Source: a virus
Reading direction: 5' to 3' (one strand)
DNA length: 47,518 nt
IMG/VR virus record: IMGVR_UViG_3300021420_000053
Coordinates: 1 to 47,518 of that record
In this document: piece after piece, positions 1-47,518 of the stretch
How the letters are laid out: each line of letters begins with the position of its first letter
Numbering within the stretch: the first letter of the stretch is position 1
Notes under the pieces: generated by a model
What the model saw: only the letters and a program-made list of their open reading frames with translations
Databases searched by the model: none
Told to the model about the DNA's origin: nothing
Position numbers and translations under genes: made by a program

Positions 1-127
1 AACCGATAGGAGCGAACATGTCAGACACCAACAACGCGGCAGCTAACGCGGCAGCTAACGCGGCAGCTAACGCGGCAGCTAACGCGGCAGCTAACGCGGC
101 AGCTAACGCGGCAGCTAACGCGGCAGC
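1..127. repeat. Terminal redundancy of the contig, left copy
   Basis: The first 127 bases are identical to 47392-47518. A length of exactly 127 equals a common maximum assembler k-mer, so this most likely marks closure of a circular or circularly permuted molecule, not a physical terminal repeat. The unique genome is then 47391 bp, and the gene at 18 continues the operon that begins at 47123. Confidence 0.9.
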
Positions 128-293
128 CAACGCGATTGCAATCTTTCGACAGTTAACTGTGAACGGTAAGGTTGACCACAAGGCGCTACTGGATGAGATG
201 GAGCGCCGCAACGGCGGTAAGCCACTACCCAAACAGAGTCAGCGCACGTTGGCTCAGATGGTCGCAGTCTATGAACGGAGTTTGCAGTCATGA
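18..293 (+). CDS. Small protein with N-terminal (Asn-Ala-Ala-Ala)8 repeat
   Basis: 91 residues. Residues 6-37 are eight NAAA repeats. The remainder is an ordinary soluble, charged domain of about 54 residues (it contains VNGKVDHKALLDEMERRNGG) that I cannot assign to a family. The start is preceded by a good Shine-Dalgarno (AGGAG, 6 bases upstream). It is the second gene of the rightward operon that begins at 47123, and its stop overlaps the next start (ATGA). The alanine-rich tract would form a helical or flexible extension. Function unknown. Confidence 0.85.
   Translation: MSDTNNAAANAAANAAANAAANAAANAAANAAANAAANAIAIFRQLTVNGKVDHKALLDEMERRNGGKPLPKQSQRTLAQMVAVYERSLQS
33..128 (+). repeat. 12-bp tandem repeat, 8 units, inside the first gene
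   Basis: Eight in-frame copies of AACGCGGCAGCT (the last ending GCC) encode eight Asn-Ala-Ala-Ala units. The seven preceding units are identical at the DNA level, as expected for recent slippage expansion. The copy number may vary between isolates or be misassembled, because the contig join lies at the end of this array. Confidence 0.95.
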
Positions 294-379
294 GCATTCA
301 ATTCTTCATCAACACCTACGCGATCATTGCGTGCGCCGCAGCCGTATTGGTCGCGTACGTCGCGATCGACATGGAGTAG
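290..379 (+). CDS. 29-residue single-span membrane peptide
   Basis: Starts within the stop of the preceding gene (ATGA), indicating translational coupling. The peptide is MSIQFFINTYAIIACAAAVL followed by VAYVAIDME: one hydrophobic span of about 20 residues with an acidic end. It is one of several one-span micropeptides in the early block (see 2357, 2488, 2855 and 9041). No family recognised; an effect on the host membrane is a guess. Confidence 0.6.
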   Translation: MSIQFFINTYAIIACAAAVLVAYVAIDME

Positions 380-384
380 ACCAC

Positions 385-621
385 GTGATAAAATTCGAAC
401 GCATTAATCAACCACACCTATACGGTTATACCGCCAGCATTGGCGATCGCACAGTGGAAGTCCTGCGCAGTTATCCTAACGATTGGTTTGTCTACGCCCA
501 CATTGCTGGCAAGCTATGCAAGGCGCGATCAGATGAGAAGCGCCCAATATCGTACGTCGACGCAATGGACGAAGCGTGCGCATTCTTAAATCGACAGGTA
601 ACTTTCGAGGTGCACTCATGA
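385..621 (+). CDS. Hypothetical protein, GTG start
   Basis: 78 residues from a GTG codon 5 bases after the preceding stop. The end of the previous gene (GGAG at 373-376) can serve as ribosome binding site. It opens MIKFERINQPHLYGYTASIG and is soluble, with mixed charges and a C-terminal helix (DAMDEACAFLN). The open frame extends upstream, but only inside the two preceding genes, so the GTG is the sensible start. Overlaps the next gene by ATGA. Unknown function. Confidence 0.7.
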   Translation: MIKFERINQPHLYGYTASIGDRTVEVLRSYPNDWFVYAHIAGKLCKARSDEKRPISYVDAMDEACAFLNRQVTFEVHS

Positions 622-833
622 ACGCAAACGATTGGAGGCAAGAATGCAACTACATCTCGGACGCTATGGACGATATGTTGCTGCGGCATCGTATGCCGCG
701 TGGGTTCAACAACGATCCCGCATGCTTCATGCGCTATTGCATCATGCAACGCGATAGCGCGACGCACGAAGGGTTCTACGATGCGGCCCAGTACATTCAA
801 CATTGCATTGACGATCAGGAGGCAGCGCGATGA
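618..833 (+). CDS. Hypothetical protein
   Basis: 71 residues starting at the ATGA overlap with the upstream gene. The open frame reaches back to 576, but the ATG at 618 fits the coupled-gene pattern of the operon. Soluble, rich in Met, Cys and aromatic residues (for example DDMLLRHRMPRGFNNDP). No recognised domain. Its 3' end carries the ribosome binding site (AGGAGG) of the next gene. Confidence 0.75.
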   Translation: MNANDWRQECNYISDAMDDMLLRHRMPRGFNNDPACFMRYCIMQRDSATHEGFYDAAQYIQHCIDDQEAAR

Positions 834-1219
834 GCACCGAACCTTGGGAGTTTTTCTTCGAGCACGCAGGCTACTCGTACGATCCTGATCGCGAGAGCCG
901 CATTGATGGGCGCGAACGTTGCGCGCGAGCACTAGCCACTGCTGAAGCTTGGGCAAGTGCCGAGGGTTACGTATTTGAGTGGCGCGTGGACAGTATCGAT
1001 TCGTCCGAGTATGCCGCAGAGTTACCCGCCTACGACCTGTGGTATTGCCTGCTACGCGCACCTGGTACTAATGGGGTGCTCGCATCGCTTGGCGGTATTG
1101 ATTTCGGCCGTGACGGTGATCCGTACCAGCGCAACCAGCACTATAAGCGCGTGGTCGAAGCGGAGCTAGCCGACGAGGTACGAGCCGAATACTTCAAAGA
1201 TAGGAGTTTACCTGTATGA
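830..1219 (+). CDS. Hypothetical protein, 129 residues
   Basis: Starts at an ATGA overlap with a strong AGGAGG site 6 bases upstream. Acidic and tryptophan/tyrosine-rich; near residue 40 it reads ALATAEAWASAEGYVFEWRV, and near residue 80 LLRAPGTNGVLASLGGI. The second phrase resembles a short beta hairpin typical of small phage proteins, but I cannot name a family. Ends in an ATGA-type overlap with the next gene. Confidence 0.8.
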   Translation: MSTEPWEFFFEHAGYSYDPDRESRIDGRERCARALATAEAWASAEGYVFEWRVDSIDSSEYAAELPAYDLWYCLLRAPGTNGVLASLGGIDFGRDGDPYQRNQHYKRVVEAELADEVRAEYFKDRSLPV

Positions 1220-1389
1220 GCCCATCAACTTCCAACATCCAAACGTTGCACGCATATATGCGTTGCGCGCACAGTGCGCGAGACTTCCTACACTGGTTTC
1301 GCGACTTTGTTGGTGAGGATACCTTCGCGGAAATCCGTTGCGACGAATTGCGAGAATTGCAAGAGTGTATAGAGGAGCTAGACCTATGA
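1216..1389 (+). CDS. Hypothetical 57-residue protein
   Basis: Translationally coupled (ATGA at both ends), preceded by TAGGAG at about 1201. The sequence is helical and acidic, with CAHSARDFLHWFRDFVGED in the middle and a leucine/glutamate-rich C-terminus (ELRELQECIEELDL). Short soluble helical protein; family not recognised. Confidence 0.75.
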   Translation: MSPSTSNIQTLHAYMRCAHSARDFLHWFRDFVGEDTFAEIRCDELRELQECIEELDL

Positions 1390-1688
1390 GCAAGCGAGAC
1401 GAAATCGGCACGCACAAGACGAGTGTGCACACGGACGACAACGGCACCACATATGTGCGCTACCACAAAACTGTGATTGCGATGCGCGATAATCGCGGGA
1501 AGATTACGCTCGACTCGGGCGGGTGGAAGACTGCGACCACTAAGACGCGCATGAATCAGGCTCTGCGCGTTTGGGGTACAGGCTACTACGTGCATCAAGT
1601 CAAGCATGTCTGGTACGTCGGTGTGCACAAGGGTAATGGCGTGCATGCGCGCATCTGCGAATACTACGACGGAGTAACACTGCAATGA
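1386..1688 (+). CDS. Conserved small phage protein
   Basis: 100 residues beginning MSKRDEIGTHKTSVHTDDNG. The core, with DSGGWKTATTKTRMNQ near residues 46-60 followed by an aromatic beta-rich end, matches my recollection of a small protein found in the early regions of many phages of Gram-negative bacteria; its function is unknown. The start is chosen at the ATGA overlap with a GGAG at 1374-1377. Overlaps the next gene by ATGA. Confidence 0.8.
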   Translation: MSKRDEIGTHKTSVHTDDNGTTYVRYHKTVIAMRDNRGKITLDSGGWKTATTKTRMNQALRVWGTGYYVHQVKHVWYVGVHKGNGVHARICEYYDGVTLQ

Positions 1689-1894
1689 GCACCTACTACA
1701 ACTACTACAAGGTTCAGCGCCTATACTTCCGCGATGCGAGGATGAAGCGCACCATAAAGACCGGGCTAACTTTGGAACAAGCGCAAGCACATTGCTCGGA
1801 CCCTGAAACGTCCAGCAGCACATGCACCAAAGCGGCCAATAGGCGCCGCACGGCGGAGCGCGGCCCGTGGTTCGACAGCTACACAGAGGAATAG
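1685..1894 (+). CDS. Conserved small phage protein (SSST...GPWFDSY type)
   Basis: 69 residues. An N-terminal Tyr-rich strand (STYYNYYKVQRLYF) is followed by a helix (LTLEQAQAHCSDPETSSST) and the ending RGPWFDSYTEE. The order 'EQAQ-H--DPETSSST---A...GPWFD-Y' is typical of a small conserved early protein in Burkholderia-type phages, as I recall it; no biochemical function is known to me. Its last codons provide the AGAGGA ribosome binding site of the next gene. Confidence 0.8.
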   Translation: MSTYYNYYKVQRLYFRDARMKRTIKTGLTLEQAQAHCSDPETSSSTCTKAANRRRTAERGPWFDSYTEE

Positions 1895-1896
1895 AC

Positions 1897-2166
1897 ATGC
1901 GTACCGATTACCGACTGATCAACTTTTGGACCAAACAATTGGAGTACACGCGTCTTGATAGCTACCCTAATGCTTGCCGCAGTTTTGTCGTCACCGAACG
2001 CCCGTCCATTGCATTCGCATCGGAAACCGAGCGCTACAAAAACATGCGTAGTGTTGCCGTATCGTCGCTGGCAGCCGAGAGAAAACGAAGACACGCTGTC
2101 GTCACCCGCATGGCGCCCCCTTACGATTGGTCAGCACATAAAGTATCTGACCATAACCAGGATTGA
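1897..2166 (+). CDS. Hypothetical basic protein
   Basis: 89 residues starting two bases after the previous stop, with AGAGGA 6 bases upstream; the longer frame from 1867 would sit inside the previous gene. Begins MRTDYRLINFWTKQLEYTRL, is basic overall and contains an Arg/Lys cluster (AAERKRRHAVV). No family recognised. Confidence 0.7.
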   Translation: MRTDYRLINFWTKQLEYTRLDSYPNACRSFVVTERPSIAFASETERYKNMRSVAVSSLAAERKRRHAVVTRMAPPYDWSAHKVSDHNQD

Positions 2167-2193
2167 ACCGATCCACATTTGGAGCACAGCACA

Positions 2194-2346
2194 ATGAATC
2201 GCTATCGTGTTGGATTCTCGGGCGGCGGGTACATCGTCGTATGCGCCGCGACTCACGACGAGGCGCTAGAAGTCTGCAAACCGATGCTAGGCGAGGGGGA
2301 AACCCTCGTTTACGTCGAGCTTGCAAACCGTCACGAATCGGCGTAG
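2194..2346 (+). CDS. Hypothetical 50-residue protein
   Basis: Starts 27 bases after the preceding stop with GGAG 9 bases upstream. Begins MNRYRVGFSGGGYIVVCAAT and continues as an alternating beta-alpha-beta pattern (strand, glycine turn, strand, helix DEALEVCKPML, strand TLVYVELA). The pattern resembles a small ferredoxin-like or DUF1488-size fold, but no family is claimed. Confidence 0.65.
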   Translation: MNRYRVGFSGGGYIVVCAATHDEALEVCKPMLGEGETLVYVELANRHESA

Positions 2347-2356
2347 GAAATAGACT

Positions 2357-2491
2357 ATGAACCTAACGCCGCATGCCGTGCCGCTCATCCTCAAAACGCT
2401 GGTCGCGCTGGTCCTAGTCGCGCTCGGCTGTTTGTTGGGCGGCATCTTCACTGCTTTATACATTTGGAACTGGTTAAAGGATCAACCATGA
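2357..2491 (+). CDS. 44-residue single-span membrane peptide
   Basis: MNLTPHAVPLILKTLVALVL is followed by VALGCLLGGIFTALYIWNWL and KDQP: one long hydrophobic segment (about residues 9-40) with a short charged tail. Overlaps the next gene by ATGA. The N-terminal LVALGC resembles a lipobox, but it lies too far from the N-terminus and lacks a basic n-region, so an integral peptide is more likely. Confidence 0.65.
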   Translation: MNLTPHAVPLILKTLVALVLVALGCLLGGIFTALYIWNWLKDQP

Positions 2492-2574
2492 AAGACAATT
2501 GGCCGACGTTTTTATTTATCCTCAGCGTTGGGGTTTGTATCGGATGGGCTCTTGCCTGTGTCCTCACGTCATGA
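2488..2574 (+). CDS. 28-residue single-span membrane peptide
   Basis: Coupled by ATGA overlaps on both sides. The sequence MKDNWPTFLFILSVGVCIGW continues ALACVLTS: one membrane span with essentially no soluble part. It directly follows another one-span peptide (2357-2491). The pair may form a two-component membrane unit, but that is inference from adjacency only. Confidence 0.55.
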   Translation: MKDNWPTFLFILSVGVCIGWALACVLTS

Positions 2575-2858
2575 GCATCAAAGCAATGTCGCGGCAGCCG
2601 TGCCCCGACTGCGGCACCGATACTATCCACTACAGCATGCGTTGTAAGGAGTGCGGACACATCAACCTGACCGGCCCGCAAGCGCGGCAGATATCGAGAG
2701 CGCGCCACGGCATAAGGCACCGTTTTAGACAAGTGCCGCTGATCGGTTACCATACACTCAACGAAGCTATTAAGACACACAAAGCCGGATGGTACAACAC
2801 GCTGCCGACTACACCTAAAACCCTATTCGGCCGAAACCGCGAGCGCACGAAGATATGA
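2571..2858 (+). CDS. Small zinc-ribbon protein
   Basis: 95 residues from the ATGA overlap. Residues 11-28 hold CPDC and CKEC pairs spaced like a zinc ribbon, followed by a strongly basic middle (ISRARHGIRHRFRQ) likely to contact nucleic acid. Sits between membrane micropeptides in the early block. Role in DNA or RNA binding is inferred; no specific family. Confidence 0.75.
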   Translation: MSIKAMSRQPCPDCGTDTIHYSMRCKECGHINLTGPQARQISRARHGIRHRFRQVPLIGYHTLNEAIKTHKAGWYNTLPTTPKTLFGRNRERTKI

Positions 2859-2974
2859 GCCGCAAGCCACACAGTGAAGGTTACATCCTCGCATGCACCA
2901 TGATGCGGACGCTAAACGTTTTGACCGCATGGGCCGTATGCGTTGCGTTACTCGCATTATATTTCTGGAGGTAA
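2855..2974 (+). CDS. 39-residue single-span membrane peptide
   Basis: ATGA-coupled to the zinc-ribbon gene. A polar N-terminus (MSRKPHSEGYILACTMMRTL) is followed by a hydrophobic helix ending LLALYFWR. The TGGAGG at its end serves the next gene. Fourth of the one-span peptides in this block; unknown role. Confidence 0.6.
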   Translation: MSRKPHSEGYILACTMMRTLNVLTAWAVCVALLALYFWR

Positions 2975-2975
2975 C

Positions 2976-3200
2976 ATGGAAGAATGGCAACGCAAACTAA
3001 AGCGATTGAACGAAGCCATAGATTCGCTGAACCGACAGCGCGAGTTTGAGCGGGTAGTATTGCTCGCGCAGTTCCAGCGGTTCAAACTCTGTCCGTGCAT
3101 CGCGCAAGGTCGTTACTCTACGTGCTGCGCAAAGCTGCTTGATGTAAAAGACGGACTGTTCCACATAGGAGGCCTTCGCAATGCCAATGACAAGCGCTGA
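2976..3200 (+). CDS. Coiled-coil protein with Cys cluster
   Basis: 74 residues, with GGAGG 5 bases upstream. The N-terminal 40 residues form an amphipathic helix (EEWQRKLKRLNEAIDSLNRQ), followed by CPC and CC motifs within LCPCIAQGRYSTCCAKLLDV that could bind a metal. Overlaps the next gene by 20 bases. Not assignable to a family. Confidence 0.7.
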   Translation: MEEWQRKLKRLNEAIDSLNRQREFERVVLLAQFQRFKLCPCIAQGRYSTCCAKLLDVKDGLFHIGGLRNANDKR

Positions 3201-3384
3201 GCGCTCACGTAAATGGCGGGAATCTCACATCGTCGAGAAAAAACTTATGGATGCGGAGTGGGTAGAGCGCAATCCGGAGCGCGTCCGGGCGATACGCCTG
3301 GCATACTACGCGCGAAACCGCGATGCTATCAACGCGCGGCGCCGCGCACTTAGAGCACTGCGCGCAATGACGGAGGGAAGCTAA
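3181..3384 (+). CDS. Small basic protein resembling HNH-endonuclease DNA-binding repeats
   Basis: 67 residues, very rich in Arg. It reads like the helical N-terminal repeats of endonuclease VII/HNH proteins: RSRKWRESHI, then ERNPERVRAIRLAYYARNRD, then INARRR. The same style (repeated 'R-W---NPER') occurs in the N-terminal half of the endonuclease gene at 35679-36212. It lacks any Cys/His nuclease centre, so it could be a stand-alone DNA-binding protein or the remnant of a homing-type endonuclease. Its start lies inside the upstream gene behind GGAGG. Confidence 0.7.
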   Translation: MPMTSAERSRKWRESHIVEKKLMDAEWVERNPERVRAIRLAYYARNRDAINARRRALRALRAMTEGS

Positions 3385-3549
3385 ATGTTTGAGAATTACT
3401 GGGGATTGACCGGCGGCAAAGTGACCATAAACGGCTGCTTTACCATCGAGGAATTACAGGACGTACTGGATATCGCGCGCTCGGTGCCCGAGCAGGAACG
3501 CTGTACAGGGGTCGAGGTCGAACTTGACGGGTCCGAGTTGTTGCTTTAA
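3385..3549 (+). CDS. Hypothetical acidic 54-residue protein
   Basis: Begins immediately after the preceding stop (TAAATG), with CGGAGG upstream. MFENYWGLTGGKVTINGCFT is followed by a helix (IEELQDVLDIARSV) and an acidic beta end (GVEVELDGSELLL). Its 3' end forms the left arm of the hairpin that precedes the primase gene. Unknown function. Confidence 0.7.
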   Translation: MFENYWGLTGGKVTINGCFTIEELQDVLDIARSVPEQERCTGVEVELDGSELLL

Positions 3550-3562
3550 CCTCGCCGGACCC
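3529..3562 (+). promoter_or_regulatory. Hairpin before the primase start
   Basis: GGGTCCG (3529-3535) pairs perfectly with CGGACCC (3556-3562) around a 20-base loop that contains the stop codon of the preceding gene. It ends 13 bases before the primase ATG, and no Shine-Dalgarno is visible there. There is no U-tract, so it is not an intrinsic terminator. Translational control of the primase is inferred. Confidence 0.4.
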
Positions 3563-3575
3563 ATGACACCCCACA

Positions 3576-5795
3576 ATGTTCGCTGAGTACATCCGGCACG
3601 GTTGGGCGCTTTGCGCTATTCCGGGCGGTAAGAAAGGCCCGACTGGCGTCGGATGGAACGTTGCTGGTATTGCACTCGATGCTGCAGATGGCCTGGTAAA
3701 CGCCGGGTTACTCCACGCGCTGAGCGGCACGTGCGCCTTAGACCTAGATAATCTAGAGGCTGCCCGCCCGTGGCTCGCTGAGCGCGGTGTTGACGTTGAC
3801 GCGTTGCTCGATGCTGACGATGCGGTCCAGATAAGCTCAGGACGCGCAGGGCGGGCCAAACTCCTGTACCGTATGAAGCGCCCGCTCCGTACGTTTAAGC
3901 CGCCAGGGAGCGGCCTAGAACTGCGCTGTGCATCGGCCAACGGGAAGTCTGTTCAAGATGTCCTGCCCCCTAGTATGCATCCGGACACGAAGAAACCGTA
4001 TGAATGGGCGGGCGGGATTCTTGGCGACTGGCGTAGTCTGCCTACGATACCTGCGAATCTTCTAAACGTATGGCGCGATCTTGAGCCGGATATAAACAGT
4101 ACCATTTCTGCACAAGTGGTGTCATCAGGGGATGCGGATGCCACTGCCGCCAAGCAAAGTCCCCCGATAGACTTAGTAAAACTGCGTAAGGCGGCGTTCA
4201 CACATTCACCGGACTGCGAATATGACGAATGGATCAAAGTCGGTATGCAATTGCACGATGGCACTGACGGCGATGGTGCAGGCTTCGATATTTGGCGCGA
4301 CTGGTCCCGAGGTATTAAGCGTGCAGCGTACCCTGGCGATGTTGTGCTCAAATCACATTGGCTCAGCTTCGAATCGGGCGCCGGTAAGCACGTCGCGTCA
4401 GGCGAAGCGCTCGCAGCCGAAGCGCCCGTTGACATCGAGGACCTTGAAATTATCCCGGACGAAATCGCCAACGCGACGATCGTTGAGAAGCTAACAGGCA
4501 AAAGCGCGGAGCGGCTAAAAGCACTCGACGCGCTCACCGAACGTTTTGTGTTTGTAATTTGGGAACAGGAATACTTCGACGCCGAGCGCAACGTGCTCAT
4601 AGGCGACAAGGCGATCCGCCACATGCTGACGCCGCTCATGCCGCGTAAGAACGGCAAAGAGTTGGACCCAGTCGACCGCCTCATGCGAACCAAGGATAAG
4701 CGCAGCGTCGAAGCGCTCGCATTCTATCCAGGCGAATCATCGATATTCGAGTACAAAGGCAAGCGATACGCGAACCAATGGACTGATCGCAGCCCGACAC
4801 CGATTGCGCCAATGAAAGATGAACTCGAAAAAATTGATTGGCTCTTCGGACGCATCGATGATCCCGAATATCGATCGTGGCTCCTGCAATTCTACGCACA
4901 CATGGTCCAGCATCCAGGCATAAAGATTCGCACCGCGCCCCTCATTTGGTCGAAGGTACAAGGCAATGGCAAAAGCACAATCGTTGGAACCATCCCCAAA
5001 TTATTGGTGGGTGAAGACTATTACACTGAGGTTACGCAGGGCGAGCTTAATAGTGATCACAACGATTTCCTTATCGGAAAGTGGCACATTACCCTGGCGG
5101 AATTTCGTGCGGGTACACGTGGCGAACGGGAAGCTATCAGCAAGAAAGTGGAAAATTGGATCGCTGACGATATCCTTGCCGTACACCCGAAAGGGACGAA
5201 GGGCTACAGCATCCCTAACCATTTGGTCGTTACCGCGAGCACCAACAAGGATGACGCGGCACTGATCGATGAGAACGACCGCAAATGGGCGGTCCACAAC
5301 TTAAGCGCACCGGCAATGACCGGCGAGGAAAAAGAATGGTTATTCACAAAGTTCCTACGGACGAATCGAGCGCCGGCAGTATTGAGACACTATTTCCTTT
5401 CTGTACCGCTCACTACGTTCGATCCCAATGCCGACGCACCGAAGACGCACTCAAGATTCTCCATGATCGAGGCATCGATTGCTCCGGATTTAGAGATGCT
5501 CGTGACTTCCTTCGAAGAGCGCTCAGAGCCGCTATCGAAGGGTGTGGTAATCACCCGCGATGTAGCGGACTATGTGCGGCAACACTGCTCCGCGAAACCC
5601 TCAAATGATCGTATTGGCAAGATACTTGCAGGGCCACCTTTCAACGGTGTTGCCATGCGCAAGCGCGTCGGCCAGTCAATTTATCGCATGATCGCGCTTG
5701 ACCCTAGATGGATCAACGCAAGCGGCGCCGACACCATGAAGCATATCAACGGTGACGACGCCGAACTTGCTGACGGAAACGATTTACTGCTATGA
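3576..5795 (+). CDS. Primase-polymerase / superfamily 3-type helicase fusion
   Basis: 739 residues, the phage replicative primase-helicase. Residues 1 to about 170 look like the bifunctional primase/polymerase (Prim-Pol) domain: ALDLDN at 54-59 gives the catalytic acidic pair and SGRAGRAKLLYRM follows at 88-100. Residues about 200-270 fit a PriCT-2-type domain (DEWIKVGMQLHDG, then FDIWRDWSRG). The C-terminal half is a DUF5906/virulence-associated-E-type ATPase: Walker A QGNGKST at 462-468 and Walker B-like ITLAEF at 505-510. It would unwind the template and lay primers for the polymerase at 9893. ATG at 3576 is the only possible start (a stop lies at 3564), yet it has no clear ribosome binding site. 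Confidence 0.9.
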   Translation: MFAEYIRHGWALCAIPGGKKGPTGVGWNVAGIALDAADGLVNAGLLHALSGTCALDLDNLEAARPWLAERGVDVDALLDADDAVQISSGRAGRAKLLYRMKRPLRTFKPPGSGLELRCASANGKSVQDVLPPSMHPDTKKPYEWAGGILGDWRSLPTIPANLLNVWRDLEPDINSTISAQVVSSGDADATAAKQSPPIDLVKLRKAAFTHSPDCEYDEWIKVGMQLHDGTDGDGAGFDIWRDWSRGIKRAAYPGDVVLKSHWLSFESGAGKHVASGEALAAEAPVDIEDLEIIPDEIANATIVEKLTGKSAERLKALDALTERFVFVIWEQEYFDAERNVLIGDKAIRHMLTPLMPRKNGKELDPVDRLMRTKDKRSVEALAFYPGESSIFEYKGKRYANQWTDRSPTPIAPMKDELEKIDWLFGRIDDPEYRSWLLQFYAHMVQHPGIKIRTAPLIWSKVQGNGKSTIVGTIPKLLVGEDYYTEVTQGELNSDHNDFLIGKWHITLAEFRAGTRGEREAISKKVENWIADDILAVHPKGTKGYSIPNHLVVTASTNKDDAALIDENDRKWAVHNLSAPAMTGEEKEWLFTKFLRTNRAPAVLRHYFLSVPLTTFDPNADAPKTHSRFSMIEASIAPDLEMLVTSFEERSEPLSKGVVITRDVADYVRQHCSAKPSNDRIGKILAGPPFNGVAMRKRVGQSIYRMIALDPRWINASGADTMKHINGDDAELADGNDLLL

Positions 5796-5826
5796 TCCCC
5801 AAACCCCAAAACAGGAGTCCCACTCA

Positions 5827-6270
5827 ATGTCCGATAATAATCGTGAGCGCGCGCTTGCGGCAGCCCTCCAAGTAGGTGGCACGAGCCCGGCCGAAATCAT
5901 CGGTAAAGCCAATGTGTTCCTCGCCTTCCTGAACGGTGATAAGGCGCTCGATGCCCCAAAAGCCGAGAAGTCTGCCACCCCGGCAGCGAAAAAAGAGCCC
6001 GCTGTTGCGACTACCGTTGCGACGGAACCGGTTACGCCAAAGAAGACCGCTGGCGCCACCAAACCGGCCACTCCTGCTGCGAGTGCATCCCCTTCTGAGG
6101 GTGCTACCGAAGAGCAAGTCGGTAAGGCGATCGGCGCTATGCTGGAAGCCAACAAGAAAGCCGAAGCAATCGCGCTACTCGGCAAGTTCGGCGCTAAGAG
6201 CAAGTCAACGCTCGCCGAAGAGCACTATGCGGCATTCGTCGCGGGTGCCGAAGAGATCCTGCTTAGCTAA
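5827..6270 (+). CDS. Hypothetical Ala/Lys/Pro-rich protein
   Basis: 147 residues. The start is chosen at 5827, where ACAGGAGTC lies just upstream; the longer frame from 5752 overlaps the primase. Two short helical regions (residues 1-45 and 95-147) flank a long low-complexity linker of Ala, Thr, Pro and Lys (residues 46-93). The C-terminal part (VGKAIGAMLEANKKAEAIAL) is helical. Its position between the primase and DUF2800/DUF2815 genes suggests a replication or recombination accessory role; I do not recognise the family. Confidence 0.8.
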   Translation: MSDNNRERALAAALQVGGTSPAEIIGKANVFLAFLNGDKALDAPKAEKSATPAAKKEPAVATTVATEPVTPKKTAGATKPATPAASASPSEGATEEQVGKAIGAMLEANKKAEAIALLGKFGAKSKSTLAEEHYAAFVAGAEEILLS

Positions 6271-6494
6271 TGAGCACCATCTGCAAACTCAGTCCGGAAG
6301 TGCGGCGCCGCCGCGCTCTCCGGGCTAACTTACTGCGCAATCCGCCGAAGTTTAGGAACCATGAATCGGTCGCGCTAGCCGGACGCATCATGGCGGAATT
6401 GCATCTCATCCACGACTCGTCCCGCCTGCGCGGCGACACCAAGCATATGTTGTTCATGCGCGGCGCTAAGCAACTAGCAGAGTTACCAGAATGA
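6270..6494 (+). CDS. Hypothetical basic 74-residue protein
   Basis: Starts at a TAATG overlap and ends in an ATGA overlap with the DUF2800 gene. The Arg-rich N-terminus (MSTICKLSPEVRRRRALRAN) is followed by helices (SVALAGRIMAELHLIHD). Probably nucleic-acid associated, judging only from charge and neighbours. Confidence 0.75.
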   Translation: MSTICKLSPEVRRRRALRANLLRNPPKFRNHESVALAGRIMAELHLIHDSSRLRGDTKHMLFMRGAKQLAELPE

Positions 6495-7723
6495 GCACTC
6501 ACAAACTATTCGCAATGAGCGCTTCCCACAGGTGGATTGCTTGCCCTGGCTCGATGGCGTTCCCCGAGAATCGCGAGAGTGACGGCGGCAGCTCAGAGTA
6601 CGCCGATGACGGGAGCATGACGCACATCTGGTCCGCCATGTTTCTTAAAAATGGCAAGAATCCCACAGACGCCATCGGCGCCACTGGCACACTGCGAGAA
6701 GGAGGCAAAGTTTATGTCCTCGATGAAGAACGCGCGGCGCGCATCCAAGGTTACGTCGACGATGTCAGGCGTCGTGCAGTTGGCGGACATCTTATGGTTG
6801 AGATCTCGTCCGAACTTACGCCGGATGTCGGCGGAACGGCCGATGCCGCTATCGCCCTCCCTGCTCAACGTCTTGGGGTTGTCGAAGATCTCAAAGACGG
6901 TAGCGGCGAGAAAGTCATGGCTAGCTACGACGGAGCGCCTAATCCGCAGCTCGCGGGTTATGCACTCTCTTTGCTCCCGTACTTCGAACTCTTTGGACCC
7001 GTAGACAACGTGCTGCTGGTTGTGTACCAGCCGAAGTTGAACAATATCGATGAGTTTTTAATAAGCGTTGCCGATCTTAAAGTTTTTGGCGAAAAGCTTT
7101 ACAACGCGGTGAAAACTGCTAAGTCCTGCATAACGACTAACAAAGATGGGCTGATGCCTGTTGAACAACTCAATCCCGGCTACCAGCAGTGCCGATGGTG
7201 CCGTGCCAAGACGCGCTGTCCTGCCGCCGCAAAGTTTGTTGAAGAATCCATGCTAGCGAATCTGGAGACGATAGCGGCTGAGGAGCCAATAGTTCCTATA
7301 CGCTCGGACAAGCTCTCAGCGGCCTACGGTGCTGTACCATTCATCCGTGACTGGTGTAATGCAGTCGAGATGGAACTTAGCTCACGCGTCGCAGGCGGCG
7401 CCGAGATCAACGGGCCGGATGGTAAACCGTACAAATTCGTCGAAGGCAAAGAAGGAGCGCGCAAATGGACAGATCCGATCGCGGCGGCAGTAGCCCTGGA
7501 GGGCCAGCTAGGCCCGAAGGCGTACAGCGAGCCGAAGGTAATCACGGCGCCGCAAGCGGCGAAGCTGCTCAAGACAAAGAAAACCGAAGCATTATGGAAC
7601 GACGTGTTCGAGCCTCTGATTAAGAGACCAAGAGGACGCCCGATCTTGACGATTGGCTCGGATACCCGTCCCACGTTTACCGGGGCAACATCGTTAGATG
7701 ATCTTGAGGATATAGCGGAATGA
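6491..7723 (+). CDS. DUF2800 family, Cas4/RecB-like PD-(D/E)XK nuclease-type protein
   Basis: 410 residues. The opening (LFAMSASHRWIACPGSMAF) is the signature of DUF2800 proteins, related to the PD-(D/E)XK nucleases of the RecB/Cas4 group. A later VVEDLKDGSGEKV fits the catalytic strand with its acidic and Lys residues. The cluster CRWCRAKTRC (about residues 235-244), together with the early Cys, is in the place where Cas4/AddB-like proteins bind an iron-sulphur cluster. It is followed in order by a DUF2815 protein, a pairing I know from many phage replication modules. Likely role: end processing for recombination or replication. Confidence 0.85.
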   Translation: MSTHKLFAMSASHRWIACPGSMAFPENRESDGGSSEYADDGSMTHIWSAMFLKNGKNPTDAIGATGTLREGGKVYVLDEERAARIQGYVDDVRRRAVGGHLMVEISSELTPDVGGTADAAIALPAQRLGVVEDLKDGSGEKVMASYDGAPNPQLAGYALSLLPYFELFGPVDNVLLVVYQPKLNNIDEFLISVADLKVFGEKLYNAVKTAKSCITTNKDGLMPVEQLNPGYQQCRWCRAKTRCPAAAKFVEESMLANLETIAAEEPIVPIRSDKLSAAYGAVPFIRDWCNAVEMELSSRVAGGAEINGPDGKPYKFVEGKEGARKWTDPIAAAVALEGQLGPKAYSEPKVITAPQAAKLLKTKKTEALWNDVFEPLIKRPRGRPILTIGSDTRPTFTGATSLDDLEDIAE

Positions 7724-7881
7724 AGTGTCCCAAATGCAAGTCTGAATGTGAACCATCTGGCGAGGTTGATATAGGTGTGGGCATCCAGCAATTCGGTCCT
7801 TGGGGTTGTCCTGCTTGTAATTGGGTCGAGCCAATTCCGGAAGGAATGTTTGATTGTTTAGACGAGGACATTGCGGAATGA
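7720..7881 (+). CDS. Small zinc-ribbon protein, 53 residues
   Basis: Coupled by ATGA on both sides. Begins MKCPKCKSECEPSGEVDIG and has a second pair at GCPACNW, giving a CxxC...CxxC zinc ribbon, then an acidic tail. Lies between the DUF2800 and DUF2815 genes. Likely a nucleic acid or protein adaptor; not a recognised named family. Confidence 0.75.
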   Translation: MKCPKCKSECEPSGEVDIGVGIQQFGPWGCPACNWVEPIPEGMFDCLDEDIAE

Positions 7882-8084
7882 ACGACATTGTTGAGTATTC
7901 CTACTCGCGCCTCGATAACCGCGGCACGTGCTGCAATCAGAACAAAGAAACTAAGTGCGGTCGGGACAAGGTGCCCGGCCACATTTATTGCAACTCATGT
8001 CGAGTTGCTACTGGCGGTTTTAACCGCTATAATCCGCCCCGCCAATCACAGACACACGGAGATTTACATGGCACTAGCAGATAA
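7878..8084 (+). CDS. Cys-rich small protein
   Basis: 68 residues from the ATGA overlap. Five Cys in the pattern TCCNQNKETKCGRD and YCNSC suggest a metal site. The last 17 bases overlap the start region of the DUF2815 gene. Function unknown. Confidence 0.65.
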   Translation: MNDIVEYSYSRLDNRGTCCNQNKETKCGRDKVPGHIYCNSCRVATGGFNRYNPPRQSQTHGDLHGTSR

Positions 8085-8661
8085 CGAAATGCTGCTTAAA
8101 AACGTTCGCATCACGACGTTTGGACAGCAAACCATCTATACCGCAAAGGCGTTCCCTGGCGGCAAAGATCCCACCCCGTACTACAGTCTGAACGCGATTC
8201 TTCCCAAGGATCACCCGCAGATTCCACAAATCGAAGCACAGATGCTTGCCGCCGCCAACAAAAAGTTTGGCGACAAGAAAGGTGCCGGCGTATTGAAAGC
8301 CGCGAAGCTTATCGGCAAGGTGCCACTACGTGATGGAGACATCAAGGCTGATTATGACGGCTTCGAAGGGAACATGTTCCTTTCGGCGCGTTCAGCGGAA
8401 GACAAGGGCCGCCCGCAAGTAGTCAACAACCTGCGGCAGCCTGTGCAGCCCGGCGATCCCAACGCCCCATACGATGGCTGCTACGCCGATCTTGTCATCA
8501 GTTTCTATGGCTATGACAAGGGCAACAATGGCATTGGTTGCGGCTTGAAAGTCGTGCAGTATCGCGGCAAGGGTGATCGCTTCTCAGGTGCCGGCAAGCC
8601 GGTAGACCTCGACGATCTGGAAGAGATCGCAGTCAACGACGAAGACGATATCAACAGTTAA
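8068..8661 (+). CDS. DUF2815 family single-stranded-DNA-binding protein
   Basis: 197 residues from ATG 8068, with GGAG 6 bases upstream; the frame stays open to 7888, but that extension overlaps the previous gene and has no similarity to the family. The protein begins MALADNEMLLKNVRITTFGQ, has the FPGGKDPTPYYSLNAIL region and an acidic C-terminal tail (LEEIAVNDEDDINS), a property of ssDNA-binding proteins that recruit partners. DUF2815 proteins are OB-fold-like and occur next to DUF2800 nucleases and polymerases in phages. Confidence 0.85.
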   Translation: MALADNEMLLKNVRITTFGQQTIYTAKAFPGGKDPTPYYSLNAILPKDHPQIPQIEAQMLAAANKKFGDKKGAGVLKAAKLIGKVPLRDGDIKADYDGFEGNMFLSARSAEDKGRPQVVNNLRQPVQPGDPNAPYDGCYADLVISFYGYDKGNNGIGCGLKVVQYRGKGDRFSGAGKPVDLDDLEEIAVNDEDDINS

Positions 8662-8672
8662 ACTGAGTCCCG

Positions 8673-8771
8673 CCCGCGCACTGTGATGCACAGGGGAAGC
8701 CTGTACAAACACAGTAGTTACACTGAGCTGAAGGCTAACGCCGAAGAGCTGAAGGATGCACAGTGCGCGGG
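8673..8771 (+). other. Possible structured RNA or cruciform between genes
   Basis: A perfect 13-bp inverted repeat (8673-8685 with 8759-8771) encloses 73 bases containing a small hairpin (ACAGG/CCTGT at 8690-8704) and the direct repeat GAGCTGAAGG (8724-8733 and 8746-8755). No U-tract follows. It occupies almost all of the 128-base gap after the DUF2815 gene. A 31-codon frame (8686-8781) opening MHRGSLYKHSSYTELKANAE also fits inside, without a good ribosome binding site. I cannot decide between RNA element and micro-gene. Confidence 0.4.
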
Positions 8772-8789
8772 ATTGGGCTAGGAGCCACA

Positions 8790-9044
8790 ATGCAGTTTAG
8801 TGATAGTATTTCCAACAACGTCGCGGTGCTCGAAGAACTTATCCGCGGCTTAGCCCCTCAACACCGCAACATGGCGCGCCGCGCATCGGCGGCGCTAGAG
8901 AATCAATTCAACCGTCTACATAAGGACAACCCGAAGAATGCAGCCGTCGCCGTTGGTGCAGCGTGGGCAGTCTTCAAGATGGCAGAGCACCTATGCGAGA
9001 AGCGGGAGGGATCGGGCGGGAACCTGATCCAATTGCTGTCATGA
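8790..9044 (+). CDS. Hypothetical helical protein
   Basis: 84 residues, starting at the ATG 6 bases after TAGGAG; the longer frame from 8763 would begin inside the right arm of the 13-bp inverted repeat. Almost entirely helical (VAVLEELIRGLAPQHRNMAR, then NAAVAVGAAWAVFKMAEHL). Overlaps the following micropeptide gene. Family not recognised. Confidence 0.75.
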   Translation: MQFSDSISNNVAVLEELIRGLAPQHRNMARRASAALENQFNRLHKDNPKNAAVAVGAAWAVFKMAEHLCEKREGSGGNLIQLLS

Positions 9045-9124
9045 ATTTAGGATGCGCATTATTAATATTAGCTGCCTTCTTGTGGGGGTATTTAATCGGA
9101 CGCATACATGAGTACATTCAATGA
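9041..9124 (+). CDS. 27-residue single-span membrane peptide
   Basis: MNLGCALLILAAFLWGYLIG is followed by RIHEYIQ: one hydrophobic span with a short polar C-terminus, coupled by ATGA to both neighbours. It is the only membrane peptide embedded in the replication module. Unknown role. Confidence 0.55.
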   Translation: MNLGCALLILAAFLWGYLIGRIHEYIQ

Positions 9125-9681
9125 CTCGCGAATATTCTCTGTTCGAAATGTTTGAAACGCACGCCGGTCGCCAGGTCGACAAGTGGCAACACTACTTTCC
9201 AATTTACGAGAAGCACTTCGCTCGGTTCCGCGGCACGTCGCCGCGCGTGCTGGAGATCGGCATCGACCACGGCGGCTCGCTGCAACTCTGGAAGCGCTAT
9301 TTCGGGCACGGCGCCGAGATCATCGGCGTAGACATCGCGGATGCTGCGATGTTCGAAGAACCCCAGATCAAGACGTACGTTGAGAACCAGCGGAGCGCGT
9401 TAATTGCCGACCTTGGTCCATTCGACATCATCATCGACGATGGCTCGCACATTCCCGAGGATCAAGAGATTACCTTCGGTAACTTGTGGCCACGTTGCAC
9501 AGGCGTCTATCTGATTGAGGATTGCCACAACAAGTACCCGGCACTCGCCGCCGCGCCACAGGTCCACTACGCTTACCCGTGGGTGCTCGTCGTCGAGCGC
9601 CCGAAGCGCATCATCCGCGGCACGCCTTCGCGCGAGCTGCGACCGGATGAGGTCGAGGCGCGGAAGTTGTTTGGCCGATAA
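9121..9681 (+). CDS. Class I SAM-dependent methyltransferase-like protein
   Basis: 186 residues. RVLEIGIDHGGSL at 42-54 is the glycine-rich SAM-binding loop, IIGVDI at 67-72 ends in the ribose-binding Asp, and FDIIIDDGSH at 101-110 is the motif IV equivalent found in the CmcI/macrocin-O-methyltransferase-like group. That group methylates small molecules or sugars, not DNA, and there is no DPPY-type motif, so DNA methylation is not indicated. The substrate is unknown; nucleotide or glycan modification is possible, given the phage glycosyltransferases at 36715-38360. Confidence 0.75.
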   Translation: MTREYSLFEMFETHAGRQVDKWQHYFPIYEKHFARFRGTSPRVLEIGIDHGGSLQLWKRYFGHGAEIIGVDIADAAMFEEPQIKTYVENQRSALIADLGPFDIIIDDGSHIPEDQEITFGNLWPRCTGVYLIEDCHNKYPALAAAPQVHYAYPWVLVVERPKRIIRGTPSRELRPDEVEARKLFGR

Positions 9682-9692
9682 GAAACGAAGCC

Positions 9693-9896
9693 ATGACTGA
9701 AGATGACCTCAGTATGCTTGATTATTTCTGGTTCCAGAAAGAGGACATTGAACGCTGGTCCTCATGGAAAGAGCGGCGGTCGGTGATTCAGGCGACGCAC
9801 CCCGAGATCGTAAAAGCATGGGATGATTACCAAACGGCGCGGCGCACGTTGTCCGCTATCATCAAAGGCTCTATGTCTGATGCCGAGGGTAAATGA
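9693..9896 (+). CDS. Hypothetical protein preceding DNA polymerase
   Basis: 67 residues, acidic and Trp-rich (LDYFWFQKEDIERWSSWKER). Starts 11 bases after the methyltransferase stop without a strong ribosome binding site (GAAACGAAGCC upstream). Its stop overlaps the polymerase start (ATGA), so its translation probably sets polymerase synthesis. Unknown family. Confidence 0.7.
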   Translation: MTEDDLSMLDYFWFQKEDIERWSSWKERRSVIQATHPEIVKAWDDYQTARRTLSAIIKGSMSDAEGK

Positions 9897-11965
9897 CTAA
9901 GCGCCTTTGGCTCGACATCGAGACGCGCGGCGTGAACTTCAAATACGGGCACGCGAAGTATGCGCAGACCGTTGAAGTCATCATGGTGCAGTGGGCCATA
10001 GATGACGGACCGGTCACGGTAATCGATCTCACGAATGCGGACATCGAACTAGTTGGACTTCCACTCGTAACCGCGGCGGCAACGTGCGACGAGGTATGGT
10101 CACAAGGTGACTTCGACCACACCATGCTATACACGACTGACTGGTGGCCCAAGATCCCACTGGAGAAGTGGCGCGACACCATGGCGCTAGCGCGTATGCA
10201 TGGGCTGCCCGGAGCGCTCGATAAACTGTGCCAGATATTCAAGGTAGCGGACAATGAAGCAAAAGACCGACTCGGTAAAGAGTGGATCGCCCTTTTCTGC
10301 AAACCCAAGGAAGACGGAACCTACAACGATCGTCACTCCCACCCCTTGGAGTGGGAGGCGTTTCTTTGCTATGCAGGACAAGATATTCTCGCAATGCGGG
10401 CAGTGTGGCGAGCTTGTCCCAAATGGAACGCTACCCCCCGAATGTGGGCAGTGTGGCACCTAGATCAGCGGATGAATGCACGCGGCGTTGCGGTAGATCT
10501 CGCGCTCTGTGAGGGCGCAGCGAAGGCCACGGACATTACCAAAAAGAATATGGCGGACCGCACGCTGGAGATCACGAGTAACGACCCATGGTCGGAGCAC
10601 GTCGTCGAGCGCACCACGCAACGCGATCGGTTGCTCCGCTACATGGCAGACTATGGCGTGAAGCTCCCGGACTTGACAGCGGATACCGTCGAGCGCAGGC
10701 TCGAAGATGAATCGCTTCCCGAACACATCAAGGAGTTGCTGCGTGTCCGACAACAGGCTAGTAAGGCAAGTTCTGCTAAGTATAAGCGAGCAATTAATCA
10801 GAACGTTGGTGGGAGACTTAGAAACCTCCTTGTGTTCTGTGGTGCTGCAAGGACTGGTAGATGGGCCGGAAGAACTTTCCAACCTCAGAACCTCCCTCGA
10901 CCTAAGCATAAACGATGGGAAATTGAGCTTGCAATACAGTTGTTCCGTACAGGGGAAATCGATCTCTGGAAGCCGGACGATATCCTTGGACTTGCCTCAA
11001 GTTGTCTCAGAGGAATCATCGTTGCCGGCGAAGGCTCTAAACTAGTCGTCTCGGACTTCGCCAACATCGAAGGCCGGGATATGGCATGGGTGGCGGGTGA
11101 GGAGTGGAAACTTGAAGCATTCAAAGCGTTCGACCGAGGTGAGGGCCCTGATCTATACAAGATTGCTTACGCCCGAGCATTTAACATTGATCCAAACGAT
11201 GTTGGGGACGAATCGTTCGAACGACAAATCGGAAAAGTCATGGAGCTTGCTCTGCAGTATTACGGCGGAGTTGGCGCCTTCTGCTCGATGGCAGAGACCT
11301 ATGGACTTCGGCTTGAAGATCTGGCACAACGGGCATGGCCTGTCATTCCGCAGGATTACAAACAAGCAAGCAAGGTTGCCTGGCACAAAGCGTTGAAGCG
11401 GCGCCGCGACTACGGACTCGAAGAACGGATATGGTGCGTATGTCACGCGCTAGTCCTTATGTGGCGCGCGGCGCACCCCGCGATTTGCAACTTTTGGCAG
11501 GAGCTAGACAATGCGACAAAAATGGCCACTAAAGTCCCTGGCAAATCCTACCGGGTTGGACCTTTCATATCAGTTGATCGACAGGACAACTGGCTTCGTA
11601 TCCGACTCCCTAGCGGCCGCTATCTTAACTATCCAGCGCCACGTGGAGATGAGTACTCCAGCTCGTTCATGGGAGTTGACCCTTACACGAAGCAGTGGAA
11701 AAGGATCTCAACGTATTCAGGTAAGCGGGCTGAAAATATCGTTCAGGGAATTGCCGCAGACCACATGATGGATGGACTACTAGCCGCGGAGGCAGCCGGG
11801 TACAACCCTGTGCTGAGCGTACACGATGAAGCTATTACCGAGCCTCCTGATGAAGATCGATACGACGACGTTAGGCTGTCGCGCATCCTTGTGGAATCGT
11901 CACTATGGGCAGATGGACTTCCGCTCGCCGCGAAAGGATTCACAGCCAAGAGGTACAGAAAATGA
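9893..11965 (+). CDS. Family A DNA polymerase with 3'-5' exonuclease domain
   Basis: 690 residues. The N-terminal third is a DEDD proofreading domain: LWLDIETRG carries D8 and E10, and CYAGQDILAMRAVW carries the Exo III Asp. The polymerase half has motif A as DFANIEGRD (from residue 388; Asp then Glu of the canonical DYSQIELR), motif B as RQIGKVMELALQYYGG and motif C as VLSVHDEAI with HDE at 644-646. There is no 5'-3' exonuclease domain. It would be the replicative enzyme, working with the primase-helicase and the DUF2815 protein. From about 10740 to 11040 Arg is often AGA/AGG and base composition shifts, unlike the CGC-rich flanks. Confidence 0.95.
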   Translation: MTKRLWLDIETRGVNFKYGHAKYAQTVEVIMVQWAIDDGPVTVIDLTNADIELVGLPLVTAAATCDEVWSQGDFDHTMLYTTDWWPKIPLEKWRDTMALARMHGLPGALDKLCQIFKVADNEAKDRLGKEWIALFCKPKEDGTYNDRHSHPLEWEAFLCYAGQDILAMRAVWRACPKWNATPRMWAVWHLDQRMNARGVAVDLALCEGAAKATDITKKNMADRTLEITSNDPWSEHVVERTTQRDRLLRYMADYGVKLPDLTADTVERRLEDESLPEHIKELLRVRQQASKASSAKYKRAINQNVGGRLRNLLVFCGAARTGRWAGRTFQPQNLPRPKHKRWEIELAIQLFRTGEIDLWKPDDILGLASSCLRGIIVAGEGSKLVVSDFANIEGRDMAWVAGEEWKLEAFKAFDRGEGPDLYKIAYARAFNIDPNDVGDESFERQIGKVMELALQYYGGVGAFCSMAETYGLRLEDLAQRAWPVIPQDYKQASKVAWHKALKRRRDYGLEERIWCVCHALVLMWRAAHPAICNFWQELDNATKMATKVPGKSYRVGPFISVDRQDNWLRIRLPSGRYLNYPAPRGDEYSSSFMGVDPYTKQWKRISTYSGKRAENIVQGIAADHMMDGLLAAEAAGYNPVLSVHDEAITEPPDEDRYDDVRLSRILVESSLWADGLPLAAKGFTAKRYRK

Positions 11966-12204
11966 TTCGCAAATTAGCAATGTGGGTGTTGCACCGGGAG
12001 TTGGAAGCCCTGCGCCTCGATATCCGTTACCTGGTCCAACGCAATCGCGAGGCCGACGAACGCTGGGTAGAGCTTAACAAGATCATGCAGAATCGCGCGC
12101 AGCAGGAGCGCGGATTGCAGCGCGTGTGGCGCGGCAAGACCGAGCTGGAAGTGCTCGCGGTGAAGACTACGCCCGGCTCTATTTGGGACATCTACGTCAA
12201 ATAA
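11962..12204 (+). CDS. Coiled-coil protein downstream of polymerase
   Basis: 80 residues from the ATGA overlap with the polymerase stop. MIRKLAMWVLHRELEALRLD and the following residues to about 55 form one long amphipathic helix; the C-terminus (ELEVLAVKTTPGSIWDIYVK) is probably beta. Likely a small oligomeric accessory factor; family not recognised. Confidence 0.75.
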   Translation: MIRKLAMWVLHRELEALRLDIRYLVQRNREADERWVELNKIMQNRAQQERGLQRVWRGKTELEVLAVKTTPGSIWDIYVK

Positions 12205-12205
12205 C

Positions 12206-12559
12206 ATGGGCAAGAAAGAATCACCCGTTGAGACGTATCTGACTGAGCGCGTTGAGGCGCTCGGCGGGACGTGCGAGAAGTTCGTGACTCCTGGCAAAGT
12301 CGGTCCGCCGGATCGCATAATCTCCTGGAAACATGGCCTGACTGGCATCATCGATTTCGCGGAGACAAAGAGCAAGGACGGCGTGCTAGAGTCGTGGCAG
12401 GAGCGTGACCACAAGCGACGGCGCGCCATGGGGTTTCTCGTCGTCGTGTTGTGGGACGAGGCCGGCGTCGATGAGTACATTCGGTGCTACTGTCCGCCGA
12501 ATGTTGTCAGCGGCATACGCCGTATTTGGGACCCGCACCGTTGGTACAAACGACATTGA
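12206..12559 (+). CDS. VRR-NUC domain nuclease
   Basis: 117 residues, the usual size of stand-alone phage VRR-NUC proteins. The PD-(D/E)XK core is visible: an early Glu in the first helix (SPVETYL), GPPDR at 33-37 with the catalytic Asp, and FAETKSKDG with Glu53 and Lys55, then a helix with a Gln-rich turn (ESWQERDHKRRRAMG). These proteins are structure-selective endonucleases acting on branched DNA. It lies between the polymerase and an SNF2-type helicase, as in many phage recombination-replication cassettes. Confidence 0.9.
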   Translation: MGKKESPVETYLTERVEALGGTCEKFVTPGKVGPPDRIISWKHGLTGIIDFAETKSKDGVLESWQERDHKRRRAMGFLVVVLWDEAGVDEYIRCYCPPNVVSGIRRIWDPHRWYKRH

Positions 12560-12756
12560 ACAAGTGCACTTGGGAATTGCGACATCGCTTCGCCACAGAC
12601 AACGAGGAGTATTGGTATGTCGTGTGCGATACGCGGTTCACGCCGCGCCGCGCCGATCGCGATTGGAGTCATTGCCCTTATTGCGGTCGGCCGATCACGT
12701 TCAGTGCGAACGACGAGCAGGGGCAACGGCATCTTGAGTTCATCGGACTCGCATGA
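12556..12756 (+). CDS. Zinc-ribbon protein with TTG start
   Basis: 66 residues from TTG at 12556, which overlaps the preceding stop (TTGA). The frame is open further upstream, but only inside the nuclease gene. Contains Cys near residue 4, VVCDT near 23 and HCPYCGRP near 40, the last a classic zinc knuckle. Overlaps the next gene by ATGA. Likely a small nucleic-acid or protein adaptor. Confidence 0.65.
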   Translation: MNKCTWELRHRFATDNEEYWYVVCDTRFTPRRADRDWSHCPYCGRPITFSANDEQGQRHLEFIGLA

Positions 12757-13232
12757 GACTCGTTCACTTAGAGCTAAAGGAAGCAAATGATTTCATTTCT
12801 TTGCATCATCGCCACCATAAACCTGTCACTGGTCATCGCTTTTCTATTGGATGTAGAGTGGCTAGAGCCGGCCCGGCCTACGATGTACTTGTTGGTTGTG
12901 CTATTGTCGGGCGCCCTGTTGGTGGAACTCATCAGTATGAATGGCTCGAAGTCACTCGATTGTGTACAGACGGCACCCCAAACGCCTGTAGCTTTCTGTA
13001 CGGCGCAGCAGTGCGAGCAGGCAAAGCCCTTGGGTACACTCGAATTCAAACCTACATTCTGAAGGAAGAGTCAGGAGTGTCCCTCAAGGCTAGTGGCTGG
13101 AAGTTCGATCGCATGTCGCATCCGCCGGGTTGGCACCATGACGGGCCGCGGAGCGCTCGCAAGGTCGAGGCGCATTTGATGGACCGCAAACAACTTTGGT
13201 ACAGGCCGTTGGTCGATGAGCTATTACTTTGA
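12753..13232 (+). CDS. XF1762 family protein, acetyltransferase-like
   Basis: 159 residues. The opening LELKEANDFISLHHRHHKPV with HRFSIGC is the hallmark of the family named after Xylella XF1762. The fold seems related to GNAT acetyltransferases (a beta strand VGCAIVGRPV, then LEVTRLCTDGTPNACSFLYG as the acceptor/CoA region). Biochemical function is not established. The family is common in phages and mobile elements near SNF2 helicases and VRR-NUC nucleases, as here. Its stop overlaps the TTG start of the helicase. Confidence 0.85.
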   Translation: MRLVHLELKEANDFISLHHRHHKPVTGHRFSIGCRVARAGPAYDVLVGCAIVGRPVGGTHQYEWLEVTRLCTDGTPNACSFLYGAAVRAGKALGYTRIQTYILKEESGVSLKASGWKFDRMSHPPGWHHDGPRSARKVEAHLMDRKQLWYRPLVDELLL

Positions 13233-14602
13233 AACCACTCGTCCTGCGTCCCATACAACAGCCGATGATAGAGTTCGCGAAGGATCACCCACGCTGCTCG
13301 ATTTGGGCAGGTATGGGCAGCGGCAAAACATCAGCAATGGAGTACTTGATTGCACTACTTAAACTATTGGGGGAGACCTCGTCTCCCTGGCTTGTGCTCG
13401 GTCCCATGCGCGTTGCGCGAGACACATGGCCGGAAGATATGGCACGTTGGGATCAGTTCAGGGATCTGCGAATTGTGCCCCTTACTGGAAGCCCATTGCA
13501 GCGGTACGATAAGCTCAAGCGCGGCGCCGACATCTTCACCATCAGCTACGAGAACGCCCCATGGCTCGTAGAGTATTACGAGGAAAGGTGGCCGTTCCGA
13601 AACGTGATCGCGGACGAGAGCGACCGGCTGAAGGGGTTTCGAACCAAACAGGGCGGGCAGCGAGCGCAAGCTATCGCGCGAGTCGCGCACAACTTGACCG
13701 ACCGTTGGATAAATCTTACCGGGACACCGTCGCCGAATGGTTTAAAAGATCTATGGGGGCAGACGTGGTACTTGGACCGTGGCGAACGGCTAGGACACAC
13801 ATACACAGCATTCACAGAGCGTTGGTTCAAACCTAAATGGAACCAACATGGCATCGAACCAATGCCGCACTCGGATCGCGAGATCCATGCCGCGCTTAAG
13901 GACATATGCATCACGATCGACCCAAAGGACTATTACGATCTCAAGGACCCAATAGTCACGCGGATACCTATCAAGTTGCCTGCACCGGCCCGAGCGATCT
14001 ACAAAGAGCTGGAGAAGGAAATGTTCACGCAACTGGAGTCCGGCGAAGAACTAGAGGTGTTCAACGCTGCGGCTCTAACCAACAAATGTATGCAGCTAGC
14101 GAACGGCGCTGTGTATACTACTTACCCCGAATGGGCGGCGGTGCACGATGAAAAGATCGAGGCTTTACGATCCGTTGTATCTGAGTCTGGTGGCGCTCCG
14201 CTACTCATCTCTTACGCATTTAAATCCGACCTCGCTAGAATTAAGAATGCTTTTCCGAGTGCTGTCGAACTTAGTGTACCTGCGGGAATGGCAGCCTTCA
14301 AAGCGGGCAATGCACCAATGGGTCTTGCACACCCTCAGAGCATGGGTCACGGGATTGACGGACTCCAGAACGTCTGCAACACTCTCGTCCGCTACGGGCA
14401 TACCTGGAACGCCGGAGCAGAAATGCAGCTCGTCGAACGAATCGGTCCCATGCGTCAACTACAGTCCAACATGGACAGACCTGTGTGGGTTTACGATATC
14501 GTCGCAGAAAACACCATAGAGGAAGACGCTGTAGACGCCTTCGCGGCGAAGCGCAGCGTCCAAGATGCTTTACTTTTAGCGATGAACCGCAGGAGAAAAT
14601 GA
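13229..14602 (+). CDS. SNF2-type superfamily 2 helicase
   Basis: 457 residues from TTG 13229 (TTGA overlap). Q-motif-like opening (LRPIQQPMIEF), Walker A AGMGSGKTS with GSGKT at 30-34, a motif II variant ADESDR (DESD where most SNF2 proteins have DEAH or DEGH), and motif III LTGTPSPNG. C-terminal helicase motifs V and VI are present as LAHPQSMGHGIDGLQ and LVERIGPMRQL; in motif VI the usual Q-x-x-G-R-x-x-R appears as ERIGPMRQ. Remodels or unwinds branched DNA, probably with the VRR-NUC protein. Confidence 0.9.
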   Translation: MKPLVLRPIQQPMIEFAKDHPRCSIWAGMGSGKTSAMEYLIALLKLLGETSSPWLVLGPMRVARDTWPEDMARWDQFRDLRIVPLTGSPLQRYDKLKRGADIFTISYENAPWLVEYYEERWPFRNVIADESDRLKGFRTKQGGQRAQAIARVAHNLTDRWINLTGTPSPNGLKDLWGQTWYLDRGERLGHTYTAFTERWFKPKWNQHGIEPMPHSDREIHAALKDICITIDPKDYYDLKDPIVTRIPIKLPAPARAIYKELEKEMFTQLESGEELEVFNAAALTNKCMQLANGAVYTTYPEWAAVHDEKIEALRSVVSESGGAPLLISYAFKSDLARIKNAFPSAVELSVPAGMAAFKAGNAPMGLAHPQSMGHGIDGLQNVCNTLVRYGHTWNAGAEMQLVERIGPMRQLQSNMDRPVWVYDIVAENTIEEDAVDAFAAKRSVQDALLLAMNRRRK

Positions 14603-14847
14603 TGCCTTACATTGAACAACACCAACGCCGAGTGCCGCTTCAAGTTCCTGTAACTATCGGCGAACTTAATTATCGAATCACTCTTCTGTGTCTCGACTGG
14701 TTAGGTGTGCACGGCAAGTCGTACAAAAATATAAACGCAGTAGTCGGTGCGCTAGAGTGCGCCAAGTTGGAATTCTACCGCCGTCTAGCAGCGGTTTACG
14801 AAGACACGAAAATTCAGCAAAACGGAGACGTGTATCCCCATGACTAA
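14602..14847 (+). CDS. DUF6899-like small protein
   Basis: 81 residues. Two Met codons (14599 and 14602) lie behind AGGAG; the second gives the better spacing. The sequence MPYIEQHQRRVPLQVPVTIG, then a GELNYRITLL helix and LECAKLEFYRRLAAVYEDTK near the end with a final NGDVY, fits a widespread phage family (DUF6899) of unknown function. Overlaps the DUF4406 gene by 8 bases. Confidence 0.75.
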   Translation: MPYIEQHQRRVPLQVPVTIGELNYRITLLCLDWLGVHGKSYKNINAVVGALECAKLEFYRRLAAVYEDTKIQQNGDVYPHD

Positions 14848-15262
14848 AATTTACATTGCTGGTCCAATGAGCGGACAGCCTTACTTTGCTTTCCCGGTAT
14901 TCGACGGCGTCGCCGCTGATCTTCGCGCGCGCGGTTATGACGTTGTATCGCCAGCCGAACTCGATGACCCGGCGTTCCGCGCGCGCGTGATGGAAGAAGG
15001 CAAAACCGGAACTGAAAAGCACTTACTCGGCGCGTGGGGCGACTGCCTGGCGCGCGACGTGAAGCTGATTTCGGACGGCGGCATCGAGGGTATCGTGCTG
15101 CTGCATGATTGGGATAAATCACGGGGCGCGCGACTAGAAGCATTCGTCGGCGTATTGTGCAAATTGAAGTTTGGGCTATACGATCCGAGACAGTTAGGTG
15201 GGGTGATACCAATCACACAAAACGACGTTGTGAGTGTTATCTTCAGGAGCAAATTCCAATGA
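14840..15262 (+). CDS. DUF4406, nucleoside 2-deoxyribosyltransferase-like protein
   Basis: 140 residues. TKIYIAGPMSGQPYFAFPVF is the DUF4406 signature (strand, then glycine-rich loop), followed by AADLRARGYDVVSPAELDD and a central DVKLISDGGIEGIVLLHDWD with the acidic residues seen in the 2-deoxyribosyltransferase fold; SRGARLEA ends the active-site helix. This fold handles nucleosides or nucleotides, so a role in nucleotide salvage is plausible but not shown. The C-terminal 25 residues extend beyond the usual family end. Confidence 0.8.
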   Translation: MTKIYIAGPMSGQPYFAFPVFDGVAADLRARGYDVVSPAELDDPAFRARVMEEGKTGTEKHLLGAWGDCLARDVKLISDGGIEGIVLLHDWDKSRGARLEAFVGVLCKLKFGLYDPRQLGGVIPITQNDVVSVIFRSKFQ

Positions 15263-15909
15263 GCCTATTCTCCAACGACGATTTTGCGCGCAAGATGATG
15301 CCGTTATGGCAGTATCTCACGCGGTACTTCCCCAAGGCGCACCGCGAAGTGGCGAAGGTTTGCCTCGTCAACAACGTGCGCTACAACCCCGGTCGGAACC
15401 CGACCGACCTAAACTGGGCACGCAACAAAAGCACCGATCAACTCGGCAGCGCGTTCCGCCACATGACGGAATCTGCGGTTGACGGCAAGGTGTTCGAAGA
15501 TGTACCTAGCGATGTTGCCAAGATCACCGGCATTCATCGCATCTACGTGCTGGCCGAAGCCATGTGGCGCATCGGTGCAGAACTTGAGCTGACGATCGAG
15601 CGCGAGGAGTCGAATGCCCAGAAAGAGCCCGAGCCGATGAAGTGGCCTTGCGAGGATGAGAATTGGCCGCGCCTGAAGTGTGAGTATTTACCACGCCCCG
15701 GCGCGTTCCAAGGTCACACGTGCAAACAGCTCCCGGTTGGTTTAGAATCCGTGGACGACGCGGAGGGGACGTATCATGGCTGGACCTATAGGACCGATCA
15801 AAAAGGGCGCGATGCACCGAGACCTGGGAAAGAAGCCTTCAGCACCGATTACGCAATCGGACATACGCACGGAAGCAAAGAAGGGGCCGCTCGGCGCCAA
15901 AAGGGCTAA
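15259..15909 (+). CDS. DUF5664-like protein (putative dATP/dGTP diphosphohydrolase N-terminal type)
   Basis: 216 residues from the ATGA overlap; AGGAGC lies 10 bases upstream. Residues about 10-115 match the phage DUF5664 pattern as I know it: MPLWQYLTRYFPKAHREVAK, then LNWARNKSTDQLGSAFRHM and a final helix VLAEAMWRIGAELELTIER. The family is annotated as dATP/dGTP diphosphohydrolase N-terminal, all-alpha and MazG-like. The C-terminal 100 residues have no obvious domain, and the last 134 bases also encode the 61-residue gene at 15776 in another frame. Confidence 0.7.
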   Translation: MSLFSNDDFARKMMPLWQYLTRYFPKAHREVAKVCLVNNVRYNPGRNPTDLNWARNKSTDQLGSAFRHMTESAVDGKVFEDVPSDVAKITGIHRIYVLAEAMWRIGAELELTIEREESNAQKEPEPMKWPCEDENWPRLKCEYLPRPGAFQGHTCKQLPVGLESVDDAEGTYHGWTYRTDQKGRDAPRPGKEAFSTDYAIGHTHGSKEGAARRQKG

Positions 15910-15961
15910 CTTCGCGCGCATGGCGAAGCGTCATTTCAAACCATTAGGGGAGTCATTCTAG
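15776..15961 (+). CDS. Small basic protein overlapping the DUF5664 gene
   Basis: 61 residues in the +1-shifted frame relative to the upstream gene, with GAGGGG 6-8 bases before its ATG. Gly/Pro/Lys-rich opening (MAGPIGPIKKGAMHRDLGKK) and a basic end (RANFARMAKRHFKPLGESF), a style seen in small phage proteins. The overlap of 134 bases is far longer than elsewhere in the operon. Either both frames are used, or the end of the upstream frame is fortuitous. Confidence 0.65.
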   Translation: MAGPIGPIKKGAMHRDLGKKPSAPITQSDIRTEAKKGPLGAKRANFARMAKRHFKPLGESF

Positions 15962-16236
15962 TGCCGAATCTCGACGGGACAGTCCAAGTCGCTCCGCCGA
16001 CGCAAAGCGCCTTCGGGCCTGCGAGCGCGTCCGCTCCGCCCCCGCCCGCTGCGGCTCCTCAGCAAGTATCGAGCGCGCCGGCTCCGGGCTTCGCCGATGC
16101 GATCATGGCGCTCATTCACGCGCTCGTCGGCACCGCGCCGCCCGCGCGTCAGGTATCGCAGCGGCCTGCACAGGTTGACGCGGAAGTGGACAAGGCGGCC
16201 GGCGGTCTCGGAGACAGCTTCAATGCCGGACGTTAG
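15961..16236 (+). CDS. Pro/Ala-rich protein, GTG start
   Basis: 91 residues from GTG, overlapping the previous stop by one base, with AGGGGAG upstream. The first 40 residues are low complexity (Ala, Pro, Ser, Gln); a short hydrophobic helix follows (FADAIMALIHALVG), then another Gln/Ala linker. Could be a flexible linker or virion-associated protein; not recognised. Confidence 0.7.
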   Translation: MPNLDGTVQVAPPTQSAFGPASASAPPPPAAAPQQVSSAPAPGFADAIMALIHALVGTAPPARQVSQRPAQVDAEVDKAAGGLGDSFNAGR

Positions 16237-16402
16237 TCGCAAGCAACAAATCGCCATGATCATGGCGAAGAAGGGCGAGAGCACGCTCGGCATCCCGCAG
16301 AAAGTCGGTGCCGATTTCATTGCCGCGGATAATGCCGCCGGCAACCCAAAACTACCAGCGAGCGCGCCGAAGAAAAAGCTCGGCGATGAGTTCGGTCACT
16401 AA
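16223..16402 (+). CDS. Hypothetical 59-residue protein
   Basis: Starts inside the previous gene, 8-9 bases after GGAG (16210-16213). Sequence MPDVSRKQQIAMIMAKKGES continues LGIPQKVGADF and ends KKKLGDEFGH. Similar short Lys-rich proteins occur near portal or terminase genes of other podoviruses in my recollection, but no function is known. Confidence 0.65.
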   Translation: MPDVSRKQQIAMIMAKKGESTLGIPQKVGADFIAADNAAGNPKLPASAPKKKLGDEFGH

Positions 16403-16410
16403 AGGAATTT

Positions 16411-17562
16411 ATGCCAGCAATAGCGAAAACGCCTGAAGAGTTACAACAGGCGGTCGATGCGGTTGCCGCTCACGGGAGCATTACCGCCGCAGCTCGCGCA
16501 ATCGGAATACCGCGCACTACGTTATCCGGGCGGCTTAGCCTAGCCGCTGCAGAAGGCATTCAAGCGGAATGCCAAGCACTCATCGTCGGTGATAAAGCCG
16601 CACCGCCCGAAGGCTACAAGCTCAAAGGCACATCCACCTACTACAGCCGCAACGAAGCTACCGGACAAATGGAGGCGCGCGGCCAATGGGTGAAGACAGA
16701 TCGGGCGCTTGAAGAACTTCAGGCGATGCAGAAAGCCGCGCTCGCCGCGATGTGCGCCGAGATCGCGCCGCTGCCAGCGATCGTCATGCCGGCGTACAGT
16801 TTCGAGGACTTGCTGACTCTTATCACCATAACTGACTACCACGTAGGAATGCTCGCATGGGACAAAGAAACGGGAGAGGATTGGGACCTGAATATTGCCG
16901 AATCGATAGCTTCAATATTCTTACAGATGATCGACGCAGCACCTGCAAGTGCAGTTGGGATAATCAACCAGTTGGGGGATTTCCTACACTTCGATTCACT
17001 TCTAGCACTTACACCGACTTCGAAACATGTGCTCGATGTGGACTCCCGATACCAGAAAGTCGTCGAGGTGGCTGTCCGGATTTTACGGCGTATCATCGCG
17101 CACGCTTTGACAAAGTTTCCGAAGGTGCAAGTCTATATGCACGAGGGGAATCACGACCCTGCCGGCTCCGTCTGGTTACGGGTAATGTTTGCCCAGCTAT
17201 TTGCCGAGAATACCCGTGTATCGATCGGGATGTCGCCTAACCCGTATACGGCGTACCAACACGGCGAGAACATGATAGGGTTTCACCATGGACACCTCAG
17301 CAAGAAAGAAAAGCTCCCGATCCTCTTCGCCGCAAAGTTCCCCGAAATATGGGGATCTACTAAGCATCGCGTCATTCATGTCGGCCATCTCCACAACGTC
17401 GTGGAGCAAGAGCACCCCGGAATATCGGTTGTTCAACACGCTACTCTCGCGGCTCCCGACGCCTATGCTGCACGCAATGGCTACATCTCGAAGCGGCAGG
17501 CGGTTAGCTGCACGTACCACAAAACCAAAGGTGAGATAATCCGCGCAGTGTTCACGCCTTGA
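16411..17562 (+). CDS. HTH plus calcineurin-like metallophosphoesterase
   Basis: 383 residues, with AAAGGAATTT before the ATG. Residues 1-50 are a helix-turn-helix (GSITAAARAIGIPRTTLSGR). The rest is a metallophosphoesterase: D142 and H144 in ITDYHVGM, GDFLHFD at 189-195, GNHD at 246-249 and the distal GHLHN near 320, which together supply the two-metal site. This combination is known in tailed phages without a firm function; nuclease or nucleotide phosphatase activity is likely. It ends in a TTGA overlap with the next gene. Confidence 0.85.
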   Translation: MPAIAKTPEELQQAVDAVAAHGSITAAARAIGIPRTTLSGRLSLAAAEGIQAECQALIVGDKAAPPEGYKLKGTSTYYSRNEATGQMEARGQWVKTDRALEELQAMQKAALAAMCAEIAPLPAIVMPAYSFEDLLTLITITDYHVGMLAWDKETGEDWDLNIAESIASIFLQMIDAAPASAVGIINQLGDFLHFDSLLALTPTSKHVLDVDSRYQKVVEVAVRILRRIIAHALTKFPKVQVYMHEGNHDPAGSVWLRVMFAQLFAENTRVSIGMSPNPYTAYQHGENMIGFHHGHLSKKEKLPILFAAKFPEIWGSTKHRVIHVGHLHNVVEQEHPGISVVQHATLAAPDAYAARNGYISKRQAVSCTYHKTKGEIIRAVFTP

Positions 17563-17831
17563 GCAAGCTGCGGCGGTTCGCCTTCTGGTTCGCGGCGGAG
17601 TTCGTGCTCTACGGGCTCATCGTCGCGAACGGCCGAGCCTACGTCCAGGCGAACTACGGCTGGACGCTCGTGACCGATATGGCTATTTCGGCCTTCAATT
17701 TCACCATTGGGGTAAAGTTCATTGAAAACAAGGACAACCGAGATTATTGGAGTATGGCTGGCTGCGTACTCGGGGGAGGAACCGGTTCCCTATGTTCAAT
17801 TCTGGTCACCAAGTGGTTGTACGGGGCGTAA
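17559..17831 (+). CDS. Membrane protein with about three spans, TTG start
   Basis: 90 residues starting at TTG in the TTGA overlap with the phosphoesterase stop. Hydrophobic segments lie at about residues 8-24 (FAFWFAAEFVLYGLIVANG), 38-56 and 66-84. Small three-span proteins can be class I holins, and the gene faces the lysis genes, but it belongs to the opposite, early operon. It may instead alter the host membrane early. Unresolved. Confidence 0.7.
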   Translation: MSKLRRFAFWFAAEFVLYGLIVANGRAYVQANYGWTLVTDMAISAFNFTIGVKFIENKDNRDYWSMAGCVLGGGTGSLCSILVTKWLYGA

Positions 17832-17856
17832 GATCCAAGGCAGGAGGGTTACGCTC

Positions 17857-17991
17857 ATGCCGCCGCAGGATACCGAGGAATGGGGTTTGCCCGATGGGGC
17901 AGACGATGAATGCACCGATGACGAGGGTAACGAGGTGCCTTCAGTCCATCGACAGGAACAGGGCTTTCTCGGCGGTCCTACGGCGCGCTAG
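17857..17991 (+). CDS. Acidic 44-residue protein, last gene of the rightward operon
   Basis: Good ribosome binding site (GGCAGGAGGG, 8 bases before ATG). The sequence MPPQDTEEWGLPDGADDECT continues acidic to DDEGNE and ends GGPTAR. Its last 51 bases overlap the 3' end of the endolysin gene on the other strand. Likely real because of the ribosome binding site and position; function unknown. Confidence 0.5.
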   Translation: MPPQDTEEWGLPDGADDECTDDEGNEVPSVHRQEQGFLGGPTAR

Positions 17992-18372
17992 ACCGGCGTT
18001 AGTCTGCCCGTCGACGTGATCCCAGCGGTCAAACTCGGCGGCAGCCACATCCCAGCATCCCTGGTTGACGTACCGCAGCAGGGTCGAACCGGCGAACGCG
18101 CCTACCCCGACATTGTACGTAAAGCTCGCCAGAGCGTCGAATTGGTTTTGGCTGAGTGCCACATCGACATGTCGGGCGATCGCCTGGCAGGCGGCTCGTG
18201 TGTCGTCCAGAAACCAGTCATCCGCCTGGTCCAAAGTGCAGGTTTGGCCCTGGAATGACGGCACGTGCCCGAACCCGATTGTCCAGATTCCGCGTTGATC
18301 CTGATAAGCAGCTAGACGGAGCGATTCGAAGCTCTGAATTAACTTAATACCCTTGTCGCCGAGGACCATCAT
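17941..18372 (-). CDS. Endolysin, GH24 (T4-like) muramidase
   Basis: 143 residues. The catalytic triad region is clear: E16 in IQSFESLRL, D25 in AAYQDQRG and T31 in WTIGFGHV, matching the E-8-D-5-T spacing of T4-type lysozymes; a later TYNVGVGAFAGSTLL fits the family. It cleaves the glycan strands of peptidoglycan. There is no N-terminal signal or SAR segment, so release requires a holin. It starts within the stop of the holin gene (two Met codons, ATGATG). It is the last gene of the leftward operon. Confidence 0.92.
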   Translation of the reverse strand: MMVLGDKGIKLIQSFESLRLAAYQDQRGIWTIGFGHVPSFQGQTCTLDQADDWFLDDTRAACQAIARHVDVALSQNQFDALASFTYNVGVGAFAGSTLLRYVNQGCWDVAAAEFDRWDHVDGQTNAGLARRRTAEKALFLSMD

Positions 18373-18530
18373 TTCTTGCGCAGCTTCTGATAGACCGCGA
18401 GGCCAGCTACGACGATCGCGGCTAGATAGGAGAGATCGGCCAGAATCGGTTCGATCATGTGGGCGAAGTGCCCTATGCCGACAAGTGCTCCTACGCCGAC
18501 CGCGGCAACTTGGTTTGGGTGATCGCTCAT
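18369..18530 (-). CDS. Probable holin
   Basis: 53 residues: MSDHPNQVAAVGVGALVGIG, a short polar break, then a second hydrophobic stretch (LSYLAAIVVAGLAV) and the basic tail YQKLRKK. Two hydrophobic segments and a positively charged C-terminus directly before the endolysin are typical of small holins. Overlaps the endolysin by ATGA and the upstream gene by one base (TAATG). Confidence 0.7.
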   Translation of the reverse strand: MSDHPNQVAAVGVGALVGIGHFAHMIEPILADLSYLAAIVVAGLAVYQKLRKK

Positions 18531-18907
18531 TATCCTGGTCCTGCAACGGTTGTGATCAAATTGACATACGAGCTTGTGCCGATAGCGCCCTGTAGCTGCG
18601 CTTGAGTAACGGCGCCATCGCGCGTCGCCGCGAGGGCCGTGTAATCGGCTATTGCCGCCGCCTGCGCCGCTGCGACGTTCACCCACGGGCTACCGACAAT
18701 GTAGATGTTCGGCGCGGCAGGCAAGTTGTTGTATGCCTGGAATGGATTCAAGAACCCTAGTTGCGCCGCGGTCCAAGGGGTACTGGAAGAAATCTGCTGC
18801 TCCAGGACGAATGCAGTCACACCCGAAGCAATAACCGCACCTGGCAATTGCACAGGCTCGACCGTGATGACTTCGACGATTTGGTACTTCGGGTAGTTAT
18901 TGGCCAC
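18530..18907 (-). CDS. Hypothetical protein within the lysis cluster
   Basis: 125 residues, soluble, Ala/Thr/Val-rich with beta strands (YQIVEVITVEPVQLPGAVI) and an alanine-rich helix (VNVAAAQAAAIADYTALAAT). No signal peptide or membrane segment, so not an obvious lysis protein. The composition resembles the structural proteins at 19561 and 20244, so it may be a minor virion protein inserted between Rz and holin. Unknown. Confidence 0.75.
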   Translation of the reverse strand: MANNYPKYQIVEVITVEPVQLPGAVIASGVTAFVLEQQISSSTPWTAAQLGFLNPFQAYNNLPAAPNIYIVGSPWVNVAAAQAAAIADYTALAATRDGAVTQAQLQGAIGTSSYVNLITTVAGPG

Positions 18908-19379
18908 GGGCCTGATACTCTCTCAATTCGGCGGAGATTCTATCAGCGGCTTCCCCAAGAGCGACCAACATTCCGCCGATATCGGGGCCGGCGCTGCTAG
19001 GATTTCCCGGAGGCACTTGCTGAACGCTAGGGGCGGCGGCGCCGGGCGTTGCATTTCCGGGCTGAGCGCCGCCGGTTGCGGGCACGATCGGATGGCTACC
19101 GTACTGGCACAACCGCACAACAGGAGCTGGCTGAGCAGCAACGTTAGCGAGAGAGTTTGCTTCCTTGTCATACGCTTGCTCCGCCATGGTGGCTTTGGCT
19201 TTGAGTTCTGCTGTTTGGACCGCGGTCTGCGCTACTAGTTTCGCCGAGGATGCCTGAATCGCCGCCAACTCATGTACTTCCCCCACATGGCGCTCATAAA
19301 TCAACAATGCGCCAAGAGCGACAATCAGTGCGCCATAAAACCAGTCGCGAGACGGTACAAGTGCCAATAGAGCGCCCAT
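18897..19379 (-). CDS. Rz-like inner-membrane spanin
   Basis: 160 residues from ATG 19379, which overlaps the upstream stop; the longer frame to 19460 lies in that gene. A signal-anchor at about residues 12-28 (FYGALIVALGALLIYERHVG) is followed by a coiled-coil periplasmic part (residues 35-80, Ala/Lys/Glu-rich) and a Pro/Gly-rich stretch. This is the topology of an i-spanin, which fuses inner and outer membranes at lysis together with the nested Rz1 gene. Confidence 0.85.
   Translation of the reverse strand: MGALLALVPSRDWFYGALIVALGALLIYERHVGEVHELAAIQASSAKLVAQTAVQTAELKAKATMAEQAYDKEANSLANVAAQPAPVVRLCQYGSHPIVPATGGAQPGNATPGAAAPSVQQVPPGNPSSAGPDIGGMLVALGEAADRISAELREYQARGQ
18923..19171 (-). CDS. 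Rz1-like outer-membrane spanin lipoprotein, nested in Rz
   Basis: 82 residues, entirely within the Rz-like gene in a different frame. Signal peptide MTRKQTLSLTLLLSQLLLCG followed by the lipobox Cys (LLCGC), then a Pro-rich domain (AALSPEMQRPAPPPLAF), the classic Rz1 features. Nested Rz/Rz1 pairs are well known in Gram-negative phages. Confidence 0.85.
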   Translation of the reverse strand: MTRKQTLSLTLLLSQLLLCGCASTVAIRSCPQPAALSPEMQRPAPPPLAFSKCLREILAAPAPISAECWSLLGKPLIESPPN

Positions 19380-19561
19380 CACTCTGCATCCTTCTGCTTC
19401 GAATCTCGAATCACCAAGAGGTGGTACACGCCGGTCAGCGTGCCGCACACTCCTGCCCACGTTGCGAAGTTAACCGCATCCGTGTGCTTGAACAAAAACA
19501 CCGTCGCCGCAACTTGGATCGCGATCATTGACCCGACCACGATCCAATCGCGTGCGTCCAT
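19379..19561 (-). CDS. Small two-span membrane protein, second holin candidate
   Basis: 60 residues: MDARDWIVVGSMIAIQVAAT continues VFLFKHTDAVNFATWAGVCG and a second span before the charged end RDSKQKDAE. This resembles a pinholin-size or antiholin protein, and it directly precedes Rz (ATGA). With the gene at 18369 it could form a holin/antiholin pair. Its start overlaps the upstream stop by one base. Confidence 0.65.
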   Translation of the reverse strand: MDARDWIVVGSMIAIQVAATVFLFKHTDAVNFATWAGVCGTLTGVYHLLVIRDSKQKDAE

Positions 19562-20247
19562 TATGCCGCCGCAGTGCCCATGATGACTTGAAGCGAAATC
19601 GGCACGAACGACAATGCTGCCGGCGGTGCTCCAGCGATCAACGGCAACGCCGCAGTCACTCGGCGCAGCAACACTTGGTTTGCAGCCATACGCGAGGCAA
19701 CTGTGGTCAACGTCGATTGCTGAGTCGTCAGAATGCCGTTCGTAATGCCGACCGAGGTAAGCGTCGTATCGAACGTGATGAACGCGGGACCATTAACATC
19801 ACACTCAAGTTCGATATACTTGGTCCCGATCGGGAACGGTATCGAACAAGGGAGGACTGAAGCTGCTTGGAATGTCGTGATGACGCTCGATGCGGTTCCA
19901 CCAATAGCAGAGTTCGCCACACTGAAAGCACCTATGCCATAACCATAGCCAGGAACGGCAACAGAGACGGCAGAAGCGGTTCCGCCTACGCCGGCTGCAA
20001 CGGTCACGTTAACAAGCCCACCAACGCCGCCGCTCAAAGTCGCGATGACCGGAACGTTCGTGTAGACACCAGTGTTAAGGTTCTTTCCGCCCGAAGTGAT
20101 GGTAAGTGTCAGCAATCCACCGACCGTAGCAAGCACGCAAAAGTTCTGTGCGATTAGGTCGTCATTGATGACGGCTATCTGGCCACCATCACCGCCCGAA
20201 TTGGAAACATCAGGAACCGCCACACAATAAATAATGGGAACGCTCAT
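19561..20247 (-). CDS. Probable virion structural protein, Gly/Val/Thr-rich
   Basis: 228 residues, nearly free of Lys and charged residues, with repeating beta-strand/turn segments such as TLTITSGGKNLNTGVYTNVP. Such proteins are often fibre-associated or head-decorating. It lies between a candidate fibre-associated gene and the lysis genes and overlaps the upstream gene by ATGA. No family identified. Confidence 0.75.
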   Translation of the reverse strand: MSVPIIYCVAVPDVSNSGGDGGQIAVINDDLIAQNFCVLATVGGLLTLTITSGGKNLNTGVYTNVPVIATLSGGVGGLVNVTVAAGVGGTASAVSVAVPGYGYGIGAFSVANSAIGGTASSVITTFQAASVLPCSIPFPIGTKYIELECDVNGPAFITFDTTLTSVGITNGILTTQQSTLTTVASRMAANQVLLRRVTAALPLIAGAPPAALSFVPISLQVIMGTAAA

Positions 20248-20624
20248 GACAGTCCGATCTCCCCGTCAATTTGAATGATGGTCGAAGTTGCGAGGTTCGC
20301 CACTAAGTTCAGGTAGTCGGCGGAATCGAAGCGCGCCTGGCCGTACCAGTCCACGTAGGACGAGGCCGGAATCGAGACGGACGAGAAGCCCCAAGCTTGA
20401 GTCGACAAGCTGGTTGTGGTAGCACCCTTGTAAAGTCCGACAACGACCGCGACAGTGGTCAGGTCATTGATGAGCCTGACGTGCTTGACGATTGCGTACG
20501 GCTGAGTACCGGCGAACCCAAGGCCGCCGGCCGCAAGCGTAGTGACTGCGCAATTGAACACCGCGAGCGGCAGAAGCGCGCCCGAGCTGATCGCCGGCAC
20601 AAAGTTAAGAATCTTGTTCTGCAT
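20244..20624 (-). CDS. Probable virion structural protein
   Basis: 126 residues, with AATAGGAG upstream. Beta-rich, with residues such as LPLAVFNCAVTTLAAGGLGF and a trailing SADYLNLVANLATSTIIQID; the composition resembles capsid decoration or fibre-base proteins. It follows the large fibre gene after a 40-base gap. Function unassigned. Confidence 0.75.
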   Translation of the reverse strand: MQNKILNFVPAISSGALLPLAVFNCAVTTLAAGGLGFAGTQPYAIVKHVRLINDLTTVAVVVGLYKGATTTSLSTQAWGFSSVSIPASSYVDWYGQARFDSADYLNLVANLATSTIIQIDGEIGLS

Positions 20625-20664
20625 GACCGAAAACTCCTATTGACAAATTGTAACCTTAATGAAC

Positions 20665-22872
20665 CTATAAAGCAAAGCACGGAATACCGTAAGCTACCCC
20701 ATTGACATTGACTACCCAAAACGTTGAGGCGAGGGCCGGAAGCGAGATGCCGCCTGCTGTCGTAATTACAGTGGCAGTTGTTGTGATTCCTATATCTGTC
20801 TGAGCCACTGTAACCGCAGGAATTGCGGCCGTGGCCGAAATAGTTCCTGATTTAATAGCACTCGACACAATCAAGGACCCATTCGCGCCGGATGAAAGAA
20901 TCATTATGTCGGTGGCCGTGGTTCCTATGCGCAGCGAATTGTTCGAAGCCGGCTGATAAATCTGCCACGGAGTTTGCCCGACTTGGTTGATGCCAAGCGC
21001 AGTATTCTGCTTACCTGCCGCGGACGAGGAGAAAATACTTGCGTTACCGATTATGGCGTAGGTCGCGTTCAACGGACCGTACAAGGTTAGCGGACCAACG
21101 ACGGACGGCGGAGGCACACAAAATCCGTCATCGTTCCTATCCGGATCTTCGGGTATTATGTGCTGGCCTATTGGGTTGACGCTACCGGGCGGCAACAAGG
21201 GGTTGCCGTTGATGTAGTACCCGGTCTTGACGTTGATTGTTCCGACACCCATCGGCGCCGGCCCGCCGGATGCTACAGTAGTTCCGAGGGTGAAACTTCC
21301 GTCACCGTACATCGTACCGAATTGCGTGGTACCTGCACTATTGAACCAAACCGTATTATAAACTGAATTGCTGTTTCCGGCCTCCACTACGAGTCCGGTT
21401 TGTGTAGCCGTGGCCGGGCCGATAGCTACCTGTGCGGTTGCCGTTAGTACGTTTGGGGCACCTTGTACAAGCAAAATTTGCGTAGTTGCTCCGATACCAA
21501 GTGCTATTTGCGTAGTTGCGCTAATTTGAAGCACTGCGCCTGCATGATTGGCTATGATTTGTGGTGTCGCTCCGGGAAATAATATAGTAGCCTGCGTTCC
21601 GCCGGCAGTGCCCATTGTCAGAGAGCCTAGTACTCCGGCTCCTTGATTAGCTTGAAATGGACCGTCGACGTTCAAGTATCCAAGACGATTAGGGATGTAA
21701 TAGATTGCATCTTCCCAGTACGGGTCTTCTGGCACCCATATTTGAAGTGCGCTTGAACTGCTTCCGGTCCCGGCAGCGCCTTGCGAGCCCTGCACACCTT
21801 GCGGCCCCTGCGGGCCGGTCGGACCCGGTACGAGGAATCCGGTGTCGTTATCGACACCTCCGTCTTCCAAACTGTATGGGTAGTACAGCGTCGCTGTTCC
21901 ACTCCCGGTACCTGCTGGCCCCTGAGAACCCTGCACGCCTTGTGGACCTTGCGGACCAGCCGGGCCGGGTACTAAGAAATCATCGTACGATGTATCTTCC
22001 GGAATAAATACCGGAGAGGGTGCAATTTGCACAGGTACGCCGCTGATGAAGAGCCCGTTAGCGTTTATCGTTCCTGGCCCTTCACTTTGCCCCGGTGTAC
22101 CGGATGACCACAAACCTCCGTCCTGCTCTATAGTCCAGACGGTTCCCATTGAGTTAGAGTTGTTCGAGGTAACCTGAAAAAGCAACGCCATACCATTGCG
22201 CGTTGCCAAGTACGCCTGGCGTGGAATGCCAAGAATCGCGGCGCCGCCTGAACCATAAGCTCCAGTACCAATAGCGCCGCGCCAATAGAGCCCGCCAATA
22301 GTGGCGCCGCTAGTTACTGCCGAACTGGATAAATAGGAACCTTGCGCTCTGCGGAACGTGAACTGAGCTTGCCCCGAGAATGCGTCTCCGACGAATCGCG
22401 TACTGTCAGCATCCTGGCCTACGATATAAAGTGCCGTGTCACTTACCGGCTGCGGCGTAGATGAGTTCAGGCTTATCGTCAGAGCATTTTTCGAGACAGG
22501 TAAGAAAGTCCAGTCGCCGCTGAGCCAACGAGACTGGGTTGGATTGAATTCAACAGGTAGTATGGCTTCGTCCGGTTCGCCGCCGTCCTCCAAACTATAC
22601 GGAGAAATAGGTGCGGTAAGATTCAGCGGCACGTTGCCAGTGAGGACTCCGCCGCCGGATAGTCCAGGGCCGACTACAAGCGTCGCGGGAGGCGGCGGCC
22701 CGTTGCCAACCACGTTGTTATTGTTGTTTAGAATGTTCTGGATGAGCGCGGCGAGCTGCGCGAGCGTGACGGTGCCCGAGCCAACTTCTGCGATTGTCGT
22801 TCCCGATCCTTGCTGCGTGCTGGTCTTCAGGACTTTTCGCACGCCGCCGATCGGTGGGAGTTGCATCTTCAT
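20665..22872 (-). CDS. Collagen-like tail fibre protein
   Basis: 735 residues. Two collagen-like Gly-X-Y stretches are nearly identical: PGPAGPQGPQGVQGSQGPAG near residue 300 and PGPTGPQGPQGVQGSQGAAG near residue 352. A spacer motif recurs around them: a PED or LEDGG, acidic residues, then VPxP (five variants, about residues 95-600). Between the spacers lie duplicated beta modules ending GTINANGLFISG and GTINVKTGYYING. The C-terminus FWVVNVNGVAYGIPCFAL is fibre-tip-like. Modular trimeric receptor-binding fibre is the likely role; host specificity would reside here. Confidence 0.85.
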   Translation of the reverse strand: MKMQLPPIGGVRKVLKTSTQQGSGTTIAEVGSGTVTLAQLAALIQNILNNNNNVVGNGPPPPATLVVGPGLSGGGVLTGNVPLNLTAPISPYSLEDGGEPDEAILPVEFNPTQSRWLSGDWTFLPVSKNALTISLNSSTPQPVSDTALYIVGQDADSTRFVGDAFSGQAQFTFRRAQGSYLSSSAVTSGATIGGLYWRGAIGTGAYGSGGAAILGIPRQAYLATRNGMALLFQVTSNNSNSMGTVWTIEQDGGLWSSGTPGQSEGPGTINANGLFISGVPVQIAPSPVFIPEDTSYDDFLVPGPAGPQGPQGVQGSQGPAGTGSGTATLYYPYSLEDGGVDNDTGFLVPGPTGPQGPQGVQGSQGAAGTGSSSSALQIWVPEDPYWEDAIYYIPNRLGYLNVDGPFQANQGAGVLGSLTMGTAGGTQATILFPGATPQIIANHAGAVLQISATTQIALGIGATTQILLVQGAPNVLTATAQVAIGPATATQTGLVVEAGNSNSVYNTVWFNSAGTTQFGTMYGDGSFTLGTTVASGGPAPMGVGTINVKTGYYINGNPLLPPGSVNPIGQHIIPEDPDRNDDGFCVPPPSVVGPLTLYGPLNATYAIIGNASIFSSSAAGKQNTALGINQVGQTPWQIYQPASNNSLRIGTTATDIMILSSGANGSLIVSSAIKSGTISATAAIPAVTVAQTDIGITTTATVITTAGGISLPALASTFWVVNVNGVAYGIPCFAL

Positions 22873-25046
22873 CAGAAGTTCTCGCCAAGATCCCGATGTG
22901 CTTTGAAGCGCGCGAGTAATCCGTTAGCTGCGCTCTGACTTAGGTTACCGCGGTTTAGGATCTTCGGCTCCTGACCTGGTATTTCCTCGATAGCAATATG
23001 GCCTGACTGTAAGCGCGTACCTGCTGTAGATCCTTGGATGCCAACGTCACGCGCCGCCACACCAGATAGCGGTGTACCATTGCCGTCAGGATCGATCGTA
23101 CTGACTGTGCGCCCTGATGCGCGATCTGCTTCTTGTACATTTTCAAACTCCGGGCTGACTTCTGTGGCTCCGCCACGATTTATGTCACGCAGCGAAAAAC
23201 TGCCGCGTTGTTTGGGTATTGGTTGACCAAGCTTCGAGAACTCCGGCGCTTCACTCTTCGGTGAGCGCTGCATTGTACCTTCCGGTACGCCCTGACTCTT
23301 TACTCCAGCGAGATCAGAATTGTTCTCGCGCGGTGCGCCAGTCAGATCATCTCCTAGACCAAGTTCCTGCATCTTCAAACCAGAGGACTGTCCACGCGCA
23401 ATAGCGGGCGGGACCGTCTGAGGCGGCCGCGGTGAGGCGAGTTCACTAGGCGAGGTGAACGGTAGCTCACTCTGCCCTGTGCCCGGAGCAAGCGGCGCCG
23501 GAACCTGTCGCGACGGTGGCTCACCAACCGCGCCTGGCGGCTGCCCAAGGTCGGTCAATGGCTTCAGATCGAACTCTCCACCGAGGCCGGCGACAGGCGG
23601 TGATATACCTGTCGGCTTGGTGAGCGCCTTGCGCCCGGCCCATCCGAACAGAGCCTGAATGGCGGACGATACAGGTCTTGTCGGGCTGAGCCCTGCGGCG
23701 TCCGTCAAGATGTTCTGCGGGAGGCGAGCGGCGTTCGACAGAGGACTAGTCACCTCCGGATGCTCGCTCGCAAACTGCGCAACGGTGCGCGTAGCACCAG
23801 TGTACTTGTTCGGGTTGGCGCGATGATCGGCAGCTAATGCCTGCAAGTCGATATCACCGCCTGGACCTATAAGATCGCGAAGACTGTAGTTCTTCCCAAG
23901 CGTCGCGCGCGCATTAGCAATCATCTCCGGAGAGATTGCGCTATTAGCTGGCATCGTGTCCGCGATATGCTGGTCTAGCGCATTTACGACAGCCCGTTGG
24001 TACTTGGCACGTTGTCTAACAGCAGCGTCCGCGGAATTTTGGCCAGCGTTAGCGTCAGACACTAACCCATCACGGGTAGCACGGAGATCGGCACCAGTGA
24101 TAGGGCCGGCGGGATTTTCGGCTGTGCCTAGAAGAGAATTTTCCGTGCTATCTATGTACGAAGCTACGTCCGGCGTCGGTTTGATAAGCCCCGTGTTAGG
24201 GCGTGCCGCTCTAATCGCTGCTTGAGCCGCCGGGCTGAGCGTAGCAGTAGGTAGAATCGAAGCTCCACTACTAAGTACCGCACCCGGCGCGGCAGCGGCG
24301 TCTGTGAGAGTAGCGTGAGTAATCGGCTGATCATGCGGCACTCCTGCATCTGCGCCGAGCGCTTGCTCTGCGGCGGTTTGGTTGTTCTTCGTCTTCGTAA
24401 TGGCAGCATCCGGATCTGTTATGTTCGCGACTGGATGCGGCTCGAGAGTACCGAGCCCGATGCGCCCTGCGTCGCTAGCCGCTTCGCTCGCTGCCGCCGC
24501 AGTACCTCTAGCAACGCGGCCTGCTACCCCTGCCGCCCCACCGACGCCGAGCCCCGCTACGATCGGCGCGCCAACAGTAGCGCCCGCTTGCTCTGGAGTC
24601 GCGGTACGAAGTGCTGTGCCGACTGAGGAGATAGTTGCTTCCGGATTCTCAATCGCGCTCTGCGCTGTCTTCGCCGCGTGAAGGATGGTTCGGCCCATAG
24701 TGCCGTACGGGTCCATAACCATATCGCCGGCTTGCGATATCATTGCTTTGACCGAGGCCGGTGCGTTCTTCAAGCTGGACGTGAAGAACTTGATAGCATC
24801 GCCTACGCCTGGAAGCTGTTCGTGCTGTGCGGCGGCGTTCGCGGCCTGCACAGGGTCGGCCTTTGGTGGCGCAGCGTCTGGTGTGAAACCATGTGATGGC
24901 GGGTTGGTAGCGCTTGCGGTGTCAACCATGACAGGACCCGCAGGTTTGCCGTTCGCGCCAAATCCTCCACTATCGTGGATCAACTTTCCCTCTTTAGTGC
25001 CGACAACCGGAATTGCTTGGGCTGGCGGATCAGCAACGAAACCCAT
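22872..25046 (-). CDS. Large internal virion (ejection) protein candidate
   Basis: 724 residues, Ala/Gly/Pro-rich, with a hydrophobic glycine-rich stretch around residues 150-180 (GATVGAPIVAGLGVGGAAGV) that could insert in membranes. The central part is helical (ADLRATRDGLVSDANAGQNS), and the C-terminal third is low complexity. Such proteins in podoviruses are stored in the head and ejected with DNA. No peptidoglycan hydrolase motif was seen. Overlaps both neighbours by one base (TAATG-like). Confidence 0.65.
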   Translation of the reverse strand: MGFVADPPAQAIPVVGTKEGKLIHDSGGFGANGKPAGPVMVDTASATNPPSHGFTPDAAPPKADPVQAANAAAQHEQLPGVGDAIKFFTSSLKNAPASVKAMISQAGDMVMDPYGTMGRTILHAAKTAQSAIENPEATISSVGTALRTATPEQAGATVGAPIVAGLGVGGAAGVAGRVARGTAAAASEAASDAGRIGLGTLEPHPVANITDPDAAITKTKNNQTAAEQALGADAGVPHDQPITHATLTDAAAAPGAVLSSGASILPTATLSPAAQAAIRAARPNTGLIKPTPDVASYIDSTENSLLGTAENPAGPITGADLRATRDGLVSDANAGQNSADAAVRQRAKYQRAVVNALDQHIADTMPANSAISPEMIANARATLGKNYSLRDLIGPGGDIDLQALAADHRANPNKYTGATRTVAQFASEHPEVTSPLSNAARLPQNILTDAAGLSPTRPVSSAIQALFGWAGRKALTKPTGISPPVAGLGGEFDLKPLTDLGQPPGAVGEPPSRQVPAPLAPGTGQSELPFTSPSELASPRPPQTVPPAIARGQSSGLKMQELGLGDDLTGAPRENNSDLAGVKSQGVPEGTMQRSPKSEAPEFSKLGQPIPKQRGSFSLRDINRGGATEVSPEFENVQEADRASGRTVSTIDPDGNGTPLSGVAARDVGIQGSTAGTRLQSGHIAIEEIPGQEPKILNRGNLSQSAANGLLARFKAHRDLGENF

Positions 25047-26410
25047 CAGTCTAACGTCCCTGCTGAATTGTGGTCTTCAAGGAATACGCGATCGCCACGT
25101 TGATGGCCAGCCGCTCGCGCCGCTGCTTCATTTGCGAAATGCGGCACAGCGGCCGGTGCAGGCGCCGCGGCCGGCGCTCCGCCGCCACCCGGCACTTGAT
25201 CTCGCAACGAAGGTGCAGGCGGGTTAGCTGGCAACTCCCCGTTAGGTGCTGTCAACGGTGCGGTTCCCCCGCCTCCGCCTTCACCTTTGTGCGCTATCGT
25301 GTTGTTCTTTTCGATCATAGGTTTGATAACCGACATCTGACCCTTCATCCAGGCGTCAAGAGCATACGGCGCTAGAGTTGGTGCGTTAGCTTCCTCTTCT
25401 AGTTTTGCCGCCATGTTGGAAGCACCCTGACCGCGCATAAGGTACGCGAGCCGCAAAATCGCATCATTACGTACTGGCATGTACTCAGCATATGCCGGAT
25501 CGTTCAATTCACCGTTCATGAATTTCTGCATCTGGCCAACGGTGCGGATATCACTATACCCGGTGCCATCGTTGAGAGCTTTTCCTAGCGACGTTAGATG
25601 CGACAAGATGCCCGGCATAATTTCAAGGCCCATTGACCGTTGCTGGAACACGGCATTAGATTGCAATGCGGCGTCCGCGTGCAGACGATCAAAATTTGTG
25701 CCGGGAGCTTGCAATTCAGTCTGCGCAAGTATCGGTGCGTTGCGAGCATTGACCCTTGTGGGGTCAAGTCGGTGTTCACTAATCGCTCTGGTAAGTGCCG
25801 CCTGCCCTTCTGGCGTAAGCGTGCCGAATACCGCCGGATTGCGAAAATCTGACGGCGTTGTATTCTTGTGAGTGTTCAAGTCGGCGAGTGCCTGTGTTTC
25901 AGCACTCTGCGCTGCGCCCTGTGTTGATTGCTGTACGGGAGCACCAGCAAGTGACGATCCCGGCGGCATAATGAAGTTATTAGGTACGGTGACAGGCGCT
26001 TGCGGGTGACCTTGATAAATCTGAGAGCCTTGCGTGACGAGCCCCGGATTCGGATTACTCTGGTCTCCGCCGATCGCAATGTCCGCTTGTCCTAGTACCT
26101 TGAACGCTGTTTCCGGATCGTGATTGTTAGCGGCTACAGTCGCAGATCGAACTAGATCAGCATCCGATTCCTTCATGCCTTTTGACATGAGGTTAGTTTT
26201 GATAGAATCCCAAGCTTGTAACTGCTCCTGAGCCTGTGACGCCTTGATCATGGCTTCCTGCGTCTGCGCTGACACTAGCCCGTTGCGCGCCTGTGAAGTC
26301 GCGATCATGTTGTTGAGCGCCGGGCGGTTCGTGCCACTCAACATATCGGCAAGAGATTGCCCGACAGGTGCTGTTTGGCCGGTAGTGGGATCGGTCGGAA
26401 GTATGCCCAT
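25046..26410 (-). CDS. Internal virion protein candidate
   Basis: 454 residues from ATG 26410, eight bases after the upstream stop; a longer frame to 26452 would overlap that gene. Gln/Ala/Asn-rich helical sequence (SLADMLSGTNRPALNNMIAT near residue 20) with a Pro/Gly-rich C-terminal region and a final acidic-basic segment (GDRVFLEDHNSAGTLD). Internal head proteins of short-tailed phages have this composition. The family is not certain. Confidence 0.65.
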   Translation of the reverse strand: MGILPTDPTTGQTAPVGQSLADMLSGTNRPALNNMIATSQARNGLVSAQTQEAMIKASQAQEQLQAWDSIKTNLMSKGMKESDADLVRSATVAANNHDPETAFKVLGQADIAIGGDQSNPNPGLVTQGSQIYQGHPQAPVTVPNNFIMPPGSSLAGAPVQQSTQGAAQSAETQALADLNTHKNTTPSDFRNPAVFGTLTPEGQAALTRAISEHRLDPTRVNARNAPILAQTELQAPGTNFDRLHADAALQSNAVFQQRSMGLEIMPGILSHLTSLGKALNDGTGYSDIRTVGQMQKFMNGELNDPAYAEYMPVRNDAILRLAYLMRGQGASNMAAKLEEEANAPTLAPYALDAWMKGQMSVIKPMIEKNNTIAHKGEGGGGGTAPLTAPNGELPANPPAPSLRDQVPGGGGAPAAAPAPAAVPHFANEAAARAAGHQRGDRVFLEDHNSAGTLD

Positions 26411-26418
26411 GGTGTTCT

Positions 26419-27126
26419 CTAGTTTTGCGGGAACATGTTGCCGCCCGTCCACGCCGGCACGGGGGAAGTTTTCAAATTCAACGGATTAGAAGCATCAAAC
26501 GTGACTGCAGTGCTAGAGGGCGGTCCGTTGCCGCCGAACCAACCATTCTGAGCCATGCCCATGCCTGCGGTTTCCAATCCCTTCGAGAACATTGATACCC
26601 AAGGATTGGGCCTGCCCGCCAATTGCGCGCGCATTTGATCGACGAAGTTCTGCGAATACGATTGCTGATTCAGCCCGTTGAGCGTGGTGCCGAGCGTCTG
26701 CATTTGCAGTGCTTCGTTTTTGCGTTGATTGACAGCCGTATCTATCGCGCTCATTTCGCCTGCGTTCGTGTTCCCGTAGTTTTGTACCGTCGCAGCCGAG
26801 GCGTTTGTATCAGAACCGTAACGCTTGTTCGCGCCGGCCACAGGACCAAGAGCAGAAGTCGGCCCACTAGTCTGCGAGCCTGCGCCGCCAACGTTGGCGC
26901 GCAGATTCTTGATGAACGACCCTTGCTCCGCATTCGCAGCAGCAGTCGGGTTACTATTTAGGATGTTGTTCGCTTGCTTGTTGACATCACTAAGCGCCGC
27001 GGTGCGGTATCCAGCTTGAGTGCCGGCCGCGCCGCCCTCAATGCTCTGCGCAGCATCACTGGCATGCTTCTGGTTGAAGTAGTTCATTGCCATACCGGCA
27101 ACTGGCAGAAATAGTGCTGGTCCCAT
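26419..27126 (-). CDS. Internal virion protein candidate with N-terminal hydrophobic segment
   Basis: 235 residues. The N-terminus MGPALFLPVAGMAMNYFNQK is hydrophobic, then comes a Gln/Asn/Ala-rich helical body (LQMQTLGTTLNGLNQQSYSQ) and a Gly/Pro-rich end. The opening resembles small ejection proteins (T7 gp14-type size, about 200 residues) that insert in the outer membrane; similarity is by character, not by motif. Confidence 0.65.
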   Translation of the reverse strand: MGPALFLPVAGMAMNYFNQKHASDAAQSIEGGAAGTQAGYRTAALSDVNKQANNILNSNPTAAANAEQGSFIKNLRANVGGAGSQTSGPTSALGPVAGANKRYGSDTNASAATVQNYGNTNAGEMSAIDTAVNQRKNEALQMQTLGTTLNGLNQQSYSQNFVDQMRAQLAGRPNPWVSMFSKGLETAGMGMAQNGWFGGNGPPSSTAVTFDASNPLNLKTSPVPAWTGGNMFPQN

Positions 27127-27128
27127 GA

Positions 27129-27350
27129 CTATGTCTTCTTAGGTCCGGGCGCATAAGCCGCGCTACGCTGAGACGGTTTGAAAGCACCCGCCTTGTTTAT
27201 GCCTTGCGCCGCGCCGAGGTCCTTCTGTGCACCAATGGCAGCACCGCGCGCCGCGCCGGTAGCCGCGCCCGCAGCTCGGGCTTCCAGGTTCGACCCCGGG
27301 ATGTTCAATTTAGGTGCCGGGCCACCCTTAGCGAAGAAGTGCGTGCTCAT
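27129..27350 (-). CDS. Small Ala/Gly-rich basic protein
   Basis: 73 residues. Central ARAAGAATGAARGAAIGAQK is an alanine/glycine helix that could pack in a membrane or oligomer, and the C-terminus is basic (RSAAYAPGPKKT). Sits between internal virion protein genes, coupled by ATGA with the upstream gene; probably virion-associated. Confidence 0.7.
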   Translation of the reverse strand: MSTHFFAKGGPAPKLNIPGSNLEARAAGAATGAARGAAIGAQKDLGAAQGINKAGAFKPSQRSAAYAPGPKKT

Positions 27351-27928
27351 CCGTAGAAACTCCCAAATGGTGAAGTCTGTGACTTGCGCAGTGCTGCCGC
27401 ACCTTGCTCAGCATTGTAGATGCCTGCGGTGCCAGCAAACAAGTTGCTTAGTGCGCCGGCATTCGCATAGTTCTGTCCCGCGCCGAGATTTGCAGCCTGC
27501 GCGGTCGCAACCTGCCCCGGTATGCTGCCTATCGACCCGCCGCCCTGTGCCGCGCTGACGAGCTGATTCTCCGAACCTATATCGGCTTGCTTCAACGAGT
27601 TGACGCCGGATGCGGCCGCTTGTGACGCCTGGAGCAACCCTTGCGTGTAATCCTTCTGAAGCTGCGTGTTGGAGTCAATCGCGGCAGAACCGCCGGTCAG
27701 ACCGCTACGTGCCATGGCGAACTTCAAGTTGCGCGCGTTGATCGCCTCCTGGTTGTTGACCTGGCCGGTGTAGTAATTCTGTAGGTTGTTGCCGTACGCC
27801 GTGTACTGACTTTGCCGATTCGGACTGCCATACGCATTCTGAATCTGGTTCACCGAATTTTGGATTTGCGCCTGTTGATCCGCGTTGGCGGAAGCTAGTG
27901 CATTGGCGGCGCCATTACCCTGACTCAT
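27347..27928 (-). CDS. Gln/Asn/Ala-rich internal virion protein candidate
   Basis: 193 residues with long Q/N/A-rich helices (NADQQAQIQNSVNQIQNAYG, then NNQEAINARNLKFAMARSGL). This matches the second small ejection protein in podovirus head-internal sets. Coupled (ATGA) with the acetyltransferase-like gene upstream. Assignment rests on composition and order only. Confidence 0.65.
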   Translation of the reverse strand: MSQGNGAANALASANADQQAQIQNSVNQIQNAYGSPNRQSQYTAYGNNLQNYYTGQVNNQEAINARNLKFAMARSGLTGGSAAIDSNTQLQKDYTQGLLQASQAAASGVNSLKQADIGSENQLVSAAQGGGSIGSIPGQVATAQAANLGAGQNYANAGALSNLFAGTAGIYNAEQGAAALRKSQTSPFGSFYG

Positions 27929-28398
27929 ATGTGTTTCACCCTAGAGAATAGAAGAGCATCTGCGCCATTGGCGCAGTATCCGTAGAGTGTGGCTTCGAGA
28001 TTGTACCCTAGAACCTTATGCCATTCTACATTCGTCCTGCTGGCGAGTGATATGCAGTCCACGCGATGCGCCTGCTTGCTAGCGAACATAGCATCCATAG
28101 CGCGCTTACAGATCCGCGTTACAGGGAACCAATGCTTGGCCCAAGCCTCCGGGGTATTGATCATGAAATCGCGCCATACACCCGTACGCTGGAACACAAA
28201 GCCGCCCACCGAGATCGGCTCACCGTCCGCATAGACACCCCACTTCGGCCCCTGCACCATGAAGTTGCCCATTGCTATGGAGTCAACGTCGTACTTCTGG
28301 CCGGTTAGTGCCTCGAAGTTTTCTCGTTCGTTCTCAGGCATCCTCAATACCACTTTGATGAAATCGAGCAGCGTCGGATTTTCGAGTACCTGTATCAT
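27925..28398 (-). CDS. GNAT-like protein of the tail/internal protein cluster
   Basis: 157 residues from the ATGA overlap. A mixed alpha/beta protein: first helix (DFIKVVLRMPENERENFEAL), strands (GVYADGEPISVGGFVFQRTG) and a final HKVLGYNLEATLYGYCANG that looks like the C-terminal strand pair of GNAT acetyltransferases. T7 gp13-like (DUF2833) proteins have a GNAT-type fold and the same position between tail tube and internal virion genes. The acetyl-CoA loop is not convincing, so it may be a structural relic. Confidence 0.7.
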   Translation of the reverse strand: MIQVLENPTLLDFIKVVLRMPENERENFEALTGQKYDVDSIAMGNFMVQGPKWGVYADGEPISVGGFVFQRTGVWRDFMINTPEAWAKHWFPVTRICKRAMDAMFASKQAHRVDCISLASRTNVEWHKVLGYNLEATLYGYCANGADALLFSRVKHI

Positions 28399-31300
28399 CC
28401 TGTTACTCCGCCGCCGGCTTGCGGTGCTAGGTAGAAGTTCGCTGCTTCCCACAACCAGTTGTTTTGCGTCGTGGTCGTTCCACCGTCGAACGTCAAAATC
28501 AGGGAGTAGCTAGGCGCGTTGATCGGAATTGGCATCGGTTGTCCGGGTACCGTATCCTCGATCGCGATAAAGTAAGGCGCGGTGACACTGGACGTAAGTG
28601 AGTAGAATGGGTTATCCACAAACGAGGATTTGTCTTGCTGGTCGTATGCAACCTGGATAGTCGTCGAGCCCTCACCGACTAGGTCGATACCTATCAGCAT
28701 TTTGTTGAGCCCGAGGCCGCCCATATCGAGGTAAGGCCATTGGACGGTGCTTATGATGTGGACGCCGCCGGTCGTCAGGATCGCATCGTCCATGACCTGC
28801 GTCGTCTGGAGCTGCCACACGAGATTGCCGGTAGTGCGTAAGAAAAGCGAACCGGAGTTCAACGTCGCATCAGTGATTGCTTGCGGGAAGATGTACCGCG
28901 ACCATGACTTCGTTCCTTGCAGTCCGTTGATAGTCAGCACAAAGACCAAAGGTCCCCAAATCAACCAGTATTGCCCGCGGCCGGGATAGTAGATCGTGAA
29001 CGGGTCGTAAGTCGCCGCCTGAATCTGCGCCAAGACGAGCGGGTCGATCGGCTGGCCAGTGTTGCCGATAGCCATGTTGGCAGTCGCACCGATAGTGCCG
29101 AGATTACGAACTCCGATTTCAGTAAGGAAAATGAGATCGTTCGCCACTGATTGCGCGGAGCGCGTCCATATACAACCAACCGGCTGAGCGTCCAAGAACG
29201 CCATGTTCTGCGGATCAGGATCAATCTGCCACATCTGATAACCCCCAGCGTTGAACACGATGAGGTTGCCGCGGTAAAGCGCGAGAGCAGTGACGGGGTT
29301 GTCGCCATAATTATTCAGTCCTGTCGGGAGGTACCCGGCGTTGTTGGTGCTAGTCCAGTCAATCGGATTCACTGCAGCGGAATAGTCGACGATGTCGTTA
29401 TTACCGGCGAACACGTGCGAAGCGCCGATAGTCACCGCAACCGTACTCGGATCGCCCGTATCAATAACACTCCGATCGATAGCCTGCCATCGCATGGTCG
29501 TGTTTATGACGAACCCATTAATATCAGTGAACGAGCTAGTATCAAGAACGATCGCGCCAATAGTTGTTGGGAACGTCGGCGCATTAGCTCCAGATTGCAT
29601 CAAAGGGATGGCTTCGTACGTGACGATCGACGTGCCAATGGCTTTCCATGTGACTGTGCCATCAATGACAGTGTTGCCGAGCACAGTCGGCCACGTTGGC
29701 TCCGTAGTACCTGTTATGCCGGCGGCAGGCTGCACTGCCTCAAACAAGAAATTCGTCGGCACCGAGGGGGTTTCTAAGTTCCAGAAAATACCGCCGACGT
29801 AACCTTCGTTGCGACTCGTCGTGCCTGAGCCCGCGTAGATAGCTACGCGCACGCCCGCGGCTCCAGAGGGAGCGGTCCCGGTTACTGACAAATTAACAGT
29901 GGAGTAACCTTCCTGCTCGTTTGCCATGTTTCCGGTCGTGCCTATGAGCACGTTGCTAGAATTGTACCAGTTCAACTGAATCCAGATGGTCAAGTCCGAA
30001 CCGTTGTTGTTCGGGTTGCAATAGCCTTGCGCCGTCACAGATTGCCCTGGTGTCACGGAACCCGAAGTGATCATTGTGGCTGAAGCGCCGGCCGCACCAA
30101 AGCTGGTACCGCCTGGAATGCCGATGGATGCGCCGCCTACGTCGGAGCCAATGTTTAGTGTTAATGGGGACGTTCCGGTCGTGTAATTCCACTCGCCTGC
30201 GCCGCCTATGTCGGCAAAAGTCCAGCCGCCGACGCCTGCGCCGCCAACGAAGTTGCCGTTAGGAATTGCATTCGTGAACGACGAAGTTGACACTGTGGGG
30301 ATTACCACTGCGCCTGTCGGCTCAGCAGTACCAGCAGTCCATGCTTTGACCTTGGTCGATGCCAGAGTGAGCGTCGATAACACGGCGGCGTTCGTCTGAA
30401 CAATGCCGGAATTCGCTACCGTAGAAGAGTCGCCGTACTTGTTAGTAATCGTGGCGCTAAGCGGCGGAGCGGTTACGGAATTGTTCAACTGTTGTGTCGT
30501 ACCTGCGTCGGTCGACGACTGATCGAAATCGCCGAACTCTTGAATTTGCCCGGCCGCGACCGTAGGCCAATTCGGCTCGGTTTGCCCTGTATGCGCGGGT
30601 GAGCCCGCTACGGATATAACCTCGTACACGAAACCTGTCGCAGTATTCGGCAAAATGAAAGCGCCGGAAGCGATGACTGTTTCAGGCGTCCACAACGTAC
30701 CTGACGTGAACATGCTCACGCCCTGGTACGCTAGACCGTTCGGTGTCGGCGGCAGCACAATGCTGGCGGTCGTATAATCCGTGGCGCTTGTCCAAGTGCC
30801 ACCATTCTGCAACCAATAGTGAACCACATCGCCGTTGTTGAACTCGGCAACTACGAACTCGAATCCCATGAACGGTTTTGCGAACCATATTTTCTCCAAT
30901 CCTTGGGCTCGATTGTTAGGATCAGAGAGAATGTTCAGCGTAAAACCCGCCGGAACCGCGATCGTCGTGTTGTTGGGAACGTTCGGCGTTCCGGGGCTCG
31001 TGAACCCCATATCATGGTAACTACCAGCGGTGGCCGAAGAAAGCCCGGCGCCTACGTTCTCCCCGCCCGGCGTCGTGCCGCGATAAATGTTGTATGACGT
31101 AGCACCAGCAACCGGAGAGTATGAGACGAAGATGGAGGGCGCTGCGCCAGTTGCAAGGATATGTAGCTCGTTCGATACGCCAGTCGATGACCCCAACACG
31201 TTTACCGCTTCAATGACGTAGTAATACGTTGTGCCCGAAACCAGGACACCGCCCGAGCCGCCGGATGTCGAGGCGGTCAACGCTAGAATGGTCGGCGCAA

Positions 31301-31529
31301 GTAGTTGCGTGTTGGTAGCGAAGATGTTGAACGTCCCGTTCGCTGCGGCGAGCCCAACAGTTTGCGAGGTGAGCGCGGCGAAGCGTAGCGTACCCTCTCT
31401 AGGCGTGATCGAACCTGCATTCGTTATGTATGCGTTCGTCAAGTCGTACAGGTTCGACGCCGAGGCGCCGCCTTTGACGCGCAATCGGTTGATGCCGCCA
31501 TTGAGGACCGTCAGCGGATACGGTCTCAC
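28395..31529 (-). CDS. Large tail nozzle-like protein with FN3-like domain
   Basis: 1044 residues from a GTG that overlaps the upstream stop (GTGA). The N-terminus (PLTVLNGGINRLRVKGGASA) and the C-terminal half (ALALYRGNLIVFNAGGYQMW, then IFLTEIGVRNL and YWLIWGPLVFVLTINGL) have the repeated beta-propeller-type blades of P22 gp10/T7 gp12-like nozzle proteins. Residues about 65-190 read as a fibronectin type III-like insert (YYYVIEAVNVLGSSTGVSNE). It would close the portal-adaptor channel. Middle sections carry further beta domains not typical of the compact homologues. Confidence 0.7.
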   Translation of the reverse strand: MRPYPLTVLNGGINRLRVKGGASASNLYDLTNAYITNAGSITPREGTLRFAALTSQTVGLAAANGTFNIFATNTQLLAPTILALTASTSGGSGGVLVSGTTYYYVIEAVNVLGSSTGVSNELHILATGAAPSIFVSYSPVAGATSYNIYRGTTPGGENVGAGLSSATAGSYHDMGFTSPGTPNVPNNTTIAVPAGFTLNILSDPNNRAQGLEKIWFAKPFMGFEFVVAEFNNGDVVHYWLQNGGTWTSATDYTTASIVLPPTPNGLAYQGVSMFTSGTLWTPETVIASGAFILPNTATGFVYEVISVAGSPAHTGQTEPNWPTVAAGQIQEFGDFDQSSTDAGTTQQLNNSVTAPPLSATITNKYGDSSTVANSGIVQTNAAVLSTLTLASTKVKAWTAGTAEPTGAVVIPTVSTSSFTNAIPNGNFVGGAGVGGWTFADIGGAGEWNYTTGTSPLTLNIGSDVGGASIGIPGGTSFGAAGASATMITSGSVTPGQSVTAQGYCNPNNNGSDLTIWIQLNWYNSSNVLIGTTGNMANEQEGYSTVNLSVTGTAPSGAAGVRVAIYAGSGTTSRNEGYVGGIFWNLETPSVPTNFLFEAVQPAAGITGTTEPTWPTVLGNTVIDGTVTWKAIGTSIVTYEAIPLMQSGANAPTFPTTIGAIVLDTSSFTDINGFVINTTMRWQAIDRSVIDTGDPSTVAVTIGASHVFAGNNDIVDYSAAVNPIDWTSTNNAGYLPTGLNNYGDNPVTALALYRGNLIVFNAGGYQMWQIDPDPQNMAFLDAQPVGCIWTRSAQSVANDLIFLTEIGVRNLGTIGATANMAIGNTGQPIDPLVLAQIQAATYDPFTIYYPGRGQYWLIWGPLVFVLTINGLQGTKSWSRYIFPQAITDATLNSGSLFLRTTGNLVWQLQTTQVMDDAILTTGGVHIISTVQWPYLDMGGLGLNKMLIGIDLVGEGSTTIQVAYDQQDKSSFVDNPFYSLTSSVTAPYFIAIEDTVPGQPMPIPINAPSYSLILTFDGGTTTTQNNWLWEAANFYLAPQAGGGVTG

Positions 31530-33211
31530 GATCCGCCGCCATTGTTCGCGTCGAACTGAACCAATGTCGGACGCACGGCCGGCGGCACAGCGATCGTGCC
31601 GGGCACATAGTGCGCTGTCTGGTGCGTCGCTGCTATAAGTTCCGCCTTGTAAGAATTCGCCTGTCCGGCGACGTTCTGCGCGTCGGGCTGTCCATAGTGA
31701 GCCTTCGCGTTCGCGAGCGCCCACAAGAAGACAAGTTCAGCATCAATCGTTGTCGTGTCGGTCGGGTTTGCGAAGCTCATAAGTCCGAAATGCGCCCGGA
31801 CCCACAACCAATACGTCTGGTCCGGAGCCGGATATATTTCGATGGCACCACGGAGTTCGTACCGTGCCGGGCGCCATGGCTTCGTAATCATCGTGTACAG
31901 TTGAGGCGGGATGCCTTGAATCATTGGATACCATACGTTCCTCGAATCTTGAATACCACACCACTCGATTGTTTTGTTCGGGTCCATGGTGACCCCTTCC
32001 AACACGTTCTCATCGTTGTCTTTCAACGAGTAGAACCGCTGGCCGGGATTCACCTTCCAGCGGAAAAACCGCTTCGTGTGAAGTTGCGTATACCGCTTGT
32101 ATAAAAACGTCTGAGCGCTGATAAGGAAATCCTGAATGAGCGCCGTCATGCCGGGCGGCGGGTTAGCCGCTTGGTTTGCGAAGCCGAGGCGAATAAGCGT
32201 GCGCGTTGTCAACGCCGCAAGCGTAGAAGTCGGAATGTTGTTGTCTAGCGCGAGCGCATTGTAGTTGACCGGGTCGAACGGATTGGGGTTATCCCACGTT
32301 ATCTGCTCGTTGAAGTTGCGCGTTATAGCTACCGCAACTTCGCTCAAAGTCGCGCCAGCAGTCACCGTGCCGCCCTGCGCATAGACTTTGACTTGCAATC
32401 CGGTACAACCAGCGAGTCCTACCGGAACTGCACCATTTTGAATACCCTTGAGTTGCGTCTGTGGTAGCAGCGTGGTTGGTGTCCATGACGCGCCGCCATT
32501 GGTCGAATACGCTAGGATCAAACCACTACCATCATTGGCAGTCGAAACAACACTCCATTGAAGGTTGATGTTGTCGATATAGTAGCTTGGGTTACCGATG
32601 AACTTTATCGGGCTCCCGGAGTCTGCCGTTGCCGCGTTGACCGCGAACCAATACCGTCCGTCACCGTTCAGCGGGTAGTTCACGTTGAGCGGAACGTTGC
32701 TGAACTCGAGCGGCGGGATATTCCCGTTGTTGTCTTCCCACGCTTCCGGATCCGTCACATCTCCGTTGCCCTGCGGCGCGGTAGGCGCTGCCTGAATGGG
32801 GTTCAACGTCGTGATGGTGCCGGTCGTGAAGTCGGAGCTGACATCGGCCCACAACCACGCGGGACCATCAGTGGCCGGTACAGCAATTCCATCAATGACA
32901 GTTGTGCCAGTCGGATAGAAAGTCGCTGCGCCCTCTGAATACGTCGTGATGCCGGCGCCGCGCTGGACAGTGATCTGACTGAAGAAAGTCGCTGGTGTGC
33001 CTGCTGCCATAAGCAGGAGGAACATCGGGCTGCCTTCGGGAGTGACCAAGCCAACGGCTTCAATCGTATAGCCGAGCATTGTGTTTGGAGTGCTCAGGCC
33101 CATTGCGCCAGACAGACTAGAGTCTGTGCTGACATAGCCGATCATCGGAGTTTCCCACGTGCCCGTGAATGGGGCCGCCGCAGAGAAAGTTGATGTCACA
33201 TTGATCGGCAT
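31526..33211 (-). CDS. Head-to-tail adaptor fused to a beta-rich N-terminal domain
   Basis: 561 residues. The C-terminal 230 residues look like a head-tail adaptor (gp4/gp11 type): MTALIQDFLISAQTFLYKRY, FRWKVNPGQRFYSL and ELVFLWALANAKAHYG. The N-terminal 330 residues are beta-rich, resembling a decoration or carbohydrate-binding (LamG-like) domain (ADSGSPIKFIGNPSYYIDNI). Typical adaptors are about 200 residues, so this is an unusual fusion. Good AGGAG site before the ATG; an intrinsic terminator lies just upstream. Confidence 0.7.
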   Translation of the reverse strand: MPINVTSTFSAAAPFTGTWETPMIGYVSTDSSLSGAMGLSTPNTMLGYTIEAVGLVTPEGSPMFLLLMAAGTPATFFSQITVQRGAGITTYSEGAATFYPTGTTVIDGIAVPATDGPAWLWADVSSDFTTGTITTLNPIQAAPTAPQGNGDVTDPEAWEDNNGNIPPLEFSNVPLNVNYPLNGDGRYWFAVNAATADSGSPIKFIGNPSYYIDNINLQWSVVSTANDGSGLILAYSTNGGASWTPTTLLPQTQLKGIQNGAVPVGLAGCTGLQVKVYAQGGTVTAGATLSEVAVAITRNFNEQITWDNPNPFDPVNYNALALDNNIPTSTLAALTTRTLIRLGFANQAANPPPGMTALIQDFLISAQTFLYKRYTQLHTKRFFRWKVNPGQRFYSLKDNDENVLEGVTMDPNKTIEWCGIQDSRNVWYPMIQGIPPQLYTMITKPWRPARYELRGAIEIYPAPDQTYWLWVRAHFGLMSFANPTDTTTIDAELVFLWALANAKAHYGQPDAQNVAGQANSYKAELIAATHQTAHYVPGTIAVPPAVRPTLVQFDANNGGGS

Positions 33212-33232
33212 TTCTTGCTCCTAAACAAAAAA

Positions 33233-33258
33233 GGCCCACGAGCTTGCACCCGTGGGCC
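33233..33258 (-). terminator. Intrinsic terminator between capsid and tail genes
   Basis: On the minus strand an 8-bp stem (GGCCCACG at 33251-33258 with CGTGGGCC at 33233-33240, read in reverse complement) is followed by a run of six T. It lies between the gene at 33290 and the adaptor gene start at 33211. It probably reduces read-through from the strongly expressed capsid genes into tail genes. Confidence 0.85.
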
Positions 33259-33262
33259 CCAA

Positions 33263-33281
33263 CCTATCGTATCACGATAGG
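33263..33281. repeat. 7-bp inverted repeat beside the terminator
   Basis: CCTATCG (33263-33269) and CGATAGG (33275-33281) form a perfect palindrome with a 5-base spacer, 4 bases from the terminator stem and 8 bases from the stop of the gene at 33290. It could be a second RNA hairpin stabilising the 3' end of capsid transcripts or a protein site. Confidence 0.6.
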
Positions 33282-33289
33282 AGCCCCAC

Positions 33290-33703
33290 TCAACTCAGTA
33301 GACTGTCTGCGTCACTCGACGCACGACGACTGCGGGGTTTTCCAGTCGCCTTAACAGGGGCCTTGACCTTAGCGTCCTCAGCCTCATCGTCCTTCGCTTC
33401 GTCGATCAACTTCTGCAACATGCGCTCCCCGGTTCGGCCATTGCCGTACACGGAGATCGCGTACGGGATACCTGTCTTCGGGTCCTGCTTGTACGCATCG
33501 ATCAATCGATTGAGCTCCGTCTTCGCGTCCGGATACTCACCTTTGTTGATGAGTTTTCCTTCCGTCGGCGTAACGAACACTCCAGTCCTGGTCACGTTCC
33601 CCTCATCGAACAGAAATTCGATGAGGGGGATTTCCCAAGGCGGTACGTCGCGGCTATGGACCGTGTTCGTATCGCGTGCAATCTTCACTCTCTCGTATCG
33701 CAT
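33290..33703 (-). CDS. Hypothetical protein of the capsid module
   Basis: 137 residues with a strong GGAGG site. N-terminal alpha/beta part (EIPLIEFLFDEGNVTRTGVF), a helix (EGKLINKGEYPDAKTELNRL) and a Lys/Ala-rich disordered C-terminus (residues 105-137). Located after two capsid-type genes and just before the terminator. Possibly a head-completion or regulatory protein; not recognised. Confidence 0.75.
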   Translation of the reverse strand: MRYERVKIARDTNTVHSRDVPPWEIPLIEFLFDEGNVTRTGVFVTPTEGKLINKGEYPDAKTELNRLIDAYKQDPKTGIPYAISVYGNGRTGERMLQKLIDEAKDDEAEDAKVKAPVKATGKPRSRRASSDADSLLS

Positions 33704-33731
33704 GGGGGCCTCCTGCGAAGTTGTTGAAAAA

Positions 33732-34445
33732 TCAATTCTGCATCAATACAAGGTTCCCAGTCGCGCCCGAGGCGCAAATCCAGTCGAAGCCGAGCTGCAC
33801 CAGCACAGGAGCGCCGTACGCCAGGGTAGCGATGACTTTCCATGAGGCTGGAGTCGGTCCGAGCGGAGCACCATACGTGCCAGTGGCAAGCGTGGTGTTC
33901 TGGTCAGGTGCACCGAACAGCGTAATCGACTGCGAGGCATTGACGCCCGTGGCCGAAACGAAACCCGTATTCCAAGCGAGAACAGTGTTGTTCGGCTTGA
34001 AGGGCAGGATCGTGCCGTCCGACTGGCTGGAGAGCAAGTGGACGAACACCTGGCCGCCGAGCTGCGCGAGCGTAGTGATCGAAGCTTGCAGAACCGCCGG
34101 GGCAACACCGCCGTTGGTCGTGGTGATGTTGAACTGGTAGAAACCGAGCGAAGCCAGGTTGCCAGTAGTCGCAACAGAAGTGCCGACCACGTAGTACACA
34201 GTGTTCAACTGAGTCTGGATGGACGTGAGGCCGGCCAAACTCGTCAGGAAGCCGGAGGTACCGGCAACCGAGAACGAGACGGCAGAACCACTCGCGATCA
34301 CTACGTTGGCGCCAAACACGGCCGGCGTTCCCAGAATAGAAACGTAGGCAGCGAACGGATCACCGAACGGGACCGGAGCACGATCAGTCGGCAGATAGAT
34401 CATTGCCGGCGTGGTGATGCTGGCAGTCATAAGTAAGCATTGCAT
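33732..34445 (-). CDS. Probable capsid-associated structural protein
   Basis: 237 residues from ATG 34445 (AGAGGAAA upstream). Low in charge, rich in Ala, Thr, Val and Gly, with repeated beta strands (VVIASGSAVSFSVAGTSGFL). It immediately follows the major capsid gene (28-base gap), the usual place for a decoration or minor capsid protein. Same compositional type as the proteins at 19561 and 20244. Confidence 0.7.
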   Translation of the reverse strand: MQCLLMTASITTPAMIYLPTDRAPVPFGDPFAAYVSILGTPAVFGANVVIASGSAVSFSVAGTSGFLTSLAGLTSIQTQLNTVYYVVGTSVATTGNLASLGFYQFNITTTNGGVAPAVLQASITTLAQLGGQVFVHLLSSQSDGTILPFKPNNTVLAWNTGFVSATGVNASQSITLFGAPDQNTTLATGTYGAPLGPTPASWKVIATLAYGAPVLVQLGFDWICASGATGNLVLMQN

Positions 34446-34473
34446 GTGAATTTCCTCTGATGTTCGGTGACGG

Positions 34474-35544
34474 TTACTGGATGCTCAGAACAGCGTGCGA
34501 ATTGCGCTTGCCGGTCGTGAGGGCCGCCTTCGCCGTAAGCGCGAAGTAGTGAACATAGCGATCGTACACACGCGGAGGCGTGCGATTGATCATCCAGTGT
34601 CCTTGGATCGGGCGCAGCTTCAGGAACTTCGTGTTCAAGAAGTAGCAACGCTTCTCCCAAGGGATCGTCGGGCTGTAGAGACCATCGAGCACCGTCATTA
34701 CAGGGTCCCAGATGATTTCGACATTCTTGAAGTACATTCCGGTCCGGATGCCTTCGCCGACAGACGAATCGAGCTTCGTCGGCTCGGCGTCATCCTTCAT
34801 GTACACCGTGCGGTTGATGGTGTTCTTCGCATCGAGGCGGTACGCGTCGAGGAAGAGTTCGCCAACCAGGATGTAGTTCGGGGCCATTCCGCCGTAGCGA
34901 GTGCAATCGCGCCACGCGATCTCCATTTGCTGGGTCAGGTTGCCGGCGGTCGACGTGCTGATGCCCGTGATCGACGTATTCTGCCACCAAGTATAAATCG
35001 ATTGGTCGAGGCCACCGACAACCGCGGAAACGGTCGGCGTGGTTGAGACCAACAGGTCGAGGCCGGGGATGTTCGTGGTCGACTGCGTGCCGTCCAAGTG
35101 CAGCATGTAGTCAAAGTTCTCTTGGAAACCGAGCTTCAGAGTCTCCGCATTCTCTTGCAGGAGGTTCGTGAGCTGTACCTTCTCAGATTCGGTCGGGACG
35201 CTGGACTTGTCGTCCGTCATCACTATGCCGTTCTGAGTCAGTTCGTCTTCGTTCAAGCCGAAGCCGTCGTGGAAGCTGCCCCACGTATACTTGGCTTGCT
35301 GCAGGGTGCGCTTACGGTTGTAAGTGACCTGAGTGTCGCCGAAGTACGACTGAAAATTCGAGTCGTTGCTGTAGCGGAGCTGTTCCACCACATACTGAAG
35401 ACCGCCGACGTACGGCTTCTTCTCTTCCATCAGCTTTTTGATAAGCGGACGGGCAATGTTGACTTGATCGATCGGGTCGTTCCGAAGAAAATAATTTATG
35501 GCCGCGTTGCCGGCGTAAGCGAGCTGCTCGGATGTAAATGGCAA
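34474..35544 (-). CDS. Major capsid protein
   Basis: 356 residues if started at TTG 35544, where AGAGG lies 9-10 bases upstream; the open frame extends to another TTG at 35592, but that adds a non-family-like hydrophobic extension. It begins (M)PFTSEQLAYAGNAAINYFLR and continues with IARPLIKKLMEEKKPYVGGL, the N-terminal signature of a coat protein group found in many podoviruses; later YGGMAPNYILVGELFLDAYR is a conserved core strand-helix. Predicted HK97 fold. Preceded by its own promoter candidate and a hairpin covering its ribosome binding site. Confidence 0.88.
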   Translation of the reverse strand: MPFTSEQLAYAGNAAINYFLRNDPIDQVNIARPLIKKLMEEKKPYVGGLQYVVEQLRYSNDSNFQSYFGDTQVTYNRKRTLQQAKYTWGSFHDGFGLNEDELTQNGIVMTDDKSSVPTESEKVQLTNLLQENAETLKLGFQENFDYMLHLDGTQSTTNIPGLDLLVSTTPTVSAVVGGLDQSIYTWWQNTSITGISTSTAGNLTQQMEIAWRDCTRYGGMAPNYILVGELFLDAYRLDAKNTINRTVYMKDDAEPTKLDSSVGEGIRTGMYFKNVEIIWDPVMTVLDGLYSPTIPWEKRCYFLNTKFLKLRPIQGHWMINRTPPRVYDRYVHYFALTAKAALTTGKRNSHAVLSIQ

Positions 35545-35555
35545 AGGTGCAAATA

Positions 35556-35596
35556 CCTCTTGGTAAATAGAAAAACAAAATGTTCTTCCCAAGAGG
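35556..35596 (-). promoter_or_regulatory. Hairpin that buries the capsid gene ribosome binding site
   Basis: Perfect 8-bp inverted repeat CCTCTTGG (35589-35596 in minus-strand reading) with CCAAGAGG (35556-35563), loop 25 bases. The distal arm contains the AGAGG that would serve the TTG start at 35544. In the RNA the site is paired, so translation of the most abundant virion protein may be controlled or the mRNA end stabilised. Confidence 0.6.
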
Positions 35597-35662
35597 CCGT
35601 TTGGAATTCAGGGTTGCCGATTCCCTTTCAAGTTCACGACTACAGCCATTAATGCTGCCGAT

Positions 35663-35690
35663 GTTAAACCATAGTGGATTAGGAAGTCAA
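35663..35690 (-). promoter_or_regulatory. Sigma-70-like promoter for the capsid gene
   Basis: Minus strand TTGACT (35685-35690), 16-base spacer, TTTAAC (35663-35668). Five of six bases match in the -35 and four of six in the -10. It overlaps the 3' end of the endonuclease gene and would start transcription near 35656, giving a leader of about 110 bases with the hairpin above. Confidence 0.5.
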
Positions 35691-36212
35691 ATTATGGGTC
35701 TCAAGGTAGACGGCTGCCGCGCGCAGCTGAGCAGGATCATCCTTCATCATGCCTATGGCCATATTGCAGCTATTGCAAAGAAGCGCACGAATTTTTCCCG
35801 TTGCGTGATCGTGGTCGACTGGAAACGCCCCGCGGCCGCCGGGTTCAGTCGTCTTGCAGATGGCACACTTCCCCTCTTGCGCTTCTAGCATCTCGTGATA
35901 CTTCTCCCATGTGATGTTGTACTTGGTACGCAATACCCAAGTACGGAAACCTTGCTTTACTCTTTCCGGATGCTTAGCGGCATACCGCCGCGCTATGGCG
36001 CGAGCATGTTGCGCTCGACGTTCTGGATTCTTTTCACCCCATACGCGGGTGCGTTCGACTGCCGCAGCACGCTGCTCTGGCGTATATTGCCGCGGGTTCC
36101 GGGATAATGATTCCGCGTTTAGTTGGCGAACGTGTTCAGGGTGAGCTTTCTTCCAAGCGCGAACCCGCTCTCGGTCACGCGCTAGTTGTTCAGGGGTTTT
36201 CATACCCTGCAT
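35679..36212 (-). CDS. Endonuclease VII-like HNH protein inserted before the capsid gene
   Basis: 177 residues. The C-terminal domain is a recombination endonuclease VII (treble-clef HNH): CAIC at 116-119, VDHDH at 132-136 and CNSC at 146-149, giving the zinc knuckle and catalytic Asp/His. The N-terminal 100 residues are helical Arg-rich repeats (ERTRVWGEKNPERRAQHARA) that probably grip DNA. Such genes often act as homing endonucleases in phages. It sits between two capsid genes, has no good ribosome binding site and carries a second Met (36203) as an alternative start. Confidence 0.85.
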   Translation of the reverse strand: MQGMKTPEQLARDRERVRAWKKAHPEHVRQLNAESLSRNPRQYTPEQRAAAVERTRVWGEKNPERRAQHARAIARRYAAKHPERVKQGFRTWVLRTKYNITWEKYHEMLEAQEGKCAICKTTEPGGRGAFPVDHDHATGKIRALLCNSCNMAIGMMKDDPAQLRAAAVYLETHNLTS

Positions 36213-36239
36213 ACTAGCGCGTTACCTGCGTAGTATCAA

Positions 36240-36704
36240 CTATTCGTCCCGCTCACCGTCGTCTCCGCCGCCGCGCGGCGCCGGAGCCTTACCCTTACCT
36301 TCACCGCGGCCCTTGCCGCCGGCTCCACGTGAGAGCGCCTTGTCCATCTCAGCTTTCATGCCTTTCTTCTGACTCTCTTCGCTCGCGCCGTCGATACCGT
36401 CTTGCGCGATGTCCATCTTGTGGAAGTGCAGTGCCATGGTGCGTTTCGTGTTGCCTTCGCCACCCTTAGCCTTGCCACCGCTCGGCGGGCCGTCTTCACC
36501 CTCGCTGTACGCGCCAACGTGTACGAGCGAATGTACCTTTATTTTGCTGCCGATCGGCGGCATTTTGCCCTTGAACAACTTCTTGATGTGATGCGCTTCC
36601 AAATGCATCACGGGCGGAGATTCATGCTCTGCGCCTGCGCCCGGCGCTTTCCCGCCGCTCGGCGCCCGAGCGCCGTCTTCATGATTCGGACCAACAATTG
36701 CCAT
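36240..36704 (-). CDS. Capsid staple/stabilising-like protein
   Basis: 154 residues. The core MHLEAHHIKKLFKGKMPPIG with SKIKVHSLVHVGAYSEGEDG and later MALHFHKMDI resembles phage capsid-staple (stabilisation) proteins that tie capsomers together. Flanking segments are Gly/Lys/Ala-rich and disordered (residues 1-30 and 110-154). Located just before the major capsid gene except for the endonuclease insertion, which fits a head role. Confidence 0.65.
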   Translation of the reverse strand: MAIVGPNHEDGARAPSGGKAPGAGAEHESPPVMHLEAHHIKKLFKGKMPPIGSKIKVHSLVHVGAYSEGEDGPPSGGKAKGGEGNTKRTMALHFHKMDIAQDGIDGASEESQKKGMKAEMDKALSRGAGGKGRGEGKGKAPAPRGGGDDGERDE

Positions 36705-36714
36705 GTCTCTACTC

Positions 36715-37590
36715 CTAGTATCCGGTCATCGCCAAACGCTTCTCTAACAGATTCGCATCGCCCAGTCTACCATTAGCTTTGTGAATACGCACGGCGACTT
36801 CGTACCGGGACCAAATGAACTGCCGGATCATGTTCGAAATGTCCGATTTGAGCTTCATCACTTCCTCCGGCTTACAGAGCGCTAGCGGCTGGTTGAAGAT
36901 GTCATGAGCCAAGTACTCGAGGCCCCAACGGTAGTTGTCGAAGTCTGTCAAACACTGCATATCGCCGAGTTTCATGCGTCCGCCGACCGGATGGTTGGTG
37001 ATGTTCCGGTAGTACGGGGTCTTCGCGAAGTGGACCGGGAACCGGCATGCCGCATGGGCCAAGTCCGTGAAACACCAGTATGCTGCGGTGCGTGGCTGCA
37101 AAATGTCCGCCAAACCCTCTCTTCGGTAGATCGCATGTTCGGGCCATACGTGTTTCCCGATAATGAAGTTCCACAACCCGTCCGCGGTTGAGAACGTCTC
37201 ATCCGCCGCCGGATAGAACGCTTCCCAGTTCGCCTGCTGGTTGACTTCGTCGTACAACTGGCACGGTGCGTAGTAGATCCCAACCGATGGGTTTGCCTCC
37301 AAGTAATCGATACCCTTCTGCACCTGATCCGGCAATAGATAGTCATCGTCTCCAAGGAACACGCAATATTTGGTGCTGGCGGCGAGCAGTGCTGTACGCA
37401 TGTTCGGGAACGCACCAATGTTCTGCGGTTGGCGTAGATAGCGCACGCCCTCGGGACGCAGCGTCGACTTGCCGTTATCCGAGATGATGATTTTTTGCTC
37501 CGGGCCGAAACCCTCACGCGTCTTGTTCAACGTCCACGCAAGGAATGGGTCCCGCTCGAACGTCGGGATACAGATGGTCAAGTCTTTCAT
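36715..37590 (-). CDS. GT-A fold glycosyltransferase (family 2 type)
   Basis: 291 residues from ATG 37590 (GAAGG upstream); the frame runs further, but only into the next gene. Starts MKDLTICIPTFERDPFLAWT, the GT2 nucleotide-binding strand-helix, and has the metal-binding acidic triad LGDDDYLLPD at 79-88. The C-terminal half (ITNHPVGGRMKLGDMQCLTD) would bind the acceptor. It transfers a sugar from a nucleotide sugar; the target is unknown. Adjacent to a second glycosyltransferase and inside the head gene cluster, so virion protein modification is the leading idea. Confidence 0.85.
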   Translation of the reverse strand: MKDLTICIPTFERDPFLAWTLNKTREGFGPEQKIIISDNGKSTLRPEGVRYLRQPQNIGAFPNMRTALLAASTKYCVFLGDDDYLLPDQVQKGIDYLEANPSVGIYYAPCQLYDEVNQQANWEAFYPAADETFSTADGLWNFIIGKHVWPEHAIYRREGLADILQPRTAAYWCFTDLAHAACRFPVHFAKTPYYRNITNHPVGGRMKLGDMQCLTDFDNYRWGLEYLAHDIFNQPLALCKPEEVMKLKSDISNMIRQFIWSRYEVAVRIHKANGRLGDANLLEKRLAMTGY

Positions 37591-38360
37591 GGTGTGGCCT
37601 TCAGAAGTTCTTTCAGCGCGGGGTTTTCTTCTAGCGTTTGCGGTCTTGGCAGAAGATGCTGCTTCGGGTTGGCATTCGCCATGGCACCTGACGGCTGATT
37701 CGCCGCATTGACGGGTTGTGGATCGGCGGTACGGCCATCGTGGTTCAAACGAATGCCGCAGTTGATCCAAGGTTGGATGCCGGCCAAGTACACGAGATTC
37801 GAAAACGAGTAGTCCTCGGAGAGTAGATTGTCGAGCGCGATCATACCGAAGAAGTAATGGCCAAAAGTCCCTTGACCATAGCGCCTGATAAACGGCGTCC
37901 CGTCTTCATTTTTAGCAGCATCGAGTGTAGTGAACACACTACGCTCAATTTTCAAGAAACCGCCTGGTACGAACCGCGCTTCAAGCATTCCCTCTTTCGG
38001 GATCTCTTCAAGGTCCAGTTGGCGCCCTTCGTTGTTGCGGCAGAACGGCACTGGAGGCTGGCATTTGTCTGTGTACAACCCGCTGACGAATTGCTCATCA
38101 GTGTGGATGAGGTCCTGCAGGTGCTGGCGGGTGAATCCGATATCGCTGTCGATACAGATGAGCGTATCAAACTGGGGGTGCCGGATGAACTCGTTCACAA
38201 GAACGTTACGCGCGACGTAGATGTCCGACTGCCCTGCCATCGGAAGCCAACCGCCGTGCAACCCTTGGGATTGCATCAGTCCCGCCGTGTAGAGTGTGAC
38301 AGTCTGGTTGCCTCGGATCGGTGTTGCGATGAGGACTTTGCTGTAGTCGACCTTTTTCAT
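37587..38360 (-). CDS. Second GT-A type glycosyltransferase
   Basis: 257 residues. Begins MKKVDYSKVLIATPIRGNQT, then a helix containing SQGLHGGWLP and LICIDSDIGFTRQHLQDLI with the DSD (DxD-type) metal site at 71-73. A later GGFLKIERSVF and FGHYFFGMIALDNLLSEDY supply the acceptor-side helix and acidic residues seen in ANP1/Mnn9-like phage glycosyltransferases. The C-terminal 40 residues are Asn/Pro/Gln-rich and disordered. Coupled by ATGA to the scaffold gene and to the first glycosyltransferase. Confidence 0.8.
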   Translation of the reverse strand: MKKVDYSKVLIATPIRGNQTVTLYTAGLMQSQGLHGGWLPMAGQSDIYVARNVLVNEFIRHPQFDTLICIDSDIGFTRQHLQDLIHTDEQFVSGLYTDKCQPPVPFCRNNEGRQLDLEEIPKEGMLEARFVPGGFLKIERSVFTTLDAAKNEDGTPFIRRYGQGTFGHYFFGMIALDNLLSEDYSFSNLVYLAGIQPWINCGIRLNHDGRTADPQPVNAANQPSGAMANANPKQHLLPRPQTLEENPALKELLKATP

Positions 38361-39460
38361 TTGTTCATTCCTGCTAGTGCTGCGTTCATTGCTTCAAGTG
38401 CGTTGCTAGGCTGTTTCGCTTGGCCGCCGGCCGGCTGTTTGCCGGCACGTAACGGCTGATTTGCCGGAACTATCGGCTTCGTTGCCGCGGGCGCACCGAT
38501 TCGGACGTTGCGATAGGCTTCTGAGAACTTCTCCTTCCACTGCGACGGGCGGATGATGTATTTGCCATCCGAGCCGCGCCGGAAGAGAGGCTGCAACGCT
38601 GCTACCACTATATCTTTCTTCGCCGCATAACTCGGGTCGCTCGCCGCGAGGTTGTTTCCAAGCTCCGTGAGCGCTGCCCTGCCGTCCGCAAGCTCTTTAG
38701 CCTCCGCTGCCGTAGCTTGCTCAGCTGTCGTCTGCTGCGTCGTCAGTTCCTGCCGGAACTGTTGTCCATTCCGAGTGCGGGCGATCTCTTTCGCGTATTC
38801 CTGAGTGATCTGCTTCGATTGGACGGCGGCGGCAAGGTCCGCATGACCTTTGAGCGGGTCAGCAATGCTGCGGTCCTTACCCAAAAGAAGCGCACACCGT
38901 TCAGCAACCTGTTCCACCAGTTCATATGCCTTCTCCAACTGGGCGGCGTCGCCTTTGATGCCGTTGTTGAACAGCGACAGCCACGAGAGTGTCTCGCCGT
39001 ACTGCGCGGGTGTGGTGCCCGTCGCCTCGACGCCCTTCACCAAGAAATCAAAGTCCGTTTTGTACTGGTCACGTTCCGATGTAAGGGTCTTCGCCGTATC
39101 AATCAGTGATCGAATGCGCTCCGAAGTGTCCTTCTTAAGATTCTCTGGGATCGGATCGTTGATCGGGTCTTTCTTCGCAGGCTCCTTGGACGCCGCTGTG
39201 GTGAGAGTGCCGTCCGTTTCTGTGGCCGGTTCTTTTTTCTTGAAAGTGCCGTCAGCATTGCGGTCAGAGCTCCGCGCTTCGGCTTCTTCGTCCGTTTCTG
39301 TATCTGGTTCACCCTCTTCAGCGGGTAATTCCTCTTCACCCTCTTCAGCGGGTAGCTCCTCTTCGGTAATCTCCGGTTCAGGAGTCTCAGATTCAGGCGC
39401 TATCAAGTCGCCGAGCGCGGCATTCATTTCGTCAATAACGGTTTTCTCTTCAGGTGGCAT
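38357..39460 (-). CDS. Scaffolding protein
   Basis: 367 residues. The N-terminus is very acidic with a repeated 9-residue unit (ELPAEEGEE twice, residues about 34-52, from a 27-bp direct repeat at 39311-39364). A long helical middle follows (IRSLIDTAKTLTSERDQYKT), then a basic C-terminal region (PLRAGKQPAGGQAKQPSNAL) that may contact coat protein. Composition, length and position between portal and capsid genes are those of podovirus scaffolds. Confidence 0.8.
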   Translation of the reverse strand: MPPEEKTVIDEMNAALGDLIAPESETPEPEITEEELPAEEGEEELPAEEGEPDTETDEEAEARSSDRNADGTFKKKEPATETDGTLTTAASKEPAKKDPINDPIPENLKKDTSERIRSLIDTAKTLTSERDQYKTDFDFLVKGVEATGTTPAQYGETLSWLSLFNNGIKGDAAQLEKAYELVEQVAERCALLLGKDRSIADPLKGHADLAAAVQSKQITQEYAKEIARTRNGQQFRQELTTQQTTAEQATAAEAKELADGRAALTELGNNLAASDPSYAAKKDIVVAALQPLFRRGSDGKYIIRPSQWKEKFSEAYRNVRIGAPAATKPIVPANQPLRAGKQPAGGQAKQPSNALEAMNAALAGMNK

Positions 39461-39484
39461 GGGGCTCTCTATCGTGTTGTTGAA

Positions 39485-41668
39485 CTATGGTCCAGGCGCG
39501 GCACCCGGTCCGCCGGTAGGCGGTAATGCTGGTGATCCGGGGCCTGATGGTGCCCCGCCTGGAGTCGGTTGCGGTGGCGGCGCGTCGCGCACGAGATCCG
39601 GCTGCGCGAGCTGCATAGCAGCAGCAGTCGTGATCTGCCCCGTGAGCTTGATGCTGACTTCCGGTTGAATCGGCGGAGGCGGCCCTCCCGCGCCCGGCGT
39701 GCCCGGAGGCGGCTTGCGCGGAATGAAGCGTTCAATGTCACTCTCGTCGCCGAGACGAAGCATGGTTTCTTTTACGAGCTCGATAAGCGCATTCGCCATA
39801 GGCATGTTGCCTTGGGCCATTGCGGCTTCGATTTCCTTCAACGTGTTCTGAATCAACGGAAGAATCGTGCTCCATGCCTGCATATCAGTCGCCTGGCGCG
39901 GCTTGCCGGTGCTGCCTGCTTCGATCGTGACCTCTACCATCGTGAAGAGATCCTCGATATCCATACCAGCCGGCCAAAACGCTTTCGTACCAGCCATCCG
40001 CATAACGTCTCGCGTCGACAGGCATTGTAGCGCTTGCTGCGCAGTGTACTCCGCCAGATCAGTAAGCATCGTTTCGAGGTTGTCTCGGTCACTCGTCGTG
40101 CGAGCTTGCGTTCCAGACTGCTGGATGTTCGCCTCGGTAGCCGTCTTCGGGTTCCCAGGACCATTGATAGCCGCCGAGAGTGCTTCCTGAACTCCTGAAA
40201 TTCTCTCCATGTCATTGAGGATAAGCGTGGGGTCATAGAGCCTCATGTCGATGCCCTGCACGGGCTTCGCTGCGAACAAATTGCCGATCGGCGTCGCCGG
40301 ATCACTCGGCCGGAGCGCCGTGTATTCCTGCGACTTCGACTCCTGTAGTTTCTTCGCCTCGACCTCGTCTAACATCGTCGCGTTGAACAACACACCAGGA
40401 ATGGATCGTTCGCGCGTTAGGCGAAAGTTGCTCCGTGACGATGAGTATTCGTCCTGGAGCTTGTATAGCCTCCACGATAGACTTTGCGCATGCCTCTGAC
40501 CATCCACTTCGTAGAAGGCAAAGTAAAAGTAGGGATAGAACCGGCTCGCTGGATATGGCGGTGGGTAGGGTTCCTTCGCCCATTTGTGTACTCCGTCAAT
40601 GAGTGTGCGAATCTGCTTGTCGCGGCGGTCCCAAATCTCGACTACGCGCAGAAACGCGAGTGATTCCTCGGTGCTGGTTGCCTGCACGAACGCTTGCGCG
40701 CTTTCTGCGGTCAACATTCCCTGCGGCAACACGTTGTCGACATCGCGCGTCGTCATTTCTTTCGGCGCACGTTGGTAATAGGTCTTCGCAGTGCGAATAT
40801 CTTCTGTCGTGAGACGATCGAACTTCGAAAGCGCGTCGTCTTTCGTCATGTACGTCTCGTTCCCGATCCAATCAGCGTTGAGATAATTTTCCACGCGGTT
40901 GATATCGGTCGAAACCTGAATATTCTCGGTCTCGACGTAGTCCACAACGAACATGCGGCTGACGGCAAGTTCCAATTTTTCTTCGAGTGACTTGATTAGC
41001 TCTGCCTTTTCGGCAAGCTCAGACTCGCGTGACTCCGAGTCGCCTTCATCCGGGTCCTCGAGGAGCTTCTGCTGCGCCTGGATGCGCGCGTGCGTCTCCA
41101 TAGCGTCATTCAATGCCGACTCGACTTCCGGCATCGGCCGCTTGTCCGAGACCATCGTCGCTTTGAACCAGCCCTCACCGTTGGAGAGTACAGAACGTAC
41201 TCCGGTTCGGGCCGGGCTTTTGAGATTTGCTTTCTTCCACAGACTGGAGATAACTATTTCCAGTGTGCGGGCGAAAATTTGCATCTGATACGTGTTCGAT
41301 TCGTCAACCTGTGGCGATTTACGTACAGATACATCAGGATTTCTAGCGTAAAGTAAAGCCACCAAGATATCGATAAATGCACCGATAAGATTGGTAGTAA
41401 CGGCCCAAGCGAGATCAGACGTGCCGGCGGCGTAACGCCGGTCAATCGCAATTTGCTTGCGGAAATTCTCATCAAACTTGCGCGCATCGTTGTACTCTTT
41501 CCACTTTTTCTCGACTTGCGCGCGTTCCTTAGCCTCTTCCTCTTTGGAAAGCTCCTGCTTCTGTTCAACGCCGTCATCCATGCCCTCGCCGCCCTGCCGC
41601 GGGTCGGTAAGCTGGCCGCCTCCGCCGCCGGGGGTCGCTGGACCATTGGATGCGCCGGACGTTGACAT
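39485..41668 (-). CDS. Portal protein
   Basis: 727 residues. The size, Gly/Pro-rich ends and helical core match the large portals of P22-like podoviruses. Near residue 500 the segment SAAINGPGNPKTATEANIQQ followed by DNLETMLTDLAEYTAQQALQ is the long stem helix region seen in these portals. A proline-rich tail (residues 680-727) follows. It forms the dodecameric ring for DNA entry and binds terminase and adaptor. Confidence 0.85.
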   Translation of the reverse strand: MSTSGASNGPATPGGGGGQLTDPRQGGEGMDDGVEQKQELSKEEEAKERAQVEKKWKEYNDARKFDENFRKQIAIDRRYAAGTSDLAWAVTTNLIGAFIDILVALLYARNPDVSVRKSPQVDESNTYQMQIFARTLEIVISSLWKKANLKSPARTGVRSVLSNGEGWFKATMVSDKRPMPEVESALNDAMETHARIQAQQKLLEDPDEGDSESRESELAEKAELIKSLEEKLELAVSRMFVVDYVETENIQVSTDINRVENYLNADWIGNETYMTKDDALSKFDRLTTEDIRTAKTYYQRAPKEMTTRDVDNVLPQGMLTAESAQAFVQATSTEESLAFLRVVEIWDRRDKQIRTLIDGVHKWAKEPYPPPYPASRFYPYFYFAFYEVDGQRHAQSLSWRLYKLQDEYSSSRSNFRLTRERSIPGVLFNATMLDEVEAKKLQESKSQEYTALRPSDPATPIGNLFAAKPVQGIDMRLYDPTLILNDMERISGVQEALSAAINGPGNPKTATEANIQQSGTQARTTSDRDNLETMLTDLAEYTAQQALQCLSTRDVMRMAGTKAFWPAGMDIEDLFTMVEVTIEAGSTGKPRQATDMQAWSTILPLIQNTLKEIEAAMAQGNMPMANALIELVKETMLRLGDESDIERFIPRKPPPGTPGAGGPPPPIQPEVSIKLTGQITTAAAMQLAQPDLVRDAPPPQPTPGGAPSGPGSPALPPTGGPGAAPGP

Positions 41669-41671
41669 GGA

Positions 41672-42022
41672 TTAACTCTGGAGATCCGCGTACGGGTCGT
41701 TGACTTCGACTACCGGGCTCGGCGTCGGATTCTTGATGATCTCCGGATCCATTTTACCCTGCGGCATCTTCGCCTTCATGCGTGCCCATGCGGCATCCGC
41801 TGCAGCCTGCATATGCTCGGGTGAAATTGTCGCTTGCTGCTCGACCGTGTTAACCGGTTGGGTAGCCTGCGTGAGCGGAGAATTGGACTTGGCCGGTGTC
41901 GCCGTCGAGCGCCGAGCAATTGCCGGCAGCATGTCGTTATTCAGCTTCGCGTTACCGGCGGAAGCTACTTCAGTCGAGTCGTCTATGATTTGAGTCTGGA
42001 AGCCGGGGCGTGATCGGATCAT
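41672..42022 (-). CDS. Hypothetical protein before portal
   Basis: 116 residues, polar, Ala/Thr/Pro-rich and probably disordered, with one helix (SPEHMQAAADAAWARMKAKM). Ends 4 bases before the portal start and overlaps the upstream gene by ATGA. Function unknown. Confidence 0.75.
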   Translation of the reverse strand: MIRSRPGFQTQIIDDSTEVASAGNAKLNNDMLPAIARRSTATPAKSNSPLTQATQPVNTVEQQATISPEHMQAAADAAWARMKAKMPQGKMDPEIIKNPTPSPVVEVNDPYADLQS

Positions 42023-42330
42023 TGTGGTTGCTCCTGATTCGGCAGAACGATAGGGGTCGAACTGCTGTATGGTACAGCAACTCCCTGATTAGTCAAAACC
42101 TTGGGCCACACGTTGGCCCCTCCGGTAGTCAGTACAGGTGCACTTACCGTTGTATTGACGACGCCGTAATCGAGCACAGGACCGGCCCATATCGGTGTCG
42201 CGCTCGCGGCAATGCCATTAGTTGAGAGAATGCTCGGCACCAACTGAGATATGGTGTACGGCACTCCGGGCGAACTGCGAGTGAATGGTGTCGGCACGCC
42301 GCTTCCTCCGCCGCCTCCACCTCCTGTCAC
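42019..42330 (-). CDS. Gly/Pro/Ser/Val-rich small protein
   Basis: 103 residues. Starts with a glycine run (MTGGGGGGGSGVPTPFTRSS), then low-charge beta-type sequence (VLTTGGANVWPKVLTNQGVA). One of three consecutive small genes of this style (with 42327 and 42640). Coupled by ATGA. Possibly a virion surface or head-fibre component; no family known. Confidence 0.7.
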   Translation of the reverse strand: MTGGGGGGGSGVPTPFTRSSPGVPYTISQLVPSILSTNGIAASATPIWAGPVLDYGVVNTTVSAPVLTTGGANVWPKVLTNQGVAVPYSSSTPIVLPNQEQPQ

Positions 42331-42638
42331 GGACCGCCGCCGGTCGTGAGGCCGCTACCTTTATTGAGGATGCCGCCCGGCGACTGATAGATCGGGCCGG
42401 TAACCGCGACTTGCTGTTCGGCGACTACGCTGTTGCTCGAGACACAACCGGGATACGGATTGACCTGAGTCGTGAGCGCGAAGTTTACTCCGCCCTGAGC
42501 AGTCGTGAGCGGCGTTCCGATATACTGCGGCGAACTGACAGTAGTCAGCACTCCGCCTTGGACATATACAGTCGGAGTGACTTGACCATTAAGACCAGTG
42601 TTGTTCGAGAACGAAGCGTCCTTGTAATCCTGCGGCAT
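42327..42638 (-). CDS. Gly/Val/Thr-rich small protein, related to next gene
   Basis: 103 residues, beta-rich. The stretch ALTTQVNPYPGCVSSNS parallels QLTTQTNPNPGVNPGNQ in the next upstream gene (42640-42840), suggesting a shared short repeat or ancient duplication. The end (GSGLTTGGGP) is glycine-rich, like the start of the next downstream gene. Function unknown. Confidence 0.7.
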   Translation of the reverse strand: MPQDYKDASFSNNTGLNGQVTPTVYVQGGVLTTVSSPQYIGTPLTTAQGGVNFALTTQVNPYPGCVSSNSVVAEQQVAVTGPIYQSPGGILNKGSGLTTGGGP

Positions 42639-42639
42639 A

Positions 42640-42840
42640 TCAACTTCTCTTCGGCTTGATGCCGCCGTGATTCTCTGGCCAACCGGCTTCAGCCTGCACG
42701 TATGGCACGGTGATGGTGAGCGAATATTGATTGCCGGGATTGACTCCTGGATTTGGATTCGTCTGCGTTGTCAACTGCGCGGTGACTGCGGTATTAGCCG
42801 CTGCCTGATTTTTGCCGGGTTCTGAATTGACCTGTGCCAT
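42640..42840 (-). CDS. Small protein with TTQxNPxPG motif
   Basis: 66 residues. Ala/Asn/Gln-rich helix at the start (NQAAANTAVTAQLTTQTNPN), then a beta segment (QYSLTITVPYVQAEAGWPEN) and a basic end (GGIKPKRS). Shares the LTTQ-NP-PG stretch with the neighbouring gene. Overlaps the upstream gene by one base (TAATG). Confidence 0.7.
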   Translation of the reverse strand: MAQVNSEPGKNQAAANTAVTAQLTTQTNPNPGVNPGNQYSLTITVPYVQAEAGWPENHGGIKPKRS

Positions 42841-43025
42841 TAAAACACCCTATGCAGAATGGCCGAAATCACACCGAAGTGACTGACGGCGAACCCAACA
42901 ACAGCGGCGACGGCCTTGGTGTAGTGCGCTTTGAAGAACGCAACAACCTTTGACTCGTCGGCCTTGACCACAGCAACATCGGCCTTAACGGCGGATGCGA
43001 TGGATGAAATAGTTGCGTCAGCCAT
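42840..43025 (-). CDS. Small amphipathic/membrane-like protein
   Basis: 61 residues. The first half is a charged helix with repeats of the type KADVAVVKADESKVVAFFKA; the second half is hydrophobic (AVAAVVGFAVSHFGVISAIL), long enough for one membrane span. No holin-like charge pattern at the C-terminus. Overlaps the terminase nuclease gene by one base. Unknown role. Confidence 0.7.
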   Translation of the reverse strand: MADATISSIASAVKADVAVVKADESKVVAFFKAHYTKAVAAVVGFAVSHFGVISAILHRVF

Positions 43026-43687
43026 TAGAAATACCTCACTTTCGGTTTCTGATTGCGGTCATTGTACTCGATCCACTTTTCGGTGAACGGCACAAGTAAG
43101 GGTTTAGTATCGCTCAAAGGAACTTGGGGGTCAAACATCTTGTCAACCCCGCGACCGATAAGACCGCATACGTCCGCCTTGTCGTCCCATCTTCCGGCTG
43201 GAAATTTAACGAGTTGCGTGATGACGCCACCCTCGCCCTTAGAGCCGTTTCCGTCCGACCACGCGCGATTCACCGGCAAGTGGATCGCACCCGCGCAGGC
43301 CATGGCGTGAAACGCTTGCAGCTTATATGCTTTGTCCGTCAGCGACGGGAGTGATTCGATAACGGTGTACGTTTGGCGGTCGCGCATCGCTTTGCGTTTC
43401 TGTGCGCCGATCGCTTTGTCGATCAATCCGCCTTCGTCGAACCAGTAGATAGGCTTCCATCGTGCGACGAGGTTAAGCCATGCCGTGATCCCCACGTCGG
43501 TCTCACATTGCTTGCTCCACCAGTCAATGGCCCACAACTCGCCTCGCCGATCAATCCCCCACACGCCGTGCTCAGTGAAGTCAGGCTCTTTCTTACCCGC
43601 TTTAGGTTCCATTGTTGCGAAGTCAGACGCGCCATAAATGCGAAGAGTCTTCGGAAGCGCATCGAGGCCGTCATACATTTGAATCAC
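43025..43687 (-). CDS. Terminase large subunit, nuclease (RuvC-like) half
   Basis: 220 residues from GTG 43687, overlapping the stop of the intervening gene. It carries the three acidic positions of the headful nuclease: D22 in IYGASDFATM, D84/E85 in YWFDEGGLID and D168-D169/D172 in WDDKADVCGL, plus WGIDRRGELWAIDWW, the usual second strand pair. It begins exactly where the ATPase half stops (both contain an MY after F/I-x). It would cut packaged DNA after the head is filled, in complex with the product of 43878-44918. Confidence 0.88.
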   Translation of the reverse strand: MIQMYDGLDALPKTLRIYGASDFATMEPKAGKKEPDFTEHGVWGIDRRGELWAIDWWSKQCETDVGITAWLNLVARWKPIYWFDEGGLIDKAIGAQKRKAMRDRQTYTVIESLPSLTDKAYKLQAFHAMACAGAIHLPVNRAWSDGNGSKGEGGVITQLVKFPAGRWDDKADVCGLIGRGVDKMFDPQVPLSDTKPLLVPFTEKWIEYNDRNQKPKVRYF

Positions 43688-43881
43688 GGATTACACTGCT
43701 TCAGCTCGCCGCTAGGGGCGACGTAGATCGCCGTAGGGCAGCCGTGGTCGTTACGCTTGAGATTTTCTTGATCCCACGACTGCAGCTTGATCTCACCCTC
43801 GTGCGGGTTGTAACGGTGCATGTGGATGCCGCCTTCCGTGAGGAGCACTGCGAGTGTTATAGCAAACAGAATTTTCTTCAT
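43684..43881 (-). CDS. Secreted-type small protein between the terminase halves
   Basis: 65 residues. MKKILFAITLAVLLTEGGIH is a signal-peptide-like or signal-anchor start. The rest is polar, with two Cys (HGCPTAIYVAP and LKQCNP). It is coupled to both terminase genes: its ATG overlaps the ATPase stop (ATGA) and its TGA overlaps the nuclease GTG (GTGA). It is not similar to terminase. An envelope function such as exclusion is only a guess; it is an insertion of a cargo gene at a domain boundary. Confidence 0.75.
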   Translation of the reverse strand: MKKILFAITLAVLLTEGGIHMHRYNPHEGEIKLQSWDQENLKRNDHGCPTAIYVAPSGELKQCNP

Positions 43882-44918
43882 GTGTCTACTCGTGCGAGAT
43901 CCGGATTGTACATCCGAAACATCTCGCGGTTAAAGTGAACGCCAGTGAAGGGCGCGGGACGCTGCTGATAAAGCGCAGCCCACGTTCGCGCAGCGCGCGG
44001 ATTATCGCGCCACGTACTCCAGTGTTCCTTAGGAAACCATTCGGGCCAAAGAAACTCACCGGGTTTCCGTCCAAGAACGTCGTCGTCCCTTTCGGCTTCG
44101 GCGGGTATACAAAGAACTTCCCATTCCTGTCCATCACGACAACGTATGAGTCCGCTTTCACCGGAATAGTCTGCGGGGAGAATGGAACCACTTAAGTCCT
44201 CCTCATGCCAGCGCGTTTGTATGATCAGCACCGACATGCGCGGCTTGGCGCGCGTCATGGCAGTGTCAAGATACTCGTTGTACGTCTTCTCGCGGATCGC
44301 AGGCGAGTCGGCCTGCTCGCGGTTTGCTACAGGATCGTCTAGCACCAAAAGATCACAACGATTTCCAGTGATGCCCGCGAGCAGGCCGGCTGCCATCATG
44401 CTCGATCCGTTCGTCATTTGCCAGTCGTCGATCGCGCGCTGGTCATCCTGGAGGACCGGCTTGGTTTCCCAAATACCTGTGTAGCTCGGATCGCGTACAA
44501 TCGATCGCACTTTCCGCGATTGTTTTGTAGCTATAGTAGTAGCATACGAACCTAAGATCACCTGGAAACCAGGCCACTTGCCCATTGCCCAAGCCGGCCC
44601 CAATACAGCCCCGTAGGTAGATTTCCCCGAACCGGGGGGTTCGAATATCATCGTTCGTCCGCGTGGTTTCTCTATGCATCTCTGTATCGCCTGCATGGTT
44701 AGGATGTGGTGAATTGCAACGCGCGACTCGACGGGTGTGTACGAAACCTTTACGTGCTCGATGCGGTCTTTAAGCTTTCCCTTCTCGTCCTCTTCGTCGA
44801 TGATCTCGACTTGCGGCACGCCCGGCACATCGATCGACTGGCTGAAGTCGACCAAGCTGGCGCGGCTGCGCTCGCGGCGTTGCAACTCGTTTGAGTATCG
44901 GTGGGGGGCTAGCTCCAT
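43878..44918 (-). CDS. Terminase large subunit, ATPase half
   Basis: 346 residues. Walker A PPGSGKST at 94-101, Walker B LLVLDDPV with the Asp pair at 194-195, and coupling motif IIQTRWHEEDL with QTRWH at 234-238. It ends after HFNREMFRMYN, the linker that normally joins the nuclease domain, with only nine further residues (the stop lies at the ATGA overlap). The packaging motor thus seems to be encoded by two genes. Its own start has TGAGGT just upstream, 3 bases after the small subunit stop. Confidence 0.9.
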   Translation of the reverse strand: MELAPHRYSNELQRRERSRASLVDFSQSIDVPGVPQVEIIDEEDEKGKLKDRIEHVKVSYTPVESRVAIHHILTMQAIQRCIEKPRGRTMIFEPPGSGKSTYGAVLGPAWAMGKWPGFQVILGSYATTIATKQSRKVRSIVRDPSYTGIWETKPVLQDDQRAIDDWQMTNGSSMMAAGLLAGITGNRCDLLVLDDPVANREQADSPAIREKTYNEYLDTAMTRAKPRMSVLIIQTRWHEEDLSGSILPADYSGESGLIRCRDGQEWEVLCIPAEAERDDDVLGRKPGEFLWPEWFPKEHWSTWRDNPRAARTWAALYQQRPAPFTGVHFNREMFRMYNPDLARVDT

Positions 44919-44921
44919 ACC

Positions 44922-45275
44922 TCAGTCTAGCAGTGGGTCGTGGGCTGGCACAAGTCGGCGCGGCGGCTCGTAGGCGGCGATCTTCTCGCGCAGCTCATCA
45001 TCGGTCATCATCGCGAGTTGCCGCTCCTCGTCGCGCGCGGTCGGCGCCTGGATGCCGCCATGGTTCTTCAACTTGTCCGCTGCGTTCACCCGATCGCCGG
45101 CTTTCGCGAACGTATCCTCCATGATCTCCTGAAGGATCTTCAGTGCTTCCTCCTGATACGCGCGTGAGATGTTCGCGGACTTCAGCAGCTTGTCTGCCGC
45201 CGACACGCGATCGCGGTCCTCGGCGGAGTGCAACAGTTGCACTAACGTCGAGATCGCATCGTCGCGGAGACTCAT
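44922..45275 (-). CDS. Terminase small subunit candidate
   Basis: 117 residues, mostly helical: an N-terminal pair of helices (LRDDAISTLVQLLHSAEDRD), a second repeat-like helical pair (YQEEALKILQEIMEDTFAKA, then RVNAADKLKN) and a basic/proline end. Both halves contain R-V-[SN]-A-A-D-K-L, an internal duplication. Position directly before the large subunit gives the assignment; sequence similarity alone is weak. Coupled to the upstream gene by ATGA. Confidence 0.7.
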   Translation of the reverse strand: MSLRDDAISTLVQLLHSAEDRDRVSAADKLLKSANISRAYQEEALKILQEIMEDTFAKAGDRVNAADKLKNHGGIQAPTARDEERQLAMMTDDELREKIAAYEPPRRLVPAHDPLLD

Positions 45276-45529
45276 GGCGGATAATGCCCGTGATCGTGGT
45301 GAATATGCTTCGGGTCATCGTCGATCCACACGTCCGCGTCGTAGTGTTGGTCCTTTGCCTTGAATGCGCAATAGATCACCTCGATGCCTGTGACCGGCAC
45401 TGGCGTAGCCTCATTGCGGCTAGTGACGATCGTAACCTCGTGGCCGCGCATGTACGCCATGCCGACAAAGCAAATCCAAAGATCCGGGTCACGAGTAAAT
45501 GTGTTGTCGTAGTCGAGCGCGATTTTCAT
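45272..45529 (-). CDS. HAD-like phosphatase fragment or small HAD protein
   Basis: 85 residues. MKIALDYDNTFTRDPDLWIC contains the HAD motif I (DYDNT), and VTIVTSRNEATPV carries the motif II Thr/Ser. DVWIDDDPKHI has the motif IV Asp pair. A compact, cap-less HAD protein of this size resembles the 5'(3')-deoxyribonucleotidase-like or polynucleotide-kinase-phosphatase fold; motif III Lys is likely in FKAKDQHYDA. Acts on a phosphorylated nucleotide or DNA end. Confidence 0.75.
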   Translation of the reverse strand: MKIALDYDNTFTRDPDLWICFVGMAYMRGHEVTIVTSRNEATPVPVTGIEVIYCAFKAKDQHYDADVWIDDDPKHIHHDHGHYPP

Positions 45530-45825
45530 TAGACCTCAGTCCCGCACTTGTACTGAATGTTGATCCCCTCAACATCACCAATCGCGGTGACGAGTTGCGC
45601 TTTCGCCTCGTCCGACAGATCGTCGACGCGCAGCTTCACGGCCTTGCCGTTCGAGAAGATCAGCACGACGTGCGAGATCGGCCGCGGGCAGCCCCACACA
45701 TGTACCCACGTCATCAGCTTCGGCTCCGCCGGCTTCTCGGCGCTGAACGCCGCGGTGAAGATCAACCCCCACGTCATCATCGTGAAGAGAACAATTCCTG
45801 CCCAAACTTTACCGCGATAACTCAT
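45529..45825 (-). CDS. Secreted or membrane-anchored small protein
   Basis: 98 residues from ATG 45825 in an ATGA overlap; longer frames to 45921 lie in the previous gene. The signal sequence YRGKVWAGIVLFTMMTWGLI continues to a cleavage-like FSAEKPAEP. The mature part has beta strands and one Cys pair (WGCPRPI and YKCGTEV). An envelope location is likely; function unknown. Confidence 0.7.
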   Translation of the reverse strand: MSYRGKVWAGIVLFTMMTWGLIFTAAFSAEKPAEPKLMTWVHVWGCPRPISHVVLIFSNGKAVKLRVDDLSDEAKAQLVTAIGDVEGINIQYKCGTEV

Positions 45826-46070
45826 GGATGAAACCCCCAAGGTAGACCATTGAATCCTGTGTTCGGGTGCTCGGGCTCTTCGACTGTAGTCGTAGCGGCC
45901 GGCTGCTCGATCCACTTCCACTTCACGTTGTACTCCGCATAGGCGTACGTTTCAAGCGCGCGGTTACCAGGCTCGAATATCGACAGATCGACGAACGTGT
46001 CATCGTGCACGTGCGTGATAATCGCGGCGCGCTTACCGGCAAGGACTACGGCACCGACGTACGGCTTCAT
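45822..46070 (-). CDS. Hypothetical 82-residue protein
   Basis: Starts at ATG 46070, coupled to the upstream lipoprotein stop. The N-terminus is beta-rich (MKPYVGAVVLAGKRAAIITH), followed by VHDDTFVDLSIF and a Trp-rich segment (YNVKWKWIEQPAA). Such small beta-barrel-like proteins recur next to terminase genes in phages (unknown function). Confidence 0.7.
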   Translation of the reverse strand: MKPYVGAVVLAGKRAAIITHVHDDTFVDLSIFEPGNRALETYAYAEYNVKWKWIEQPAATTTVEEPEHPNTGFNGLPWGFHP

Positions 46071-46213
46071 TAGAATCTCCAAGTGACGTGAAGTTGCTTG
46101 CCGTGGCATGCATCAATCGTAAGTGGCTCATCGTTGTGTTTCTGCCAGCAATCGATGTGAACTGCCGGCGCCGTGCATCCGCAGAGCAGCATCACAAGAA
46201 GTAGTGCGCGCAT
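46070..46213 (-). CDS. 47-residue lipoprotein
   Basis: MRALLLVMLLCGCTAPAVHI has a short basic start, hydrophobic core and lipobox LLCGC, with Cys13 the probable lipidation site; the mature part is about 34 residues with two Cys (DCWQKHN and IDACHGK) that could form a disulphide. It is the second gene of the leftward block. Outer-membrane lipoproteins early in an operon could change the cell surface, for example in superinfection exclusion; this is inference. Confidence 0.6.
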   Translation of the reverse strand: MRALLLVMLLCGCTAPAVHIDCWQKHNDEPLTIDACHGKQLHVTWRF

Positions 46214-46446
46214 ATCGCTAGAAGAATACCAGCCAGGTAACCAGAAAAATCCGCTGCGTTGTCGCCGAACGTTTGGTCCACCTCAAAGTGCTTGTCGATG
46301 TAGAACTCTTTGACGCCGGCTGCGATGAGCGCGCCAGGTACTATCCACCAATGGAAGAAGGTAAAAACTGTCGCGTAGGCAAACCAGCAGTGCGCGTTGA
46401 AGGTAATGAACGCGGGCGTGACGATTTTTGTTAGTAGGTTGGGCAT
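46192..46446 (-). CDS. Small membrane protein, first gene of the leftward block
   Basis: 84 residues from ATG 46446, preceded by no clear ribosome binding site but by a -10-like TATAAC 7 bases upstream. MPNLLTKIVTPAFITFNAHC, two membrane segments (residues about 18-42 and 65-84) and a charged middle (GVKEFYIDKHFEVDQTFGDN). It may be translated from a leaderless transcript. Function unknown. Confidence 0.65.
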   Translation of the reverse strand: MPNLLTKIVTPAFITFNAHCWFAYATVFTFFHWWIVPGALIAAGVKEFYIDKHFEVDQTFGDNAADFSGYLAGILLAICAHYFL

Positions 46447-46453
46447 GAGTGGA

Positions 46454-46483
46454 GTTATACCCCGGCCGGCATTCCAATAGCAA
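46454..46483 (-). promoter_or_regulatory. Sigma-70-like promoter with leaderless start
   Basis: Minus strand TTGCTA (46478-46483), 18-base spacer, TATAAC (46454-46459). Four and five of six bases match the consensus. The -10 ends 7 bases before the ATG of the 84-residue gene, so its transcript would begin at or near the start codon. Confidence 0.45.
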
Positions 46484-46528
46484 GTCGGTTTGGGTCCCTC
46501 GCGCGATACCCCCCGGCCTTCCAAACTT

Positions 46529-46544
46529 GGCACGATTCTTGGGT
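46529..46544 (+). promoter_or_regulatory. Degenerate sigma-54-like site
   Basis: TGGCACGATTCTTGGG (plus strand) equals the leftward sigma-54 site (TGGCACGATTATTGCG) except for two bases, but its -12 dinucleotide is GG instead of the required GC. It points into non-coding sequence, so it may be a decoy, a protein-binding repeat or a relic. Confidence 0.3.
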
Positions 46545-46696
46545 CCTTTCTAGCGGTTGGCGTTGGGCGTGCAACATAGCGCCCGCTCGCTCCGCAATCC
46601 GCGGGTCCCTCAAAAGGGTCCCCGCCCGGCTCGCAATGTACCGTCCTCGGTCGCCTAGGCGATACGCGAGCCGCGCGCCGAGCGCTCCGTGGGATG

Positions 46697-46743
46697 TGTG
46701 CCGCTTGCGGCGTATAGATCCAAGAGGCACGGGAAGCGGCACA
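46697..46743. repeat. 10-bp inverted repeat
   Basis: TGTGCCGCTT (46697-46706) and AAGCGGCACA (46734-46743) are perfect complements. The enclosed 27 bases contain one more AAGAGGCAC unit (46722-46730) of the iteron family found in the larger inverted repeat. Confidence 0.75.
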
Positions 46744-46762
46744 TAGCTAATTGCCGAGGAAA

Positions 46763-46885
46763 AGCAGCGTTTGTGCCTCTTGTGCCTCTTGTGACTCTTA
46801 ATATACGACTATGCATGTGCGCGCGCACAGAGGGAGGGAGTGACTATATAGCGTCACAAGAGGCACAAGAGGCACAAACGCTGCT
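46763..46885. repeat. Perfect 33-bp inverted repeat made of 9-bp iterons
   Basis: Positions 46763-46795 are the exact reverse complement of 46853-46885; the arms are separated by 57 bases that include an AT-rich stretch and the palindrome TGTGCGCGCGCACA (46816-46829). Each arm holds tandem 9-bp units GTGCCTCTT (46773-46781, 46782-46790, then the variant GTGACTCTT) or their complements (46858-46866, 46867-46875). Origin, cruciform or RNA hairpin are all possible. Confidence 0.9.
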
Positions 46886-46903
46886 AAGTTATTGATTGTA
46901 CTA

Positions 46904-46971
46904 CGTGCCACTTGTGCGTGCCGCTATCCGTGCCGCCTGACACAAACCGCTGCTCGCAATAATCGTGCCAC
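46904..46971. repeat. Four CGTGCC(A/G)C repeats
   Basis: CGTGCCAC or CGTGCCGC occurs at 46904-46911, 46917-46924, 46929-46936 and 46964-46971. In the minus orientation each reads like the -24 element (T/C)GGCACG of a sigma-54 promoter. Only the last has a matching -12 element. Confidence 0.75.
46956..46970 (-). promoter_or_regulatory. Leftward sigma-54 (RpoN) promoter, perfect consensus
   Basis: Minus-strand TGGCACGATTATTGC fits the established consensus TGGCACGN4TTGC with GG (-24) and GC (-12) separated by exactly 10 bases. Expected start near 46944, which would give a leader of roughly 500 bases before the gene at 46446, crossing the 33-bp inverted repeat. Confidence 0.65.
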
Positions 46972-46982
46972 TGACAATTTTT

Positions 46983-47021
46983 GTCACTTTGTGACGGTCA
47001 CAATGTGACACTATTTGTCAC
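46983..47021. promoter_or_regulatory. Array of five alternating GTCAC/GTGAC half-sites
   Basis: GTCAC (46983), GTGAC (46991), GTCAC (46997), GTGAC (47005) and GTCAC (47017) alternate within 39 bases, forming several overlapping dyads. The array lies between the two divergent sigma-54-like promoters, where an enhancer-binding protein or repressor would bind both. Confidence 0.7.
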
Positions 47022-47069
47022 CGCGCTGCACAAATCAAGCATTCAGCCGTCCGCTTGCAGCGTTTGCGT

Positions 47070-47085
47070 TGGCACGCCCGATGCA
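47070..47085 (+). promoter_or_regulatory. Rightward sigma-54-like promoter
   Basis: TGGCACGCCCGATGCA keeps GG and GC spaced by exactly 10 bases; only the first T of TTGC differs. Predicted start near 47096 gives a leader of about 27 bases before the 73-residue gene with its GGAG site. It faces away from the leftward promoter. Confidence 0.6.
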
Positions 47086-47122
47086 TACTCTTCTGTGAGA
47101 GCAACGAACCGGAGACAGACAG

Positions 47123-47344
47123 ATGGATACAGCCGATACCCGATGCGTGGTGACAGTGGTCAACCAAGGAGTACGCTTCTTCTTGCGCGGTACCACATGG
47201 GCATTCCACCTTGACCGCGCCAATGTCTTTGCCGATGCGCCAGCAGCGTATGACGCGGCCGACAAGGCGCGCAAATTTATGCCCCCTAAGATCCGTAAGA
47301 CGTACGAAGTGTGGGCACTGAAGACGGCACAACGCGAGGTCTGA
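47123..47344 (+). CDS. First gene of the rightward operon, hypothetical
   Basis: 73 residues with GGAG 9 bases upstream. MDTADTRCVVTVVNQGVRFF and the following LRGTTWAFHLDRANVF are beta-type, then a helix (APAAYDAADKARKFMPPKIR). It is the first gene after the rightward sigma-54-like promoter and so probably among the earliest expressed. Family unknown; a short (CATGGG/CCCATG) dyad follows it. Confidence 0.8.
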   Translation: MDTADTRCVVTVVNQGVRFFLRGTTWAFHLDRANVFADAPAAYDAADKARKFMPPKIRKTYEVWALKTAQREV

Positions 47345-47391
47345 GCACTGAACCATGGGCCGCACGCGCGACCCATGCTTGAGTGACAGGC

Positions 47392-47518
47392 AACCGATAG
47401 GAGCGAACATGTCAGACACCAACAACGCGGCAGCTAACGCGGCAGCTAACGCGGCAGCTAACGCGGCAGCTAACGCGGCAGCTAACGCGGCAGCTAACGC
47501 GGCAGCTAACGCGGCAGC
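47392..47518. repeat. Terminal redundancy of the contig, right copy
   Basis: This is an exact copy of bases 1-127. It repeats the ribosome binding site, start codon and most of the 12-bp tandem array of the gene at 18-293. It should be trimmed or merged, and the second, truncated copy of that gene should not be counted. Confidence 0.9.

Follow-up and report, generated by a model that had tools for sequence, protein, structure and literature searches.

A terminase large subunit encoded as separate ATPase and nuclease genes across a clade of phages

The window, i.e. the whole stretch of DNA that was analysed, is the complete IMG/VR record IMGVR_UViG_3300021420_000053 of 47,518 bases. Read along its minus strand, the locus holds a 117-aa ORF, the ATPase half of a terminase large subunit (TerL), a 65-aa ORF, the nuclease half, several small ORFs and a portal gene. 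The features are as follows.

44922..45275, minus strand: 117-aa ORF immediately 5' of the ATPase half; matches phrog_15261 only, function unknown (E 4e-4)
43878..44918, minus strand: TerL ATPase half, 346 aa plus TGA; Pfam Terminase_6N, phrog_38 positions 290-538, T4 gp17 fold
43881..43937, minus strand: hinge piece on the ATPase side, HFNREMFRMYNPDLARVDT
43878..43881, minus strand: ATGA overlap of 4 nt between the ATPase stop and the cargo start; a like overlap in 20 of 26 cargo loci
43684..43881, minus strand: 65-aa cargo gene within the split, with a lipoprotein- or signal-peptide-like N-terminus; a relative lies in the same place in L002
43684..43687, minus strand: GTGA overlap of 4 nt between the cargo stop and the nuclease start; a like overlap in 20 of 26 cargo loci
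43025..43687, minus strand: TerL nuclease half, 220 aa, GTG start; phrog_38 positions 533-694, T4 gp17 fold
43637..43687, minus strand: hinge piece on the nuclease side, VIQMYDGLDALPKTLRI
39485..41668, minus strand: portal gene, downstream of TerL and in the same direction; phrog_12082 (E 1.8e-9)

An earlier note on this DNA had placed both halves at the correct coordinates and in the correct reading frames, and had described them as coupled through ATGA and GTGA. The overlaps are real, but each links one half to a 65-aa third gene that had gone unnamed, and the halves themselves do not touch. Since each TerL half overlaps this gene by 4 nt, the arrangement is one of three genes, ATPase-cargo-nuclease. 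The 65-aa product matches Pfam LPAM_1 at E 0.011, which falls short of the family cut-off, and its dN/dS against the L002 counterpart is 0.09. The 117-aa ORF, going by the usual position of small terminases, is a possible candidate for that protein. Another small ORF upstream of TerL (window 45272-45529, beginning MKIALDYDNT) matches phrog_4919, of unknown function, and the cargo inside the split of one relative (L042:828-1073) resembles it by eye.

The two halves together contain the two domains of a tailed-phage TerL. The ATPase half has the Walker A and Walker B ATPase domain and is intact, as the earlier note had read it, with EPPGSGKST, VLDDP and QTRWHEED. For this half the database matches are Pfam Terminase_6N (E 3.9e-10) and the TerL family phrog_38 (E 3.1e-59, positions 290-538 of 760), and judged by these sequence families its identity as TerL is beyond doubt. 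The nuclease half matched no Pfam family and matches phrog_38 weakly (E 7.4e-8, positions 533-694). It has the RuvC/RNase H nuclease domain, whose acids were likewise described correctly as intact. The catalytic motifs of the two halves do not vary among relatives, and in the nuclease alignment D22, E85, D168 and D169 are the same in 31 of 31 sequences. The AlphaFold models have mean pLDDT of 69.7 for the ATPase half, with low confidence over the last ~30 residues, and 77.2 for the nuclease half. The ATPase model resembles residues 101-352 of T4 gp17 (3cpe) with Z 15.4, modestly above DEAD-box helicases (Z 12-13), and the nuclease model resembles residues 369-561 of the same protein with Z 14.7, the best terminase nucleases scoring Z 14.7-15.5. 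By its predicted fold the nuclease half is clearly a terminase nuclease. A search of solved structures by sequence with both halves gave nothing useful. The top fold match of both halves is chain 8dgc_E, a TerL in complex with the defence protein Avs3, and one idea is that a two-chain TerL might evade sensors of this kind.

The split is shared by a large group of relatives. The earlier note had suggested that relatives be searched for the same split or for an unbroken gene, and both kinds were found. We kept 80 of the 164 relatives found by the ATPase half and 80 of the 114 found by the nuclease half. In the ATPase-found set both halves were matched in 68 of 80 (49 split and 19 single-frame); the 12 without a nuclease match are L021 and L044, which the contig end truncates, plus ten distant relatives in which the ATPase frame extends well beyond the break. 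Pooling the two sets and removing identical junctions left 93, i.e. 72 split and 21 unbroken, so that with the window included 73 split junctions bear out the reading of TerL as separate ATPase and nuclease genes. Both TerL domains are present but the single chain of other tailed-phage TerLs is not, all 73 being split; these proteins are hence TerL in ancestry and probably in function, but not in architecture.

The ATPase identity to the window is at least 60% in all split relatives and 34-54% in the unbroken ones, except for the unbroken L139 and L140 at 62-68%. A later scan added L146 and L147, both unbroken and similar to L139, along with more remote unbroken relatives. When 78 rows (59 split and 19 unbroken) are placed on a tree, the split state requires two changes, i.e. 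one break plus an L139 that is either re-fused beside L137 or misplaced. The best trees nest the unbroken L139 group inside the split clade, but AU tests did not reject trees that hold the split rows together (p 0.247, or p 0.454 with 86 rows). The simplest reading is a single break at or near the root of the clade, with a natural re-fusion of the L139, L146 and L147 group next to L137 being possible. Among annotated phages a DNA search gave no match and a protein search gave 1664 records, of which 40 rows and a further 60 spread rows were examined; since all 1664 are below 60% identity, this collection holds no isolate of the split clade. Searching the genome collection with the profile gave no match, and with the single protein as query it gave six distant relatives. 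Three Aureimonas contigs (L157-L159) carry TerL relatives at 49-53% identity.

The break falls at the hinge that links the domains, and no domain is missing from the split TerL. On a reference profile of 504 positions built from 27 unbroken TerLs, the ATPase halves end at positions 306-310 and the nuclease halves start at positions 301-308 in all 73 loci. The fold matches of the window stop at residue 352 of T4 gp17 and resume at 369, which places the break at the hinge there as well, so the linker position claimed from the letters alone stands on both counts. When unaligned ends are counted, the halves overlap by 10-26 profile positions (mostly 12-14), and each half thus carries its own hinge piece; for example, FKMYDPDLARVDA ends one half and MIQTYDGLDALPKSLRIYGASD begins the other. 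These overlapping pieces fit a short duplication at the break. The F/I-x-M-Y stretch that the earlier note saw on both sides is present, but is weak evidence by itself: the similarity between tail and start beats shuffles in 46 of 73 loci (mean 14.9 versus 12.9), and we rejected junction self-similarity as a proof of duplication for being too weak.

Both TerL halves are under purifying selection. For the ATPase half dN/dS is 0.01-0.20 in 14 of 15 pairs, the remaining pair having no amino-acid change, and for the nuclease half it is 0.04-0.13 in seven of nine scorable pairs; the other two give 0.69 (L004-L006) and 0.77 (L133-L144), both at dS of no more than 0.1. Six nuclease pairs were left unscored, i.e. 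four saturated, one identical and one skipped for the frame break of L023. These low ratios in most pairs and the clade-wide split agree with the earlier proposal of a stable, selected arrangement. The two genes are neighbours in 73 of 73 loci, and among the 59 split rows the distances of one half correlate with those of the other (r 0.515; the highest value in permutations was 0.165). In L133 and L144 dS is 0.56 in the ATPase and 0.03 in the nuclease, suggesting that one half was exchanged by recombination. A phrog_38 search of nine split records, 45.7-47.5 kb long and possibly incomplete, with the window among them, found no second TerL; in one of the nine, phrog_38 gives a single match spanning two in-frame stops. 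Two full, selected halves with no other intact copy in these possibly incomplete records are what is expected of genes in pieces.

The gap between the two TerL halves is an insertion hot spot with changing cargo. It measures 77-1040 nt in 26 of the 73 split loci. The cargo ORF overlaps the flanking half by 4 nt at its start in 20 of these 26 and at its end in 20, and at both in 15. Cargo includes HNH/Endonuclease_7 genes in four loci (L022 and L023 by Pfam, L115 and L123 by similarity), a TylF-type methyltransferase in L004 with a similar one in L006, a tRNA-His in L065 (531-603), the 65-aa family of the window and L002, and several unknown families elsewhere. L023 (3684-4323) and L054 (2964-3602) are 98.8-99.2% identical in the DNA flanking the split, which holds an HNH (Endonuclease_7) gene in the former and a 39-nt spacer in the latter; a 66-aa cargo ORF likewise distinguishes L133 and L144. 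The HNH-bearing member of the near-identical L023/L054 pair has a broken nuclease frame. In L046 (1977-3812) an intein interrupts the QTRWH motif of the split ATPase half (Intein_splicing, E 1e-13), and an HNH-like ORF overlaps this intein in another frame, as judged by eye.

Could a single chain still be made, or the split be an artefact? One possibility is a sequencing error or a decaying gene, and individual members may indeed be broken, as the nuclease frame of L023 is. The same break in 72 further junctions refutes the reading error, which the earlier note had named along with RNA splicing as a way for the interpretation to fail, and dN/dS well under 1 in most pairs speaks against decay, so that we give this explanation practically no weight. 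The rebuilding of one chain by RNA or protein splicing is very improbable. There is a precedent for a real intein in L046, though within its ATPase, but 33 of the 73 junctions are overlaps of exactly 4 nt, which leave an intron no room, and the inserts of the relatives are ordinary, unrelated genes. Rfam gave no intron at the gathering threshold in the window or in 20 gapped loci, and no match at E up to 1 in window 43550-44000; with these negatives and the 4-nt overlaps the loci do not show the group I/II introns of intron-split terL, and splicing finds no support from computation.

A programmed frameshift or stop readthrough, yielding some joined chain, we regard as just as improbable as splicing. 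Forty-seven of the 73 junctions share one relative frame, and in L137 the halves are in frame and 3 nt apart. Against it, all three relative frames occur (47/19/7), 26 of the 73 junctions have at least 77 nt between the halves, and an X_XXY_YYZ slippery heptamer occurs within the last 21 codons in 0/73 loci. The 4-nt overlaps, the varied frames and the lack of an intron or heptamer leave no general mechanism by which one chain could be restored. Fewer than 60 nt separate the halves in 47 of 73 junctions. Shine-Dalgarno-like sites are not enriched upstream of the nuclease start (14 of 73, with 24% in shuffles).

Our analysis suggests, with a probability of roughly three in four, that this is a TerL in pieces acting as a non-covalent two-chain motor, the functional part of which we infer. 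Counting against this reading are the lack of Shine-Dalgarno enrichment, the two nuclease pairs with dN/dS near 0.7, the broken nuclease frame of L023, the unbroken L139 group and the reported loss of translocation by separated T4 domains. The ATPase and the nuclease would be made as two chains from adjoining genes with overlapping start and stop codons, and translation of the halves is probably coupled through these overlaps, keeping the chains close and in ratio. The two chains might then come together on the portal, building the usual motor through surface contact in place of a covalent hinge, and the assembled motor would both pump and cut DNA. The break may have arisen once, at or near the clade root and at the interdomain hinge, with each half retaining a hinge piece, and the gap would since have been a tolerated landing site for small genes, HNH endonucleases included. 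Its origin could lie in a homing endonuclease or in a short out-of-frame duplication. HNH endonucleases like those now in the gap may have made the break; HNH/Endonuclease_7 genes sit at the seam in 4 of 26 cargo loci, and 33 of the 73 junctions are 4-nt overlaps without one.

It is also conceivable, if unlikely, that the two chains work apart instead of as one motor, the ATPase ring pumping alone and a free nuclease subunit being recruited just to cut. In phi29-type motors the ATPase ring alone pumps DNA, and the unequal dS of L133 and L144 indicates that the halves can change separately. This reading sits poorly with the adjoining genes in every locus, the correlated distances and the retention of both hinge pieces. 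Returning to the two-chain motor, we speculate tentatively, at somewhat less than even odds, that a whole phage radiation packages its DNA without a covalent hinge, with engine and cutter as separately exchangeable subunits and the seam as a standing gene port. If this is true, power would pass between the domains by surface contact, and cutting would be separable from pumping. A natural two-chain TerL lets the need for a hinge, the role of the domain interface and the cutting switch be asked directly. Annotation that uses a full-length TerL as a marker may misread phages of the split clade.

Actinobacteriophage annotation lists have separate names for TerL ATPase and TerL nuclease genes, and given these names isolated two-gene cases may be on record. 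In T4-type packaging models the ATPase drives the nuclease/translocation domain through a flexible hinge. T4 gp17 (3cpe) has the same two domains and folds as the split TerL but in one chain; according to the excerpts of PMC9958956, its hinge is essential and its separated domains lose translocation. This counts against a T4 motor split in this way working easily, and the hinge requirement as reported there makes the split clade a natural test. A nuclease domain associated with TerL is called universal across Caudovirales in the part of PMC7824862 available to us.

Essential phage enzymes in two genes have been reported, i.e. the split NrdA of Aeromonas phage Aeh1, the T4 topoisomerase and the split gp43 of phage 25, of which NrdA is described as functional and the gp43 halves as co-purifying and active (PMC2988022, in extracts). 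Like the split TerL they are essential enzymes in two genes, theirs being made by or associated with homing endonucleases. As those extracts present them, they have replication or nucleotide roles in named T4-like phages, whereas here it is the packaging motor that is split, in 73 junctions, and the seam mostly lacks an endonuclease and holds many kinds of cargo. The excerpted account of MEP401-like OM43 phages (PMC10580990) concerns a split DNA polymerase, a different enzyme in two phages. The terL genes of ICP1 (PMC10448857) and Jug phages (PMC12363816) likewise lie in separate reading frames with homing endonucleases nearby, but the passages available describe introns that splicing removes from their transcripts. 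In the split clade no element to be spliced was found, and a 4-nt overlap between the halves is frequent. The open-licence literature, in the portions covered, gave no description of a two-gene TerL without splicing. As far as these partial sources go, genes-in-pieces phage enzymes and intron-interrupted terL are already known, and a stable two-gene TerL without splicing is new.

Follow-up and report, generated by a model that had tools for sequence, protein, structure and literature searches.

A perfect inverted repeat built of tandem 9-bp repeats (iterons) lies between two gene modules of the viral genome analysed here, and we consider it likely to be a replication origin for initiation of the PrimPol-SF3 type in a phage infecting bacteria. 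The whole stretch of DNA under analysis, hereafter the window, is 47,518 nucleotides long and constitutes a complete IMG/VR virus record. An origin is the best reading because the element goes with a replication gene in a plasmid and also in phages, whether or not a terminase is near. The preliminary description had proposed an iteron origin, and comparison between genomes speaks for it: the layout recurs with changed sequence and adjoins the same type of replication gene, including that of pRN1. The sequences themselves show the anatomy of the element, that it recurs, that its arms match although they are hypervariable, and that it is linked to one class of replication gene.

At such an origin, 9-bp iterons in inverted arrays (two exact and one degenerate copy per side) would seed initiator complexes that face one another; the AT-rich, Z-prone centre between the arrays would be melted, the primase-polymerase would prime on the exposed strands to give two forks, and an IHF-like protein would bend the DNA beside the right arm. 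Binding of the initiator, melting, priming and bidirectionality are thus what we infer for the element. The initiator may read the iterons itself, or by way of a small DNA-binding partner.

The inverted repeat and its genomic setting

An exact direct overlap of 127 bp between the two ends of the record indicates a circular or terminally redundant map. Genes read rightward encode, among others, a PrimPol-PriCT_2-DUF5906 protein, DUF2800, an Enc34-type ssDNA-binding protein, a family A polymerase and an SNF2 helicase; terminase is among the products of the leftward genes. The element occupies the 590-bp gap between the rightward (early) and leftward (terminase) modules; it lies on the early side approximately 4 kb from the PrimPol gene, and not 3' of it. 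Divergent promoters had been proposed next to the repeat. The flanking genes (46192-46533 on the minus strand and 47123-47344 on the plus strand) are indeed divergent, but the promoters are unsupported, with one sigma-70-like match against 0.5 expected. The searches brought up no close cultured relative: the PrimPol matches (220) and the terminase matches (1664) all fall below 60% identity, a blastn search of window positions 40001-47518 against phages gave no match, and a PrimPol pattern search of genome contigs returned 73 pattern stretches and no relative.

The repeat consists of perfect 33-bp arms (46763-46795 and 46853-46885) around a 57-nt centre (Table 1), just as first described, and the judgement that it is far from chance holds: with arms up to 1 kb apart and the whole window searched, the next longest perfect inverted repeat is 14 bp. 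Repeated 9-mers do make up the arms; period 9 was detected, and GTGCCTCTT stands twice in each arm at 9-bp spacing. All five exact copies of this sequence in the window are at the element (at 46773 and 46782 on the plus strand, and at 46858, 46867 and 46722 on the minus strand) and none is elsewhere. The inner 14-bp palindrome is likewise present, inside a 20-nt alternating run. The description of the centre as AT-rich is partly borne out, by TTAATATA and TATATA, but the remainder holds a GC-rich run. Beside the right arm is a fit to the IHF consensus, which is WATCARNNNNTTR. A tRNA scan of the DNA found none, and GC skew in the window tracks gene direction and is therefore uninformative on the origin.

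Table 1. Coordinates of the element and of associated features in the window.
Feature	Position	Strand	Remark
Replication protein: Prim-Pol, PriCT_2, DUF5906/VapE (SF3-like), C-terminal winged helix	3576-5795	+	Proposed initiator
Large terminase subunit, N-terminal part	43878-44918	-	Query for relatives
Putative small terminase subunit	44922-45275	-	By position; without Pfam match
Conserved non-coding element GGGACCCTTTTGAGGGACCC ... GCGGGCGCTATGTTGCACGCCCAACGC	46556-46634	-	Anchor for relatives
Fifth exact GTGCCTCTT	46722-46730	-	Beyond the arms
Left arm, 33 bp	46763-46795	+	Perfect inverted repeat of right arm
Three 9-bp iterons: GTGCCTCTT, GTGCCTCTT, degenerate GTGACTCTT	46773-46799	+	Degenerate copy at 46791
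AT-rich stretch TTAATATA	46798-46808	.	Candidate melting segment (function inferred); read directly
20-nt alternating purine-pyrimidine tract	46810-46829	.	Z-DNA-prone
14-bp palindrome TGTGCGCGCGCACA	46816-46829		Within purine-pyrimidine tract
TATATA	46845-46850		In centre
Right arm, 33 bp	46853-46885	-	
Two 9-bp iterons GTGCCTCTT	46858-46875	-	Plus degenerate GTGAC.. at 46849-46857
AATCAATAACTTA, fits IHF consensus	46885-46897	-	Abuts right arm
GTGAC/GTCAC palindrome cluster	46977-47022	.	Possible operator; similar in several relatives
First early gene beside array, 73 aa	47123-47344	+	Without Pfam match

Several other features of the genome deserve mention. The conserved non-coding element between the array and the terminase genes has two hairpin-like parts and is found by a profile in tens of loci; it may be a late promoter, a leader or a packaging signal. 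At 18-293 and 47412-47518 a twelve-base tandem repeat, GCGGCAGCTAAC, lies inside a gene and encodes AANA repeats; it is present at both record ends, and the circular map closes within it. Many early proteins, including PrimPol and small HTH proteins, end in acidic di-leucine tails (DPLLL, DELLL, DLLS), in the window at 3576-5795, 5752-6270, 12753-13232 and 3385-3549, and also in loci L104, L110, L113, L100 and L101. Such tails may be a common means of docking to the replication machinery.

The same position in relatives

The relatives comprised the best 80 of 164 terminase relatives together with PrimPol relatives, and were anchored by a profile of the conserved non-coding element. The anchor matched at E of at most 1 in 59 loci; regions shorter than 250 bp and near-duplicates were dropped, leaving 45 non-redundant syntenic regions, some kept on weak anchor scores. 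Identical 6-mers at a spacing of 9 bp form 189 pairs in 28 phages of this set. Shuffled sequences gave a mean of 4.9 and a maximum of 13 pairs, and control windows of the same loci a mean of 14.5 (maximum 36) in a mean of 9.1 phages (maximum 16). The 8-bp spacing is enriched as well, with 74 pairs against a control maximum of 16. Spacings 12 and 18 exceed the shuffles, yet prove nothing because control windows reach higher pair counts.

A tandem core of 8-9-bp repeats was recognised in 36 of the 45 regions, in the gap between terminase and early genes, and was not found in the other nine; 29 cores are distinct. Inverted copies of a phage's own core number 58, against 6.7 expected, and occur in 26 of the 36 phages, while ACA or TGT is part of the core in 23 of 36 (background 14.8% of 6-mers). 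Alternating purine-pyrimidine tracts of at least 15 nt are present in 13 of the 45 regions (control windows: mean 0.33, maximum 3), and 22 IHF-consensus sites are spread over 18 regions (control mean 0.6, maximum 4). A search for DnaA boxes gave one match, in one of the 45 regions. In twelve additional PrimPol-related loci no array was convincing; the origin may lie outside most of them. Among the relatives the sequence of the arms is hypervariable, with the arms matched and the flanks conserved.

These data bear on whether it is the folded structure that is read, as a DNA cruciform or hairpin or as a leader RNA hairpin with a 33-bp stem, the repeats being incidental. The very strong RNA hairpin of the preliminary description is real in terms of stability: folded as RNA the element reaches -76.1 kcal/mol (z -12.2), a value equalled by none of 200 shuffles, and folded as DNA it has a z of -10.8. 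Moreover, pRN1 needed matched arms in one test, as reported in PMC4234260. That a hairpin is what is conserved is not, however, supported. In the family the array of tandem repeats is kept more often than the stem, since 17 of 35 array loci have no inverted match of at least 9 to the array; perfect stems of at least 15 are a minority, and an Rfam search of the element gave no match at gathering score. We consider it very unlikely that the fold is what is recognised.

Two further observations concern the array regions. In L018 (3080-3210) a direct duplication of approximately 60 bp within the array region carries TATATACGAGGCATCTAACGAGCGCGCG and a purine-pyrimidine run. On the early-gene side of the array in the window, GTGACA..TGTCAC palindromes form a cluster that is an operator candidate; unlike the iterons, these palindromes look alike between phages (window; L018 2859-2917; L094 3447-3487).

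Candidate readers of the iterons

The loci L118 and L095 have most of the region in common, and nearly all of their iterons differ, in both arms: GAGACA in L118; TAGACA, AAGACA, TGGACA or shortened forms in L095. The arms change together, in line with the covariation put forward earlier as a check, and independent divergence was not seen. Between the same loci the PrimPol winged helix is 100% identical, the helicase half 98% and the PrimPol N-terminal part 73%, with frame changes breaking both the HTH gene and the PrimPol gene of the L118 record, so that pieces were compared separately. These breaks (L118 554-987 and 4619-6770) are either real or sequencing-derived. Given an identical winged helix and changed iterons, either recognition by the winged helix is limited to the GACA that the iterons have in common, or specificity comes from a different protein. 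Restriction avoidance was considered as the cause of the change in L095 and rejected: GAGAC/GTCTC is near expectation there (14 seen, 18.1 expected).

A wider comparison covered 17 phages with iterons assigned by eye, leaving out L106 and L107 (PrimPol N-terminus only) and L100 and L114 (no clear iteron or no C-terminus). Iteron differences did not track winged helix differences in this set (r 0.04, p 0.35); for the PrimPol N-domain r was 0.29 (p 0.011, partial p 0.026), which is not significant after correction for five domains. The C-terminus of the window's replication protein is modelled as a winged helix (pLDDT 85), for which Foldseek returned no match at E of at most 0.001; the P4 origin-binding domain is not among the 50 matches listed there or in a second fold listing, and may stand below them.

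In many relatives the first early gene beside the array encodes a small HTH protein of resolvase/transposase type, with weak Pfam HTH matches, and this neighbour is a candidate reader of the iterons there. The same protein could instead be a regulator, and the array an operator controlling the divergent early and late transcripts, with replication starting elsewhere. The place of the array between divergent modules is in keeping with an operator, as is the position of the HTH gene next to it; so too is the L118-L095 comparison, in which the iterons differ and the HTH protein is approximately 70% identical, against 100% for the winged helix and 94.7% for the putative small terminase subunit (the latter for the L004/L118 record against L007, which has differing iterons, as L095 does). 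Arrays are present, however, even though no such HTH protein is seen among the first early genes of the window and, as judged by eye, of about half the relatives. In addition, the element follows the primase gene in phages BarrelRoll and AXY1, and the pRN1 element is required for replication, according to PMC4234260. On balance an operator is unlikely, and we retain the origin as the preferred reading.

PrimPol-SF3 replicons and known origins

Beyond the family, a periodic inverted repeat was found within 900 bp 3' of a PrimPol-type gene in 9 of 15 replicons, compared with 1 of 220 control windows. The 15 replicons were hand-picked: BIP-1 and pRN1 were chosen because a paper names them, and the rest, taken from match lists, give 7 of 13. 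The arms measure 22 bp in BIP-1, 20 in BcepC6B, 19 in Acinetobacter phage 4316 and 21 in pRN1. In Acinetobacter phage 4316, BcepC6B, BarrelRoll, AXY1 and Vibrio phage 1.017.O such an element comes after the primase gene; MR14 and AH2, two of the nine, are weak positives. No periodic repeat scored 3' of the gene in KLEP18-1, SS2019XI, Xp15, Wrath, Silvanus and phiM5. Downstream DNA is shorter than 500 bp in two records (Wrath 315, AXY1 447). DSL-LC05 (L124), which is outside the set of 15, has no array.

These replicons also bear on whether the array is a pac site, a packaging signal recognised by the small terminase subunit. The pac site of phage P1 has inverted hexamer clusters with an IHF site, and arrays are upstream of the terminase genes in the window family, BPP-1, BcepC6B and Acinetobacter phage 4316. 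Against this stand BarrelRoll and AXY1, in which no terminase is annotated near the element, the near-identity of the putative small terminase subunits compared above despite different iterons, and pRN1, which is a plasmid. A pac site is, to our minds, very improbable, and an origin is again the reading that we prefer.

The pRN1 arms, TTATGTCCATAGTGTCCAACT and its complement at 5084-5104 and 5163-5183, hold TGGACA twice, 9 bp apart, and the stem-loop found here coincides exactly with the 100-bp element published as 5084-5183 (PMC3869888). Related plasmids are similar: pHEN7 has TGTCA at 9-bp spacing, and in pRN2 GGAC recurs at that spacing when inspected by eye, too short a match for the 5-mer test applied here. 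PMC4234260 reports that the stem-loop is required for replication, that it suffices together with the replication operon, and that it still worked when moved, a place 3' of the gene being not essential. In the same report the replication protein was not seen to bind the region specifically in gel shifts and footprints, and one change in the stem was tolerated only with a matching change in the other arm. This compensation, together with the absence of specific binding, cautions against taking it as settled that the initiator reads the iterons unaided. According to the available text of PMC4234260 the pRN1 origin is without iteron structure; the word "iteron" does not occur in that of PMC3869888, and we found no description of 9-bp iterons in pRN1-type arms in the open-access literature. 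The inverted-iteron layout thus apparently went unremarked in an origin that had been mapped.

We put at about even the chance of a broader proposition, that inverted pairs of 9-bp-spaced iterons around a loop of 55-80 nt are a common origin code of PrimPol-SF3-winged-helix replicons, from archaeal plasmids to bacterial phages. Spacing and symmetry would be kept, the letters would drift or switch fast, as though compatibility or immunity were under selection, and reading would fall to an exchangeable partner, not to the conserved winged helix. If so, the "stem-loop origin" of pRN1 becomes an iteron origin, and 9-bp spacing, inverted arms and a PrimPol gene make a searchable signature for unmapped phage origins. 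Fast switching of iterons under a constant winged helix would also make it testable what reads the origin and why the code changes fast.

Known systems resemble the window to different degrees. The helicase region of NrS-1 polymerase is homologous to the window's replication protein (PDB profile search, E 2e-17), and NrS-1 belongs to the nearest folds listed for the winged helix, level with others (Z 5.3-5.5). The iteron sequence of P4 is GGTGAACA. NrS-1 differs from the window in that just two copies of the known 8-nt template site are present in the NrS-1 genome (PMC7102993). In the P4 alpha/ori system a winged helix is at the origin repeats (PMC4234260), and in SaPI Rep/Cch2 short iterons are read by the C-terminal domain of the initiator helicase (PMC7581432); tandem short direct repeats beside AT-rich DNA, as in such iteron origins and those of plasmids, are present in the window. 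P4 and SaPI differ in that the available sources do not describe two inverted 9-bp-spaced arrays around a loop, and in that the P4 primase is of Toprim type.

More similar are BPP-1 and BIP-1 (Rauchvirus), with 22-bp perfect arms of 9-bp repeats (ACGAGGCAA) and a loop of 60, placed between terminase and primase genes; they differ in that the element is 3' of the primase gene and the early module is another. PMC4234260, which proposes that PrimPol-SF3-winged-helix proteins assemble at stem-loops and names Bordetella phage BIP-1, reports a putative stem-loop origin there and, in its available text, not the iterons inside it; the 22-bp-arm element is probably the stem-loop of its Figure 6. In pRN1 (Sulfolobus islandicus) the stem is 21 bp and the loop 58 nt, against 33 and 57 in the window. 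The pRN1 element differs in lying just 3' of the replication gene, in having one iteron pair per arm and in its archaeal host. The two nevertheless share arms of 9-bp-spaced repeats, an inverted repeat of approximately 100 bp with a perfect stem and a long loop, and a PrimPol-SF3-winged-helix protein (ORF904 in pRN1) of similar domain order; and the stem that PMC4234260 reports as hypervariable between relatives of pRN1, with conserved flanks, has its counterpart in the hypervariable, matched arms of the window family.

Follow-up and report, generated by a model that had tools for sequence, protein, structure and literature searches.

The region 46971-47123 of the window is very likely a sigma-54 (RpoN) promoter modeled on the one in front of the host major type IV pilin gene. 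The window is the whole stretch of viral DNA that was analyzed (47,518 nucleotides; IMG/VR record IMGVR_UViG_3300021420_000053). It is a complete circular virus record, and a 127-bp terminal repeat shows the circularity. By computation, we retrieved a promoter site, an array that shares its core with pilA enhancers, conservation and ordered spacing of the two, and no activator in the phage records tested. We infer early activity of the promoter during infection and transcription of the entire plus-strand operon from it.

The plus-strand operon starts at 47123, runs across the circle join, and continues into 1-19 kb. It contains the replication genes. The minus-strand operon contains the terminase, portal, and capsid genes. 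The plus-strand early operon encodes the following:

47123-47344, plus strand: first early-operon gene, 73 aa, without a known family
3576-5795: primase
6491-7723: exonuclease
7888-8661: SSB
9893-11965: DNA polymerase
13229-14602: helicase
16411-17562: second exonuclease

For the early genes of a phage, one would expect transcription by a phage polymerase or with the housekeeping sigma factor. A sigma-70 scan of the promoter region retrieved one site, which is chance level. A search for a single-subunit RNA polymerase (PF00940), run without a positive control, gave no match, and the absence of a phage RNA polymerase rests mainly on annotation.

The large terminase is encoded by two genes at 43025-44918 (ATPase, 43878-44918; nuclease, 43025-43687). 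Relatives of the nuclease gene were found in 16 of the promoter-bearing loci that were examined. The neighborhood of the array is rich in repeats. A 41-nt inverted repeat at 46763-46885, 93% complementary with a 41-nt loop, is built from TTGTGCCTC units. Placed between the minus-strand operon and the array, it would fall within the leader of a late transcript. A 12-bp tandem repeat, AACGCGGCAGCT, is present at 33-134 and 47424-47518. It lies within the second early gene and codes for repeated NAAA. Its copy number may be misassembled because the contig join falls inside the repeat.

The promoter region contains the following:

46956-46970, minus strand: site TGGCACGATTATTGC(G), assigned to the repeat TGGCAYGnTTCTTGCR; probably no sigma-54 promoter
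46971-46987: enhancer (UAS) dyad 1, CTGACAATTTTTGTCAC, core identical to host pilin-gene enhancers
46990-47002: central palindrome, TGTGACGGTCACA, in the same position in relatives L010, L016, L017, L019, and L033
47005-47021: enhancer dyad 3, GTGACACTATTTGTCAC, 48 bp ahead of the -24 element
47033-47045, plus strand: IHF-like site, AATCAAGCATTCA, in the enhancer-promoter interval, one mismatch to WATCAANNNNTTR
47070-47085, plus strand: sigma-54 promoter core, TGGCACGCCCGATGCA, GG at -24 and GC at -12, kept in nine TerL relatives with a free spacer
47111-47114, plus strand: Shine-Dalgarno sequence GGAG of the first early gene, by direct reading

On the plus strand, the site at 47070-47085 is very probably a genuine sigma-54 promoter. 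It reads T-TGGCACG-CCCG-ATGC-A. This is one mismatch from YTGGCACGN4TTGCW, with GG-N10-GC intact and A as the last base. It has the GG-N10-GC consensus and the upstream enhancer sites that are expected of a sigma-54 promoter, and an IHF-like site, also usual there, in between. The replication operon's first gene begins 38 nt downstream of it, after the Shine-Dalgarno sequence, and transcription is predicted to start near 47096. The window contained six matches to TGGCACGN4TTGC with no more than one mismatch, versus 1.65 expected, and none of 100 dinucleotide shuffles reached six. Two of the six are 100 bp apart in the divergent region. The shuffles and the relatives rule out a chance origin of the sites. 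The first-pass annotation had placed this site one mismatch from the RpoN consensus, which holds both for its letters and against shuffled sequence. Its proposal of RpoN control over the early operon is supported by the conservation of the site, the enhancer array, the IHF-type site, and the helical spacing.

The key element of the region is an array of GTGAC/GTCAC palindromes at 46971-47021. It lies between the two sites, approximately 50 bp ahead of the -24 element, and was absent from the first-pass annotation. We searched the upstream regions of 30 bacterial type IV pilin (pilA) genes for palindromic motifs, starting from random seeds and blind to the phage. The motif learned was GTGACAAAnTTTGTCAC, present in about 80% of the 30. 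Its best two matches in the window were dyad 1 (46971; 25.7 bits) and dyad 3 (47005; 22.5 bits), and the next scored 14.5. The maximum under a Markov null averaged 10.8 bits, with a top value of 23.0 in 100. In the 11.9 kb of DNA upstream of pilA genes, the pattern TGACN7GTCA was counted 20 times, versus once in the surrounding 84 kb. The pilA-type layout has TGACA-N5-TGTCA approximately 75 to 110 bp before the -24 element. The core of dyad 1 (46972-46986) is 83 bp from the -24 T.

A search of 120 host genomes for the core TGACAAWWWTTGTCA gave 14 places. Type IV pilin genes lay directly downstream of nine, and eight of these nine have a -24/-12 element, at gaps of 74, 85, 85, 87, 106, 106, 144, and 151 bp. 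The full phage pattern had one match in 398 Pseudomonadota host genomes. It was a type IV pilin (pilA) promoter. Host loci L232, L234, L235, L240, L244, and L245 carry TGACAAWWWTTGTCA without a sigma-54 core before a recognized type IV pilin gene. In L232, a type IV pilin-like signature lies 349 bp away. These loci are possible further members of the regulon of the pilin activator.

Relatives of the phage were gathered by TerL homology, and the regions upstream of their terminase genes were compared. Near-consensus sigma-54-like sites were strongly concentrated in these regions and fell into two classes. The first class is TTGGCACG-N5-TGC followed by A/T. It stands 25 to 50 nt ahead of the ATG that opens the early, divergent operon, and its spacer varies freely. 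It contains the plus-strand site of the window and sites from nine relatives (L007, L010, L016, L017, L018, L019, L022, L033, and L039). The GTGAC/GTCAC array is present approximately 50 bp upstream of every first-class site and is weak in L039. The close relatives G001 (approximately 80% identical terminase), L014, L032, and L035 have neither the array nor the promoter. This joint loss fits one functional unit. The second class is TGGCAYGnTTCTTGCR and contains the minus-strand site. The TerL relatives include Microcystis phages, which have cyanobacterial hosts. Cyanobacteria are not known to have RpoN.

Viral contigs were scanned twice. The first scan, for one dyad with a sigma-54 core at 34 to 64 bp, retrieved 52 stretches. 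The second, for the other dyad type at 60 to 90 bp, retrieved 55, versus 5 with a scrambled dyad. A displaced-spacing control retrieved 16 stretches versus 52, but it is not clean because several of the 16 look like genuine promoters with more distant arrays; a scrambled-enhancer control was used in its place. The pooled nonredundant set contained 87 promoters in 85 loci, with related sequences that are not fully independent and with approximate E values for the pattern counts. The module is thus present in at least 85 viral loci and is not peculiar to the window phage. A pilin signature was found downstream in none of the phage promoter loci, so they are not host pilin loci. Among the phages that carry the module are at least four terminase families (phrog_38, 675, 2, and 5989), several families of portal protein, and one or more phages with an integrase. 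L093 and L097 were retrieved with only the enhancer pattern, and neither record has a terminase related to that of the window. The sigma-54 core of L093 is perfect (12/12) and at the distance expected, and that of L097, TGGCACGGCACTGGCA, is weaker and farther off. The unrelated viral contigs L094, L095, L096, and L098 have a GTCACAGTGTGAC-GTCACACTGTGAC array with no sigma-54 core nearby. The enhancer-promoter module was not found in two cultured portal-protein relatives, Polaromonas phage Tiera and Pseudomonas phage PaMx41. When the promoter and the enhancer were compared with GenBank phages by BLASTN, no real match was returned, which says little because short palindromes are below BLASTN sensitivity.

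The viral promoters carry the marks of enhancer-dependent sigma-54 promoters, namely, consensus flanks, IHF enrichment, and phased spacing. At the positions left free in the search patterns, A/T follows TGC in 83 of the 87 viral promoters, and C/T precedes TGG in 84. In the dyad-promoter interval, the first viral set had 10 perfect IHF sites (0.11 expected) and the second had 9 (0.16 expected), approximately 60- to 90-fold enrichment across the sets. Dyad-promoter spacings in the first set clustered at 38-43, 48-55, and 59-64 bp, with none at 44-47 or 56-58 (p<5e-5). The second set was also helically phased (p=0.0045).

The first-pass annotation had described a perfect RpoN match on the minus strand, paired it with the plus-strand site 100 bp away, and read the two as divergent sigma-54 promoters that switch on the whole genome. 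The match itself stands. TGGCACGATTATTGC (46970-46956) is the sole exact match to TGGCACGN4TTGC in the window. However, the base after TTGC is G, where the sigma-54 consensus has A/T, and a promoter role is unsupported. The site has no start codon near it, and its distance to the closest usable dyad of the enhancer, 34 bp, falls outside the phase clusters. Sigma-54 sites have A/T after TTGC, an unconstrained spacer, and an orientation toward a gene; the minus-strand site departs from this in its G and in the spacer and orientations of its class. Its class, TGGCAYGnTTCTTGCR, has 45 copies in the relatives, 24 in one orientation and 21 in the other. The copies are often in tandem at 14 to 19 bp, away from start codons and near terminase genes. 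TTGC is followed by G or A in them, and their spacer is constrained. The motif is present at 46528-46542 (plus strand) and 46956-46970 (minus strand) in the window and in relatives L011, L018, L021, L022, L023, L030, L040, and L043. It is possibly a packaging, origin, or operator repeat. We judged a role as sister promoter unlikely for the minus-strand site, given the random orientation, the constrained spacer, and the G/A after TTGC. The site is probably not a sigma-54 promoter and is most likely part of this other repeat. The matched pair is therefore not supported. The 100-bp separation in the divergent region is confirmed, but the sites are unequal in kind, one a promoter and the other a repeated motif. 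The plus-strand site is kept in the nine relatives, whereas the minus-strand motif is not next to genes. The switch is supported for the early operon, and the claim had lacked the enhancer and the pilin-type identity.

These features also bear on a reading in which one enhancer serves both sites and RpoN drives the early and late operons. L018 (8400-8503) has one array between two outward sigma-54 cores, an early one of 11/12 and a late one of 12/12, with phased gaps of 43 and 42 bp. It is the best candidate for a truly divergent sigma-54 pair. A late-facing near-consensus site also recurs upstream of terminase genes in several relatives. For the window, such sharing is unlikely, given the G and the 34-bp gap of the minus-strand site and a motif class that is orientation random, tandem, and constrained in its spacer and that is also present in the array-less G001. 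The palindromes could instead serve a phage protein, as iterons of an origin or as the operator of a repressor, with an accidental likeness to pilA enhancers. The repeat-rich neighborhood and the second repeated motif fit this reading. It is extremely improbable, because a blind motif trained on hosts ranks the array top in the window, because IHF sites are enriched and spacings helically phased, and because the same module is present in phages with unrelated packaging genes. The array could instead be mainly a decoy whose replicated copies titrate PilR off pilA, so that pili stop and superinfecting phages are excluded. Each promoter has two or three dyads, equal to or stronger than host dyads, and phages do target this system; the protein PIT4 of phage LSL4 binds PilS and lowers twitching (PMC10714779). 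A pure decoy would need no sigma-54 core, IHF site, helical spacing, or ribosome-binding site with ATG, and we regard this reading as very unlikely.

The activator appears to come from the host. None of 9 phage records and none of 42 viral records had a sigma-54 activator domain (PF00158) over the cutoff. The host genome in the same search and 14 of 14 control genomes were positive. A phage-encoded activator was rejected, with no hit over the cutoff in the 51 phage records, and a host activator must therefore be used. PilR and sigma-54 activate pilA, and PilS reportedly reacts to the depletion of pilin (PMC6058289). In commensal Neisseria, pilE depends on RpoN, on the response regulator Npa, which has its site upstream, and on IHF at an intervening position (PMC6528607). 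PilR is the likely activator because the motif is positioned at pilin genes, where PilR and Npa act (PMC6058289, PMC6528607). Host PilR would thus bind the array and activate the promoter. In the host contigs, pilR was mostly not found beside pilA; one sigma-54 activator gene adjoins pilA (L230). The same sigma-54 promoter could use another host enhancer-binding protein that shares the GTGAC-N7-GTCAC site. The published Pseudomonas aeruginosa PilR site is described otherwise (TGTN11AGA plus GTCT), and five of the 14 host TGACAAWWWTTGTCA loci are not beside a pilin gene. Such a protein is nevertheless quite unlikely. The other nine of the 14 core sites and the sole full-module match are pilin promoters, and pilin genes have PilR, or in Neisseria its counterpart Npa, as their established sigma-54 activator.

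Under the pilin-type reading, host PilR, activated by PilS, would bind the dyads on the incoming phage genome. IHF would bend the DNA between the enhancer and the promoter. The activator would open the RpoN polymerase waiting at 47070-47085, which would transcribe the replication operon from near 47096. The phage would contribute only DNA sites, and the sigma factor and activator would be those of the host. A possible side effect is a drop in pilin synthesis as the copies of phage DNA made by replication titrate PilR.

The closest kin of this promoter are the PilR/RpoN-dependent pilA promoters (Pseudomonas aeruginosa pilA, Xylella pilA1, and commensal Neisseria pilE with RpoN, IHF, and Npa). 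They share with the phage the -24/-12 element, upstream TGACA-N5-TGTCA palindromes, IHF between, and a similar enhancer-promoter spacing. Unlike them, the phage module drives a replication operon, its dyads are more numerous and cleaner, and no pilin gene is near any phage copy. P2 Ogr and P4 delta act at palindromic sites upstream of phage late promoters, which are of the sigma-70 type with a phage-encoded activator. The window class also has upstream palindromic activator sites, but no phage-encoded activator was found for it. The early promoters of phage T5 likewise use the host RNA polymerase (with sigma-70) and no phage polymerase (PMC7472727). Unlike T5, the window phage would need the alternative sigma-54 and an ATP-driven host activator, not the housekeeping sigma factor. 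PIT4 of Pseudomonas phage LSL4 is likewise a case of phage interference with PilS-PilR (PMC10714779). PIT4 is an inhibitory protein, whereas the window phage would use the DNA sites of the system as its own switch.

We found no report of sigma-54- or PilR-driven phages in the open-license full-text literature. With more than 80 independent-looking viral promoters, the strategy is likely general, and it would have escaped notice because no cultured phage among the records checked carries the module. If a pilin-type promoter switches on the replication genes, the lytic program would depend on the host type IV pilus regulator. Because PilS responds to pilin depletion, the phage may start fastest in cells that are handling pili or touching surfaces. 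There is about an even chance that many unrelated phages have copied the pilA promoter and placed their lytic switch under PilS-PilR, so that early transcription tracks the state of the pilus (e.g., pilin depletion on surface contact) and phage DNA, after replication, may titrate PilR and shut off pili. A need for RpoN and a specific host enhancer protein would tie phage takeover to the pathway that monitors type IV pili. If true, this would give a regulatory reason why some phage-adsorbing cells survive, and pilR and rpoN mutants would be resistant after phage entry. The enhancer, IHF, and -24/-12 signature would also serve to predict the hosts of metagenomic phages.
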